Shown here: one piece after another, positions 1 to 49,979 of the stretch
Layout: the number at the start of each line of letters is the position of its first letter
Position numbering within the stretch: the stretch's first letter is position 1
Assembly: GCA_017541205.1 (NCBI GenBank)
Contig: JAFXZO010000042.1
Location: forward strand, 1 to 49,979
Direction of reading: 5' to 3'
DNA from: Clostridia bacterium
GTDB taxonomy: Bacteria > Bacillota > Clostridia > Christensenellales > Aristaeellaceae
Length of the DNA stretch: 49,979 nt
The notes under the pieces: model-generated
Databases searched by the model: none
Told to the model about the DNA's origin: nothing
What the model saw: only the letters and a program-made list of their open reading frames with translations
Made by a program: the position numbers and the translations under genes

Positions 1-454
1 CGGCGGCTTGCAGGCGTTTTACATAATCCGGATTGCTCTTTAACCGTTCTCTGGATTCGGCCCTTCCTTTCTCAATTCGGGCTTTGTTGTTTGTGTATCT
101 TATGTAATCCGCAAGCAATACTATACCAGCCGCAAAAAAGCAGAAAAACACAATTTGACCGGTAAAACTCACAGCATTTGTGAACAGAGCAGCCAGTCCC
201 ACACATACCATCAGCAATGCCCCTAAGATGCTGCCGACATGGAATTTTGTAAGCATTTCACTGGGCGGATCCATGATTGCCAGCTCATATGAATCTTGAT
301 CCCGGAACTCAGCCCCACATGTTGGACAAGTTACAAATATCATCGGCCCGAAATTGTACAAATTGTCACGTTCATAAGGCCTGGCAGATATGCGTTTATA
401 CTCTTTACCACATTTCGGACATCTATAAACATATGCTCTATATCCTGACGTCAT
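1..454 (-). CDS. Zinc-ribbon membrane protein, partial (3' end beyond window)
   Basis: The frame opens at ATG 454-452 and runs off the left edge (151 codons seen). An AAGGTGG ribosome site precedes it. The N-terminus has two CxxC knuckles about 33 residues apart (RCPKCGKEY and TCPTCGAEF), a treble-clef or zinc-ribbon layout. Two adjacent hydrophobic segments follow (about residues 70-115), then a basic, charged tail. No family was recognised. The neighbour upstream (566-1243) has the same plan of cysteine pairs plus two membrane spans, so the two may be functionally related. Base composition is visibly more AT-rich than the sugar loci to the right. A small-molecule or redox sensor at the membrane is possible but is not shown by the sequence. 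Confidence 0.75.
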   Translation of the reverse strand, partial: MTSGYRAYVYRCPKCGKEYKRISARPYERDNLYNFGPMIFVTCPTCGAEFRDQDSYELAIMDPPSEMLTKFHVGSILGALLMVCVGLAALFTNAVSFTGQIVFFCFFAAGIVLLADYIRYTNNKARIEKGRAESRERLKSNPDYVKRLQAA

Positions 455-470
455 CTGATTCACCACCTTA

Positions 471-554
471 TTACTTCCCGAAATACCTCTCCAGCTGCCC
501 TTTGAGCGCCTTGCCGTGCCTGGCCTCATCGTGAATAGATAACACTATGGTTGC
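471..554 (-). pseudogene. Rubrerythrin C-terminal remnant
   Basis: An open stretch of 27 codons ends at TAA 473-471 and is closed upstream by TGA at 557-555. It has no start codon or ribosome site of its own. The translated end, HDEARHGKALKGQLERYFGK, is the di-iron DEARHG motif and final helix of clostridial rubrerythrins, non-haem iron peroxidases of about 180 residues. The rest of the gene is missing: the intact gene 566-1243 starts 12 bp away in another frame. This looks like the scar of a deletion or an insertion of foreign DNA. The family match is from memory of the motif; the lack of the remaining gene is seen directly. Confidence 0.7.
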
Positions 555-565
555 TCAAGCGAGTT

Positions 566-1243
566 TCAAATGGAAAGACCCATGCCATGGGCATCACAAT
601 GTTGGTCTGCCCAAGCGATAAAGTAAGGTTCTGTTTTTCTGACGTTTTCAAGTTCCTTCAGCAAAGCCTTTTGATCGGCATTCTCCTTTTTAGATGACTT
701 ATTCGCAAAGATACGGACAACTAAAAATGTGCCCAATACGCCGAACAACAACGGAACAACGAAACTAAGGGTTTTTGCCTGACTGGAAAGCTCTTTGACG
801 TTTGGAATCAGCACAGTTGTCAGAAGCGCCAGCAATACGCCGACTATGGGCCCTACAAAGGCTGTCAAAAGGGCTACCATACAGCCGCTTTCGGCACGGC
901 TGTCTCTGTCGCTTTTGTTTCGGGCATTCGTGACGTAAAAAGACCAATGCTGGTATTTTTTGCAGAAGGGGCAGGCTCCGCTATCGTTGGGCGTCTTGAA
1001 ATGTCCCTGCTGGATTAATTGATCCATATCCGCAACGGAGACGGCCAACTGCTGGATTGCTCGATTCTTCATAGTTTCCACATCGAAACGACTGGCGTAG
1101 GCATGGGTTGTGACCTTGTACATTCCGCCTTCCTGAACGCTGACTTTGTCCTGCTTTTCCACCGTCCTGCCGCAGAATTCACAGGTATATCCCCATCGGT
1201 AGTTTTGATACGCTATGACGCCGATGAATTTTTTATTGCTCAT
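566..1243 (-). CDS. Hypothetical zinc-ribbon membrane protein
   Basis: The protein is 225 residues from ATG 1243, with GAGAGGGAACAGG upstream. An N-terminal CEFC pair and a second CPFC pair about 70 residues later could bind zinc. Two hydrophobic segments (about residues 122-148 and 160-178) separated by a short loop form a membrane hairpin, followed by a lysine/glutamate-rich helix. No signal peptide is visible and no family was recognised. It has its own good promoter (1318-1346). Codon use is more AT-rich than in the genes from 1489 onward, consistent with acquired DNA. It lies just upstream of a rubrerythrin remnant and of another zinc-ribbon/two-span protein. Confidence 0.75.
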   Translation of the reverse strand: MSNKKFIGVIAYQNYRWGYTCEFCGRTVEKQDKVSVQEGGMYKVTTHAYASRFDVETMKNRAIQQLAVSVADMDQLIQQGHFKTPNDSGACPFCKKYQHWSFYVTNARNKSDRDSRAESGCMVALLTAFVGPIVGVLLALLTTVLIPNVKELSSQAKTLSFVVPLLFGVLGTFLVVRIFANKSSKKENADQKALLKELENVRKTEPYFIAWADQHCDAHGMGLSI

Positions 1244-1317
1244 ATTACCTGTTCCCTCTCATTTTGATTGGAAGCAATCTGCATGAAGCACGAATCTTTG
1301 TGATTATCTCCATTGAA

Positions 1318-1346
1318 ATTCTAAAGACTTTCACCGGGGATGTCAA
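1318..1346 (-). promoter_or_regulatory. Sigma-70-type promoter of gene 566-1243
   Basis: On the minus strand, TTGACA (1346-1341), a 17-base spacer and TAGAAT (1323-1318). The leader to the ATG is about 70 nt. Confidence 0.75.
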
Positions 1347-1358
1347 GTTATTTGAATG

Positions 1359-1383
1359 AACCATTTTACTGTAACCATTTTAC
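1359..1383. repeat. 11-bp direct repeat upstream of the 1318-1346 promoter
   Basis: AACCATTTTAC occurs at 1359-1369 and 1373-1383, a 14-bp period, just upstream of the -35 box. It could be a tandem activator site; no binding protein can be named. Confidence 0.45.
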
Positions 1384-1433
1384 ACCGCCCCTTCCGCCTG
1401 CCCCGCTGCCTGAGTTTTATGGAAAACAGCGGC

Positions 1434-1475
1434 AAAAAGGGGAACCATGCACGGCCGTCCCATGCATGGTTCCCC
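1434..1475 (-). terminator. Rho-independent terminator of the 5.0-1.5 kb ABC operon
   Basis: A perfect 13-bp inverted repeat (1439-1451 with 1463-1475, arm GGGGAACCATGCA) has an 11-nt loop. On the minus strand it is followed by five T (1438-1434). It lies 14 bp past the stop codon of the binding-protein gene. Confidence 0.9.
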
Positions 1476-1488
1476 GCGTTATTTGGGA

Positions 1489-3012
1489 TCATTCGCCCAG
1501 GAATGTTTTCAGCTGCGCGTTCGCTTCGTCCACGATCTTCTGCATGCCGGCGGCTTCCAGCTTGGCCAGCAGCTCGGGCAGGGCGGTTTCGGGATCGACC
1601 GCGCCGGTGCACAGGCTGAGCGCATACGCTTCCTTCACGTTCACGACCGCGGCGATTTCAATTTCCACGGGCTTGCTGTCGAAGGTGAAGCCGTAGATGG
1701 GCAGCTTCTTGGAGCCGGCGTAGAATTCGGCAAAGCGCTGCTGGAAGTCCGCGCCCTGGCCCTTCTGCGGCGGCAGGATGGTCACGTTGCCCACGCCGTT
1801 GGTCCAGGGAGAATAGGTGGCGCGCGCTTCGGGGATGAATTCCACTTCGCCGGCGTCGTTCAGCGTGTAATGGATGCCTTCAACGCCGTAGTTGAGCAGG
1901 GTCATCACATAGGGATCGGTGTTGAGCAGGTTCAGGAACTTCATGGCCTCTTCGGGATGCTCGCTCTTGGAGGAAATGGCCATCATGGCGCCCTGGACGG
2001 AGGTGTTGTCGATATAGGGAGCGTCGGTGGTCATCAGGTAAGCCACCTGGATGCCGCGGGCTTCGGAGGTGGTGTATTCATAGCCATAGAGGGAAACCTC
2101 GGAGGAGATCAGGTACCGGGCCGTATTCTGGGCGTTGCGCCAGGTATCGGTGGCCGTTTCGCCGATGGCGATGGCGGGATCGATGTAGCCGGCCAGGTAA
2201 TATTCGCGCATCTGCTTGACAAACTTTTCAAATTCGGGGGTGGCATACTTGTTGAAGAACACGTTGCCATACGCGCCGGGGGTGGACACGTCTTCGGTGT
2301 TCATGTAATAGCTCAGCAGGCTGTTGCTGTCGCCGGTCACGATGGGCGTGCCGGTCACGAAGCGTTCCACGACCGCGCCTTCAAACACGAAGGGATAGAA
2401 CACTTCGCCGTCCTTCTCTTCGCCTTCCTTGACCGTCTTGAAGATATCGCCCCAGCCATAGAAGCCGGCGTTCTTCACGTCTTCCAGGGTGTAGCCGTAT
2501 TTCTCCAGCAGGGTCACGTTCACGTCCCAGGTGTTCATGGTGGCGAAATCCTTGAAGCCGGGCACGGCGTAGATACCCTTTTCGCCGTCGATGCCCTCGG
2601 TCTTGGCGCCTTCAAAGAGCAGCTCGGGCAGGGTGGCCGTCAGGTCCGCGCCGTATTTTTCCAGCAGGTTGTCTTCGGGATCGTCCAGGCGCACATACGC
2701 GTCCTTTTTGGCGTATTTCGCATATTCGTTGCTGGTCCAGGAGCAGGTGAACAGGATGTCATATTCGTTCCTGCTGCTGTTCACATAATCCAGGGCGAGC
2801 TGATCGAAGTTGCCCCAAGTGCCCCAGGTGGGCTTCAGGGTGACGCCGATCTTTTCGGCCAGGTAAGCGTTCAGCTTTTCCAGCACGGCGGCGTCATCGG
2901 TCACGTTGTTGCCTTCCAGCAGCATGGTGATTTCCACAGGGCCTTCCGCGAAGACGGGAACCACGGCCAGCAGCATCATGGCAGCCAGCAGCAAAGCGAG
3001 CATCTTTTTCAT
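1489..3012 (-). CDS. Extracellular sugar-binding protein of an ABC importer (LipO/DUF3502-like)
   Basis: The protein is 507 residues from ATG 3012, with GGAGG eight bases upstream. Residues 1-22 form a signal peptide ending VFA/EG. There is no lipobox cysteine, so anchoring is unexplained. The body is a family-1-type solute-binding fold. The last ~70 residues (from PIYGFTFDS) resemble the DUF3502 tail of LipO-like proteins that partner LplB/LplC permeases. It is the last gene of a minus-strand operon behind the two permeases and is followed by a strong terminator. The adjacent divergent GH94 phosphorylase suggests the ligand is a beta-linked disaccharide or short oligosaccharide. Ligand identity is inference; the role as a binding protein is well supported. 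Confidence 0.9.
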   Translation of the reverse strand: MKKMLALLLAAMMLLAVVPVFAEGPVEITMLLEGNNVTDDAAVLEKLNAYLAEKIGVTLKPTWGTWGNFDQLALDYVNSSRNEYDILFTCSWTSNEYAKYAKKDAYVRLDDPEDNLLEKYGADLTATLPELLFEGAKTEGIDGEKGIYAVPGFKDFATMNTWDVNVTLLEKYGYTLEDVKNAGFYGWGDIFKTVKEGEEKDGEVFYPFVFEGAVVERFVTGTPIVTGDSNSLLSYYMNTEDVSTPGAYGNVFFNKYATPEFEKFVKQMREYYLAGYIDPAIAIGETATDTWRNAQNTARYLISSEVSLYGYEYTTSEARGIQVAYLMTTDAPYIDNTSVQGAMMAISSKSEHPEEAMKFLNLLNTDPYVMTLLNYGVEGIHYTLNDAGEVEFIPEARATYSPWTNGVGNVTILPPQKGQGADFQQRFAEFYAGSKKLPIYGFTFDSKPVEIEIAAVVNVKEAYALSLCTGAVDPETALPELLAKLEAAGMQKIVDEANAQLKTFLGE

Positions 3013-3079
3013 AGGGATACCTCCATTTGAAATGATTTATGTAAGCAGCGGTTATCGACAGCCGCTGTTCTTACCGTTA

Positions 3080-4027
3080 TCAGCCCTTGACGGAGCCGAT
3101 GGTGAGCCCCTCCACCACGTAGCGCTGGAAGAAGGGGTAGGCGCAGGCGATGGGCAGCACGATGAACACGACCACCGCCATGCGCATCGTCTGGCTGGGC
3201 AGGGTACGGATGGCGTCGGCCCCCGACGCGCCGATCATGGACGAGTTGCGGGCCAGGAATTCGGCGTTGCGCTGCATTTCCATCAATAGATATTGCAGCG
3301 GATACAGCTTTCGGTCCGTCACATAGAGCAGGCACAGGAACCATTCGTTCCAGTAGCCCAGGGCCGTAAGCAGCGCCACCGTGGCAATGCCGGGCTTCAT
3401 GATGGGAAGCACGACGCGCACCAGCGTGGTATATTCTCCGCTGCCGTCGATGGTGGCCGCCTCGATCAGATCGAAGGGCACGGTGGTCTGGAAGAAGGTG
3501 CGCATGATGATGATGTAGAAGGGGCTGACCAGCATGGGCACGATCAGGGCGTAATAGTTGTTGCTCATCCCCAGCAGGTCCTTGCACACGATATACGTGG
3601 GGATCAGGCCGCCGCCGAAGATCATGGTGAAAAAGCTCAGGAAGCTGAAGAAGCCGCGGAATTTGTAATCCTTGCGGTACAGCGGATACGCGTACAGGAT
3701 GCACATCACCACGCTGATCACCGTGCCGACCACGGTGATGAAGAAGGAATTGAAATAGCTGCGCCACAGGGCGTCGCCCAGGCGGAACACCTGCTCGTAC
3801 GCCGCCAGGGACCAGGCCTGGGGCATGAACGAATAGCCGATCCGCCGGATGCTGTCTTCCGAAGAGAAGGAAATGATGATGACGAACACAAAGGGGATGA
3901 TGCAGGCCAGGGCGAAGATCCCCAGCACCAGATGGAAGGCCGCTTCCGTTTTGCGGCTGACGGCGTTCAGCCGGAAATGCTCGCGGGCTTTTTTCGGGAT
4001 CGCCGTCTTTTTCGGAATCGCTGTCAT
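3080..4027 (-). CDS. Sugar ABC transporter permease, LplC/YtcP-like
   Basis: The protein is 315 residues. The start chosen is ATG 4027 (MTAIPKK), which has GGGGAGGGG eight bases upstream; a longer frame back to 4114 would overlap the preceding gene and carry an un-membrane-like N-terminus. Six hydrophobic spans are visible. The cytoplasmic EAA loop reads EAATIDGSGEYTTLVRVVLP, the docking site for the ATPase. The C-terminal ending (RYVVEGLTIGSVKG) is typical of the LplC branch of CUT1 importers. It starts 16 bp after the stop of the LplB partner and is followed by the binding-protein gene. No ATPase gene lies nearby, so a shared MsmX-type ATPase encoded elsewhere is likely. Confidence 0.92.
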   Translation of the reverse strand: MTAIPKKTAIPKKAREHFRLNAVSRKTEAAFHLVLGIFALACIIPFVFVIIISFSSEDSIRRIGYSFMPQAWSLAAYEQVFRLGDALWRSYFNSFFITVVGTVISVVMCILYAYPLYRKDYKFRGFFSFLSFFTMIFGGGLIPTYIVCKDLLGMSNNYYALIVPMLVSPFYIIIMRTFFQTTVPFDLIEAATIDGSGEYTTLVRVVLPIMKPGIATVALLTALGYWNEWFLCLLYVTDRKLYPLQYLLMEMQRNAEFLARNSSMIGASGADAIRTLPSQTMRMAVVVFIVLPIACAYPFFQRYVVEGLTIGSVKG

Positions 4028-4043
4028 GATGCTTCCCCTCCCC

Positions 4044-5000
4044 TCAGAACAGGCTGCTGTCCGCGTCCAGATTCCGCACGATGCTGTTGGCCGCCATGAT
4101 GCAGATGAAGCCAACCAGGTTTTGCAGGAAGCCGGCCGCCGTGCTCATGCCAACGTTGCCGGTGGAGGTATAGGCGCGGTACACGTAGGTATCCACCACC
4201 TGCGTCACGGAAAAGAGCGGCGCCGAATTCATGGGCACCGACCAGAACAGGCCGAAGTCGGCGTTGAAGATCTTGCCCACGTTCATGATCAGCAGAATGA
4301 TGATCATGGGCTTGAGGTGCGGCAGCGTCACATGGATCAATTGCTGCCATTTGGTGGCCCCGTCCACGGCGGCCGCCTCATACTGGGTGCGGTCAATGCC
4401 GGTGATGGCGGAGAGATACAGCACGGTGGAATAGCCGGTGTTTTTCCAGATGGAGCAGATGGTGAGGATGTACGGCCAGTATTTTGGGGTGTTATACCAG
4501 TCGATCACCTCTCCTCCGGCCGCCTTCTGCGCGCGGGAGATCATGCCGTTGGTGGGATCGAGGAAGGCGAAGAGGAAGTATGCCACCACGACCCAGCTGA
4601 GGAAATAGGGGAAGAACATCATGGTCTGGTACGTCTTGGCGAGGAATTTTTTCGTCAGCTCGCTCATCAGGATGGCGAACGAGACCGAGATCAGCAGCCC
4701 CAGCACGATCCACAGCGCGTTGTAGCCGATGGTGTTGCGGATCATGGTCACGCTTTCGCTGGTGAAAAGGAAATTGAAGTTCTTCAGGCCTACCCAGGGG
4801 CTTTTGAACAGGTTTCTCGGAAAGGGCAGCTTGCGGGTGGGCAGCCTGTAGTCCAGGAAAGACAGAGAAATGCCGAACATCGGCAGATACCGGATCAGCA
4901 GCAGCCATACCGTTACCGGCAGCATCATCGTGGTCAGCCAGAACGTCTTTGCGCTTCTTTTTCTTTTATGTTTGCGCTCGATCGGTTGTTGGGCCGTCAC
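4044..5000 (-). CDS. Sugar ABC transporter permease, LplB-like
   Basis: The protein is 318 residues. The start is taken as GTG 5000. The upstream in-frame ATG (5021) would be followed by four glycine codons that are actually the GGGGGGAGGAGG ribosome site, so it is rejected. After a basic N-terminus come six membrane spans. The EAA loop is YEAAAVDGATKWQQLIHVTL. Together with the LplC-type permease this forms the membrane channel of an oligosaccharide importer. It is the first gene of the minus-strand operon, with a -10 box at 5038-5033. It is divergent from the GH94 phosphorylase gene, with which it probably shares regulation. Confidence 0.92.
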   Translation of the reverse strand: MTAQQPIERKHKRKRSAKTFWLTTMMLPVTVWLLLIRYLPMFGISLSFLDYRLPTRKLPFPRNLFKSPWVGLKNFNFLFTSESVTMIRNTIGYNALWIVLGLLISVSFAILMSELTKKFLAKTYQTMMFFPYFLSWVVVAYFLFAFLDPTNGMISRAQKAAGGEVIDWYNTPKYWPYILTICSIWKNTGYSTVLYLSAITGIDRTQYEAAAVDGATKWQQLIHVTLPHLKPMIIILLIMNVGKIFNADFGLFWSVPMNSAPLFSVTQVVDTYVYRAYTSTGNVGMSTAAGFLQNLVGFICIMAANSIVRNLDADSSLF

Positions 5001-5032
5001 GCGGGTTCCTCCTCCCCCCATTTGATGCTTTT

Positions 5033-5038
5033 ATTATA
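5033..5038 (-). promoter_or_regulatory. -10 box of the lplB-like operon
   Basis: TATAAT on the minus strand, about 27 bp upstream of the ribosome site of the 5000 start. No good -35 hexamer is seen at 16-18 bp, which would fit a promoter that depends on an activator. Confidence 0.55.
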
Positions 5039-5071
5039 GATTCTCCTTGGGCCAAAATCATCGTTCCTGAT

Positions 5072-5110
5072 TGTGCTTTCTTGTCTGTGCTTGTGGTATT
5101 CCATGGAATA
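5072..5110. promoter_or_regulatory. Direct repeats and palindrome in the divergent control region
   Basis: TGTGCTT occurs at 5072-5078 and 5086-5092 (14-bp period), and again at 5167-5173 across the -35 box of the phosphorylase promoter. A perfect 14-bp palindrome, TATTCCATGGAATA, sits at 5097-5110. YesN-type response regulators bind direct repeats, so these are candidate sites for the regulator at 12014; this is inference. Confidence 0.45.
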
Positions 5111-5165
5111 TACGGGAGAAATCACGCCAATTTGAGACAAAAAATCACATATCTGTCCCTTTTGC

Positions 5166-5194
5166 TTGTGCTTTTGTTCTGCTATGCTTATAAT
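5166..5194 (+). promoter_or_regulatory. Promoter of the GH94-mutase-sensor operon
   Basis: TTGTGC (5166-5171), 17-base spacer, TATAAT (5189-5194). The -10 is perfect and the -35 is weak. The ATG of the GH94 gene is 29 bp further on. Confidence 0.65.
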
Positions 5195-5222
5195 GAAATC
5201 GAAGCAATCGGAGGAAACATAC

Positions 5223-7622
5223 ATGCGTTACGGATATTTTGACGATGCCGCACGGGAATATGTGGTGGACCGGGTGGACGTGCCCGTATCCTTTACCAAT
5301 TATCTTGGCACGCAGCGGATGGGCGCGGTGGTGTCCCATAACGCGGGCGGCTATTGCTGGCTGGATTCGCCGCAGTTCCACCGCATCACGCGCTTCCGCC
5401 CCAACGGCGTGCCCATGGATTGGCCGGGGCACTACGTGTATCTGAGGGACGACGAGGACGGGGATTACTGGTCGCTGAGCTGGCAGCCGGTGGGCAAACC
5501 GCTGGATCAGGCGCGCTATGCCTGCCGCCACGGGCTGAGCTATTCCGTGTATTCGTGCGATTACAAGGGCATATCCGCCAGCCAGACCCTGCTGATCCCC
5601 CGGGAAGAAGACAAAAGGGACCCGGTGGAGATCTTCGACGTGCGGATCAAAAACACGTCCGATCAGGTCCGTCGCCTGAGCGTATACGGCTATGTGGAAT
5701 TTTCCTTCCATCATATCGATATGGACAACCAGAATTTCCAGATGAGCCTGTACGCCGCCGGCTCCCATTACCGGGACGAAGCGGTGCTGTGCGAACTGCA
5801 TTACGAGGAAAACAGCTATCAGTTTTTCACCGGCGATTTTTCCCCGGACGGCTTTGACGGCGTGCGGGAAAGCTTCATCGGCGCGTATCACACCGAGCGC
5901 GATCCTCTCGGCGTCCTTCGGGGCGACCTTTCTTCCTCCACAGAGCTGGGCGGCAATCCCTGCGGCGCGCTGCGCAGGAAGCTGACCCTCCAGCCGGGCG
6001 AGGAAGCGCGCGTGCTGTTTTATCTGGGCACCGGCGACGAACGCGCCGCGCGGGAAGCCCGCCGCCGTTATCCCGCCGGGGAGACCGACCGGGCCATGGC
6101 GGACCTGAAGCGCTGGTGGGATGAAAAGCTGTCCCGCCTCCAGGTGCGTACGCCGCATGAAAACATGAACCGGTCCCTGAACATTTGGAACCTGTATCAG
6201 AGCGAGATCAACGTGCTCTTCTCCCGCTTTTCCTCCTTTATCGAGGTGGGCGGACGCACGGGCCTTGGCTACCGGGACACGGCGCAGGACGCCATGTGCA
6301 TCCCCCACGCGGAAAAGGATATGTGCGAAACGCGGCTGCGCCAGCTGCTGCACGGCCAGACCTCGATGGGCTACGGGCTGCATCTGTTCGATCCCGCCTG
6401 GTTCGGGCCGCCGAAGCAAGCGCCCGCCAAATCCCCCACCGTGGTGCCCACGCCGGACAAGGCCAGCATGATCCACGGCCTCAAGGACACCTGCGCGGAC
6501 GACGCCCTGTGGCTGATCCCCGCGATCATCGAAAACGTGCGCGAGAGCGGCGATACCGCTTTCTTTGATGAAGTGATCCCCTTTGCGGACGAGGGCGAGG
6601 CCACCGTATGGGAGCACATGAAGCGCTCTTTGGATTTCAGCTGCGCGCAGGTCGGCGCGCACGGCGTCACCAAGGGCCTCAGGGCCGATTGGAACGATTG
6701 CCTGAACCTGGGCGGCGGAGAGAGCGCCATGGTGGCGTTCCTCCTCATCTGGGCGCTGCGCCATTTTATCGACGCCGCCAAATACCTGCAAAGAAACGAG
6801 GACGCGCAAACGTATCAGCGCAGGATGGACGATATGATCGCCGTATGCCGCAGGGAGCTGTGGGACGGCGCGTGGTGGCTGCGCGGCTTCACCGCCGACG
6901 GCAGGGCCATCGGATCCCACGCCGCCAAAGAAGGCAAGGTGCACATGGAATGCAACACCTGGGCGGTGATCAGCGGCGCGTCCACCCGGGAGCAGGGCCT
7001 CTCCTGCATGGACGCGGTGGACGAATACCTCTACACCCCCTACGGCCTGATGCTCAACGCCCCCTCCTTCACCACGATTGACGACGGCATTGGCTTTGTT
7101 TCCCGCGTGTATCCCGGCGTAAAAGAGAACGGCGCGATCTTCAGCCATCCCAATCCCTGGGCGTGGGTGGCGGAATGCGCGCTGGGCCGGGGCGGCCGCG
7201 CCATGAAGTTTTACGACGCGCTGCTGCCGGAAAACCAGAACGACCAGATGGAAACGCGTCAGGCGGAGCCGTATTCCTACTGCCAGTTCATCATGGGCAG
7301 GGATCACACCGCGTTCGGCCGGGCGCGGCATCCGTTCATGACGGGCTCCTCCGGCTGGGCCTATTTCGCCGCCACCCGGTATATGCTGGGCATCCGCCCG
7401 GAGTTTGACCGTCTGGCCGTCGATCCCTGCATCCCGGCGGATTGGGACGGGTTCTCCGCCGTGCGCGTATGGCGCGGCGCGGAATACCGCATCACGGTGC
7501 GCAATCCCGATCACGTGGAAAAAGGCGTCCGCCAGATCCGCGTGGACGGGGAAAGCATGGATCACATCCCCGTTTTCACCGGCGGGATCCACCGGATCGA
7601 CGTGGAAATGGGCAAGCAATAA
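5223..7622 (+). CDS. GH94 disaccharide phosphorylase, N,N'-diacetylchitobiose phosphorylase-like
   Basis: The protein is 799 residues from ATG 5223 (GGAGG eight bases upstream), the normal GH94 length, with no signal peptide, so it is cytoplasmic. Such enzymes split a beta-linked disaccharide with inorganic phosphate to give alpha-sugar-1-phosphate plus free sugar. The N-terminus (RYGYFDDAAREYVV), FIEVGGRTGLGYRDTAQDA, KSPTVVPTP and KGLRADWNDCLNLGGGES (D489-D492, holding the catalytic general acid) match the chitobiose-phosphorylase branch, not the classical cellobiose-phosphorylase branch. Cellobionate phosphorylases are near relatives, so the substrate is uncertain. The next gene, a phosphohexomutase, would use the sugar-1-phosphate. 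The divergent ABC importer would supply the disaccharide. Family assignment is firm; substrate is inferred. Confidence 0.93.
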   Translation: MRYGYFDDAAREYVVDRVDVPVSFTNYLGTQRMGAVVSHNAGGYCWLDSPQFHRITRFRPNGVPMDWPGHYVYLRDDEDGDYWSLSWQPVGKPLDQARYACRHGLSYSVYSCDYKGISASQTLLIPREEDKRDPVEIFDVRIKNTSDQVRRLSVYGYVEFSFHHIDMDNQNFQMSLYAAGSHYRDEAVLCELHYEENSYQFFTGDFSPDGFDGVRESFIGAYHTERDPLGVLRGDLSSSTELGGNPCGALRRKLTLQPGEEARVLFYLGTGDERAAREARRRYPAGETDRAMADLKRWWDEKLSRLQVRTPHENMNRSLNIWNLYQSEINVLFSRFSSFIEVGGRTGLGYRDTAQDAMCIPHAEKDMCETRLRQLLHGQTSMGYGLHLFDPAWFGPPKQAPAKSPTVVPTPDKASMIHGLKDTCADDALWLIPAIIENVRESGDTAFFDEVIPFADEGEATVWEHMKRSLDFSCAQVGAHGVTKGLRADWNDCLNLGGGESAMVAFLLIWALRHFIDAAKYLQRNEDAQTYQRRMDDMIAVCRRELWDGAWWLRGFTADGRAIGSHAAKEGKVHMECNTWAVISGASTREQGLSCMDAVDEYLYTPYGLMLNAPSFTTIDDGIGFVSRVYPGVKENGAIFSHPNPWAWVAECALGRGGRAMKFYDALLPENQNDQMETRQAEPYSYCQFIMGRDHTAFGRARHPFMTGSSGWAYFAATRYMLGIRPEFDRLAVDPCIPADWDGFSAVRVWRGAEYRITVRNPDHVEKGVRQIRVDGESMDHIPVFTGGIHRIDVEMGKQ

Positions 7623-7640
7623 ACGAAAGAAGGGATCGCT

Positions 7641-9062
7641 TTGATCGAATTTGGCACCGGCGGCTGGCGCGCAATCATCGGCGACGGCTTTATTCGGGAA
7701 AATATCCAGCGGATCGCGGCGGCCCTCGCCCGGCGCATGCAGGCGGAGGGCTGCGCGGAGCAGGGGCTCTGCGTGGGCTATGACCGGCGGTTTTTGAGCC
7801 GGGAGGCGTGCATTTGGTTTGCCGAGGCCATGGCGGGCGAAAACGTGAAGGTGCTCTTCGTCAACCTCTCCTGCCCCACGCCGCAGATCATGTTTTCCGT
7901 CAAGCACCTTAAGCTTCAATACGGCGCGATGGTGACGGCCAGCCACAATCCCGCCATCTACAACGGCATCAAGCTGTTCACCTTCGGCGGCCGCGACGCC
8001 ACCGAGGATGTGACCGCTCCGCTCCAGGAAGCGGCCAACGCGATCGATTTTTCCTCCGTGCACACCCTGCCCTTCGAGGACGCGCTGCGCAGCGGGCAAA
8101 TCGAAATCATCGATCCGCGCGACGCCTATCTGGACGCCATCCTTTCCCAGGTGAATACCGACGCCATTCGCCGCCGCCGGCTGCGGGTGGTGCTCGATCC
8201 GATGTACGGCACCAGCCTGACGGGGCTGATGACCATTCTGTATACCGCCCGCTGCGATGTGGACGTCATCAACGATCAGCACGACGCGTTCTTCGGCCGC
8301 CACCTGCCCGCGCCCACCCCGGAAACGCTGCTCGATCTGCAGCAGGCGGTGCGGGAGCACAACGCCAACGTGGGCATCGCCACCGACGGCGACGCGGACC
8401 GCCTGGGCATCATCGATGAAAAGGGCAATTATGTTTCGGCCAACAAGATCCTGACGCTGCTGTATTATTACCTGCTCAAATACAAAGGCTGGCGCGGCGC
8501 GGCGGTGCGCAATGTCGCCACCACGCACCTCATCGACCGCGTGGCGAAGGATTTTGGCCAGGAATGCTTCGAGGTTCCCGTGGGCTTCAAGCACATTTCT
8601 TCCAGCATGGAGGCGCACGACGCGCTCATCGGCGGCGAATCCTCCGGCGGGCTGACGGTGCGCGGCCATATTTCGGGCAAGGACGGGCTCTACGCCGCCA
8701 GCCTGCTGGTGGAAATGCTGTCCGTGACCGGCCTGCCCCTGAGCGAAATGGTGCAGACGCTGTACCGGCAGTACGGCGAAATGCATACCGCGGAATTTGA
8801 CTGGGCCCTGTCCCCGGAAACCAAGGAGCGCATCCGGCGGCTCATCATGGAAGAAAAGCGGCTGCCCGCCTTCCGTCATCCCGTCCGCCGCGTCAGCTAT
8901 CTGGACGGCTGCAAAGTGTATTTCGACAGCGCCTGGGTCATCATCCGCTTCTCCGGCACCGAACCGAGGATCCGCATCTTCGCCGAGGACGACACCGTGC
9001 ACCACGCCAAAACGCTGGTGGGCACGATGGCGGATTTCGTGGGGCTGCCCTTCGACGCATAA
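7641..9062 (+). CDS. Alpha-D-phosphohexomutase (phosphoglucomutase/phosphoacetylglucosamine mutase type)
   Basis: The protein is 473 residues. The start is TTG 7641, 18 bp after the phosphorylase stop, with AAGGG seven bases upstream. All four family signatures are present in order: the TASHNP phosphoserine loop (S101), the DGDADR metal-binding loop (D249-R254), the GGESSGG sugar-binding loop (about 331-337) and the SGTEPR phosphate-binding loop (S438-R443). It interconverts hexose-1-phosphate and hexose-6-phosphate. If the phosphorylase makes GlcNAc-1-phosphate, this would act as a phosphoacetylglucosamine mutase; if glucose-1-phosphate, as a phosphoglucomutase. Sequence alone does not decide between these. 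Confidence 0.92.
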   Translation: MIEFGTGGWRAIIGDGFIRENIQRIAAALARRMQAEGCAEQGLCVGYDRRFLSREACIWFAEAMAGENVKVLFVNLSCPTPQIMFSVKHLKLQYGAMVTASHNPAIYNGIKLFTFGGRDATEDVTAPLQEAANAIDFSSVHTLPFEDALRSGQIEIIDPRDAYLDAILSQVNTDAIRRRRLRVVLDPMYGTSLTGLMTILYTARCDVDVINDQHDAFFGRHLPAPTPETLLDLQQAVREHNANVGIATDGDADRLGIIDEKGNYVSANKILTLLYYYLLKYKGWRGAAVRNVATTHLIDRVAKDFGQECFEVPVGFKHISSSMEAHDALIGGESSGGLTVRGHISGKDGLYAASLLVEMLSVTGLPLSEMVQTLYRQYGEMHTAEFDWALSPETKERIRRLIMEEKRLPAFRHPVRRVSYLDGCKVYFDSAWVIIRFSGTEPRIRIFAEDDTVHHAKTLVGTMADFVGLPFDA

Positions 9063-9080
9063 CACGCGGAGAAAAGCTGT

Positions 9081-10799
9081 ATGGAAAACAACGAGAAAAC
9101 AAAGGGGAAAAAGCGCATCGGCGCGGCGTTTGGCACGCTGCGCTTCCAGATGATCGCCATCATGCTCCTTTGCTATCTGCTGCCGGCGCTGCTGTTGGGT
9201 TTTTTCACCCAAACGGTGCTGCTCGAAAGCATGCGGGATAAAACGGAGGCCGCCCTCTCCAGCAGCGTGGAGCATGCCTGGACGCTGACCACGCAGCAGG
9301 TCGAGCACGCCATTTTCCTTGCCCGGGACGCCGTTTACGACGGCGAATTGGCCGACGCGTACGAGGACTGGCGCGCCGGCGCGATCCCGGACGCCGAATT
9401 CCTGCGGCTTTCCAGGGCGTATGTGGACCGGAAATACAGCCGGGAGGGGCTGTTCACCTTCGCGGCGTATTACCCGGTCAGCCGGCCGGACCTGTTTATC
9501 TACACCCGCTCGGGCTATCAGGGCGCGATGACCTTCCTCTCCGGCATGCAGAGCGACGCGCTGCGCCTGGGAGAAAGCCTGGATACCGGCAGCCGCTTTG
9601 TTGAAAAGGACGGCAAGGTTTATCTGATCCGCAACCTGATGAACCTGCGCATGGAACGCTACGGCATGCTGGTGCTGGGCATTGATACTGAGCAGATGTT
9701 TTCGCCCATCGCCCAGCTGGCCGAAACCTGGCAGGGCCGCGTCGCCCTGCGGCTGGACGACGCGGGCGATATCGACGCGCCCTGGGACGATCTGACAGAC
9801 GGCCTCAGCGTGCAGCGCTCCAATATCCTCTACGGCAAAGAAAGCCAGAGCGACGAATACCGCCTGCGCCTGCTCGTCACCCTGGACCAGAGGACGCAGT
9901 ACCGCGAGTATTATCAGTTCCGTTATCTCGCGATCGGGATACAGCTATTGCTCATTCCCCTCTTGCTGCTCATCGCCTGGTATGTGAACAAGCGCCTCAT
10001 CAAGCCCATCACGCTGCTGTCCAACGCCTCCCGGCGCATCGAAAACGGGGAATTGGGCGTGACCGTGCCCATGCGCGGCGGGGATGAGCTGGGCAATCTG
10101 GGCGTCGCGTTTTCCAATATGTCCCGGCGCATCGAGGAATTGATCGATAAGACCTACAAGGAAGAGCTGGCGCTGAAAAACGCCCAGATCCAGGCGCTGC
10201 AAAGCCGGATCAACCCGCATTTCATCAACAATGCGCTGGAAGCGATCAACTGGGAAGCGCGGATGGAAAAATCCACCGCCATTCCCGCCATGGTCAGCGC
10301 CCTGAGCGTGCTGCTGGGGGCCAGCATGGCCCGGCAGGACAAGCGCATCGTAACGCTCAAGGAAGAAATGGAAGTGGCCGACGCGTATATTTATTTCGTC
10401 GAGCAGCGCTTCGGCGACAGCCTCTCCGTCACGCGGCAGATCGACGAGGCGGCGGAAGGCTGCCTGCTGCCGCTTTTGACCGTGCAGCCTGTGCTGGAAA
10501 ACGCGGTCGAGCACGGCATCGCGCCGGCGGGCGGCGGCGAGATCATCCTGTCCTGCCGCATGACGGGCTCCTGCGTGCGCATCGAGATCGTCAATACCGG
10601 AAAGACCATCGCGCCGGAGGACCGCCTCAAGATCGACGCCGCCCTGCGCGGGGAAACATCGGGCGGCACGCACCTGGGCCTGGCCAACATCGCCGACCGG
10701 CTGCGCCTGATCTACGGCGGGCAGGCCGCCATCGAGGTATTCAGCGACGGGGAAAGGCGCACGGTGGCACGCATCGACGTGCCCCAGCGGGAAATGTAA
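9081..10799 (+). CDS. Membrane sensor histidine kinase, YesM-like
   Basis: The protein is 572 residues from ATG 9081 (GGAG upstream), 18 bp after the mutase. Layout: basic N-terminus, membrane span about 22-45, extracellular sensor region of about 230 residues, second span about 279-300, HAMP linker about 300-350, then a His_kinase (PF06580-type) segment LQSRINPHFINNALEAINW with the phospho-acceptor H380. A HATPase domain follows, with N-box VLENAVEHG and glycine-rich THLGLANIADRL. Kinases of this class work with AraC-type response regulators; one is encoded at 12014. A binding-protein gene sits between them. It probably senses the sugar, or its binding protein, outside the cell and controls the divergent transport and phosphorylase genes. 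Confidence 0.92.
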   Translation: MENNEKTKGKKRIGAAFGTLRFQMIAIMLLCYLLPALLLGFFTQTVLLESMRDKTEAALSSSVEHAWTLTTQQVEHAIFLARDAVYDGELADAYEDWRAGAIPDAEFLRLSRAYVDRKYSREGLFTFAAYYPVSRPDLFIYTRSGYQGAMTFLSGMQSDALRLGESLDTGSRFVEKDGKVYLIRNLMNLRMERYGMLVLGIDTEQMFSPIAQLAETWQGRVALRLDDAGDIDAPWDDLTDGLSVQRSNILYGKESQSDEYRLRLLVTLDQRTQYREYYQFRYLAIGIQLLLIPLLLLIAWYVNKRLIKPITLLSNASRRIENGELGVTVPMRGGDELGNLGVAFSNMSRRIEELIDKTYKEELALKNAQIQALQSRINPHFINNALEAINWEARMEKSTAIPAMVSALSVLLGASMARQDKRIVTLKEEMEVADAYIYFVEQRFGDSLSVTRQIDEAAEGCLLPLLTVQPVLENAVEHGIAPAGGGEIILSCRMTGSCVRIEIVNTGKTIAPEDRLKIDAALRGETSGGTHLGLANIADRLRLIYGGQAAIEVFSDGERRTVARIDVPQREM

Positions 10800-10815
10800 A
10801 AAAGGAGGAATGCGC

Positions 10816-12009
10816 ATGCGCAGGGGATTGATCGCGGCGCTTTTGCTGTGCCTGCTCCTGTCCGGCGCGCGCGCGGAGGGCGTGGTGCTGCGCACCGTCA
10901 GTTCCTTCGCCGGGGCGGACACGGCGGCCGAAGCCTATGTGGACATTCTGGAAGCCTACGAGGCCGAAACGGGGAACACGGTGATCGACGTTTCCGCCGC
11001 CAGCGACGAGGGCTGGAAAACCGGCGTGCTCAACGATTTCGCGGCGGGCAACGAGCCCGACGTGCTGTTTTTCTTCGCCGCCGGGGCCGATTCCGCGCCG
11101 ATCCTGTACAAGGTGGTGCCCATCGCCGAAATCAACGCGGCTTACCCGGCGCTGGACCTGCCCGAAAACGAAGCGCTGCGCGAGCCGGACGGCGTGATCT
11201 ACGCCGTGCCCGCCCGTTCCTTCTGGGAAGGGCTGTATATCAACGCCGACCTGTTTGAAGCGTACGGCGCGCCGCTGCCCGTCGATTGGGCCAGCTTCAC
11301 AAAGGCCGTGGAAATATTTAACGCGGCGGGCATCGTGCCCGTTGCCGTCTCGCTTTCGGATATCCCCCATTATCTGGCCGAGTTCGCCCTGCTTTCCTGC
11401 GCCACGGCCCAGGAGCAGCAGGCCCGCCCCAAAACGCTGGACGAGGTGCCCGCCTCCTGGTTCGAGGCCATGGCCCTGATCCGCGAAATGTACGAAATGC
11501 ACGCGTTTGCGCCAAACGCCAGCGCGACCTATGAGAGCGCGGCCACGGAGCTCTTCCGCGCCAAGAAAGCCGCCATGCAGTTTGACGGCAGCTGGCTGGC
11601 CTCCTCCCTGCCCGCGGAAAGCATGGCAACCACCCTGGTGCTGCCCATGCCCAAAAGAGACGGCAGCGGCGCGGCCGACAACTATATCGGCGGCGTGTCG
11701 ATGGGCTTTTATCTGACCCGGCGCGCCTGGAAAAGCGAAAGGAAGGACGCGGCGGTTGCCCTCCTCGCGGCCCTGACGAAGGAAGAAAGCATCCGCCGCC
11801 TGGGCTATACGGGCGTGGGCGGGCAATTGCTCGATTCGGCGGAGGAAATGGCGCAGGGCCGCCAGATGCTCAGCCCCCTGCAGGACGCCATGAGTCCCAA
11901 GGCCCGGGAGGTCTGGCTGCTGGAATGCATCCCCGCCGTGGCCGCCGGCCAGATGACGCCGGAAGAATGCTGGCAGCGGGTGATGGCCCTCAAACCATTT
12001 GGAGAGTGA
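10816..12009 (+). CDS. Extracellular solute-binding protein, probable sensor partner
   Basis: The protein is 397 residues from ATG 10816. The ATG at 10810 lies one base after the GGAGG at 10804-10808 and is too close; 10816 has a 7-base spacing. The signal peptide is residues 1-20 (LLLSGARA/EG), with no cysteine at the cleavage point. The rest is a family-1-type sugar-binding fold (VISAA-like hinge region, FWEGLYINADLFEAYG, DGSWLASSLP, a C-terminal WQRVM helix). It is shorter than the transporter-linked binding proteins of this window and has no permease beside it. It sits exactly between the sensor kinase and the response regulator, so a role in presenting sugar to the kinase is likely but inferred. 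Confidence 0.85.
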   Translation: MRRGLIAALLLCLLLSGARAEGVVLRTVSSFAGADTAAEAYVDILEAYEAETGNTVIDVSAASDEGWKTGVLNDFAAGNEPDVLFFFAAGADSAPILYKVVPIAEINAAYPALDLPENEALREPDGVIYAVPARSFWEGLYINADLFEAYGAPLPVDWASFTKAVEIFNAAGIVPVAVSLSDIPHYLAEFALLSCATAQEQQARPKTLDEVPASWFEAMALIREMYEMHAFAPNASATYESAATELFRAKKAAMQFDGSWLASSLPAESMATTLVLPMPKRDGSGAADNYIGGVSMGFYLTRRAWKSERKDAAVALLAALTKEESIRRLGYTGVGGQLLDSAEEMAQGRQMLSPLQDAMSPKAREVWLLECIPAVAAGQMTPEECWQRVMALKPFGE

Positions 12010-12013
12010 AAAC

Positions 12014-12769
12014 ATGTACAGCGTCGTATTGGTGGATGATGAACGGCTGATCGTCAAGGGGCTGAGCAGCGTGGTGCCCTGGGCGGAAATGGGCTGCCGC
12101 GTGGCGGGCACGGCGTTTGACGGCGTGGGCGGGCTGAAGCTGATCCGTGAAATCAGGCCGGATATCGTATTGACCGATATCCGCATGCCCAACATGGACG
12201 GCCTGACCATGCTGGCCGCCCTGCGCAGCGAATACCCCCGGATGCAGATGAGCGTGCTCACCGCTTACCGGGATTTTGATTACGCCCGCCATGCCATCAA
12301 CCTGGGGGTGTGCCGGTATCTGCTCAAGCCCAGCGATATGAATGAACTGGAAGAGGCCGTCCGCGTGATGGTGAGCCGCCTGGACGCCCAGCCGAAGGAA
12401 GCGGCGGAAGCGTCCGACACGGAAGGGGCCGCGGGCAATTTCATCGTGCAGGCCGCGCTGGGCTATATGCGCTCGCACTGCACCGACGGGCGCATCTCCC
12501 TGAGCGACGTGGCCGACCATGTGTACGTGAGCCAGTGGCATCTCTCCAAGCTCCTCAACCGCGAAACCGGCCAGAGCTTTTTCGATCTGCTGGGCGGCAT
12601 GCGCATCGACCTGGCCAAGCGATTGCTTTCCGATCCCGCGCGCCGCATCCATGAGGTGGCCGAGGCGGTGGGGTATCTGGACGTGGCGCATTTTTCCAAG
12701 AGCTTCAAAAAGCATGTGGGCTGCACCCCCGGCGAATACCGCAACGGCGGCTGCCCGGCGGATGAGTAG
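12014..12769 (+). CDS. AraC-type response regulator, YesN-like
   Basis: The protein is 251 residues from ATG 12014, with GGAG nine bases upstream and only 4 bp after the previous stop. Residues 1-120 form a receiver domain: acidic D8/D9, phospho-acceptor D55 (LTDIRMPNMDG), T83 and K105. A linker of about 25 residues leads to a two-HTH AraC DNA-binding domain (about 150-245; SLSDVADHVYVSQWHLSKLL and HEVAEAVGYLDVAHFSKSF). It is the partner of the YesM-like kinase at 9081 and the last gene of the operon. Likely targets are the divergent promoters at 5.03-5.19 kb. Confidence 0.93.
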   Translation: MYSVVLVDDERLIVKGLSSVVPWAEMGCRVAGTAFDGVGGLKLIREIRPDIVLTDIRMPNMDGLTMLAALRSEYPRMQMSVLTAYRDFDYARHAINLGVCRYLLKPSDMNELEEAVRVMVSRLDAQPKEAAEASDTEGAAGNFIVQAALGYMRSHCTDGRISLSDVADHVYVSQWHLSKLLNRETGQSFFDLLGGMRIDLAKRLLSDPARRIHEVAEAVGYLDVAHFSKSFKKHVGCTPGEYRNGGCPADE

Positions 12770-12790
12770 GCTCCATCGGACAGGATGAAA

Positions 12791-12842
12791 AAACGAATCC
12801 CCAAAGCAGGTCCGCCTGCGATGGGGATTCGTTTTGTTTTTG
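12791..12842 (+). terminator. Rho-independent terminator after the response regulator gene
   Basis: A 12-bp perfect stem (12791-12802 with 12823-12834, AAACGAATCCCC) is followed by TTTTGTTTTT. The 20-nt loop holds a second small hairpin, GCAGG/CCTGC (12806-12810 with 12815-12819). Confidence 0.9.
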
Positions 12843-12869
12843 GCTGGCAGCATAAGTTTTTTTACAGGA

Positions 12870-13685
12870 TCAATCTTCCAGATATCCTTCCCGGGCTTTG
12901 ATGCCGAAGCGCTTTTCCAACAGGTGCATCTGCTCGTCGGTGATGGTGTTGAGGCGGGGCAGATGGGCGATCTTCATATAGATTTCGGCCGCCTTTTCGG
13001 CGGTTTCAATGAGGCCGAAGGTCTCGTCCAAATCCTTGCCCGCGCCGTAGATGCCGTGCTGGCTCCAGACCACCAGGCGGGCGGTCTGCATTTTTTCGGC
13101 GGTCGCTTCGCCGATCTCGTTGGTGCCGCAGAGCATCCAGGGCAGCACGTTCACGCCCTCGGGGAAGACCACGATGCACTCCGTGCACATCTGCCAGAGC
13201 GTGCGGGTAAATTCCCTTTCATCCAGCGGATGCACGTAGGTCATGGCCAAAAGGTTCGCGGGATGGCAGTGCATGACGACGCGGTTTTGGGGATCCGCCT
13301 TCAAACGGGCGACGTGGCTCATCATGTGGGCGGGGAATTCGCTGGTAAAGCTGCCGCCGTCCTCAAAGCCCCAGATCAGCTCCGCCAGTTCCCCATAGGC
13401 CGTCAGCCGCACGATGCCCAGGTTCACTTCCGGGGCGTACTGCACGTTTTTGAAATACTTGCCCGTGCCGGTAACCAGGAAATATTTGCCGTCCAGGCTC
13501 GGGGCGGTAAAGCCTGTGGGGATTTTGAGCTTCACCCCGGCTCCGTCCAAATATTCCCTGACCTGGCTTTCGTCCAGCATCACGCTTACGTTGCCGCCGT
13601 TGCGTTCGTCCCAGCCGTGGGCGTACATGTTGGTAACGGTGCGGATCATTTCCACCATAAAGGGCGCGGTCAAAACATCCTTCAT
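12870..13685 (-). CDS. rhaD: Rhamnulose-1-phosphate aldolase
   Basis: The protein is 271 residues, close to the 274 of E. coli RhaD. This class II aldolase splits L-rhamnulose-1-phosphate into dihydroxyacetone phosphate and L-lactaldehyde in the cytoplasm. Zinc ligands are H139 and H141 (MHCH) and H210 (WSQHG), with the catalytic glutamate E116 (SEFPAH). GWDERNGGN, VTGTGKYFKNVQ, TECIVVFPEGV and LDETFGLIETAEK match the RhaD family closely and set it apart from fuculose aldolases. The start ATG (13685) overlaps the rhaA stop by 4 bp. It is the last gene of rhaBAD. Confidence 0.96.
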   Translation of the reverse strand: MKDVLTAPFMVEMIRTVTNMYAHGWDERNGGNVSVMLDESQVREYLDGAGVKLKIPTGFTAPSLDGKYFLVTGTGKYFKNVQYAPEVNLGIVRLTAYGELAELIWGFEDGGSFTSEFPAHMMSHVARLKADPQNRVVMHCHPANLLAMTYVHPLDEREFTRTLWQMCTECIVVFPEGVNVLPWMLCGTNEIGEATAEKMQTARLVVWSQHGIYGAGKDLDETFGLIETAEKAAEIYMKIAHLPRLNTITDEQMHLLEKRFGIKAREGYLED

Positions 13686-14938
13686 TCTCGATTCACCAGC
13701 ACTTTCCGCTCATATTCCTGCGCCTGCGCAAACCATTCGCCGTCCAGGGGCTTAACGCACCGGCGGCAGTATTCGTCCCAGATTTCGCCAAAGGGCAAAG
13801 TCTTCATTTCCTCCTGGGCCACCAACAAGGCCGTGAAGCGGCTTGCATCCTGCATGGCTTTCAGCTCGTCCGTCGGCTGGAGCAGGGCGAAGAGCAGCGC
13901 CTTTTGCACGTTGCGATAGCCCACCGTCCAGGCGGCGATGCGGTTGATGGAGGCGTCGAAGTAATCCAGCGCAATGTTCACCCGGCCGTCCAGCCCGCCG
14001 CAGCGGACGATTTCCTTGGCGATTTCCTTCGTTTCGTCGTCAAAGAGCACCACATGGTCGCTGTCCCAGCGGATGGGGCGGGTGACGTGCAGGGCGATTT
14101 CGGGGAAGAAAGCCAGCAGGGCCGGGATCTTGTCGCTGACCACTTCCGTCGGGTGATAATGGCCGTTGTCCATGAGGGGAATGCACTTGTCCATGTTCAT
14201 GGCGGCATAGGAAAGGGCGAACTCCGCGCTGCCCACGGTATAGGCCTCCACGCCGATGCCGAAGACCTTGCTTTCGATGCAGGGCTTGACCTTCTTGAAA
14301 TCGTAGGGCTCGGAAAGGATCTCGTCGATGCTCTCCCGATAGCGCACGCGGGGGCCTATCCGGTCGGCGGGGATGTCCTTGAAGCCGTCGCCGGTCCAGA
14401 TGTTCATCACGCAGGGCCGGCCCAGTTCTTCCGCCAGATAGGAGCTGATGCGGATGCAGGCTTTGCCGTGCTCGATCCAGAATTTGCGGGTTTCCTCATT
14501 GGGCGAAGAAAGCGTCAGCGGATCGCACTTGGGATGGGAGAAGAAGGTTGGGTTAAAGTCGCACCCCAGGCCGCGCTCCTTGCAGAAATCCACCCACTTC
14601 TTGAAGTGCTTGGGCTCCAGCTTGTCCCGGTCGGCCCACGCGCCGTCCTCGAAGATGGCGTAGCTGGCGTGCAGGTTCATTTTCGGCGTGCCGGGGATCA
14701 GGGAAAGCACCGTGTCCAGATCGGCCATCAATTCCTCGGGGTTCCGGGCGCGGCCGGGATAATTGCCGGTGGTCTGGATGCCGCCGGTCAGGGGCTTGCT
14801 CGGGTCGGTGTCAAAGCCGCGCACGTCGTCGCCCTGCCAGCAGTGCAGGGACACGGGCACGCTTTTCAGCTTCATGATGGCCGCGTCCGGATCGACGCCC
14901 AGGGCCAGATAACGTTTTTTTGCTTCTTCGTAGCTCAT
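13682..14938 (-). CDS. rhaA: L-rhamnose isomerase
   Basis: The protein is 418 residues, the usual RhaA length. It interconverts L-rhamnose and L-rhamnulose using a divalent metal. Diagnostic stretches are VPVSLHCWQGDDVRGFD near the N-terminus, GGIQTTGNYPGRARN, NLHASYAIF, CDFNPTFFSHP and the metal-ligand region MDNGHYHPTEVVSDKI. ATG 14938 overlaps the rhaB stop by 4 bp, so translation is probably coupled. The gene order is kinase-isomerase-aldolase. Confidence 0.97.
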   Translation of the reverse strand: MSYEEAKKRYLALGVDPDAAIMKLKSVPVSLHCWQGDDVRGFDTDPSKPLTGGIQTTGNYPGRARNPEELMADLDTVLSLIPGTPKMNLHASYAIFEDGAWADRDKLEPKHFKKWVDFCKERGLGCDFNPTFFSHPKCDPLTLSSPNEETRKFWIEHGKACIRISSYLAEELGRPCVMNIWTGDGFKDIPADRIGPRVRYRESIDEILSEPYDFKKVKPCIESKVFGIGVEAYTVGSAEFALSYAAMNMDKCIPLMDNGHYHPTEVVSDKIPALLAFFPEIALHVTRPIRWDSDHVVLFDDETKEIAKEIVRCGGLDGRVNIALDYFDASINRIAAWTVGYRNVQKALLFALLQPTDELKAMQDASRFTALLVAQEEMKTLPFGEIWDEYCRRCVKPLDGEWFAQAQEYERKVLVNRE

Positions 14939-16212
14939 TGCTTCTTCGCCTCCATTTGAATTTTCAGATTTCCCAAGGCCGTCGCTTCAATGGGCAGGGC
15001 GATGACCTGCTTGCCGGCGGCCTCCTCGGTGAGCCGGTTCAGGTATTGATTTTTCGCCCCGCCGCCCACGATGTAGAGCTTTTGATAGGTTTTGCCGGTG
15101 TTGCGTTCGATCTCCCCGATAGCCTGCTTGTAGCCTTGCGCCAGGGAGCGGTACGCGCAGCGGAAATACCCGGCGGCGCACTTGGGCGGGTGGGGGAGCT
15201 TTGCGTCAAAGGCCGCTTTCATGCTCTCCGGGGCCATGAAGATGGGGTCGTTCACGTCCACCAGGTGGTCGAAGTGCTTTTCCGCCGCCTCTTGGGTGAT
15301 TTCTCCCCAGGGCTTGCCGGGGCACAGCTCTTCCCGGAGGCGGTTGGGCAGCCACATGCCCATGAGGTTTTTGAGGTAGCGGATGTACCCCACGCCGCCC
15401 TCATTGCTGTAATTGGTGGACAGGCTTTGCTGGTCGGTGATGGGTTTTTCTATCTTCGCCCCCAGCACGCTCCAGGTGCCGGAGGAAATGAAGAGGTCGT
15501 TCCTCTCCATGGGGATGCCCTCCACGGCGCTGCCGGTATCGTGGGTGGCGCAGAGCAGGACCTTGATGCCCTTGTATTCCCCGATCACGGCGCCCGGCTG
15601 CTGCAGGGGCTTGAAGAACCGCTTGGGCAATTCCAGCGCCCGGATGATTTCCTCGTCGAATTCCCCGGTTTCCGCGCTGACCATGCCGCCGGTGGTCGCG
15701 TTGGTGTATTCGTGGCTCTTCACGCCGGTCAGCCTGAACATCAGGTATTCGGGCATCATCAGGAAGCCGCAGGCCCCCTCCAGCCGGCCCGCCAGCTTAT
15801 CGGCATATAACTGATAGATCGTATTGAAGGGCTGGAATTGGATGCCCGTGCGGCGGTACAGATCGGAAAAGCTGATTTTCTCATGAACCAGCGGAATGGA
15901 TTTTTCCATCCGGCTGTCCCGGTAGGCATAACAGGGAAGGATGGGCTTGCTGCCATCCATGAGCACGTAATCCACGCCCCAGGTGTCGATGGACAGGCTT
16001 TCGATCTGCGTAAATTCCTTCAGCGCTTCGTCGATCCCGGCCTTCACATGACGCTCCAAAGCGTCGATATCCCAGGTCAGATGCCCGTCCGCTTCCGCCA
16101 TGCCGTTGGGGAAGCGATAGACCTCCTTTGTTTTGACCGCTCCGTTTTCCTGCCATCCGACGATATGACGTCCGCTGGACGCGCCGATATCGATGGCCAA
16201 ATATCGCTCCAT
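14935..16212 (-). CDS. rhaB: Rhamnulokinase
   Basis: The protein is 425 residues. The start is ATG 16212 (MERYLAIDIGASSGR), with AAGGAGGG seven bases upstream; a further ATG at 16233 lies upstream of that site and is rejected. It belongs to the FGGY kinase family: N-terminal phosphate-binding AIDIGASSGR, SIDTWGVDY, ATHDTGSAV, SSGTWSVLG and a C-terminal ADP-binding VGGGAKNQYLN. It phosphorylates L-rhamnulose at O1. It is the first gene of rhaBAD, with a promoter at 16311-16339. No rhamnose regulator or dedicated importer is encoded next to it; the nearest transporter is the divergent AEC-family gene. Confidence 0.96.
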   Translation of the reverse strand: MERYLAIDIGASSGRHIVGWQENGAVKTKEVYRFPNGMAEADGHLTWDIDALERHVKAGIDEALKEFTQIESLSIDTWGVDYVLMDGSKPILPCYAYRDSRMEKSIPLVHEKISFSDLYRRTGIQFQPFNTIYQLYADKLAGRLEGACGFLMMPEYLMFRLTGVKSHEYTNATTGGMVSAETGEFDEEIIRALELPKRFFKPLQQPGAVIGEYKGIKVLLCATHDTGSAVEGIPMERNDLFISSGTWSVLGAKIEKPITDQQSLSTNYSNEGGVGYIRYLKNLMGMWLPNRLREELCPGKPWGEITQEAAEKHFDHLVDVNDPIFMAPESMKAAFDAKLPHPPKCAAGYFRCAYRSLAQGYKQAIGEIERNTGKTYQKLYIVGGGAKNQYLNRLTEEAAGKQVIALPIEATALGNLKIQMEAKKQ

Positions 16213-16310
16213 GATAGCCCTCCTTTTTCGCATCCTTCAGGCAAAATCGTCGTTTTATAAGCTGATCGGCGCTGCCCGCCGCTCTCCTGAAAGCTTGTCC
16301 GTCTCCACAC

Positions 16311-16339
16311 AATGTAACATAAATCCCGGAAAATTACAA
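16311..16339 (-). promoter_or_regulatory. Promoter of rhaBAD
   Basis: On the minus strand, TTGTAA (16339-16334), 17-base spacer, TACATT (16316-16311). The leader to the rhaB start is about 93 nt. Confidence 0.6.
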
Positions 16340-16420
16340 GAAGCGGATATCAAATTCCGATGGGAAAAAGACGCATTTGAACGTCAGGCGTTGCAACCGT
16401 CCAACAGCCGAAAAATACGC

Positions 16421-16449
16421 TTGACAAAGCAGCGGGACCGCGCTATCGT
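16421..16449 (+). promoter_or_regulatory. Promoter of the AEC-family gene
   Basis: TTGACA (16421-16426), 17-base spacer, TATCGT (16444-16449). The -35 is perfect and the -10 is weak. It is divergent from the rhaBAD promoter, about 80 bp away. Confidence 0.55.
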
Positions 16450-16473
16450 CAAAACGGACCGATGATCGATTGA

Positions 16474-16537
16474 GGGAAAAGCGGCGGCCTTCGGAAAATC
16501 CTTCCGCTGCCGGATAGGGCCTGCCGCCTTCCCTTTT
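16474..16537 (+). other. Structured leader, terminator-like hairpin before the AEC gene
   Basis: An imperfect long stem (16474-16489 with 16518-16533, about 12 pairs with a bulge) encloses a small hairpin CGGAA/TTCCG (16492-16496 with 16502-16506) and is followed by TTTT (16534-16537). It lies between the promoter and the ribosome site, so it could act as an attenuator. No known riboswitch class was recognised. Confidence 0.35.
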
Positions 16538-16574
16538 GGCCGGATAAACGACAAGAATGAATGGAGGGATCTGC

Positions 16575-17504
16575 TTGGAGAGAATGACGGAGGTTCTCCG
16601 TATCCTTTTGCCGGTCATGCTGATGCTGGGCATCGGCGTATTATGCCGAAAAAAACGTCTGATCGACCGGGCGGGCATCGACGCGCTCAAAACCGTGGCG
16701 GTGCAGATCGGCCTGCCCGCCGTGCTGCTGCATACCTTCGCGGCGGCGGAATATTCCCTGGCGACGCTGATCGTGCCGCTCATCATGTTTTTGCTGTGCG
16801 TGCTGGCGTGGCTGCTGGGAAAGAAGCTCGGGCCGGCGCTGGGCATGAACAACCGCTTCATTCCCTTCCTGACCACGGGCTTTGAGGCGGGCATGCTGGG
16901 CTATGCCCTGTACACCCTGCTGTACGGCAGGGAAACCCTGGCCGATTTCGCCCGGATCGATTTGGGCCAGGTGCTGTTCGTGTTCACCCTGTACAAGGCG
17001 CTGCTGGGCATGGAAGGCCCACAAAAGCCCAGCGCCGGGCAATTGCTCAAAGACATGGCCCTTTCTCCCATCATCCTTTCGATCCTGGCGGGCGTGCTCC
17101 TGGGCGTCACCGGCGTTTATCAGGCGCTTGCGCCGTCGGGCGTATCGGGCGTCCTGGACGCCTGCACGGATTTCATTTCCGCCCCCGTCAGCGCCCTGAT
17201 CCTGCTGGCCATCGGGTATGACCTGGTGCTGGGGGACATCCCCTGGCGGGAAGCGCTCAAGGCCGCGGGGCTCCGCCTGCTGATCATGGCGGCGCTCGGC
17301 GCTTTGGTAATGGGCCTCCTCCGCCTGTGCTGGCCTCAAGCGTGCTGGGACCGGGCGATCTTTCTCATGTTCCTGCTCCCGCCGCCCTACGTGCTTCCCG
17401 TTTTCTCCACGGATGAAAAGCAGCGCGTGTACCTGTCCTCCGTGCTCTCGCTTTCCACGCTGGCGGCCCTGGCCGGCTTTGTCGTCCTTGCGATCATCGG
17501 GTGA
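16575..17504 (+). CDS. AEC-family (auxin efflux carrier-like) transporter
   Basis: The protein is about 309 residues. The start is TTG 16575 with GGAGGG seven bases upstream; ATG 16584 is the alternative. About ten hydrophobic spans in two halves match the AEC fold (VLRILLPVMLMLGIGVLCRKK at the N-terminus, PAVLLHTFA in span two, LPPPYVLPVFS near the end). Family members export or import small carboxylates and other metabolites across the cell membrane. The gene is divergent from rhaBAD, so a link to rhamnose products such as lactaldehyde or lactate is conceivable but not shown. The substrate is unknown. Confidence 0.8.
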   Translation: MERMTEVLRILLPVMLMLGIGVLCRKKRLIDRAGIDALKTVAVQIGLPAVLLHTFAAAEYSLATLIVPLIMFLLCVLAWLLGKKLGPALGMNNRFIPFLTTGFEAGMLGYALYTLLYGRETLADFARIDLGQVLFVFTLYKALLGMEGPQKPSAGQLLKDMALSPIILSILAGVLLGVTGVYQALAPSGVSGVLDACTDFISAPVSALILLAIGYDLVLGDIPWREALKAAGLRLLIMAALGALVMGLLRLCWPQACWDRAIFLMFLLPPPYVLPVFSTDEKQRVYLSSVLSLSTLAALAGFVVLAIIG

Positions 17505-17567
17505 CGCTTGTACCCTAAGTCGTTGAAGCGTATCTGTTTTGTCTATTTTTCATTCGACATCAGTACG

Positions 17568-17586
17568 AAAAAGGCGGAATAACCGC
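17568..17586 (-). terminator. Weak terminator after the GNAT gene
   Basis: A short GCGG/CCGC stem (17574-17577 with 17583-17586) is followed on the minus strand by CTTTTT. The stem is only 4-5 bp, so it is weak. It would end the minus-strand run that begins at about 30.8 kb. Confidence 0.4.
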
Positions 17587-17591
17587 AGGGT

Positions 17592-18407
17592 TCAGGCCTC
17601 GAGCAGGTTGCGGATCACCTTCGTGATCTTCGATTCGCCCCGGCGGTTCCATATAAACAGCACATCGCTCCCCGGGGCAGGCTTCTCTTCCGCAGTATCC
17701 GCCAGCTTCGCGGGGATCAGCAGTTCCCAGTAGCGGACGCGGTATCCGTCCCCTTGCACTTCTTCCACCACGCCCAGATGCTGCCCGTGGATCTGCAAAA
17801 AGCCCTCCTGCACCTTGACCTTGCGGTACGCGGGGAATTCCCGGCTGATTTCCCGCAGCAGGTCCGGGTCGTCTATTTTTTCAAAATCCGCGCTTTCCGT
17901 CAGGATCCCCTTGACGGCGGAAAACCCGCTGCGCAGCGGCAGGCACATATACGCGTCGTAAACATTTCCCTGCGCGTCCGTGATGCCATGCTCCGCGCAG
18001 CGCTCAAAGCCGAAGCGCGGATAATAATACGGCTCGCCGGCGATCACGATGCCCAAAACCCCCGCGTCCCTGGCCAAAGCAATGGTCGAGCGCATCAGCG
18101 CCCCGCCGATATCATGGCCCTCCATGGTCGGCTCCACGGCCAGGGGGCCGAACGTGACCACCTCGTGCGCCGTGTCCCCGTCCACGACCCTGGCCCGGGT
18201 ATAATACACCGCGCCGACGATCCGTCCCTCCCATTCCGCCACGCGGCTCAAAGCCGGCAGATAATCCGGGGACTGGCGGATGACGCGCACCATCAGGTGC
18301 TCGTTGCACCCGGGCTTATATTTGTTATAGAAGCTCCGCATCACCATATGCTCCGTCTCATGCCAGTCCGCGGGCGTCTCCGGCCTGATGATCAGGTTTT
18401 CAAGCAT
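17592..18407 (-). CDS. GNAT-family N-acetyltransferase
   Basis: The protein is 271 residues from ATG 18407 (MLENLIIRPET), with GAAGAAGGG upstream, overlapping the end of the GH43 gene by 8 bp. The N-terminal two thirds are a GNAT fold: the acetyl-CoA-binding region reads GPLAVEPTMEGHDIGGALMRSTIALARDAG, and AGEPYYYPRFGFERC is the common YhbS-like motif. The remaining ~100 residues form an extra domain not recognised. The substrate is unknown. Overlap with the GH43 gene suggests co-translation. Confidence 0.85.
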   Translation of the reverse strand: MLENLIIRPETPADWHETEHMVMRSFYNKYKPGCNEHLMVRVIRQSPDYLPALSRVAEWEGRIVGAVYYTRARVVDGDTAHEVVTFGPLAVEPTMEGHDIGGALMRSTIALARDAGVLGIVIAGEPYYYPRFGFERCAEHGITDAQGNVYDAYMCLPLRSGFSAVKGILTESADFEKIDDPDLLREISREFPAYRKVKVQEGFLQIHGQHLGVVEEVQGDGYRVRYWELLIPAKLADTAEEKPAPGSDVLFIWNRRGESKITKVIRNLLEA

Positions 18408-19932
18408 CTGTTTTCCCTTCTTCCTCAAGCACCCGGTAGGTAAACGCGTCAAAGCGCGCTTCGCCGCCGGGTTTTTTCGTCGCGTAGCAGAAAAGGCCCG
18501 GCCGCGCGCCGGCAAAGTGCCTCAGGTCAAACCGCATTTTTTTCGGCGCGCCGAGGGCCTGCCACATATCGCCGTCCCAATAGAAGTAACATACCGTGTC
18601 CCGCATATCGGCAAAATGGAAGACCGCCCGAAGCCGCGCTTTCGGGCCAAAGGGCAAGGCGGCGGAAACGGTTTCCCCCTCCGGATCGCTTTCGTTATCG
18701 AGGAGGGCGAGCTGAAAGCCGTCCGCCGTGCGCAGCAGCGCAACGGCGCTCCAGCCGTACTGCAGGGCGCACAGGCCCGCCCGGTCGCCGGGCAGCAGGG
18801 CGCTTCCGTCCACACGCACCGTGACCTCCGTGCCCGGGTACGTCCCGCGCACGGTCAGGGTGTTGCGCGCGGCGGTCAGGGATGCGTCCACGCGGCCCGC
18901 GGTGAGCTTCAGATACCCCTTGCCCGTTTCAAACAGGCTTTCGTCCGGGGTGTGGTTCCATTCCCATTGCGGCAATAAGACGGGCGAATCAAACGCGTCG
19001 GACGCGGCGAGCGGCGCGTAAGCATAGCCGGGGCGGGTGGTTGCATTGCTGATTTCGGCCACGGCTTTTCCCTGCACGCCAATCGCGGGCAGGCCGCATT
19101 TCCATTTTAGGGGCAGCAGCACCGGGATGCGGCCCACGGCCCCGCGATCCTGGAAAAATACGGCGTACCAGCGCCCGTCCGGCGTATCCACGATGCCGCC
19201 CTGGGCGATGCCCTGATCGTGGTAGCCCAGGTCGTCGTTGAACAGGATGCCGCCCGAGAATTCCCCGTCCAGGCTGTCGGCGCAAAAGCAGCTTTCCACC
19301 CGGCGCCATCTGTCCGGCAGGGAATGAATGGTGAAAAGATAATACCGATCCCCCACCCGATAGAAGTGCGAGCCCTCATAGCCCAGGTGCCTGGTCGGCC
19401 CCGTGGAGACCAGCACGCGGTCAAGGCCCCTCTCCTGCGGTCCGGTGAGGCTGCGGTTGAGCTCCGTCAGCCGTACGGTGCCGTTGCCGTGAATGATATA
19501 GGCCTTCCCATCCGCGTCAAAAAACAGGGAGGGGTCATAGTAGAGCCCGGGCAGCTCGATTTTTTCCCAGGGGCCGTTTTCCAAGTCCCGGGTGCGGTAA
19601 ATGCGCGTGCGCCCCAGGTCCGCCACGGCGAAGCACACGAAATATTCGCCCTGATGCCACCGAAGCGACGGGGCCCACATGCCCTTGCCATAGCAGTTTT
19701 TGCCGTTCTTTAGCCCGCGCGCGTCGGTTTCATCCAGCGCCGCATACAGATGCCCGCACCATTCCCAATGGATCAGATCGTAGGAGCGCAGAAAGGCGCA
19801 GCCCGGGGAAAAATGCATGGTGGTGCTGGCCAGAAAATAGGCGTCCCCGACGCGGATCACATCCGGATCGGGAAAATCGCTGGCGGTCAAAAGGCTTTCG
19901 CCCCAAACGGCGTTTTCAGCGCTGTTTTCCAT
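18400..19932 (-). CDS. GH43-family glycoside hydrolase (beta-xylosidase/arabinofuranosidase type), cytoplasmic
   Basis: The protein is 510 residues from ATG 19932 (GGAAGAG upstream); a start at 19959 is upstream of that site. It has no signal peptide. The N-terminal five-bladed propeller has the GH43 triad: base D22 (DFPDPDVIRVGDAYFLAST), modulator D133 (YYDPSLFF) and acid E186 (YEGSHFYRVGDRYYLF). The C-terminal ~190 residues (from about SDAFDSPVLLPQWEWNHTPD) are the beta-sandwich found in beta-xylosidases of this family. It probably trims imported xylo- or arabino-oligosaccharides. It is co-directional with the transport and cellulase genes upstream and is 30 bp from the chromate-transporter gene. 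The exact substrate cannot be read from the sequence. Confidence 0.9.
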   Translation of the reverse strand: MENSAENAVWGESLLTASDFPDPDVIRVGDAYFLASTTMHFSPGCAFLRSYDLIHWEWCGHLYAALDETDARGLKNGKNCYGKGMWAPSLRWHQGEYFVCFAVADLGRTRIYRTRDLENGPWEKIELPGLYYDPSLFFDADGKAYIIHGNGTVRLTELNRSLTGPQERGLDRVLVSTGPTRHLGYEGSHFYRVGDRYYLFTIHSLPDRWRRVESCFCADSLDGEFSGGILFNDDLGYHDQGIAQGGIVDTPDGRWYAVFFQDRGAVGRIPVLLPLKWKCGLPAIGVQGKAVAEISNATTRPGYAYAPLAASDAFDSPVLLPQWEWNHTPDESLFETGKGYLKLTAGRVDASLTAARNTLTVRGTYPGTEVTVRVDGSALLPGDRAGLCALQYGWSAVALLRTADGFQLALLDNESDPEGETVSAALPFGPKARLRAVFHFADMRDTVCYFYWDGDMWQALGAPKKMRFDLRHFAGARPGLFCYATKKPGGEARFDAFTYRVLEEEGKTDA

Positions 19933-19962
19933 TTCGTCTCTTCCTTTCTTGGATCGCACGCA

Positions 19963-20529
19963 TCAAAAGATGCCAAAAAGGCCCAGCACCAGCCCCGCCG
20001 CGCCGCACAGCGCGATGGTCTGGATGGGGTTCCATTTGTATTTGCGCAGCAGGAAAAACGCGCCCGCGAACAAGGCGGCGCCCGCCCATCGGATGTTTTC
20101 CATAGCGAAATTGTCCCGCCCGCCAAACGCCACCTGCAGCAGCATGTTCAGCCCGGCGGCGGCGATGAGCGCCACGACGGCGGGCCGAAGGGACGAAAGC
20201 ACGCTTTTGAGCAGCGGCATTTCCCGATACCGCATATAGCACACCGACAGCGCCGAAACGATGACCAGCGACGGGAACACGAACCCCAGCGACGCCATCA
20301 GCGCCCCGGGCAGGCCGGAAATACGCATGCCGACGAAGGTCGCCGCGTTGATGCCGATGGGACCGGGGGTCATTTCGGCGATGGTGGCAAGATCCAGGAA
20401 TTGTTCCGCCGACAGCCAGGCGTGCGTTTCCACCGCCTGGCTCTGGATGAGGGGGATCGCGGCATACCCGCCGCCGATGGAAAAGAGGCCGATCTGCAGA
20501 AAGCTCCAAAACAGTTCCAGCAGGATCAC
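19963..20529 (-). CDS. Chromate transporter half-protein (second subunit)
   Basis: The protein is 188 residues. The start is GTG 20529, overlapping the TGA stop of the preceding gene, with AGGGAGGG eight bases upstream. It is one CHR domain: LFSIGGGYAAIPLIQSQAV, then AEMTPGPIGINAATFVGM, then four or five hydrophobic spans. Paired short CHR proteins form a transporter that exports chromate or another oxyanion; many homologues have no tested substrate. The partner is the gene just upstream. Its place between cellulase and GH43 genes is unusual. Confidence 0.88.
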   Translation of the reverse strand: MILLELFWSFLQIGLFSIGGGYAAIPLIQSQAVETHAWLSAEQFLDLATIAEMTPGPIGINAATFVGMRISGLPGALMASLGFVFPSLVIVSALSVCYMRYREMPLLKSVLSSLRPAVVALIAAAGLNMLLQVAFGGRDNFAMENIRWAGAALFAGAFFLLRKYKWNPIQTIALCGAAGLVLGLFGIF

Positions 20530-21089
20530 GCTTTTTGCCCTCCCTTCCCGTTCGCGTACGCCCCCGCGACGCCGACCGCCGCGGCGCACAGGATGATATA
20601 GATCACGTTCACCCGGAAAAAGAAGGTCGCGGCGAAGGCGGCGGCCATGACGGCGCAATGCGCGTACTGTTTTGACTTTAGAACGCCCCGGCCCAGGCCC
20701 ACCGCCACATCCAGGATCACCGCCGCGACGCCGCACTGCATGCCGCGAAGGACCAGGGCGACGTACGGGTTTTCGGCAAACAGCCGATAGAACAGGGAAA
20801 TGACGGACAAGATCGCGATGGGCGGGATCACCGTGCCGAGCACCGCGGCCGCCATGCCGGGCAGGCCCGCCGCCTTCCCGCCGACCAGGATCGCCGCGTT
20901 CACGGCAATGGCCCCGGGGCTGGACTGCGCCAGGGCGGTCATGTCCAGCATTTCCTGCTCGCTGATCCAGCCCAGTTCATCCACGAATTTGCGTTTCATG
21001 AAGGTGACGATCACAAAGCCGCCCCCGAAGGTGAACGCGCTGATCGAAAGCATGCTCAGAAACAGCTTCCCCAGCCGCCCTTTTTCCAT
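20526..21089 (-). CDS. Chromate transporter half-protein (first subunit)
   Basis: The protein is 187 residues from ATG 21089, with GGAGG upstream. It is a single CHR domain, SISAFTFGGGFVIVTFMKRKF followed by ALAQSSPGAIAVNAAILVGG, with about five membrane spans. It overlaps the second half-gene by 4 bp, the standard arrangement of split CHR pairs. It lies 25 bp after the stop of the GH5 gene, so it is likely co-transcribed with it. The real substrate may not be chromate. Confidence 0.88.
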   Translation of the reverse strand: MEKGRLGKLFLSMLSISAFTFGGGFVIVTFMKRKFVDELGWISEQEMLDMTALAQSSPGAIAVNAAILVGGKAAGLPGMAAAVLGTVIPPIAILSVISLFYRLFAENPYVALVLRGMQCGVAAVILDVAVGLGRGVLKSKQYAHCAVMAAAFAATFFFRVNVIYIILCAAAVGVAGAYANGKGGQKA

Positions 21090-21114
21090 GGCAAAAACCT
21101 CCTTCGTGCCCGCG

Positions 21115-22932
21115 CTATTTCCTCGGCGCGTAGGTAAAGGTAATCTCCATGGTCATTATTCGGCTCATCTGCGGCAAACTCCTGTCCAGCACCGTGGCGG
21201 AAATGCCGGTGAGATCGCCGTACAGCACGCGGGCGTTGGAATTGTTGATGCCCTTCATGTTCACCCATTCGTTGAAAAGGTTCGTGCGGGTGCACCTGCC
21301 GTCGTCGGAGCAGGTGTAGTTCCGGCCCTTCAGCTTGATGGGCTCGCCGTTGATCTTGCATTCGGTAATCATGATGCAGTAGCCGGGGAACAGCGTTTCG
21401 CCGTTGGAAATGCCGACGGCGCTGAAGGCGGTGTTTTCGGCGTATCCCTTTTCGGTGCCGCTGAAATCGAGGGCCACGGTATACGTGCCCTGGCCCGTGA
21501 TCTCCACGTCCGTCGGCACGATGCCGGGGCTGATGGAATCGGGGTTATAGGCGTCGCCGACGCTGTAGCTCAGGGCCCAGGAGCCTTCGCTGAACATGAT
21601 CCAGGCGACGCAGGCGTTTTCATCCGCGGTCAGCGCGTCCTTTCGCAGCACCTTCGGCGCGGAAGCGACGGCCGCATCGACGCCTTCCTTTCCCGCCCGG
21701 GCAATATCGGCGTAATCCCGGCCCGCTTCGGAGGCGGCGTTCCTGCCCGCGTATACGGCGGCCATCTCCTCCTCCACGATCCTGTTTTCACGCCGGATAA
21801 AAAACCCGCTGCAATCCCACAGGCAGGAGGTGAAATCCAGCGCGTCGCAGCAATCCAGGAACGCCCTGTGATACGCCGGGGCGTTCTTTTTCATGACGCC
21901 GTCGCCGCCGGTCAGCGCGCCGTATTCGCCGATCACCACGCCGTAGCCCCGGCTGACGAACTTCGTCATTTTGCTCAGCGTCCTGTACATTTCATCGTAG
22001 TCCGCCGCTTTGCCCCACAAGGTCGCGCCGGCCGCGCTGGACGCGCCGCAATAGCTCCAGGGGCCGTAGTAATGTACGGAGACCATCAGCTTGTTTTGCG
22101 CGGTGTCCTTGGGCATCTGGAAGCGGCTGTCAAAGGTCTGGTCGATGTTGGTGCCGTAGCCCGCGATGAGCAGAAAGCGCTTTTCGTTGTTGCCGCCCGT
22201 TTCGCGCACGGTGTCCACAAACGCCTGGTTCACCTGATTCGTCAGGGCATAGCGCTGCTGCTCCGTCAGATAGGAAAGCACGGAATCCCGGGCATAGCAG
22301 GGGCTGTTTTCGTCGAATCTGGCCCCCAATTCCTCGTTGGCGCTTTCAAAGATCACATAGTCCGAATAATCCCGGAAATATTCCGCGATCTGCTTCCACA
22401 TCCCCTTGTACGCTTCCATGGCGAAGGAAGCGGTGTCCGGGTTTTCGGAGCCGAACATGCCCCACCAGCCGCCGTCCCAATGGTCGTTGATGATGACGTA
22501 CATCTCCGCGTTCCGGGCGTAATCCACGATTTGGCGAACGCGCGAAAGATACGCTTCGTTCAGGGTGCAATCCTTCATTTCAAAGGGCATATTGCTCGCG
22601 TTGGTCATCCAGGCGACGGGGATGCGGATGGTGTCAAACCCCGCCGCCTTCATGCCCAGCAGCATTTCCTGCGTGGTGACGGGCTGGCCCCAGCCGGTTT
22701 CGTAAACCAAGGGGTCGTCGGAATAATTGCCCCGCGTGCTGTCGCAGGCCTCCATGGTGTTGCCAAGGTTGATGCCGTTGCCCATGAGGCGCGTCGCCTC
22801 CACCGCGGTCAGCTCCTCCCGGATCGATCCGTCGTCCTTTCGCATGGCCTCTCCTTCGCCCATCGCCGCCGGCAGCGCGCACAGCAGCAGCGCCGCCAGA
22901 AGCAGGCTTGTGATCCTTTTGATCCTGCTCAT
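21115..22932 (-). CDS. Secreted GH5-family endoglucanase with C-terminal repeat-type module
   Basis: The protein is 605 residues from ATG 22932 (AGGGAG upstream); a longer frame to 22962 lacks a site. Residues 1-25 are a signal peptide. About 40-400 form a GH5 (beta/alpha)8 barrel: GNGINLGNTMEA, GFDTIRIPVAW, NDHWDGGWWG, acid/base E200 (ESANEE) and nucleophile E336 (VVIGEYGAL). Residues about 440-605 are a separate beta-rich module with ITGQGTYTVALDF, FSAVGISNGETLFPGY, YTCSDDGRCTRTNLFNEWVN and a closing MTMEITFTY. This module matches, motif by motif, the triplicated unit of the protein at 27608-29692. The enzyme would cut beta-glucan outside the cell; the module may bind polysaccharide or cell wall. 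Confidence 0.92.
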   Translation of the reverse strand: MSRIKRITSLLLAALLLCALPAAMGEGEAMRKDDGSIREELTAVEATRLMGNGINLGNTMEACDSTRGNYSDDPLVYETGWGQPVTTQEMLLGMKAAGFDTIRIPVAWMTNASNMPFEMKDCTLNEAYLSRVRQIVDYARNAEMYVIINDHWDGGWWGMFGSENPDTASFAMEAYKGMWKQIAEYFRDYSDYVIFESANEELGARFDENSPCYARDSVLSYLTEQQRYALTNQVNQAFVDTVRETGGNNEKRFLLIAGYGTNIDQTFDSRFQMPKDTAQNKLMVSVHYYGPWSYCGASSAAGATLWGKAADYDEMYRTLSKMTKFVSRGYGVVIGEYGALTGGDGVMKKNAPAYHRAFLDCCDALDFTSCLWDCSGFFIRRENRIVEEEMAAVYAGRNAASEAGRDYADIARAGKEGVDAAVASAPKVLRKDALTADENACVAWIMFSEGSWALSYSVGDAYNPDSISPGIVPTDVEITGQGTYTVALDFSGTEKGYAENTAFSAVGISNGETLFPGYCIMITECKINGEPIKLKGRNYTCSDDGRCTRTNLFNEWVNMKGINNSNARVLYGDLTGISATVLDRSLPQMSRIMTMEITFTYAPRK

Positions 22933-23027
22933 GGAATACTCCCTTTCTATTGCGCGGCGCAAAAGCGCCTATCGAAAAATTTCGCCCCTCCCCGCGGAAG
23001 GGAAGAGGCAAAGGAAACGCGTTTGGA

Positions 23028-24791
23028 TCATTGCGCCAGGGCCGCCTGGGCCTGCTGGGCCGCCCAGCACAGGGCCGCCTGCTCTTCGCACCAGGCCACG
23101 CAGTCCGCGTACCCGTAAGCGTTGCAGTCCTTGATCATCTGGTTCAGGTGGAAATTGAATTCGCCGTCGTTCTTGGCGTAGATGGCGCGCCAGCTGTAGG
23201 TCTTCACCGCGGTCTGGATCTGGCTCCACTTGGTATCCAGCACCTGATCGCGCTTGGCGGGGGCATAGGTGCCCGTGTCCAGCATGACCTTATAGGGGTG
23301 GTTCTCCAGATACTGCTGGGTGGAGGCCGCGCCGGCCCATTCGCACCAGGCCTGCTGGATGGGCTTTAAGTCCGCGGCGAGCACGCTCACCCAGCCCACC
23401 TTGTCCAGCGTTTCCTGCTTTTTGCTGTCGGGGTTCTGCTGGCTGGAGGTCAGGGTGGTGTTGTTGATTTGCAGCGCGCCGTCGTTGTAGGTGCCGCTCT
23501 GGGGATATTCCCTGCCGGTGCGGGGGCCTACCAGCACGGTGCCGGTCATATCGTAGGAGGGGTCCTGGCTGGTCTTCTGGCCAAGCTCGGTAAAGTACGT
23601 GCCGCCCTCTTCATCGTAATCCCAGGTCAGGCCCTTGGGGCCGTACCACATGGTCAGGCTGCCTTCGGGGGTGGCCAGGTAATCGATGATGGCAAGGCAC
23701 AGTTCGGGATATTCCGCGTCCGCGCCGACCGTCCAGACCCGGTTGCCGCCGGTGAGGGACAGGCCGTAGGAAATGGGCGTGGCTTCCGTGGGCACCATGG
23801 TATACATGTATTTGCCCTGGTCCAGGTGTTCGGCGGTATTAAAGATGGCGGAGCCGGAATAGTTGAAGATGCTCCAGAAGGTGCCGCCGGCCTTCACCTT
23901 TTCGCCCATGGTGGAATAGGTCTGGGAAGCGGAATTGGGATCGAGCAGGCCTTCGCGGTACAGCTTGTTAAAGAAGCGCAGGCACTGGATGTAGAGGCCG
24001 TCTTCCTGCAGGCAGCCCTGGAATTCGCCGGTTTCGGTGCTGATGAGGCCCAGCTCAAATTCGTCCCAGCCAAAGTAGGCGGTCGCCAGGGCCTTGACGT
24101 ACATGACCATGTTGCCGTCCCAGTCGGGCCAGATGGAGGTGGCGTAGGTTTCGTTGCCGTTTTCGTCGGTGGGGCAGAGCTCCTTCATCTGCTTGAACAG
24201 ATCGATCATGCCGTCCAGGTCCTTGACCTCGGGGCAGCCCAATTGCTGGTACAGATCCCAGCGGATATCCCAGGTATAGAAAAAGTTTTCATGGCTGCCC
24301 GCCTTCAGGGCCACGTTATGGCCGAAGCCGTGGATCTTGGCGTCAGGGCTCTTGGCGCGGTTCGCTTCCAGGGCCATCTGGTAATTCTGCCACACATAGG
24401 GGGCGTACTCCTCGCACAGGCCGTCCTCCTCCCAGTCCAGCAGCAAGCCCTGGCTCACAGCGTCCTGATACTTATCGCCGTCCGCGCCCCAGACCACGAT
24501 ATCGCCCAGATTCCCGCTTTCCATGCGGGTGGCGTAGGTGCCGTCAGACTCGGGGATGATGTTGATTTTCACGTTGAACATGTCCAGCAGCAGATCGGCG
24601 CTCCAATGGGCCTGGATGCCGCTGTAGTTCGCCAGCTGGGTATACACGTTGATGGTGATGGGCTCGCCGTCGTACACGCCGATTTCTTCCAGCTTGGCGT
24701 AGATGTCCTTGTCCTCCGCGGCGGCGCTGAACGTGCCGAAGACGGACAGGATCAGCAGCAGGGCCAGCAGGGCCGACAGGGTCTTTTTCAT
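23028..24791 (-). CDS. Extracellular oligosaccharide-binding protein of an ABC importer
   Basis: The protein is 587 residues from ATG 24791 (MKKTLSALL), with AGGAGG eight bases upstream; an in-frame start at 24890 would add an unsuitable leader. The signal peptide is about residues 1-25 (FSAAA/ED) and has no lipobox cysteine. The rest is a large family-1-type binding protein with many tryptophans and tyrosines (for example WPDWDGNMVMYVKALATAYFGW) of the kind used to grip longer oligosaccharides. It follows its two permeases after a 229-bp gap that carries palindromic repeats and precedes the GH5 gene, so it probably captures the products of that enzyme. Confidence 0.9.
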   Translation of the reverse strand: MKKTLSALLALLLILSVFGTFSAAAEDKDIYAKLEEIGVYDGEPITINVYTQLANYSGIQAHWSADLLLDMFNVKINIIPESDGTYATRMESGNLGDIVVWGADGDKYQDAVSQGLLLDWEEDGLCEEYAPYVWQNYQMALEANRAKSPDAKIHGFGHNVALKAGSHENFFYTWDIRWDLYQQLGCPEVKDLDGMIDLFKQMKELCPTDENGNETYATSIWPDWDGNMVMYVKALATAYFGWDEFELGLISTETGEFQGCLQEDGLYIQCLRFFNKLYREGLLDPNSASQTYSTMGEKVKAGGTFWSIFNYSGSAIFNTAEHLDQGKYMYTMVPTEATPISYGLSLTGGNRVWTVGADAEYPELCLAIIDYLATPEGSLTMWYGPKGLTWDYDEEGGTYFTELGQKTSQDPSYDMTGTVLVGPRTGREYPQSGTYNDGALQINNTTLTSSQQNPDSKKQETLDKVGWVSVLAADLKPIQQAWCEWAGAASTQQYLENHPYKVMLDTGTYAPAKRDQVLDTKWSQIQTAVKTYSWRAIYAKNDGEFNFHLNQMIKDCNAYGYADCVAWCEEQAALCWAAQQAQAALAQ

Positions 24792-24880
24792 GGGGATTCC
24801 TCCTTCATATTGTTGCGCCTTCCAGGCGGGTTTTACATGATAAAAAGAATCATGAAGAAAACACGAACAAGCTTTCCTTT

Positions 24881-24991
24881 CGCGCAGCACATATCGAACG
24901 CGCAGCGTATATCGAGCGCCGAAGGCGCATATTCTTGCCGATATATCCTTCGGATCCGATAGGACTTCGCCTCGAGATGCGCTTCGCGCGA
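24881..24991. repeat. Palindromic repeat cluster between permease and binding-protein genes
   Basis: The 229-bp gap 24792-25020 holds no gene. It has two tandem 18-bp units (24881-24898 and 24899-24916, 15 of 18 bases equal, CGCGCAGCRYATATCGAR). Mini-hairpins with three-base loops follow: GCGCC-gaa-GGCGC (24916-24928), ATCC-ttc-GGAT (24946-24956) and GCGC-ttc-GCGC (24979-24989), joined by ATAT-rich spacers. Similar hairpin-plus-ATAT arrays occur between genes in other Ruminococcaceae-like genomes. Here they lie inside an operon, so they would be in the mRNA. Confidence 0.6.
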
Positions 24992-25020
24992 GAGAAAGAA
25001 TGTTTTACAAAACTGCTTTC

Positions 25021-25977
25021 TCATCCCTTGACCGCGCCCAGCATGATGCCCTTGACGAAGTACCGCTGCATGAAGGGGTAGACCAGCAGGATCGGGATGA
25101 TGCTGACCATGGATACGGTGTACTGGATCACGCGCTGGTTCAGCATGCTCTGGGCGGCCTGTTCGCTGATGGTGCCGCCCTGGCTCATCATGGCGCCCAG
25201 GTTGCTGGAAGAATTGAGGTAAACATACAGCCGGTGCTGCAGGGTATAGAGGTCGGGCCGGTTGTTCATCAGCAGCAGCGAATCCTGGAAGGAGTTCCAG
25301 TTGCCCACCGCGCCGAAAATGGTGATGGTGGCGAGGATGGGGATGCTCAGCGGCAGGATGATCTTGAGCCACACCTTCAGCGTGGACGCCCCGTCGATCA
25401 CGGCGCTTTCCTCCAGCGAGGAGGGAATGGATTCGATGTAGGTTTTCACCAGGATGATGTTGTAGGGGGCCACCATGCCGGGGATGATGTAGGCCAGGAA
25501 ATTATCCGTCAGGCCCATCATCAGCATGTTCATGTACCAGGGCACCAGGCCCGCGTTAAAATACATCGTCACCACCAGGAACCGATACCAGAGGGAGCGC
25601 TTCCACATCTTCTGCTTGGTGACCAGATAGCCGGCCCAGGCGGAGGTGATCACCATCAGCGCCGTGCCCAGCACGCTTCGCGCCACCGTGACCAGCACGC
25701 TCGAGCCCAGGTCCTGCACGTTCTGCAGCGCCAGATAGTTGTTGAACTGCGCGCCCAGCACGCCCTTGCCGGCGGCGTCCTTGAGCATCGGATAGAAATT
25801 CACCCGCCCGCTGGTGACCAGATCGTTATCTGAAATGGTGTTGATCAGCAGATAATAGAAAGGGAAAATGCACACGAAGGTGAACAGGAAGAAAAAGATG
25901 ATCACCGCGATATCGAAAACCCAGTCGCCCGCGCTACGCTTGATATGCAGGTTGGCGGCCTTTTCTTTCTTAGCCAC
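25021..25977 (-). CDS. Sugar ABC transporter permease, LplC-like
   Basis: The protein is 318 residues. The start is GTG 25977, with GGAGGGG seven bases upstream, 16 bp after the stop of the LplB-like partner. Six membrane spans are seen; the EAA loop reads LEESAVIDGASTLKVWLKIILP, and the ending FVKGIMLGAVKG is typical of LplC proteins. It forms the channel with the 25994-27481 product for the binding protein at 23028. No ATPase gene is present in the run. Confidence 0.93.
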   Translation of the reverse strand: MAKKEKAANLHIKRSAGDWVFDIAVIIFFFLFTFVCIFPFYYLLINTISDNDLVTSGRVNFYPMLKDAAGKGVLGAQFNNYLALQNVQDLGSSVLVTVARSVLGTALMVITSAWAGYLVTKQKMWKRSLWYRFLVVTMYFNAGLVPWYMNMLMMGLTDNFLAYIIPGMVAPYNIILVKTYIESIPSSLEESAVIDGASTLKVWLKIILPLSIPILATITIFGAVGNWNSFQDSLLLMNNRPDLYTLQHRLYVYLNSSSNLGAMMSQGGTISEQAAQSMLNQRVIQYTVSMVSIIPILLVYPFMQRYFVKGIMLGAVKG

Positions 25978-25993
25978 GCCTTTCCCCTCCTTC

Positions 25994-27481
25994 TTATATG
26001 ATGCTCTCGCCGCGGATGGCCTTGGAAATGCCGTTCGCCGCGAAAAGCAGGGTGATGCCGATGAGGGACTTGGAGATGCCCACCACGGTGCTCAGGGAAA
26101 TGCGGTTCTGCCCGATGCCGATGTTGTATACATACAAATCGAGCACCTCGATCACGTCTTTGTTCATGGCGTTGGAAAACACCAGATACTGCTCCATGCC
26201 GTTGGAGAGGATGCCCGCGATGCTCATGAGCAGCATGACCATGTAGGTTGGCACCAGGCCCGGAATGGTAATATGCCAGATGCAGCGGAAGCGGCCGGCC
26301 CCGTCCACGCGGGCCGCCTCATACAATTGCTGATCGATGCCGGCGATCCCGGCGATATAGATGATGGCGCTCCAGCCAACGCCCTTCCACGTGCCCCACA
26401 AGAGCATTTTGAGCCACGTATGATCGGCGATCTGCAAATAGTTGGTGTTCGCGCCGGCGACGTGCATCACGTTCGTCAAAAAGCTGTTGATAAAGCCGTC
26501 CGTGGAGAAGATGCAGATGGCGATGGCGTACACCAGCACCCAGGAAATGAAGTTGGGGATGGTGGTAAAGGTCTGCACGAAGCGCTGGAATTTGGTGGAG
26601 CGCACCTCGGCCAGCAGCACGGCGAACGCGATGGGCAGCCAGGAGGTCAGGATGCCAAGGCCGCTCATAATCAGCGTGTTGCGCAGCACGCGGATCAGGT
26701 CCTTCGTGGTGGCGGGATCGGCAAAGAGGAAGCTGAACCACTTGAAGCCCACGTAGTTGTCCGCGCCGATATCGCCGCCCGGGGTATAGTCAAAGAACGC
26801 GAAGCGCCAGCCCCAGATCGGCAGATAGGCGAAAATGAAGGTGAGCAGGATCACCGGCAGCATCATCAGGAACAGCCGGTATTTTTCTTCCATCTCCATC
26901 TTGGCGGAGGGATCGGTATCCTTTTCCGCGGTGAAAAAAGCGATGGCGGCGGACAGGAAAAGGAGCGCCGCGAGCACGATGAACACCGTGAACCCGCCGG
27001 GCAGCATCATGCCGATCTTGTCCAGCTTTCCCATTTCCTCTCCGTTGGAAACCATGCGCTGATACGCCTGCCGGATCAGGAAGAGGCCGACGCCCATGAT
27101 CGGCGCGCCGAGCAGGGGAAGGATCAGCCCGCGCCTGCGCATTTTGCGGTTGCCCAGGCTCATGCAGCCGCCCGCCGCGCACATGATCACGCCCAGCATG
27201 ACCGTGACGCACGCGATCATCAGCAGCGTGATATCCCCCCCGCGGATCCACTGGGAGCGCAGGATGCGGCCCATGCTGTTGGTGATGGTGCCGTAGCTGA
27301 CGCCGGTGGTGAACAGGCTGGCGGATTCGTTGATTTTTTCGCTGATCCGGCCCGGATTGACGGGCGGGAAAAAGATCGCCATGCCGGCGATCAGCGCGGT
27401 TGCCCGGAAAATCCACAGCGGCACGCGCCGGCCAAGCGGCAGCGTTTCCGTCGGGATCTTCCTGTTCACGGTCCTATCCAC
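25994..27481 (-). CDS. Sugar ABC permease, LplB-like, with an extra N-terminal membrane domain
   Basis: The protein is 495 residues. The start is GTG 27481, with AAGGAG nine bases upstream; the frame continues to a TTG at 27499, but that codon overlaps the ribosome site. Residues about 205-495 are a normal LplB permease (YRLFLMMLPVILLTFIFAYLPIWG, EAA loop LYEAARVDGAGRFRCIWHITI). The first ~200 residues are additional and carry four predicted spans (about 24-40, 82-108, 117-138, 155-186) with polar loops, roughly doubling the membrane part. Ordinary LplB proteins are about 300 residues. No known domain was recognised in the extension. It could tether or regulate the importer. Confidence 0.9.
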   Translation of the reverse strand: MDRTVNRKIPTETLPLGRRVPLWIFRATALIAGMAIFFPPVNPGRISEKINESASLFTTGVSYGTITNSMGRILRSQWIRGGDITLLMIACVTVMLGVIMCAAGGCMSLGNRKMRRRGLILPLLGAPIMGVGLFLIRQAYQRMVSNGEEMGKLDKIGMMLPGGFTVFIVLAALLFLSAAIAFFTAEKDTDPSAKMEMEEKYRLFLMMLPVILLTFIFAYLPIWGWRFAFFDYTPGGDIGADNYVGFKWFSFLFADPATTKDLIRVLRNTLIMSGLGILTSWLPIAFAVLLAEVRSTKFQRFVQTFTTIPNFISWVLVYAIAICIFSTDGFINSFLTNVMHVAGANTNYLQIADHTWLKMLLWGTWKGVGWSAIIYIAGIAGIDQQLYEAARVDGAGRFRCIWHITIPGLVPTYMVMLLMSIAGILSNGMEQYLVFSNAMNKDVIEVLDLYVYNIGIGQNRISLSTVVGISKSLIGITLLFAANGISKAIRGESII

Positions 27482-27513
27482 AGTGCCACACTCCTTCAAT
27501 TCATGGATGCCGA

Positions 27514-27588
27514 GGGTGCGCAGAGAGCAGCCGCACCTTCCGGCTGTTCTCTGCGCACCCCCCAGGGGGGCGTCAGAAGCCGCCCCCC
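27514..27588 (-). other. Two strong tandem hairpins in the intercistronic gap
   Basis: Stem 1 pairs 27514-27533 with 27541-27560 (13 bp, one mismatch, 6 bp; 7-nt loop). Stem 2 pairs GGGGGGCG 27565-27572 with 27581-27588. Neither has a T-run on the minus strand, so they are not simple terminators. They lie between the repeat-protein gene and the permease genes and may protect or process the mRNA so that the secreted protein is made in excess. Confidence 0.65.
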
Positions 27589-27607
27589 GGAGGAATGCCG
27601 TTTGATC

Positions 27608-29692
27608 TTACCAGCCGCTCACGGTGAACGTAATGCTCACGGTTTCGTTGGGGCCGGGCACGGTATAGACGATCGACGGAGCCGAAGCCTGGTTGTACAC
27701 GTCAATGATCTTGATGAGGACGTAGGTGCCGCTCAAATCAACCTCGGTGTATTCCTGGGTCGCGCCGCTGCCGAACTTCACCTTCACATTGTCGATGGTC
27801 AGGAAGCCGTCCCGGATCAGGGCGCTGGGAATATCGGTGGAGACGAAGAGCATGTTGTAATCCTTGGTTTCGCCCATGCCCATGTCGCCGGTGGTCAGGG
27901 AGACGGAGTATTCGCCGTCGCCGGTGATCTGGGCGTCCGCGAAGGAGCCGCCGTAATCGACCGCGTTGTTATCGGCGTCCCAGCCGGTCAGGCGGCCGAA
28001 GAATTCGGGATGCTCCGCGCTGTCGCGGCCATAGTTGGCTTCGTCCCAGGCGTTGCGGAACACGTAGGTATCCTTGCCCTGCACGCCGATGTAGGCGTTG
28101 AAGCCGGCGGCCTTGAGGGCGTCCGCTTCTTCCTGGGTCAAGGGGGCGTCGTCGTCCTTGGCGATGGGCTTGCCGTAGATGAAGTTGAAGGTCACTTCCA
28201 CGGTCTTGACGGAGGCAAAGGCTTCCTTATCCACGATGATGGCGGAAACGCCTTCCAGGTCGCCGTCCGCGCGGCGCGCGTCCGCGGGGATCTCGCCCAC
28301 CCATTCGTTGTAGATGTTTTCGCGGGTTTCGATGCCGTTGTCGGAGGAGGTGTAGCCCTTGCCGACCTCGATGGCTTCGCCGTTGACCTTGATTTCGGTG
28401 ATGTCGATGAAGTAGCCGTTGAAGGATTGTTCGCCCTTCACGATGCCCAGCGCGGTGAAGGCCAGGCCCTGGGCTTCCTCGTTGAATTCCAGGCCGACGG
28501 TATAGGTGCCGGGGCCGGTGATTTCGGCGGTGGCGGCGGTCACGGGGTATTCGTTGCCGTCCATCCAGAAGCAGTTGGCCCAGGAGGCGTCCGCGTACAT
28601 GATGTAGGCGATATCCGTCACGGGCAGCAGGGAGAAGTCGATTTCAAAGGACTTGACGGAGGCGAACGCTTCCTTGTCCACGATAATGGGCGAAGCGTCG
28701 GCCACCTCGCCGTCAAAGGAGCGGGCGTCAGCGGGCACCTCGCCCACCCATTCGTTGTAGATGTTCATGCGGGTTTCCACACCGTTGTCGGAGGAGGTGT
28801 AGCCCTTTTCAAAAACGATTTCTTCGCCGTTGACGCGCAGGGCGTTGATCTTGATGTAAGCGCCGGGATAGGTCTTTTCGCCGTTCACGATGCCAAGGGC
28901 GGTGAAGGCCAGGCCCTGGGCTTCCTCGTTGAATTCCAGGCCCACGGTGTAATCGCCGAAGCCGTCGATCACGGCGGTGGCGGCGGTCACGGGGTATTCG
29001 TTGCCGTCCATCCAGAAGCAGTTGGCCCAGGAGGCGTCCGCGAACATGATGTAGGCGGTATCCAGGGGATACTGATGGAGGTTAAAATCGACTTCCACGG
29101 TCTTGACGGAGGCGAACAGCTCCTTGTCCACGATCACGGGCTTGACGCCGTCGAGGCTGCCGTCGAAGGAACGGGCGTCGGCGGGCGCTTCGTTCACCCA
29201 TTCGTTGTAGATGTTCATGCGGGTTTCCACGCCGTCGTCGGAGGAGGTGTAGCCCTTTTCAAAGGCGATCTCTTCCCCGTTCACACGGATGGCCTTGAGC
29301 TCGATGGTATAGCCGGGCAGCAGGGCTTCGCCGTTCTTGATGCCAAGGGCGGTAAAGGCCAGGCCCTGGGCTTCCTCGTTGAATTCCAGGCCGATGGTGT
29401 ACGCGCCGGGGCCGGTGATTTCGGCGGTGGCGGCGGTCACGGGATATTCGTTGCCGTCCAGCCAGAAGCAGTTGGCCCAGGAGGCGTCCGCGTACATCAG
29501 ATACGCGATCGCAGCGTCCTCCGCCGCGGGCGCGGCTTCTTCTTCCGCGGGAGCAGCGGTTTCTTCAGCGGTCCCTCCAAAAGAGATTTCCGTGATACCG
29601 GGGATGATCTTCACTTCCGCCACGGCGGGCGCGAAGCTCATGACGCTCATCAGAAGCGCCAGGCACAGAATGGCAGCCAATGTCTTTTTCAT
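27608..29692 (-). CDS. Secreted protein with three tandem ~150-residue modules and a diverged fourth
   Basis: The protein is 694 residues from ATG 29692 (MKKTLAAILCL), with AGGAGG upstream. Residues 1-25 are a signal peptide (FAPAVA/EV) and 39-60 an Ala/Glu/Pro linker. Modules 1 (63-212), 2 (213-361) and 3 (362 to about 505) are nearly the same. Each starts AYxMxADASWANCFWxDGNE and runs through YPVTAATA, YTxGLEFNEEAQGLAFTALG, GYTSSD-G-ETR-NIYNEWV, PADAR and VDKExFASVK. A fourth, distant copy (about 525-694) keeps ITGDGEYSVSL and a closing beta strand. No catalytic residues are evident. The same module ends the GH5 enzyme of this run. It is the first structural gene after the LacI-type regulator. 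A polysaccharide-binding surface protein is the best guess; the family was not recognised. Confidence 0.88.
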   Translation of the reverse strand: MKKTLAAILCLALLMSVMSFAPAVAEVKIIPGITEISFGGTAEETAAPAEEEAAPAAEDAAIAYLMYADASWANCFWLDGNEYPVTAATAEITGPGAYTIGLEFNEEAQGLAFTALGIKNGEALLPGYTIELKAIRVNGEEIAFEKGYTSSDDGVETRMNIYNEWVNEAPADARSFDGSLDGVKPVIVDKELFASVKTVEVDFNLHQYPLDTAYIMFADASWANCFWMDGNEYPVTAATAVIDGFGDYTVGLEFNEEAQGLAFTALGIVNGEKTYPGAYIKINALRVNGEEIVFEKGYTSSDNGVETRMNIYNEWVGEVPADARSFDGEVADASPIIVDKEAFASVKSFEIDFSLLPVTDIAYIMYADASWANCFWMDGNEYPVTAATAEITGPGTYTVGLEFNEEAQGLAFTALGIVKGEQSFNGYFIDITEIKVNGEAIEVGKGYTSSDNGIETRENIYNEWVGEIPADARRADGDLEGVSAIIVDKEAFASVKTVEVTFNFIYGKPIAKDDDAPLTQEEADALKAAGFNAYIGVQGKDTYVFRNAWDEANYGRDSAEHPEFFGRLTGWDADNNAVDYGGSFADAQITGDGEYSVSLTTGDMGMGETKDYNMLFVSTDIPSALIRDGFLTIDNVKVKFGSGATQEYTEVDLSGTYVLIKIIDVYNQASAPSIVYTVPGPNETVSITFTVSGW
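28180..29506 (-). repeat. Triplicated ~450-bp coding repeat
   Basis: Units run 29506-29057 (450 bp), 29056-28610 (447 bp) and 28609 to about 28180. They are highly alike at DNA level as well as in protein, with long identical stretches, which points to recent duplication and to a risk of copy-number change by recombination. They are in frame within one gene and are not a CRISPR. Confidence 0.9.
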
Positions 29693-29735
29693 TTCTTTTC
29701 CTCCTTGCATTTCTGGGTCAACTTGTCTATCGCTT

Positions 29736-29749
29736 CTGCCGTACGGCAG
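29736..29749. promoter_or_regulatory. Perfect 14-bp palindrome between the LacI-type gene and the repeat-protein gene
   Basis: CTGCCGTACGGCAG lies in the 70-bp gap. It may be a regulator site or a short mRNA hairpin; its sequence differs from the operators at 30.8 kb. Confidence 0.4.
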
Positions 29750-29762
29750 CAAAGCTCTGCAT

Positions 29763-30764
29763 TCACTTTGGCGGGCCGAGGGTCTCGCCCGGCAGCATTT
29801 CGCCCGTCACCATCACCTGCCGGGGCTTGTGCGTTTCCGGGTTTTCGATGGCGTCCAGCAGCAGGGCCAGCGTTTCGCGCGCCGCGCCGGAGGCGTCCTG
29901 GCGCAGGGTGGTCAGCTTCGGATGCAGCATCTGGCCCATGCGGATGCCGTCGTAGCCGATCACGCTCACATCCTCGGGCACGCGCAGGCCCAGCTTTTCC
30001 AGCGCGCTCAGCGCGCCAAGGCAGCTGAAATCATCCGGGCAGAGGATGCAGGTGGGCGCTTCGTCCGCCTGCATGAGCGCGGTCACGATTTGGGCGCAGC
30101 TTTGGGGATCGTGGAAATGCCCGGGCCGGACGAACGCCGCGGGCGCCCGCACCCCGAGCTCCGCGCACGCCTTGTAAAACCCGCTCAGGCGTTCGCGCGT
30201 CACGGTGCCGTCCTCGCCGTGGATGCAGGCGATTTTTTCGTGCCCCATGGCCTTCGCTTCCCGCACGATGGTCTCCATGCCCGCCCGGTTATCGCACATC
30301 ACGCAGTCGCAGCCTTCGTACGCATGGTCGATCACCACGGTGGGGATGCTCCCCGCGGCCAGGCGCATCACGCCCGCGGAGTTAAAATCCGCCTGCACAA
30401 CAACCACGCCGTCCAGGTTGCGCCGCCGGGCCCTGTCGCTGTAATCGCCCGCGTCCTGATCGTGCATGGAGCGGCGGATGAAGGTGATGTCATAGCCCTT
30501 TTGTTCCGCGGCGGAGCGCAGGCCGTTGAGCAAAAAGCTGAAATATTCGTGATCCATCCTGTCTTCGTACAGGATGCCGATATTGTTGGATTTGCTGGTT
30601 TTCAGCGTCCGGGCGGCGGCGTTGGGGAAATAGCCCATTTCCTTGGCCTTCTGGCGGATGCAGGCGGAATTCTTGCCGCTGGGATCCGTCAGGCCGTTCA
30701 ACGCCCGGGAGACCGTGGCCGCGGATACGCCGCACGCCTGCGCGATGTCCTTGAGCGTGACCAT
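29763..30764 (-). CDS. LacI-family transcriptional regulator
   Basis: The protein is 333 residues from ATG 30764, with GGGGG upstream. Residues 1-50 are the LacI HTH and hinge helix (TLKDIAQACGVSAATVSRALNG, then NAAARTLKTSKSNNIGIL). The rest is a periplasmic-binding-like sugar sensor (IACIHGEDGTVTRERLSGF, PTCILCPDDFSCLGAL, VSVIGYDG). It heads the ten-gene minus-strand run. An operator-like site covers its own predicted start point (30806-30820), so it probably represses itself and the downstream transport and enzyme genes until an oligosaccharide binds. The inducer is not known. Confidence 0.94.
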   Translation of the reverse strand: MVTLKDIAQACGVSAATVSRALNGLTDPSGKNSACIRQKAKEMGYFPNAAARTLKTSKSNNIGILYEDRMDHEYFSFLLNGLRSAAEQKGYDITFIRRSMHDQDAGDYSDRARRRNLDGVVVVQADFNSAGVMRLAAGSIPTVVIDHAYEGCDCVMCDNRAGMETIVREAKAMGHEKIACIHGEDGTVTRERLSGFYKACAELGVRAPAAFVRPGHFHDPQSCAQIVTALMQADEAPTCILCPDDFSCLGALSALEKLGLRVPEDVSVIGYDGIRMGQMLHPKLTTLRQDASGAARETLALLLDAIENPETHKPRQVMVTGEMLPGETLGPPK

Positions 30765-30805
30765 TTGAGATCCCCCTTTCGCCGCGGCGGTGTACGCCGT
30801 TCGTC

Positions 30806-30820
30806 TTGCAATCGTTTGCG
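30806..30820. promoter_or_regulatory. LacI-family operator O1
   Basis: TTGCAATCGTTTGCG has the central CG and flanking half-sites of LacI-family operators. It lies where transcription from the 30826-30854 promoter would start. Confidence 0.65.
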
Positions 30821-30825
30821 TTTTT

Positions 30826-30854
30826 ATTATACAATCCTATTTCTTCCTTGTCAA
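30826..30854 (-). promoter_or_regulatory. Consensus promoter of the LacI/polysaccharide run
   Basis: On the minus strand, TTGACA (30854-30849), exactly 17 bases, TATAAT (30831-30826): a perfect consensus. Such a strong promoter needs a repressor, in line with operator O1 next to it. Confidence 0.9.
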
Positions 30855-30959
30855 CGGGAATATCATGTATTTTATGGTCTTTTTAATGTATTATCTGGTT
30901 ATTTTTTGCAAGAGTCAGCCGGGATCGGAGCAGTCCTTCCCGCGGCGCGTTCCGCAAAT

Positions 30960-30974
30960 TTGCAATCGTTTGTA
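30960..30974. promoter_or_regulatory. LacI-family operator O2
   Basis: TTGCAATCGTTTGTA repeats the first 13 bases of O1 in the same orientation, 154 bp away. Two spaced operators allow DNA looping by a tetramer, or O2 may affect the pth promoter at 31014. Confidence 0.6.
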
Positions 30975-31013
30975 TTTTTTGCGATCCGCCGCGCGCCGCC
31001 CGCTTTCCGGTCC

Positions 31014-31042
31014 TTGACGCGGCCAGCATAATCCATTATAAT
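31014..31042 (+). promoter_or_regulatory. Promoter of pth-mfd
   Basis: TTGACG (31014-31019), 17-base spacer, TATAAT (31037-31042), about 70 bp before the pth start. Confidence 0.8.
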
Positions 31043-31111
31043 GAAAAAACAGCGCGCGGAACGCGCGATGCGCTTCTTCCGTATGCAAGGGCGGAAAGAA
31101 AGGAAGGATCC

Positions 31112-31687
31112 ATGTTAGCCATCATCGGCCTGGGCAATCCGGGCGAAAAATACGAGCATACCCGCCATAACGCGGGGTTTGACGTGCTGAGCATCCTGGC
31201 CGCCAAGCTGGACACGCCCATCAAAAAGCTGAAATTCCAGGGCGTGATGGGCGAAACGTTCCTCAACGGACAGAAGCTCGCGCTCATCAAGCCCCAGACG
31301 TTCATGAACCTGAGCGGGTTCACGGTATCGGACGCCATGGCCTTTTATAAGCTGGAGCCCAAGGACATGCTCCTGATCGTGGATGATATCGATCTGCCCT
31401 TCGGGCAGGTGCGCATCCGGCCCAAGGGCGGGCCCGGCACGCACAACGGCCTGCGCCACATCGTGCAGTGCACCGGCACGGGGGATTTCCCGCGCGTTCG
31501 CGTGGGCATGGGCGCGCCGCCCCCGGAATGGGATCTGGCGGATTGGGTGCTGAGCAAATTTCAGACGGAGGAGGAGCGGAAGACTGCCTATGATGCCTAC
31601 GTCCTGGCCGCGGACGCCGCGCTGTGCTGGGCCGAACACGGCGTCAACGAAGCCATGAACCGCTTCAACAAACGCCATGCTGAATAA
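31112..31687 (+). CDS. pth: Peptidyl-tRNA hydrolase
   Basis: The protein is 191 residues from ATG 31112, with AAGGAAGG upstream, the standard bacterial Pth length. It frees tRNA from stalled peptidyl-tRNA. The catalytic histidine is H19 (TRHNAGF); N9 (GLGNPG), FMNLSG and VDDIDLPFG are the other active-site stretches, and GGPGTHNGLRHI is the usual substrate loop. The mfd start overlaps its end by 11 bp. The pth-mfd order is common in Firmicutes (spoVC-mfd). Confidence 0.97.
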   Translation: MLAIIGLGNPGEKYEHTRHNAGFDVLSILAAKLDTPIKKLKFQGVMGETFLNGQKLALIKPQTFMNLSGFTVSDAMAFYKLEPKDMLLIVDDIDLPFGQVRIRPKGGPGTHNGLRHIVQCTGTGDFPRVRVGMGAPPPEWDLADWVLSKFQTEEERKTAYDAYVLAADAALCWAEHGVNEAMNRFNKRHAE

Positions 31688-34600
31688 GATACTGGATCAT
31701 CTGCGCGCCTCCCCTGCTTTTCGGGAGGCTTTTGACGCGCGCGAAAGCGGCGTCGCGGCGCTTTATGAGATGGCGGAGGGGCAGCGGCCTTTTTACGCCG
31801 CGCTTTTGGCCCGGGAAACGGGCAGGCCGGTGCTCTACATCGCCCCCTCCGAGGCCGCGGCCATGCGCGCGGCGGACGACTGCGCCGTGTGGCTTTCGGG
31901 CGGCGCGGCGGTCCTGCCCCCGCCGGATATCCATTTTACCCGCGGCACGGCGAGCCGCGAGAACGCGTTCCAGCGCCTGGCGGTTTTGCAGCGCGTCCGG
32001 CGCGGGGATATCCGGGTGCTCTGCGCCTGCGCCGACGCTTTGCAGACCCGCATGCTGCCGCCCCGCGCGTACGACAATAACGCCGTGCAACTGACGGCGG
32101 ATTCCCGCATGGAGCCCGCCGATCTGATCGGGCGGCTGGTGAAAATGGGCTATGAACGGGTGGACATGGTGGAGGGCAAGGGCCAGTGCGCCCTGCGCGG
32201 GGCCATCGTGGACGCGTTTTCCCCCGCGGAAAACACCGCGACCCGCATTGAATTCTGGGATGACCAGGTGGATTCCATCCGCGCCTTCGATCCCACCAGC
32301 CAGCGCAGTCTGGACCAATTGACGGAGGCGGTGTTTTATCCCGCCGTCGAATGGCTGATGGAACCAGAAAACGGCAAAAAGATCCGCGCGCTGGTACGGG
32401 AGCAGATGAACCGCCTGCCGGACGGCTTATTGTCCCCCGCCCTGCCGCCGCTGCCCGAGGACGAGGAAGAAGCGCCGCCGCCCAAAAGCGCCGCCGCGCC
32501 CCGCGTGTACGCGACCGGCGTCGCCCGCCTCATGCAGGACGCGGATCAGTTGGAGGCGGGCCTCCAGCCGCCGACCCTGCCCCTGTGGGCCGGCGCGCTC
32601 GGCCTAAAAAGCGCGTTTTTGTGGGAATACATGCGATCCCCGATCTTAGTGATCGAGGAGCCGGAGCGGGTCAAGGGCCGCTGCGAGGACAGGCTTTCCG
32701 GATTCCATGAGGATTTCAAGCTGTCGCTGGAGCGGCAGGAGGCCGTGCCCGAGCAGGCCGCGCTGCTTTACGCCTGGGACGATATCCTGGCCGCGGCGGC
32801 CGCGCTGCCCGTGCATCTTGTGCAGGACCTGCTGCGGGGCCAGGGCGGCTTTCAGCCCACCCGCATCGCGCGCTTTGCCGGGGTGAACGCGCCCAAATAC
32901 GTCTCCCGCTTCAAGGACCTGGCGGGCGACGTGCTGGGCTGGAACAAGGAAGGCTTCCTGACGCTGCTTCTGGCCGGCGGCGAGGCCCGGTCCAAGCGCC
33001 TTTCCAGCGCGCTTTCGGAGCTGGGCGCGCCCACGCCGCGCTGGGATGAAGCGGAGGATGCCGCGTCCGGCGGCGCGGTGATCTGGCCCCAGCCGCTCAG
33101 CCACGGCTTCGTTTTGCCCGAATGCAGATTCTGCGTGGTGGCGGACAGCGATATATTCGGCTCCGGCTATCGCAAGACCCGCCGCCGGCAAAACGCCGGA
33201 GAGCGCATCGAAGCGTTCACCGACCTCAAGGAAGGCGACTACGTTGTGCACGAGGCCCACGGCATCGGCATTTTCCGCGGCACCGTGCGGCTGCAGAGCG
33301 AAGGCACCTATCGGGATTATCTGCTCATCCAGTACCAGGGCAGCGATAAGCTCTATGTGCCCACCGATCAATTCGACCGGGTGCAGAAGTTCATCGGCGG
33401 CCAGGACAGCGCGCCGCCCCTCAATTCCCTGAGCGGAAACGATTGGGAAAAGAAAAAGAACAAGGTGAAGGCAGGCCTCAAAAAGCTGGCCTTTGATCTG
33501 GTGCGCCTGTACGCCGAGCGCCAATCCGCGCCCGGCCACGCTTTCGCCCCGGATACGCCCTGGCAGCGCGAGTTTGAGGACGCCTTCCCCTACGAGCTGA
33601 CGGCGGACCAGGACAAGGCCGTGCAGGACATCAAAACCGATATGGAGCGCCCCGGCAACATGGACCGCCTGATCTGCGGCGACGTGGGCTACGGCAAAAC
33701 CGAGGTGGCCCTCCGCGCCGCGATGAAGGCCGTGATGGACGGAAAGCAGGTGGCGCTCCTGGCCCCCACCACCATCCTGGCCCAGCAGCATTATTACACC
33801 ATGCTGCGCCGCTTTGCCGATTTTCCCGTGCACATCGACGTGCTTTCGCGCTTCCGCAGCCCGAAGCTGCAAAAGGAAACGCTGCAAAGGACGAAGGAAG
33901 GCAAGGTGGATATCTTAGTGGGCACCCACCGGCTTTTGTCCAAGGACGTTTCCTTCAGGGACCTGGGCCTTTTGATCGTGGACGAAGAGCAGCGCTTCGG
34001 CGTCGCGCACAAGGAATCGATCAAGAACCTGAAAAAGACCGTGGACGTGCTGACGCTGTCCGCCACGCCCATCCCGCGCACGCTGCACATGTCCATGGTG
34101 GGCGTGCGGGACATGAGCCTCCTGGAAACCCCGCCGGAGGAACGCTATCCCGTGCAGACCTACGTGCTCGATTACAACGACGCCGTGATCCGGGACGCGA
34201 TCCTGCGCGAATTGAACCGGCAGGGCCAGGTCTATTTCCTCTATAATCAGGTGCGCTCGATCGACGCGTTCGCCTCCCGCCTGCGCGCGCTGGTGCCCGA
34301 AGCGCGCATCGCCGTCGCGCACGGGCAGATGCGGGAAAGCCTGCTGGAGGACGTGATGCTGGATTTCTATGAGGGCAAGTTCGACGTGCTGCTCTGCTCC
34401 ACCATCATCGAAAACGGCCTGGACGTGCCAAGGGCGAACACCATCATCATCTTTGACGCGGACCATTTCGGCCTGAGCCAGCTTTATCAGCTGCGCGGCC
34501 GGGTGGGCCGTTCCACGCGCGTCGCCTACGCCTATTTCACCGTGCGGCCGGATAAGATGCTTTCGGAAACCGCGCAGAAGCGCCTGTCCGCCATCCGGGA

Positions 34601-35261
34601 GTTCACGGCGTTCGGCTCCGGCTTCCGCATCGCCATGCGCGATCTGGAGATCCGCGGCGCGGGCAACATATTCGGGCCCGAGCAGTCCGGCCAGGTGGCC
34701 CAGGTCGGCTACGATATGTACTGCCGGCTGATCGAGGAAGCCGTTCAGGAGGCGCGCGGGACCGCCGGCAATCAGGGGCCCTTCCAGGTGGAAACCCGCG
34801 TGGAGCTCAAGGTGGACGCCTACCTGCCCGCGGATTACGTGCGCGGCGAAACCCAGCGCATGGAAATCTTCAAGCGCATCGCCCTCATCAAGACCCGCGA
34901 GGACAGGGAGGACGTGATCGAGGAAATGATCGACCGCTTCGGCGATATCCCCGAATCCGTAATGAACCTGATCGAGATCGCCCACCTGCGCGGCATTTGC
35001 GGCCGGCTCGGCGTAAGCCGCGTCAACTATACCGCGAACACCCTCGTTTTCCGCCTCGTTCCTTCCGCGGTCGCGGACCCCGCCGCCCTCTATTCCGCCC
35101 TGGAAAAAACGGATAAACGCCTCCTCCTTTCCGCCGCGAGGGAGCCCGCGCTCCTCTTCCGCGATCCCCAAAAGACGGTGGAGGAAGCGCTCCGCGCCGC
35201 CGTGCCGCTGCTGGAGCAGGTGGAAGAACAGCTCAAAGCCTCTTCCGCAATCAGCGAATAA
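31677..35261 (+). CDS. mfd: Transcription-repair coupling factor
   Basis: The protein is 1194 residues, full length. It removes RNA polymerase stalled at DNA damage and recruits UvrA. N-terminal UvrB-like region about 1-380; polymerase-interaction (CarD-like) domain about 515-575 (LKEGDYVVHEAHGIGIFRG). The superfamily 2 translocase has Walker A GDVGYGKT at 668-675, DEEQ at 769-772, SATPIPRTLHMS, and motif VI in QLRGRVGRS. The C-terminal TRCF domain is about 1010-1160. The start ATG lies inside the end of pth, suggesting coupled translation. The protein looks intact. Confidence 0.97.
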   Translation: MLNKILDHLRASPAFREAFDARESGVAALYEMAEGQRPFYAALLARETGRPVLYIAPSEAAAMRAADDCAVWLSGGAAVLPPPDIHFTRGTASRENAFQRLAVLQRVRRGDIRVLCACADALQTRMLPPRAYDNNAVQLTADSRMEPADLIGRLVKMGYERVDMVEGKGQCALRGAIVDAFSPAENTATRIEFWDDQVDSIRAFDPTSQRSLDQLTEAVFYPAVEWLMEPENGKKIRALVREQMNRLPDGLLSPALPPLPEDEEEAPPPKSAAAPRVYATGVARLMQDADQLEAGLQPPTLPLWAGALGLKSAFLWEYMRSPILVIEEPERVKGRCEDRLSGFHEDFKLSLERQEAVPEQAALLYAWDDILAAAAALPVHLVQDLLRGQGGFQPTRIARFAGVNAPKYVSRFKDLAGDVLGWNKEGFLTLLLAGGEARSKRLSSALSELGAPTPRWDEAEDAASGGAVIWPQPLSHGFVLPECRFCVVADSDIFGSGYRKTRRRQNAGERIEAFTDLKEGDYVVHEAHGIGIFRGTVRLQSEGTYRDYLLIQYQGSDKLYVPTDQFDRVQKFIGGQDSAPPLNSLSGNDWEKKKNKVKAGLKKLAFDLVRLYAERQSAPGHAFAPDTPWQREFEDAFPYELTADQDKAVQDIKTDMERPGNMDRLICGDVGYGKTEVALRAAMKAVMDGKQVALLAPTTILAQQHYYTMLRRFADFPVHIDVLSRFRSPKLQKETLQRTKEGKVDILVGTHRLLSKDVSFRDLGLLIVDEEQRFGVAHKESIKNLKKTVDVLTLSATPIPRTLHMSMVGVRDMSLLETPPEERYPVQTYVLDYNDAVIRDAILRELNRQGQVYFLYNQVRSIDAFASRLRALVPEARIAVAHGQMRESLLEDVMLDFYEGKFDVLLCSTIIENGLDVPRANTIIIFDADHFGLSQLYQLRGRVGRSTRVAYAYFTVRPDKMLSETAQKRLSAIREFTAFGSGFRIAMRDLEIRGAGNIFGPEQSGQVAQVGYDMYCRLIEEAVQEARGTAGNQGPFQVETRVELKVDAYLPADYVRGETQRMEIFKRIALIKTREDREDVIEEMIDRFGDIPESVMNLIEIAHLRGICGRLGVSRVNYTANTLVFRLVPSAVADPAALYSALEKTDKRLLLSAAREPALLFRDPQKTVEEALRAAVPLLEQVEEQLKASSAISE

Positions 35262-35272
35262 CGCCTGCGCCG

Positions 35273-35301
35273 TTGCCAAAAAACAGGGAAAATGCTATAA
35301 T
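35273..35301 (+). promoter_or_regulatory. Promoter of the EamA-DnaD-helicase loader operon
   Basis: TTGCCA (35273-35278), 17-base spacer, TATAAT (35296-35301), 39 bp before the ATG. Confidence 0.75.
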
Positions 35302-35340
35302 CGTACCTGCCTGGCCGCACAGAAGGAAGGAACAATACGC

Positions 35341-36237
35341 ATGAAGAATGAACTGCGCTCCGCGCTGATCCTGTTTTTGACCGCGGCGATCTGGGGGTTC
35401 GCGATGGCTTTCCAGCGAGAGGGCAGCCGCTATTTATCGCCCTTCACGTTCAACGCCTGCCGGTTCACGCTGGGCGCGCTGGCATTGCTGCCTTTGATGC
35501 GCAGGGACAGCAAAAAGAACCGTTCGCCCATGACAAGGCGCGACGCCTTCTTGGGCGCGGCGCTGGGGTTGGTGCTGGTGCTCGCGTCGCTTTTGCAGCA
35601 GATGGCCGTCGGGGAATCGGGCGCGGGCAAGGCCGGGTTTTTGACCGCGCTGTATGTGGTGCTGGTGCCGGTGCTGGGCGAGCTGATCGGCAAAAAGACC
35701 CGGCTGTTTACCTGGCTGGCCCTGATCCTGGCGGTCCCGGCGCTGTATCTGCTGTGCGTGCCCGCGGAGGAAATCTTCACGCTGGCCGCGAGCGATCTAA
35801 TGCTGATCCTTGGCAGCGTGGTCTGGGCCCTGCACATCCTGTTCACCGATCATTTCGTCAGGACGGTCCGGCCGCTCAAGCTCTGCGCCATGCAGTTTGC
35901 CTGCGGGGCCGCGGTCAATTGGGCGTTCGCGCTGATTTTTGAAGCGATCTCCCCGGAGAACCTTATGCGTGCGCTGATCCCGGTGATGTACTGCGGATTG
36001 CTGTCCACGGGCGTCGGCTACCTGTGCCAGACGATCGGGCAGCGCGGGTGCCGCCCGGCGTTCGCCGCGCTGATCCTGTCGCTGGAATCGGTGTTCTGCG
36101 TGATCGCCGGGGCGCTGATGCTGGGCGAAAGGATGGAAGCCCGGGGCTATATCGGCTGCGCGCTGATGCTGCTGGCGGTGGTATTGGCCCAGGCGGGCGA
36201 TCTGCTTGTGCCCGCGAAGGAGGAAAGCCATGTTTGA
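35341..36237 (+). CDS. EamA/DMT-family transporter
   Basis: The protein is 298 residues from ATG 35341, with GGAAGGA upstream. About ten membrane spans in two EamA repeats are visible (first half begins ALILFLTAAIWGFAMAFQREG; second half ends LESVFCVIAGALMLGERMEARGYIGCALMLLAVVLAQ). This drug/metabolite superfamily exports amino acids, nucleotides or other metabolites; the substrate is not predictable. It overlaps the DnaD-like gene by 8 bp, so it is transcribed with two replication genes, probably by chance of operon structure. Confidence 0.9.
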   Translation: MKNELRSALILFLTAAIWGFAMAFQREGSRYLSPFTFNACRFTLGALALLPLMRRDSKKNRSPMTRRDAFLGAALGLVLVLASLLQQMAVGESGAGKAGFLTALYVVLVPVLGELIGKKTRLFTWLALILAVPALYLLCVPAEEIFTLAASDLMLILGSVVWALHILFTDHFVRTVRPLKLCAMQFACGAAVNWAFALIFEAISPENLMRALIPVMYCGLLSTGVGYLCQTIGQRGCRPAFAALILSLESVFCVIAGALMLGERMEARGYIGCALMLLAVVLAQAGDLLVPAKEESHV

Positions 36238-37681
36238 TTTGGATCAGGACGCCCGCGCCTTCGGTGTGACGGCGGTGGAAAACCGGTTTTTGACCGAGTA
36301 CCTGCCCGCCGCCAAGGGCGATTATGTGAAGGTGTATCTGTGGGGCCTGTACGTGTGCGCGGCCGGGGACGCGGAATACGCGCTGGAAGACATGGCGCGG
36401 GATCTGATGCTCTCCGTGCCCGAAATCGAGGCCGCGCTCCGGTATTGGGAGCGCCGCGGCCTGGTGGTGCGCCTTGCCGACAATCCGCCCGCCTACCGCT
36501 TTTATTCGCCCACGCAGCGCTCCTTCAGCCCCGCCGCCCTTTCCGCCGATCCGGATTTCGTCTCGTTCTCCGAGGCCGTCTATTCCGCGTTCAGCGACCG
36601 GCGCAAGGTCAGCCCCGCGGAAATCGCCCAGGCATGGGAATGGGTGGAGGATATCGGGCTTCAGCCCGAAGCGGTGCTCATGCTGCTGCACCACTGCATG
36701 GCCCAGCGCGGCGCGCATTTTTCCTTCAAGGCGGCGGAAAAACTGGCCGTCACCATGATGGAGGCCGGGGCGAACACCCCGGAAGCCGCGGAAACCTTTT
36801 TGCAGCATAACCAGGCCGTGCATGACGGAACGAAAAAGGTACTCGCCCGGATGGGCAAGCGCCGCCTGCCCAGCGACGACGAGCTTTCGCTTTATGAAAA
36901 ATGGATCGGCGAATGGGGGTTTGAGCCGCAGGCCGTCCTGGACGCCTGCCGCGAAATGACCAGCGGCGACCCGTCCTTTAAGTACCTGGACGCGATCCTG
37001 ATGGGCCTCAAAACCCGCAGCGGCGCCCGCACCGGCGAGGAGGTATCGCGGCAGATGGCGGGCGAGGATACGGAAAAGCAGCGGGCGCAGGCGGTGTTCA
37101 CCCGCCTTGGCGCGCGGCTGTCCGGCCCCGCCGCGGCGCTTGAATACCAGGCGCTGCTCAGGCTCCAGCCGCACGAGGTGCTGCTCATCGCCGCGGATTA
37201 CTGCCGCAGGAAAAACAAGAGCCTGGAGGAAATGGAGGATGTGCTCCGGCGCTGGCAGGAAAAGGGCCTAACGACAGAGCAGGCCGTCCGCGAATACCTG
37301 GACAAGCGCCTGGGCCTGGAAAGGCTGCTGCGCGAGGTGTTCGAGGTCTGCGGCCACCGGGGCAACCCCACGGCCAAGGATCTGGAATTGTACCAGAAAT
37401 GGCACGGCTGGGGCTATGACCACGAAATGATCTGCACCGCGGCGGAGCAGGCCGCGGGCGCGGAGGGCCGCAAGATCAGCTATCTGGACAAGGTGCTGGA
37501 AGCCTGGCACGACGCGGGCATCACCGACGTCTCCCAGACCCGCGCGCAAAAGGGCCCGGCGGAAAAGCGCTACGGCAAGACCGTGTCCGCCCAGCAGTAC
37601 ACCCAGCGGCAGTATACGGAGGAAGAATTGCTGGCGGTATCGGACGATTTGATCGAGGAGGCGAGAAGGCTGCGTGGATAA
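36230..37681 (+). CDS. DnaD-domain primosomal protein with multiple DnaD_2-type repeats
   Basis: The protein is 483 residues from ATG 36230, with GAAGGAGG seven bases upstream. The N-terminal ~100 residues are a winged-helix DnaD/DnaB-type domain (LMLSVPEIEAALRYWERRGLV). Then come about four related helical repeats of 60-80 residues, at about 120-190, 215-275, 290-360 and 380-435. Two of them match the DnaD C-terminal domain well (LSLYEKWIGEWGFEPQAVLDA with SFKYLDAIL; LELYQKWHGWGYDHEMICTA with ISYLDKVL). B. subtilis DnaD has one such domain and DnaB two. It is followed by a helicase-loader ATPase, so it should act in loading the replicative helicase. Confidence 0.9.
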   Translation: MFDLDQDARAFGVTAVENRFLTEYLPAAKGDYVKVYLWGLYVCAAGDAEYALEDMARDLMLSVPEIEAALRYWERRGLVVRLADNPPAYRFYSPTQRSFSPAALSADPDFVSFSEAVYSAFSDRRKVSPAEIAQAWEWVEDIGLQPEAVLMLLHHCMAQRGAHFSFKAAEKLAVTMMEAGANTPEAAETFLQHNQAVHDGTKKVLARMGKRRLPSDDELSLYEKWIGEWGFEPQAVLDACREMTSGDPSFKYLDAILMGLKTRSGARTGEEVSRQMAGEDTEKQRAQAVFTRLGARLSGPAAALEYQALLRLQPHEVLLIAADYCRRKNKSLEEMEDVLRRWQEKGLTTEQAVREYLDKRLGLERLLREVFEVCGHRGNPTAKDLELYQKWHGWGYDHEMICTAAEQAAGAEGRKISYLDKVLEAWHDAGITDVSQTRAQKGPAEKRYGKTVSAQQYTQRQYTEEELLAVSDDLIEEARRLRG

Positions 37682-38651
37682 CCAGGCATGGGACCGGGTG
37701 CGGGCAGAATTTGAGCGGAAGCGGGATAAGAACGCGCGCGAAGAGGCCCGGCGGCAGCGGGAGATCGGGGAAAAGCATCCCGATCTATACGCCCTGATGA
37801 AGCAGCGGCATGAAATGATCCTCTCCGCCGCCCGCGCGGGGCTGACCGGCGCGGCCCCGGAGAATGCCGAGCAGGTCATGCGCGAATATAACGAAAAGAT
37901 CGCCGCGCTGCTCAGCGCGTACGGCTTCCCCAGGGATTATCTGGCGCCCGTGTGCGATTGCCCGCTGTGCGGGGATACGGGCTATGTATATGAGCAGGCC
38001 GTGCAGCGCCCCTGCGAATGCCTGCGCAAAGCGTACCTTTCCGCGCTCGGCCAGGAAGCGCGGCGGCAGACCGAAGACGGCGCTCCGTCCTTTGCCGCCT
38101 TTGACCTGGATCGCTTTCCCGCCGACGCGCCGCTGCCCGGCACGGACATCACCCAGCGGGATTACATGCGCGCCGTGCGCGGCAAATGCGAAGCGTACGC
38201 ACAGGGCGTGCCCGGCGGGCCGGTCAAAACGCTGCTTTTGCACGGCGGCAGCGGCCTGGGGAAAACGTACCTGCTTCGGTGCGTGGAAAGCGCGGTCAAG
38301 GAAAAAGGCGCAGACTGCCTGTACACGACCGCCTACGACCTTTTGATGGCCCTCAAAAACGCCTATTTTTCCCGCAGCGGCGAGGACGCGCAGGTGTATT
38401 TCGACTGCCCGCTGCTTCTGATCGACGATCTGGGCATGGAGCCGCTGATCGAGGGAGTCACGGTGGAGCAGTTTTACAACCTGTTCAACGCGCGGATCAC
38501 CAGGGGCCTTTATACCGCCGTGAGCACCAACCTGCCCCGCGACGAGATCCAGCGGCGCTACACCGAGCGCGTTTTATCCCGCCTGCTGGACACCCGCTCC
38601 GCCCTGGCCATTCCCTTCCAGGGAAAGGATATCCGGCTGATAAAGCCATAA
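37674..38651 (+). CDS. Helicase-loader ATPase (DnaC/DnaI-like)
   Basis: The protein is 325 residues. The start is GTG 37674, overlapping the previous gene by 8 bp. The N-terminal region is helical. A cysteine cluster CDCPLCGDTGYV...RPCEC (about residues 97-120) is the zinc site usual in these loaders. The AAA+ core has Walker A GGSGLGKT (191-198), Walker B LLLIDDLG (about 245-252), sensor STNLPRDEI and an arginine-rich end. It would load the replicative helicase with the DnaD-like protein. The gene is named DnaC-like by resemblance; IstB-type proteins share the fold, but no transposase is nearby. Confidence 0.92.
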   Translation: MDNQAWDRVRAEFERKRDKNAREEARRQREIGEKHPDLYALMKQRHEMILSAARAGLTGAAPENAEQVMREYNEKIAALLSAYGFPRDYLAPVCDCPLCGDTGYVYEQAVQRPCECLRKAYLSALGQEARRQTEDGAPSFAAFDLDRFPADAPLPGTDITQRDYMRAVRGKCEAYAQGVPGGPVKTLLLHGGSGLGKTYLLRCVESAVKEKGADCLYTTAYDLLMALKNAYFSRSGEDAQVYFDCPLLLIDDLGMEPLIEGVTVEQFYNLFNARITRGLYTAVSTNLPRDEIQRRYTERVLSRLLDTRSALAIPFQGKDIRLIKP

Positions 38652-38654
38652 ACG

Positions 38655-38700
38655 AAAAAAACCGGGCTGGCCCCGCCGGCTGAAAGCGGGGCCTGCCCGG
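38655..38700 (-). terminator. Rho-independent terminator of gene 38713-39738
   Basis: An inverted repeat (38662-38675 with 38686-38700, CCGGGC-GGCCCCGC type) is followed on the minus strand by seven T. There is no T-run on the plus strand, so it does not clearly serve the helicase-loader gene that converges on it. Confidence 0.8.
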
Positions 38701-38712
38701 AAATCCATATCG

Positions 38713-39738
38713 TCATTGCGGCGCGCCGGCGATATACGCCGCGACCAAGTCCTCATAATTGGATGAGGTCTTTTCTATTTTGTTCTGCTCGCCGGTGAAA
38801 ACATCGTAAACCACGATGTAATTGGCCTCCGTCCTGTTTGTAAAGAAAAAGCGGATATCCTCAATGCTGTGCGGCTGATATTCCGCGGGAATATTGCTGG
38901 TGTACATAAGGAAGTCTTGCGCCATCCCCGTTCCCTTCTGGAACCAGACGGCCTTGCCGGATTGGTTATACCGCTGCCGCTGTGCCGAAAGAACGCTGTC
39001 CGGAATGCCTGCGGCGCCGCCGTTTCTCTCGGGGAAGGCCTGGCCGATCGCGCTCTCCAGATAGACGTAACGGTATAAATCAATGCCGGATCTGCCGGCG
39101 CGCTTTGTTTCCCTCACCCGCCATGCTCCGGCCCCTTCCTCCGTCACATACAGATACCCGCCATCCGTGAACATGCGTATCTCCCGCTCCTGCCCGCTCT
39201 TATGCACCAGGCGGATCAGCAGGTATTCTTCGGGATCCTGGGGTGCGCTGCGCGTGTAAAGCAGATCGCTTGTTGCGATCAGATCATGAACGCCGTCATT
39301 ATAAAAGATGCCGAGCAGCGAAGCCTCAAATTCGGATTCGCGGCCGCGCTGCACGCAGGTGATGGACGCTTTCTCCAGGTCGGTTTCCACAAACGGCTGG
39401 ATGGCCGGGCCAAAGCTGACCTCGTCCAGCACGATCGCCACGGCGAGCGCAAGCAGCACCAGCGCGACGATCGCGGTAAGGATCCTGCGGCCTTTTTTGT
39501 TTTTTGCGTCTATTTCCTTTGTCTTCTCTTTATACTGAGCGGCAGCAATGCGCGGCACAAAAAACCAAATCAGAATATAGATCACCGGGGCTATGAAGCC
39601 CCAGGCGTCAAAAGAATCGTTGATCACGCTGATAAAACCGCGCTTGTAGATGAGCGGAATGGTCTTGCCCAGCCAGATCAGGTTCATGATCAGGAGCGCG
39701 TTCGCGATGAAGCCGCGCAGCGGATTTTTACCCTCCAT
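38713..39738 (-). CDS. Hypothetical membrane-anchored protein
   Basis: The protein is 341 residues. The start is ATG 39738 (MEGKNPLRG), with GGGAGGG upstream; the open frame further upstream crosses the promoter and is ignored. Three hydrophobic spans lie at about residues 12-32, 45-65 and 90-110. The ~230 residues after them are polar and probably outside the cell (TCVQRGRESEFEASLLGIFYNDGVHDLIATSDLL; FFFTNRTEANYIVVYDVF). No family was recognised. It has its own promoter and terminator, so it is a single-gene unit. Confidence 0.8.
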   Translation of the reverse strand: MEGKNPLRGFIANALLIMNLIWLGKTIPLIYKRGFISVINDSFDAWGFIAPVIYILIWFFVPRIAAAQYKEKTKEIDAKNKKGRRILTAIVALVLLALAVAIVLDEVSFGPAIQPFVETDLEKASITCVQRGRESEFEASLLGIFYNDGVHDLIATSDLLYTRSAPQDPEEYLLIRLVHKSGQEREIRMFTDGGYLYVTEEGAGAWRVRETKRAGRSGIDLYRYVYLESAIGQAFPERNGGAAGIPDSVLSAQRQRYNQSGKAVWFQKGTGMAQDFLMYTSNIPAEYQPHSIEDIRFFFTNRTEANYIVVYDVFTGEQNKIEKTSSNYEDLVAAYIAGAPQ

Positions 39739-39777
39739 GAGTGGATCCCTCCCGTATGTGTTCTGCCCGTCGGAAAA

Positions 39778-39806
39778 AGTATAGCATACGGCGGCGGGGG
39801 AAGCAA
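39778..39806 (-). promoter_or_regulatory. Promoter of gene 38713-39738
   Basis: On the minus strand, TTGCTT (39806-39801), 17 bases, TATACT (39783-39778), 40 bp before the ATG. Confidence 0.65.
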
Positions 39807-39907
39807 GGCTTCCTTTTTCGCTTCGGCGCTTACGGGCTTTCCTCTGGCATACTTTTTCCCCGCGCCTCATACCATGATGCGAGGACAACGTGAAGGAGTG
39901 TGCGGGC

Positions 39908-40957
39908 ATGAAAAAAAGAAACTGGAAATGGAATATTCGCCGGGTGGACGTGGAACGGATGCTGATCCTGTGCGCTTCGGCGCTGGTGGTGGCCCTGGCC
40001 CTGCGCCAGAACCAGACCGTGACCACCTATCAGACCCAGACGGACATAAGCAGCCTTTCCGCGCAGGCGCAAAGCGTCCTGCTCCCCGCCGCGGAAACGC
40101 AGCCCACCGTGGTTTATTATCAGGATGGGGAAGGGTATCTGGTGCCGGTGACCAGGCAGGTGGATAAAACGGACGGCATCGCCAAGGCCACGCTTGCCCT
40201 CATGGTGCAAAGCAGCGCGAACGATCTGGCCGCGGCGAGGCTCGGCCTCAAAACGACCGTGCCCGAGGGCACGAAGTTCGATCTGGATATCCAGGACGGC
40301 AAAGCGCGGGTGGATCTGTCCAAGGAGGCGCTGTCCTGCCGGAACGCGGAGCAGGAGACCCTGATGGTGCAGTCCGTCGCCCAGGCGCTGTGCCAGTTTG
40401 ATTCCGTTGACGAAGTGACGTTTTTATTCGACGGCCAAAAGCGCAGCAAGCTCACCTGGGGCACGGACGTGTCCGGCATGTTCAGCGGGCAGAATCTGAA
40501 CCTGGAAAGCGTGGAGACCCTGGCCGGGGCGGGCACGGGCAGCGTGCAGTTGTATTTCCCCTCGTCCACCGGCCGCATGCTGGTGCCCGTCACCCGCACG
40601 GTGTTTTCGGACGCGGACGTGAGCACCGCGATCCTGGAATTGGTGAAGGGCCCCAAGGCGGACAGCGGCCTTTCCAAGCCCCTGCCCGACGGCTGCGGGC
40701 TGCTGGGCGTAAAGATGGAAAACGGCGTGGTCACCATTGATTTTACCAGGCAGTTCATGGACGCCGCTCAGGGGGAAAACGGCGTGCAGGCCCTGCGCGC
40801 GGTCATGTTCACCGCCGCCCAGTTTCCCGGCGTCAAGCAGGTGAAGATCACCGTGGAGGGCGAGCCCTATACCCCGCCCGAAGCCGCCATGACCACGTTC
40901 CTGAATCAGGATACGGAGATCATGACCTATTATCCCGGGGTGATCGAGATCGATTGA
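39908..40957 (+). CDS. Membrane-anchored protein with two GerMN domains
   Basis: The protein is 349 residues. The start is ATG 39908 (MKKRNWKW), with AAGGAG eleven bases upstream; the GTG at 39890 lies before that site. One membrane span (about 19-36) anchors it. Two GerMN-type domains follow, about 75-190 (YYQDGEGYLVPVTRQV; QSVAQALCQFDSVDEVTFLFDG) and about 220-330 (LYFPSSTGRMLVPVTRTV; RAVMFTAAQFPGVKQVKITVEG). B. subtilis GerM, with a tandem pair of these domains, acts in spore-coat/cortex assembly, so the protein fits a spore-former, but GerMN proteins also occur elsewhere. Confidence 0.9.
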   Translation: MKKRNWKWNIRRVDVERMLILCASALVVALALRQNQTVTTYQTQTDISSLSAQAQSVLLPAAETQPTVVYYQDGEGYLVPVTRQVDKTDGIAKATLALMVQSSANDLAAARLGLKTTVPEGTKFDLDIQDGKARVDLSKEALSCRNAEQETLMVQSVAQALCQFDSVDEVTFLFDGQKRSKLTWGTDVSGMFSGQNLNLESVETLAGAGTGSVQLYFPSSTGRMLVPVTRTVFSDADVSTAILELVKGPKADSGLSKPLPDGCGLLGVKMENGVVTIDFTRQFMDAAQGENGVQALRAVMFTAAQFPGVKQVKITVEGEPYTPPEAAMTTFLNQDTEIMTYYPGVIEID

Positions 40958-40962
40958 GCAGC

Positions 40963-40993
40963 AAAAAAACCGGGCCGCCCCGGTTTTCTTTTT
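40963..40993. terminator. Bidirectional terminator between the GerMN gene and trkH
   Basis: A 9-bp stem (AAAACCGGG 40966-40974 with 40979-40987) is flanked by a T-run on the plus strand (TTTTCTTTTTTT) and an A-run 40963-40969 that serves the minus strand. Confidence 0.9.
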
Positions 40994-41006
40994 TTATATT
41001 CAGGTT

Positions 41007-42452
41007 TCAGCTCTTTTTCCACACGTTGGCCGAGAACAGCAGCAAGACGGGGTAGATTTCCAGCCGGCCCGCCAGCATCAAGAAGGACAAAAGGAGCTTG
41101 GCCGGATAGGAGAAGAAGGCGAAGTTTTCGACGGGCCCCACGTGGGACAGGCCCGGGCCGACGTTGGACAGGGTGGTGAGCGTCGCGGTCAGGGCGGTGA
41201 CCAGGTCGGTTTCCCGGATGGAGAGCAGCAGGGTGCCGCCCGCCAGCAGGCAGAACCAGATAAACAGGTATACGCCCACCTGGCTGAGCGTGGCTTCCTG
41301 CACGGGCTTGCCTTCAAACCGCACCACGGCGACCTTCCGGGGCTGCAGCGTGTGCTCCAGATCCCGGTAGGCGGATTTGCCCATCAGCAGCACGCGGCTC
41401 ATCTTGACCCCGCCCGCCGTGGAGCCCGCGCTCGCGCCCACGCACATGAGCAGCAGCAGCACGGCGCGCGCCAAAAGCGGCCACAGATCAAAATTCGCGG
41501 TGGTAAAGCCGGTGGTGGAGGCGATGGAGGTCACCTGGAAATACGCGGTGCGCAGCGCGTCAAAGAAGCCGGGCTGGCCGGGCAGGATGGAAAAGGTGAC
41601 CGCGAGGGTGGCGGCCAGCACCATGCCCAGGTAGGCCCACAATTCCTCGCTTTGCAGGATCGGCTCCTTTTCCTTGCGGTAGATATGGAAATACACCGCG
41701 AAATTGACGCCGAAGAGCATCATGAACACGGCGATGATCCATTCGATCAAGGGGCTTTGGAACGCGCCGACGCTGGCGTTATAGTTGGAAAAGCCGCCGG
41801 TGCCCGCGGTGCCGAAGGTATGGATCAGCGCGTCGTAAAGGTTCATGCCCGCCAGCAGCAGGCAGGCCGTTTCGCAAAGGCTGAGCACAAAATAGAGGGC
41901 GTAGAGCATCTTGGCGGTATCGCTCATTTTGGGCAGGAGCTTGGAAAAGGTGGGGCCGGGGCTTTCCGCGCGCGCCAGGTGGCTGGTGCGGCCGGAGAGG
42001 CGGGGCAGCACGGCCAGCGTGAACACCAATACGCCCATGCCGCCGATCCAGTGGGTGAAGGAGCGCCAGAACAGGATGCCCCGGGGCAGATGCTCGATCT
42101 CGGTCAGGATGGTGGAGCCGGTGGTGGTAAAGCCGCTCACGGCTTCAAAGTACGCGTCCACGATGTGGGGGATGGCCCCGGAAAAGACGGCGGGCAGCGC
42201 GCCGAAAAAGGAGAGGATCACCCAGCTCAAGCCGGCGACCGCCATGCCGTCCTTGGCGCTCAGGTCATCCCGCTTGGGTTTGAGCAGAAAGCCGAGCAGC
42301 GCGCCGCAGGCCGCCGTGATCAGGATGGTGTATACGAACGCCAGCGTGTCCCCCTCCCGCACGATCAGCGACACCGCGAGCGAGGGCGCCATGAGCGCCG
42401 CCTCCATCATCAGCAGCCGTCCCAGCAGCCGGAAAACCAGTTTATAATTCAA
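41007..42452 (-). CDS. trkH: Potassium uptake channel subunit
   Basis: The protein is 481 residues. The start is TTG 42452 (NYKLVFRLLGRLLMMEAALM, the conserved TrkH N-terminus), with AGAAGG about eleven bases upstream; the next ATG is 14 codons in and would cut the first helix. The four pore loops of the TrkH/KtrB fold are visible (SGFTTTGST, GTAGTGGFSNYN, SIASTTGFTTANF, TLSNVGPGLS). It imports potassium under control of the TrkA ring encoded just upstream. TrkA and TrkH genes are separated by 162 bp with a strong hairpin. Confidence 0.95.
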   Translation of the reverse strand: MNYKLVFRLLGRLLMMEAALMAPSLAVSLIVREGDTLAFVYTILITAACGALLGFLLKPKRDDLSAKDGMAVAGLSWVILSFFGALPAVFSGAIPHIVDAYFEAVSGFTTTGSTILTEIEHLPRGILFWRSFTHWIGGMGVLVFTLAVLPRLSGRTSHLARAESPGPTFSKLLPKMSDTAKMLYALYFVLSLCETACLLLAGMNLYDALIHTFGTAGTGGFSNYNASVGAFQSPLIEWIIAVFMMLFGVNFAVYFHIYRKEKEPILQSEELWAYLGMVLAATLAVTFSILPGQPGFFDALRTAYFQVTSIASTTGFTTANFDLWPLLARAVLLLLMCVGASAGSTAGGVKMSRVLLMGKSAYRDLEHTLQPRKVAVVRFEGKPVQEATLSQVGVYLFIWFCLLAGGTLLLSIRETDLVTALTATLTTLSNVGPGLSHVGPVENFAFFSYPAKLLLSFLMLAGRLEIYPVLLLFSANVWKKS

Positions 42453-42552
42453 AAGCTTCAGCCTTCTTTCCCTTGCACCGCATCATAATCAATTATTTTC
42501 TCATTTCATCATAGATTTCATATAAAATAATACAGGTTTCTCGGAAGGGGGC

Positions 42553-42597
42553 CTGGGGGAAACCGCTCTTTGACTTTCAAAGAGCGGTTTCCCCCAG
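42553..42597 (-). other. Perfect 21-bp inverted repeat between trkA and trkH
   Basis: Arms 42553-42573 and 42577-42597 are perfectly complementary with a 3-nt loop (CTT). No T-run follows on either strand, so it is not a normal terminator. In the trkA-trkH transcript it would be a very stable hairpin, perhaps limiting read-through or protecting an mRNA end. Confidence 0.75.
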
Positions 42598-42614
42598 CGT
42601 CTCCCCATACCTCT

Positions 42615-43976
42615 TTACCGGAACACTTGCCTGAGCGCGCTCAGGCCCGGGCGGCGGCTGATGACCACCACATAATCCCCGACCTCGATGGTATCGTTGC
42701 CGAACGGCACCTTGACCTGCCCATCCCGCACGATGACGGCGATCAGGGCGTCCGGGATGATCTGCAAATCTTTGAGGGGGATATGGATGAAGGTATCGCC
42801 CGACTGGGCGATAAATTCCAGCGCCTCGGCCTGGCCGTCCATGAGCCGGTACATGCGCTCGACCGCGGCGAAGGAACGGCTGGAGCGGGAGCGCACCACG
42901 CGCAGGATATCGTTGCAGGCGACGGCCATGGTGCTGATGATGCTGTCCAGGCCCATTTCGTGCATGATGGCGGAATAGGTATCCCGCGTGGATTTGACGA
43001 TGACCTTTTTGACCTTGCGCTGCGTGGCGTAGAAGCCGGCCATCAGGTTTTCCTCGTCCCGGTCGGAGAGGGTGACGAACGCGTGGGTATCAGCCAGGCC
43101 CTCGCTTTCCAACAGCTCCTGGTCCGTCCCGTCGCCCTGGATGATGGTGGCCCCGGGCAGCATTTCGGAAAACTGCCGCGCCTTATCGGGCTTCACTTCG
43201 ATGATGGAGACCTTCATGCGCATGTTGAGCAGCATGGAGGCCAGATAATACGCGATGCGGCTGCCGCCCATGAGCATGACGGAGCGGATGGTGCTCATGC
43301 CTTTGCCCAGGGCGGAAAAGAAGCGCGTGATGGTCTGCACGTCGGAGACCACGTGTACGCGGTCCCCGGCCTGGATCACAAAATCGCCCTTGGGAATGAT
43401 GATCTCATCGCGCCTTTCCACCGCGCAGAACAGCACCTGCGGCATCTGCCGGTTTTTGCGGTACATTTCTTTGAGCGGGATGCCCACCACCGGGTCGTCC
43501 TCGCTGGCGCGGAAATCCACCATTTCCACGCGGCCGCGGGCGAAGGTTTCGATGCCCCCGGCAAAGGGAAAGCGCAGCATACGGCTGATTTCGCGGGCCG
43601 TCGCGCGCTCCGGGTTGATGGCGTAATCGATGGACAGTTCCTTTTGCAGGAAGGACATGGAGGGCAGATATTCCGGGTCGCGGATGCGGGCGATGGTATA
43701 CTGCGCGCCCAGGCGTTTGGCGGTCAGGCAGGAAAGCATGTTCACTTCGTCGCTCATCGTGACCGCGATCACGATATCCGCGTGCGCCGCGTCCGCCTCC
43801 TTCAGGGTATCCACGCTGATGCCGCTGCCCTTGATGAACATGGCGTCCAGCGTGTCCATGCTCTTTTGGATCACCGCTTCGCTGCGGTCGATCATGGTCA
43901 CGTTGTGCCCTTCCTGGATCAAGCGCAGGGCCAGGGTATTGCCCAGCTTGCCGCCGCCCACAATAATGATCTGCAT
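42615..43976 (-). CDS. trkA: Trk potassium uptake regulatory NAD-binding protein
   Basis: The protein is 453 residues from ATG 43976, with GGAGGG upstream. It has two RCK units: Rossmann 1 (MQIIIVGGGKLGNTLALRL, with the NAD-binding acidic residue in MIDRSEA), a first TrkA_C domain about 145-220, Rossmann 2 (VMLMGGSRIAYYLASMLLN, VIQGDGTDQELL) and a final TrkA_C domain (VKVPFGNDTIEVGDYVVVIS). It gates TrkH in response to nucleotides. It lies upstream of trkH and has an extended -10 promoter. Confidence 0.95.
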   Translation of the reverse strand: MQIIIVGGGKLGNTLALRLIQEGHNVTMIDRSEAVIQKSMDTLDAMFIKGSGISVDTLKEADAAHADIVIAVTMSDEVNMLSCLTAKRLGAQYTIARIRDPEYLPSMSFLQKELSIDYAINPERATAREISRMLRFPFAGGIETFARGRVEMVDFRASEDDPVVGIPLKEMYRKNRQMPQVLFCAVERRDEIIIPKGDFVIQAGDRVHVVSDVQTITRFFSALGKGMSTIRSVMLMGGSRIAYYLASMLLNMRMKVSIIEVKPDKARQFSEMLPGATIIQGDGTDQELLESEGLADTHAFVTLSDRDEENLMAGFYATQRKVKKVIVKSTRDTYSAIMHEMGLDSIISTMAVACNDILRVVRSRSSRSFAAVERMYRLMDGQAEALEFIAQSGDTFIHIPLKDLQIIPDALIAVIVRDGQVKVPFGNDTIEVGDYVVVISRRPGLSALRQVFR

Positions 43977-44012
43977 AGCGCCCTCCGATCGTTTGTTTCT
44001 TGGGTTCCTTCT

Positions 44013-44021
44013 ATTATAGCA
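44013..44021 (-). promoter_or_regulatory. Extended -10 promoter of trkA
   Basis: On the minus strand, TGCTATAAT (TGn plus perfect -10), 37 bp before the trkA ATG. The -35 (TTTTCA) is weak, as is usual with an extended -10. Confidence 0.65.
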
Positions 44022-44104
44022 GGGTATCGGGCGTTTGAAAAGAACAAAATCCGCTTTGACAAATAATACTGTATCTATTCAAAAATCTTGAATGATAAAT
44101 GTGA

Positions 44105-44311
44105 GGGGAGATTCTACCCGCCTGCGGTGGGCGCAAGCGAACGCGGCTCTCCACTGACGTTCCGCTGGCTCAGAATGACATAGCCCCAGCATGTCATCCT
44201 GAACGGGCGTGGAGCGAAAGGGCCGAAGCGCCCGGAAAATGACTCGGTGAATCATTTTCAGCGCAGGCCGGGCGGCAGCCCTGTCCTGAACGCCCAGTGA
44301 AGGATCTCCCC
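44105..44311. repeat. MITE-like palindromic repeat element
   Basis: The gene-free stretch 43977-44464 holds a 207-bp element with imperfect terminal inverted repeats GGGGAGATTCT (44105-44115) and AGGATCTCCCC (44301-44311). Inner inverted repeats are AGAATGACA/TGTCATCCT (44172-44180 with 44192-44200) and GAAAATGA/TCATTTTC (near 44235-44259). Its core words (AGAATGACA, TGTCATCCTGAACG, GAGCGAAAGG, AAGGATCTC) are those of an interspersed repeat seen in many bacterial genomes. No coding capacity. Confidence 0.7.
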
Positions 44312-44422
44312 CCGATCTATTTCATTCAATCGTGTTAGAAGATAAAGAGTATAATAAGAAGATACGAATAGGATTCAACAAAGCGGATAGGGCGGGATAA
44401 CGAACTTTTTTGAATTTTCCTC

Positions 44423-44451
44423 TTTACAAGCCGTCGGGTTTGTGTTATACT
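44423..44451 (+). promoter_or_regulatory. Promoter of tRNA-Ala
   Basis: TTTACA (44423-44428), 17-base spacer, TATACT (44446-44451), 13 bp before the tRNA. Confidence 0.75.
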
Positions 44452-44464
44452 ACGTCTTGCTTGC

Positions 44465-44537
44465 GGGGCATTAGCGCAGTTGGTAGCGCACAACACTGGC
44501 AGTGTTGGGGTCAGGAGTTCGAGTCTCCTATGCTCCA
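44465..44537 (+). tRNA. tRNA-Ala (anticodon GGC)
   Basis: A 73-nt cloverleaf without an encoded CCA. The acceptor stem GGGGCAT/ATGCTCC contains the G3-U70 pair that identifies alanine tRNA, with discriminator A. The anticodon stem CAACA/TGTTG holds the loop CTGGCAG, anticodon GGC. The T arm is AGGAG-TTCGAGT-CTCCT. The integrase gene of a mobile element lies 260 bp downstream, pointing at it, so its 3' end is probably the attachment site. Confidence 0.95.
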
Positions 44538-44540
44538 TTG

Positions 44541-44585
44541 AAGCCTGAAATCGTTGTAAATCAACGGTTCCGGGCTTTTTCTTTT
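44541..44585 (+). terminator. Terminator after tRNA-Ala
   Basis: A long interrupted stem (AAGCC/GGCTT, GAA/TTC and CGTTG/CAACG, 44541-44556 with 44562-44577) is followed by TTTTTCTTTT. Confidence 0.75.
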
Positions 44586-44614
44586 GTCTGTTTTTCTGAT
44601 CGTTTTTTCATCGA

Positions 44615-44782
44615 ATAACCTACAAAATAACCTAACCAGAAAAAAACCCCCTGCTGACAGGGGGAAAAATAAAATCTAAACGCTTCACACGAATCACATT
44701 TAACGCACAAAACCCGGAAAGCCCAGTATTTTCAACGGGTCATTTGTGTATTCGCCTCACACAAAACCCCGCACGAATCACA
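44615..44782. repeat. Candidate integrase arm-type direct repeats
   Basis: In the gene-free stretch between the tRNA terminator and the integrase gene, ATAACCTA occurs at 44615-44622 and 44627-44634. CACGAATCACA occurs at 44688-44698 and 44772-44782, with CACAAAAC words beside each. Short direct repeats beside an integrase gene and attachment site are typical arm-binding sites; assignment is inference. Confidence 0.5.
44640..44664 (-). terminator. Terminator downstream of the integrase gene
   Basis: A perfect 7-bp stem CCCCCTG/CAGGGGG with a 4-nt loop (44647-44664) is followed by seven T on the minus strand. It lies 134 bp past the integrase stop. Confidence 0.75.
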
Positions 44783-44797
44783 CAAAACTCCAAACGG

Positions 44798-45940
44798 TCA
44801 AATGAAGCTCGCCATCTGCTCCATGCCGCGCTCCATGCTTTGCTGGTCAGCATGGCAGTATGTCCGGTAAGTGAATGCTGTGTCGGCATGACCGAGAATG
44901 CGCGAGAGGGAAGCAATATCGGGGTTATTTTGTACCCAGTTCGTGGCGAATGTGTGCCGGGTGGTGTGGATGCCGCGGCGGGGTATGCCTGCCTTATCGC
45001 ACAGGTCGCGAAAAGCCCGGGCGATATTGTGCCTGTCTGCCGGCTTCCCCAAGGAGTTTGCGAAGATGTAGCAGTTTGCTTTGCCGGGATCCTCTCCTGC
45101 CCAGGCTGAACCGGCTTTCAATCGCTGTTCCATCTGGGCGCGGCGCTGATCTTCCAAGATGGCTTTGACCGAATTGGGCAGAGGGATCACTCTTTTCCCT
45201 GCTGCGGTCTTTGGAAGCGTTTCAACGTTGATATATCCATCTGCCTGCCAATCTTTGATGGTCATATTGATCCGGGCAACGTGCAGCCCGTCCGCTTGCA
45301 CATCCTTCCATTTGAGGCCGCACAATTCCGAGACCCGCATTCCGGTTCCCAGCAAAAAACGAATGGCGCGTCCGTGGGTGGTGGCCGGTATGTGCTGGAG
45401 GACTTTTTGTTGTTCCTCGGCGGTCAGGTACTTGATTTCAGGCTTTTCCATTGACGGCAAGATGACAGCGTTGACGGGGTTGCTGTGAATCTTCTTCACT
45501 TTCACTGCCTGGGACAGCGCTTGTTTCAGGGTTTTGATATGCCGATGGATAGTGGAGGGGGCCAGTCCTCTTTTCTGCATGACGCGGACAACGCTTTGCG
45601 CATGGTCGGTGGTCAGCTTTTGAAGGGGAATCTTCCCGATTGTCGGCTTCAAGTAAGCATTGATGCCTTGGCGAGTGGTGGCCTGCGAAGACTGCTTGGA
45701 GCCGACGCAATAGTAGTTTTGAAACCAGAAATCTAACCAGTCGCCTGTTAAAATTTTATCAATCCGAACGTAAACGCCGCCCTGGATTGCGGCCTTGATT
45801 GCGTCCAGCTTCTTTTTGCATTCCTCCTGTGAGGCCCCATACACAGCTCTTTGTTTGTGATCGACGGGATCAATGTACCTGCCGCGCCAACCTTCTTTGT
45901 ACCGGGTGATACTGCCGTCACCGTTTGGACGTTTGCTCAT
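44798..45940 (-). CDS. Tyrosine recombinase/phage-type integrase
   Basis: The protein is 380 residues from ATG 45940, with GGAGGGG upstream and 3 bp after the repressor gene. The N-terminal AP2-like arm-binding domain is about 1-55 (GDGSITRYKEGWRGRYID), the core SAM-like domain about 65-150, and the catalytic domain about 170-370 with R202 (GTGMRVSELCGLKW), H325-R328 (HTTRHTF), H351 (ILGHADTAFTY) and nucleophile Y361. It would catalyse insertion of the element into, and excision from, the tRNA-Ala site. It is co-transcribed with the repressor from the 46642-46670 promoter. Confidence 0.95.
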   Translation of the reverse strand: MSKRPNGDGSITRYKEGWRGRYIDPVDHKQRAVYGASQEECKKKLDAIKAAIQGGVYVRIDKILTGDWLDFWFQNYYCVGSKQSSQATTRQGINAYLKPTIGKIPLQKLTTDHAQSVVRVMQKRGLAPSTIHRHIKTLKQALSQAVKVKKIHSNPVNAVILPSMEKPEIKYLTAEEQQKVLQHIPATTHGRAIRFLLGTGMRVSELCGLKWKDVQADGLHVARINMTIKDWQADGYINVETLPKTAAGKRVIPLPNSVKAILEDQRRAQMEQRLKAGSAWAGEDPGKANCYIFANSLGKPADRHNIARAFRDLCDKAGIPRRGIHTTRHTFATNWVQNNPDIASLSRILGHADTAFTYRTYCHADQQSMERGMEQMASFI

Positions 45941-45943
45941 TTG

Positions 45944-46573
45944 TCACCCCTCCTTTTTCTCCTGTTCGTCAATCAGCCGTCCTTCTGAACGTAGCTTTTC
46001 TATGGCTTCGGCGGTTCGCCGTTCTGCTGGAGGATATGCCTGTAATGGTGCTTTGTTGCCCGTCCTGATTGCCTCCAGCGTATGCAGCAATCGAATGCCT
46101 AAAGATGCTGCAAAACTGTCCGGCGACATTTCCACCGTATAGAAACCATCGACGGGGGAGCAAGTTGCTTCATAGTATCCGCGTTCGTCGGATTGAACCA
46201 ACAGCAGCGAGGACAGCACGTTCAGAAACGACGTGGAGGAAAGAGCTTTGCTCAATGCGGCGGTTTTCAGCCCTGTTGGATCGTCACCATGGAATGCCTG
46301 CAGGGCTTCGACGGCCGCGTCTGATAAGCCTGTTGCCGCGTGGATTTCGGTATTATTTGGCTGTATTCCTTTGGTTATCCAGTCCGTTGTTGTCCTGAAT
46401 ATTTCAGCCATCCGGATTATGTCCTGCGCCTTTGCTTCGCGTTCACCACCTTCGATCTTTGCTATTTTTTCCCTGCTTACGCCTATGCTGTCTGCCAATT
46501 CCTGCTGGCTTATTTCTGCTCGCTCCCTTAGTTCTTTGATCCTGCCCCCGATAGATTTGTCACACGTAGCCAT
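45944..46573 (-). CDS. XRE-family phage-type repressor
   Basis: The protein is 209 residues from ATG 46573 (MATCDKSIGGRIKELRERA), with GAAGGGGGG upstream; the longer frame starts inside the operator region. Residues about 8-62 form a Cro/C1-type HTH (SQQELADSIGVSREKIAKIEGG). The remaining ~140 residues are a helical domain of unknown type; no RecA-cleavage serine/lysine pair is obvious, so induction may use another signal. It lies opposite the HTH/primase genes and is flanked by the paired operators at 46596-46670, which it probably binds. Confidence 0.9.
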   Translation of the reverse strand: MATCDKSIGGRIKELRERAEISQQELADSIGVSREKIAKIEGGEREAKAQDIIRMAEIFRTTTDWITKGIQPNNTEIHAATGLSDAAVEALQAFHGDDPTGLKTAALSKALSSTSFLNVLSSLLLVQSDERGYYEATCSPVDGFYTVEMSPDSFAASLGIRLLHTLEAIRTGNKAPLQAYPPAERRTAEAIEKLRSEGRLIDEQEKKEG

Positions 46574-46595
46574 GAAATGCCCCCCTTCGACCATT

Positions 46596-46625
46596 TGTGT
46601 ACCAGAATATTGACTTTGGTACACA
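46596..46625. promoter_or_regulatory. Repressor operator OA
   Basis: A 9-bp perfect inverted repeat TGTGTACCA (46596-46604) / TGGTACACA (46617-46625). It covers the -35 box of the plus-strand promoter. Confidence 0.75.
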
Positions 46626-46638
46626 AAATGCATATAAT
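46610..46638 (+). promoter_or_regulatory. Early plus-strand promoter of the element
   Basis: TTGACT (46610-46615), 17 bases, TATAAT (46633-46638). It drives the HTH, primase-like and ATPase genes, and its -35 lies inside operator OA. Confidence 0.8.
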
Positions 46639-46641
46639 TAG

Positions 46642-46670
46642 ATTGTACCAGAACAGCACATGCGGTACAA
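46642..46670 (-). promoter_or_regulatory. Promoter of the repressor and integrase genes
   Basis: On the minus strand, TTGTAC (46670-46665), 17 bases, TACAAT (46647-46642). Both boxes coincide with the two arms of operator OB. Confidence 0.7.
46643..46670. promoter_or_regulatory. Repressor operator OB
   Basis: A 7-bp perfect inverted repeat TTGTACC (46643-46649) / GGTACAA (46664-46670). It has the same GTACC half-site and the same spacing between half-sites as OA, and its centre is 46 bp from that of OA. Confidence 0.75.
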
Positions 46671-46717
46671 GATTATTGTAGATGAAAAAACCAGAAAAGT
46701 CAAGGAGGAGTCTTAAG

Positions 46718-46909
46718 ATGCCGGAGAAACAGGAAAGCAAAGCGTGCATGGACGTAAGGGAAATGGCCGACTACCTGGGTATCTCGATCGCGAGTGCATA
46801 TGCCCTCTGCCGGAAACCGGATTTTCCCGTCGTGCGTGTGTCTCCACGGCGGCTTGTTGTTCCCGTCGAAGGTTTGCGGGAGTGGATGGCGCGCAACTAC
46901 GGGGTGTAA
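46718..46909 (+). CDS. Small HTH protein, excisionase/AlpA-like
   Basis: The protein is 63 residues from ATG 46718, with AAGGAGGAG eight bases upstream; the frame extends back to 46682 but without a site. A MerR/excisionase-type helix-turn-helix is seen: MDVREMADYLGISIASAYALCRKPDFPVVRVSPRRLVVPVEGLREWM. Such proteins steer excision or activate early genes. It is the first gene of the early plus-strand operon, directly behind the operator-controlled promoter. Confidence 0.85.
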   Translation: MPEKQESKACMDVREMADYLGISIASAYALCRKPDFPVVRVSPRRLVVPVEGLREWMARNYGV

Positions 46910-46935
46910 ACCTGACGGCGTTGGAGGATGGATCA

Positions 46936-47451
46936 ATGAACGAACCTAAAAGCGGGAGTGTGTTTCTGGCCGCGCGTGGGGTTTCCGCGGCTGACATTGC
47001 AAGGCGTGCCGGGATCAAGCTACAGCGGCACGGAGGGCGCGAATGGGCGTGCTGTCCTTTCCATCAAGAGAAAACAGCCTCCTGTATGTTCGATGATAAC
47101 GGCCTCTTTTACTGTTTCGGCTGCCATGCGCACGGGGATGCAATCGACTTTTATTCCCGCCTATTCAAGACGGACAAGTTGACGGCGGCCCGGGCGTTGG
47201 CAGGAAATCAAACGATACCAAGGCGCACAGAAACGGGTAAGAAGTCAAGGCCGTCATTCCTTGCTGATCCCGACGATCAAGGCTATACCTGGGATGATCT
47301 TTGTGCAATCCGCAACGCTGCGCAGGCCGCCATGGATACAGGCGACCCGAATTCTCCGGAGTTCTGGGAGATGCTGGCTTTCCGTGCCGATGCAGACGGC
47401 AGACTGGACAACCTGCTCGCTGGACAGATCGAAGGGGGCGGAGGCCGATGA
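46936..47451 (+). CDS. CHC2 zinc-finger primase-like protein
   Basis: The protein is 171 residues from ATG 46936, with GGAGG upstream. The N-terminal half is a DnaG-type zinc-binding domain with ligands C40, H43, C60 and C63 (CPFHQEKTASC, FYCFGCHAHGDAIDF). No TOPRIM catalytic domain follows, so it cannot be a full primase by itself. The C-terminal half (WDDLCAIRNAAQAAMDTGDP...) is not recognised. Its stop overlaps the ATG of the DUF3987-type gene by 4 bp. Together they are a likely replication module of the element. Confidence 0.88.
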   Translation: MNEPKSGSVFLAARGVSAADIARRAGIKLQRHGGREWACCPFHQEKTASCMFDDNGLFYCFGCHAHGDAIDFYSRLFKTDKLTAARALAGNQTIPRRTETGKKSRPSFLADPDDQGYTWDDLCAIRNAAQAAMDTGDPNSPEFWEMLAFRADADGRLDNLLAGQIEGGGGR

Positions 47452-48956
47452 CTGTTATAAGCCAGCTTGCAGCTGCCACCGGGCAAGCGGAAAACAATCA
47501 GACATGGCCGGAGCTACCGGACGGGGCGCAGGCTGTTCCAGACTTTCCGGCGCAAGTGCTGCCGGACGATCTGCGATTACTCATCCGAAGTATTGCAAAG
47601 GCGCACCAGGTATCGGAAGGGATGGCGGCGGCGTTCGCCCTGGGTGTGGCATCCGCGGCGATTGTAGGGCGGGTGGAGATTCAGCCGAAAGCCGGAAACC
47701 CTGGATACACGGAACCGGGGCAAATTTATGTTCTTTGCCAGGGCGAAAGCGGCGAGCGAAAAACGCCTGTTTTACGGTCATTGAAAGCGCCGCTGGAAAG
47801 CTGGCTGGATGAACAGCGGGCAGCAATCCAGGCAAGCAATCGACACACTAAGAACAGGATCGAGGCGACGAAAGCAGCGGCAAAAAGGGAGAAAGACCCA
47901 GCCAAAGCTGCCGCACTGCTGGACGAAGTGGACGACCTGGAAGCGAAGCTTCAGCCGGATCCGGAATATATGCAGGCAGATTTAACGGTGGAGAGCGTAA
48001 CAAAGGCAATGGCCGATCACGGCGGGCGGGCTGTCGTTCTGGCCGACGAGGCGGATTTTCTATCCGTACTGGCCGGGAATGCGTACAGCCGAGAGGGTGC
48101 GAGCGTCAATCTGGGCGCTGTCCTGTCTGGCTACACGAATGAAGGGTTTCACGGTCAGCGCGTGGGACGCGGAGAATGGCACATTCCCAGAGCTTCCTTG
48201 GCGTTCTGCCTTGGCGTGCAGCCTGGATTACTGCGAAAATTCATGAGCGATTCTTTCGGCGCTGATCGCGGCCTCCACGCGCGATTTTTGTTTTTCCTGC
48301 CGCGAAGCATGATTGGGAAGCGGTCAAACAAGGACGAGGCTGTTCCGTCCTCTGTTTCGGATTGGTGGGACAAAACGATTCGACGGCTGGCAGGGATTGC
48401 CCGCGAAGGGGTGCCGCTTCGGATTCGCTTCGATACCTACGCAGAGGCCGCATATAGAGTTTTCTTTGATCAGATCGAAAAGCGCCTGGTCGGCGATCTG
48501 GGCGGCGATATGAAAGGCTGGGGCGGAAAGATGGTCGGGAATACGGTGCGCGTGGCGGGCATTCTGGCCTTGCTGGATGGCGCAGAAGAAGTGCGGCGGG
48601 TGCATTGGGACGCGGCGGAGGTTATCGCTAAAAACTACCTGATTCCCTGCGCCGTCAGCCTGTACCGTGGCGACGATCCTTCTTTGTCGGAGAATACGCG
48701 AAAGCTGCTCTCTATTATCCGTGACCTGGATTCATTCAGCGAGACGGATTTGTGGCGGGAAAAGGGTCGGTATAGCAGATTGAAAAAAGATGGTTACGGT
48801 CTTGCCTTGCTTGATTTGTGCGAGCATGGATATATCCGCCAGGCTGCGCGCCAACCGGTTTATTGCGGAACAGGCCGTAAACCGTCCCCAATTTGGGAGG
48901 TAAACCCAGCGCTGCACGGACAAAAGAAGACGGTCGGCCAGGTGATAGAGCTATGA
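47448..48956 (+). CDS. DUF3987-type phage/plasmid replication ATPase
   Basis: The protein is 502 residues from ATG 47448, overlapping the previous stop. A P-loop-like GESGERKTP (99-107) follows the helical N-terminus, then a coiled segment (about 130-165), ADLTVESVTKAMADHGGRAVVLADEADFL with a Walker-B-like strand, and the family stretch IPRASLAFCLGVQPGLLRKF...GLHARFLFFLP. The C-terminal ~90 residues look like a winged helix. Proteins with this domain accompany CHC2 primase-like proteins in phages and integrative elements and probably act as helicase or initiator. The exact reaction is not established. Confidence 0.88.
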   Translation: MTVISQLAAATGQAENNQTWPELPDGAQAVPDFPAQVLPDDLRLLIRSIAKAHQVSEGMAAAFALGVASAAIVGRVEIQPKAGNPGYTEPGQIYVLCQGESGERKTPVLRSLKAPLESWLDEQRAAIQASNRHTKNRIEATKAAAKREKDPAKAAALLDEVDDLEAKLQPDPEYMQADLTVESVTKAMADHGGRAVVLADEADFLSVLAGNAYSREGASVNLGAVLSGYTNEGFHGQRVGRGEWHIPRASLAFCLGVQPGLLRKFMSDSFGADRGLHARFLFFLPRSMIGKRSNKDEAVPSSVSDWWDKTIRRLAGIAREGVPLRIRFDTYAEAAYRVFFDQIEKRLVGDLGGDMKGWGGKMVGNTVRVAGILALLDGAEEVRRVHWDAAEVIAKNYLIPCAVSLYRGDDPSLSENTRKLLSIIRDLDSFSETDLWREKGRYSRLKKDGYGLALLDLCEHGYIRQAARQPVYCGTGRKPSPIWEVNPALHGQKKTVGQVIEL

Positions 48957-49300
48957 GCAAGATGCTGGAATTGGAGCGCATGGGCTACCGCTTCAGGCTG
49001 GAGGGTAACCGGGTACTGGCTGAATGCTTCGGAACGCCGCCGGCGGAGGCCGCCGCGCTGCTGGCTGGCCTGGACAGAGAGGAAGTCAAGCTCCTCCTGG
49101 ATGCTCGTGCTGCTGGCTTCTCTGTGGCTCCTGACGGCGTTCTGTGGGTGGCCGGTGCGGATGACATTTTGCAGGCAGGAAGAGAGCTAAAGGCGGCGCT
49201 GGATGCTGGGGAGTTATTTTCCGTAAATGTGATCTACCATAAAAAAACAGGCATAGCGGAATTTCGTTTCCGGCCAGCGGGATGGTTGCAGCACCAATAA
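48953..49300 (+). CDS. Hypothetical small protein of the element
   Basis: The protein is 115 residues from ATG 48953, overlapping the DUF3987-type stop by 4 bp, with only a weak ribosome site, so translation is probably coupled. The first ~50 residues (LERMGYRFRLEGNRVLAECFG...LAGLDREEVKLLLDAR) recall a small helical docking fold resembling TubC-type N-terminal domains; this is a weak guess. No other motif was seen. Confidence 0.7.
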   Translation: MSKMLELERMGYRFRLEGNRVLAECFGTPPAEAAALLAGLDREEVKLLLDARAAGFSVAPDGVLWVAGADDILQAGRELKAALDAGELFSVNVIYHKKTGIAEFRFRPAGWLQHQ

Positions 49301-49322
49301 AAAACCGGGGATTTCTCCCCGG
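49299..49322 (-). terminator. Terminator of the minus-strand small-gene operon
   Basis: Stem CCGGGG/CCCCGG (49305-49310 with 49317-49322), 6-nt loop, followed by six T on the minus strand. It sits between convergent transcription units. Confidence 0.8.
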
Positions 49323-49329
49323 CTGATTG

Positions 49330-49458
49330 TTAGCCTCTGTAGCGTCCGTCTGAAACATATAGGCGGTTAAGGAAGGCCAGCACCCAGCGAAGCGCCTTTT
49401 CTCCCAAGTCATGCTCAATCTTGTCAAGATACCAGTTGATTTGTTCCCGCACGTTCAA
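49330..49458 (-). CDS. 42-residue hypothetical protein
   Basis: TTG 49458 with GGGAGG nine bases upstream opens a 42-codon frame ending at TAA 49330 (GTG at codon 3 is an alternative start). The product is one amphipathic helical stretch (REQINWYLDKIEHDLGEKAL, then RWVLAFLNRLYVSDGRYRG). A terminator follows the stop at once. Ribosome site, length and terminator support a real small gene. Between it and the next gene (49459-49576) there is only an 18-codon frame (MRRGSIQGEP...) without clear support. Confidence 0.6.
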   Translation of the reverse strand: MNVREQINWYLDKIEHDLGEKALRWVLAFLNRLYVSDGRYRG

Positions 49459-49576
49459 GGTCTTTTCCTCCCTTCGTATTGACTGAATCGGGAGCAGGGG
49501 TTATAATATCCCTGCCCCCACTTTGTTGGGTTCGCCCTGGATGCTGCCGCGTCTCATTTCGTCAGCGTCCGGGGTT

Positions 49577-49852
49577 TTAATTTACCGTGAAGCGGCTTGT
49601 CCTGGTGCTGATTGTGTACAGCGCATAGGTGGCAGGATCGGCGGCTTTCAGTGCCTTAGAATCGAACCGGCTGCTTTCCACCACTTTCCAAGAGGCTTTC
49701 CAGCCGTTCCCGGTCAAGGTTTCTTCGCCCCTGTTCACCATTTCGGCCTTGATCGTGTCTTTGATCGCTTCCACTTCTGCGGTCAATCGCTCGATCTCGC
49801 TTTGCAGCTCCCGCAAGGTCGTTACCCTGCTGTCAAGTTCCTGTGTGCTCAT
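49577..49852 (-). CDS. Phage-type coiled-coil protein
   Basis: The protein is 91 residues from ATG 49852, with AAGGAGG upstream. Residues about 5-42 are a coiled coil (LRELQSEIERLTAEVEAIKD), followed by a small beta-rich part (WKASWKVVESSRFDSKALKAADPATYALYTIST). Proteins of this plan are common beside recombination genes in clostridial prophages; the function is not known. It reads toward the 42-residue gene and away from the right edge. Confidence 0.8.
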   Translation of the reverse strand: MSTQELDSRVTTLRELQSEIERLTAEVEAIKDTIKAEMVNRGEETLTGNGWKASWKVVESSRFDSKALKAADPATYALYTISTRTSRFTVN

Positions 49853-49865
49853 TGTTCTTTCCTCC

Positions 49866-49979
49866 TTATGCTATCCGTTCTACCTGGTGCGCCGCGAAGA
49901 AATGAGAGAGTTTCAGGAAGCAATGTCCTTCCTCCTGGGCTTCTTCCTCGGTCTGGTTCGGTTTCTTCCGGCTGGTGTA
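49866..49979 (-). CDS. C-terminal end of an unidentified gene (5' end beyond window)
   Basis: An open frame enters from the right edge and stops at TAA 49868-49866 (37 codons seen): an acidic stretch (KKPNQTEEEAQEEGHC) and then FLKLSHFFAAHQVERIA. The HFFAAHQVE ending vaguely recalls the end of ArdC-type N-terminal domains; this is not safe. Its stop lies 13 bp before the ATG of the coiled-coil gene, whose ribosome site follows the stop at once, so the two form one operon. Confidence 0.6.
   Translation of the reverse strand, partial: YTSRKKPNQTEEEAQEEGHCFLKLSHFFAAHQVERIA

Follow-up and report, generated by a model that had tools for sequence, protein, structure and literature searches.

The window, that is, the whole stretch of 49,979 nucleotides analysed here, encodes a secreted protein made up of three homologous units and a diverged fourth (hereafter the triple protein), together with a secreted GH5 enzyme that ends in the same module. 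Judged from sequence and predicted fold, the module probably represents a CBM-like family that has no Pfam model, with the triple protein acting as a non-enzymatic glycan-capture protein that serves an ABC importer and the GH5 endoglucanase. Homology, confident β-sandwich models, conserved gene order, co-occurrence with the importer and anchor-like ends in relatives are shown here; we infer that the module binds carbohydrate, what kind of ligand this is, and that a transfer to the importer follows. The relevant features, all on the minus strand, are as follows:

30826..30854 (-) 12-of-12 sigma-70 consensus upstream of the LacI gene (consensus match alone)
29763..30764 (-) LacI-family regulator, first in the run (PF00356 and PF13377)
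27608..29692 (-) triple protein, 694 aa: Sec-type signal peptide, acidic linker, three units, diverged fourth
29078..29509 (-) unit R1 (HMM match)
28628..29059 (-) unit R2 (HMM match)
28181..28612 (-) unit R3 (HMM match)
about 27611..28102 (-) R4, diverged fourth unit (hhalign profile comparison, AlphaFold2)
27500..27607 (-) gap between triple and permease genes with two strong hairpins (-67.1 kcal/mol, z -5.7, 0/200 shuffles)
25994..27499 (-) importer permease 1 (BPD_transp_1 at residues 291-494 of 501)
25021..25977 (-) importer permease 2 (BPD_transp_1)
23028..24791 (-) large extracellular solute-binding protein (SBP), named by position, length and secretion signal
21115..22962 (-) secreted GH5 enzyme (first ATG at 22932)
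21808..22704 (-) GH5 catalytic domain (Pfam PF00150)
21130..21609 (-) GH5 C-terminal module, ~160 residues, homologous to R1-R3 (HMM match)

A module common to the GH5 enzyme and the triple protein

The preliminary description of this DNA held that the GH5 C-terminus and the units share a series of ordered motifs. These motifs were present with small departures: R2 carries IDGFGDYTVGLEF, and PGA in place of PGY, while NGY occurs in R3, SDNG in R2 and R3, and YTCSDDG in the GH5 module. Units R1-R3 (~145 residues each) share 73-76% identity with one another and 36-41% with the GH5 module, and none of 100 shuffles equalled the R1-, R2- or R3-to-GH5 score, demonstrating homology. The weak fourth unit proposed earlier proved to be a diverged relative by profile. 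Its pairwise similarity was weak (R3-R4 equalled by 0/100 shuffles, GH5-R4 by 2/100), and hhalign gave 96.5% to the units and 95.0% to the GH5 modules. Among multi-unit ORFs, an HMM trained without R4 found a hit behind the last unit in 45 of 74 (i-E<0.01). Since the units keep their positions across species, a recent triplication was ruled out. Residues W12, R98, N100, N103 and W105 are nearly fixed in the module and are candidate binding residues only.

The Cellulase profile (PF00150) spans residues 87-385 of the GH5 enzyme (E 8.5e-46), and the glutamates of its FESANEE and VIGEYGA motifs align with those of 4x0v, placing the enzyme in GH5; we take both glutamates to be catalytic and the enzyme to be GH5 subfamily 4-like. 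On it the module forms a discrete non-catalytic domain of a carbohydrate-active enzyme, as expected of a CBM. Another CBM trait, an independently folding β-sandwich domain, is seen by prediction alone: the AlphaFold2 model of R3 (28178-28615) is a nearly all-β sandwich with a pLDDT of 97.5, as had been anticipated, and that of R4 (27611-28138; pLDDT 96.7) has a similar strand order. A Pfam scan of the triple protein detected no enzyme domain, and the N-termini of both proteins are of Sec type as judged by eye, in keeping with the earlier claims of a non-enzymatic protein and of secretion.

The module had also been called undescribed. This view stands for Pfam, NCBIfam and PDB sequences, where no family names the module, and for solved structures, among which the predicted fold has no strong match; the module may yet belong to a CAZy CBM family that has neither a Pfam model nor a structure. 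The CBM models in Pfam matched neither window protein at E≤1, nor any of 26 units scanned singly, and the literature (titles and abstract starts among the matches listed, with few subscription journals) did not describe the module. Several candidates were rejected. TAXi_C, DUF1806 and Shr-like_HID from Pfam and NCBIfam, as well as TraN models (0.0014), were sub-threshold without support and were not taken as homology; nor was a PHROG of unknown function (3.9e-5), no stretch of which passes alone. Among PDB sequence profiles, YojF (E 0.038) and filamin were at chance level. A mobile-element origin was also rejected: a tblastn search with R3 gave no match (E≤1e-5) among 72,556 plasmid records or 50,697 phage records.

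Gene order and co-occurrence with an ABC importer

Consistent with the earlier claim that both proteins lie in one run with an importer, the genes are co-directional in the order LacI > triple > permease > permease > SBP > GH5, so that two permeases and the SBP separate the triple gene from GH5. The hairpins that follow the triple gene may serve as a stabiliser or attenuator. In permease 1, a long N-terminal stretch precedes the matched permease segment. The SBP has no Pfam match at E≤1 and no lipobox, and it was dropped as a guide to the ligand because no PDB chain matches it by sequence (E≤1) or by profile (E≤0.1).

Of 280 stretches in GTDB contigs that match the pattern, 262 encode relatives; by title these are Clostridia MAGs. 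All three importer genes follow the triple gene in every one of the 64 fetched loci with room. Among 150 genomes of the family, the triple protein occurs in 26 and the cognate SBP in 26, with both in 25; genome G032 has a close SBP, but no unit within 18 kb around it. The triple protein thus goes with one ABC importer, by conserved gene order and by co-occurrence.

A GH5 that ends in the module occurs in the window and in 29 of the 58 fetched loci with room, and one locus (L144) has a GH5 without it. Eight other GH5s of this slot, which at first sight seem to be without the module, end in a possible divergent relative (hhalign 59% to units, 50% to GH5 modules and 20% to R4). Neighbouring enzymes vary (GH2, GH67 and GH43 were each found in 4 of 77 loci, and a melibiase occurs as well), so the ligand is uncertain. 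As to whether the module recurs elsewhere in the window's genome, a point raised earlier, it occupies only three places in total. Distant relatives of the units occur on proteins without known sugar action, such as a secreted HExxH protein.

Proposed function and alternatives

In the mechanism that we favor, the module on the GH5 endoglucanase would direct the enzyme to its polysaccharide. The triple protein, with its three copies and diverged fourth, would be a multivalent, non-enzymatic glycan-capture protein that retains β-glucan- or xyloglucan-type chains at the cell, beside the ABC importer. GH5 would cut the retained chains, and the SBP and permeases would import the resulting oligosaccharides.

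Alternatively, the units could bind protein rather than sugar: by pairing with their counterpart on GH5, or by contacting the SBP or permeases, the triple protein would become a scaffold that brings enzyme and importer together. The module is indeed common to both proteins, their genes are tightly linked, and each of the 16 genomes that have a GH5-module place also has the triple protein. However, such a place was not found in 10 of the 26 triple-protein genomes (some of them incomplete), no GH5 was detected nearby in 19 of 58 triple-protein loci with room, and no Pfam cohesin or dockerin model matched either window protein at E≤1, in contrast to a cohesin/dockerin scaffoldin. We regard a scaffold as unlikely. 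The earlier suggestion of a multivalent polysaccharide or enzyme holder fares accordingly: the former is what one would expect of a multi-unit protein that has no enzyme domain and is encoded with an importer and an endoglucanase, while the latter may hold, although the triple protein also occurs at loci where no GH5 was found nearby.

The units might instead be ligand-free, Ig-like spacers or stabilisers that stiffen the enzyme or extend the protein from the cell, given a β-sandwich without clear structural relative and the Big_2 domains carried by one scanned other GH5 of the slot; a stalk is also already present in some relatives. Yet R98, N100, N103 and W105 are almost invariant across 118 units plus GH5 modules, beyond what a spacer should need, and if a secreted protein consisted of nothing but spacers, it is not evident what function it would have of its own. 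We rate this alternative as improbable, below the scaffold.

Relatives carry anchor-like features alongside the units, namely LPXTG signals (L119, L121, L133), C-terminal membrane tails (L126, L134, L172-L175) or N-terminal membrane segments with coiled-coil stalks (nine loci); three loci have a lipobox on GH5 (L134, L147, L176). This makes surface display of the triple protein likely, and a role of the module itself as the wall anchor unlikely. Among 65 SBPs, a looser lipobox pattern flagged 11; it also flagged 2 of the 45 GH5-type ORFs and 9 of the 80 ORFs or fragments of triple type. These counts include some doubtful cases and miss the L119 SBP, which is clear by eye. In the window, the triple protein has no lipobox and no anchor was seen on it, GH5 or the SBP, leaving retention at the cell unexplained. 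An outer membrane as the reason for the missing anchors is not supported, because no Omp85 was found in the 84.9%-complete genome. The wall-attachment role entertained in the preliminary description, in which the units would attach to a polymer of the producer's own wall and so retain anchorless enzymes on the cell surface, is the least probable reading and very unlikely: it would suit the anchorless window proteins and the module on the HExxH protein, but the relatives' LPXTG, membrane tail, stalk or lipobox would be redundant, the module has just those three genomic places, and the two window proteins have no SLH/CWB2-type wall-binding repeat match in Pfam at E≤1.

Beyond glycan capture itself, we only tentatively suggest, as possible though doubtful, that the module founds a CBM family of its own and that the triple protein is a new kind of component of Clostridia glycan importers: a dedicated tandem-module capture protein co-inherited with its ABC importer, a counterpart of SusE/F in bacteria without an outer membrane. 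Its anchors, which would hold it out from the cell, would differ between lineages (a coiled-coil stalk, LPXTG or a C-terminal helix, with none visible in the window). If true, uncultured herbivore-gut Clostridia equip an ABC importer with its own tandem-module protein for glycan capture, a role that to our knowledge is known mainly from SusE/F-type proteins of Bacteroidota. A protein unnamed in those databases would gain a function, and its module would point to the polysaccharide that these Clostridia harvest.

Comparison with known systems

SusE, SusF and other Bacteroidota surface glycan-binding proteins (SGBPs) are non-enzymatic, consist of tandem modules, and have genes that lie next to those of an endo-enzyme and an oligosaccharide importer. 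The triple protein is likewise non-enzymatic, secreted, built of tandem modules and encoded beside importer and endo-enzyme genes. In contrast to SusE/SusF, which are outer-membrane lipoproteins in TonB-dependent (SusCD) loci, it lacks a lipobox, its importer is an ABC system and its genome has no detected Omp85. No sequence kinship was found and its binding is putative, so the likeness is one of working only. Also among the closest known systems are CBM32-type sandwiches and a C-terminal β-domain of dextranase/cycloisomaltooligosaccharide glucanotransferase (GH66).

The excerpted texts of PMC12710961 and PMC10318527 mention SGBPs of Bacteroidota and describe Gram-positive β-glucan loci, namely the Anaerocellum bescii xyloglucan importer (PMC12710961) and the Blautia producta MLG locus (PMC10318527). 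Like the system proposed for the window, these combine an extracellular endo-glucanase with an ABC importer whose SBP takes β-glucan oligosaccharides, and in A. bescii too no ATPase gene adjoins the importer (PMC12710961); unlike the window, neither excerpt mentions a separate tandem-module protein. Sas20 of Ruminococcus bromii, according to the excerpt of PMC9112005, binds starch through two unlike domains joined by a flexible linker and is part of the amylosome, but resembles the triple protein, in the role proposed here, as a glycan-binding cell-surface protein of a gut bacterium whose two binding domains were little predictable from sequence.

A domain shared by the triple protein and the GH5 enzyme

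The preliminary description held that a GH5 enzyme and a secreted, enzyme-free "triple protein" share a module and are encoded in one run with an importer. The run is as proposed, its genes lying together on the minus strand in the following order:

29763-30764, minus, LacI regulator
27608-29692, minus, triple protein (signal peptide, acidic linker, units R1, R2, R3 and R4)
25994-27499, minus, permease 1
25021-25977, minus, permease 2
23028-24791, minus, large solute-binding protein (SBP)
21115-22962, minus, GH5 enzyme (catalytic domain at residues 87-385, then the C-terminal module)

In the gap between the triple gene and the first permease (27500-27607), two strong hairpins are predicted on folding (energy -67.1 kcal/mol, z -5.7), with which the triple gene is perhaps expressed more highly. 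A terminator-like hairpin with a T tail also lies between the SBP and GH5 genes (22981-23012). Elsewhere in the window, integrase-like and XRE-like ORFs recognized by eye at 44798-46633, where GC falls to about 0.53-0.56, possibly mark a mobile element.

Units R1-R3 are 73-76% identical to one another and the GH5 module is 36-41% identical to each, with a score reached by 0 of 100 shuffles, confirming the shared module. The suspected weak fourth unit, R4, was likewise upheld. Its pairwise similarity is weak (2 of 100 shuffles equalled or beat the GH5-R4 score, and 0 of 100 the R3-R4 score), and it is supported by profile comparison (96.5% with the units, 95.0% with GH5 modules), by an HMM not trained on R4, which in 45 of 74 multi-unit ORFs gave a match beyond the final unit (i-E<0.01), and by a predicted strand order similar to that of the unit. 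For 163 of the 177 units in 59 three-unit proteins, the nearest relative was the same position in another species' protein, indicating that the triplication is old and has been kept; such a history would fit selection for multivalency. The GH5 modules stand a little nearer to R3 (42%) than to R1 or R2 (39-40%).

Distribution and linkage to the importer

With the whole protein as query, 30 of 150 genomes of the same family were positive. In wider searches 12 of 396 genomes were positive in the order (four from another family), 4 of 391 in the class (two borderline) and 2 of 398 in the phylum; each count includes the window's genome. That genome (84.9% complete) carries the module at three places: the triple protein, the GH5 enzyme and a 413-aa secreted protein on contig C25 that has a single unit together with an HExxH motif (L066 4571-5812; same gene in L003). 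Whether its other enzymes carry the module had been raised earlier; among five Cellulase-family places (four above cut-off), only the window's has a unit. Several secreted proteins bear more distant domains: R4-like or unit-like in a genome of the same class (L177 6812-7624 and L178 7293-8123, one with an NPETG-like tail and basic residues at its end), and one or two distant units in L054 5997-8962 and L062 8124-9917, which have another undescribed C-terminal domain in common.

Relatives were encoded by 262 of 280 pattern stretches in GTDB contigs, and 77 loci were fetched from the best 80. Selection by similarity to R3 means that triple proteins are over-represented among these loci. By title the loci are Clostridia MAGs, many from rumen or other herbivore gut sites, and a few bear AS/UBA isolate names, which we take to be largely anaerobic-digester sets. 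A triple-type protein was present in 76 of 77, the exception (L147) being a short contig carrying the GH5 module. Among 65 not flagged as fragments, 53 had three recognized units, 11 two and 1 one. Among loci with room on the contig, the first permease lay at most 800 bases beyond the triple gene in 68 of 72 (exceptions L138, L142, L144 and L146, with GH5 intervening in L142 and L144), and both permeases and the SBP were present in 64 of 64. LacI lay directly upstream in 35 of 61. Across 58 loci with >6.5 kb downstream, 29 had GH5 with the module, 10 had GH5 in which no module was found and 19 had no GH5. Of those ten, L089 is truncated where its contig stops and L144 is a plain GH5; the remaining eight (L096, L102, L107, L109, L110, L114, L118, L137) have long tails whose C-terminal domain is possibly a diverged form of the module. 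Big_2 was found in L107, the sole one scanned.

Among the 150 family genomes, 26 had the triple protein, 26 an SBP of at least 760 bits and 25 both. In G104, which has the triple protein without a paired SBP, the contig ends inside the triple gene; in G032, no unit was found across 18 kb around its SBP. Five more genomes, all lacking the triple protein, had an SBP scoring 675-695 bits, and in three of these no unit occurred in the SBP stretches examined. A GH5-module place was found in 16 genomes, all 16 with the triple protein, which 10 further genomes carry without one.

Likely surface display and putative glycan capture

Relatives carry several kinds of candidate anchor. A hydrophobic C-terminal tail occurs in 5 of 73 multi-unit ORFs (LPXTG in L119, L121 and L133; other tails in L126 and L134), and 4 of 4 sister-family relatives finish in a membrane helix plus basic residues. 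By eye, 9 of 66 multi-unit proteins with start and signal found have a membrane segment at the N-terminus that leads into a long stalk resembling a coiled coil (L099, L104, L115, L120, L124, L138, L140, L141, L143). Inspection by eye showed clear lipoboxes in five SBPs (L119, L121, L126, L133, L134) and in three GH5 enzymes (L134, L147, L176); 50 of 65 SBPs had none by a loose pattern. Because relatives carry these LPXTG motifs, membrane tails, stalks and lipoboxes, surface display of the family is likely. In the window itself no anchor was seen on the triple protein, GH5 or SBP, and no lipobox cysteine accompanies the Sec-type N-termini of the solute-binding-type proteins at 23028-24791 (the SBP, judged by eye) and 1489-3012. 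The window's genome has four Lgt-family matches and sortase homologues; Omp85 was not found in it at 84.9% completeness.

Taken together, the shared module proposed in the preliminary description stands, and its interpretation as a carbohydrate-binding or wall-attachment domain on a multivalent holder is partly supported. The triple protein is probably a glycan-capture protein, its carbohydrate binding being putative, and this is the best supported reading. A scaffold role for the protein or its module remains a rival, as do a spacer and a wall anchor for the module.

The nearest solved chains to the GH5 are a beta-1,3-1,4-glucanase and a xyloglucanase, and neighbor enzymes in the 77 loci include GH31 (5), GH94 (5) and GH9 (2), but also GH2 (4), GH67 (4), GH43 (4) and a melibiase; with this mixture, beta-glucan or xyloglucan is only weakly suggested as ligand. 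Gram-positive import of such glycans pairs an endo-enzyme with an ABC importer, as set out in the portions available of PMC10318527 and PMC12710961. Those portions describe no tandem-module partner. Sas20 (PMC9112005) offers a parallel to the triple protein for starch.
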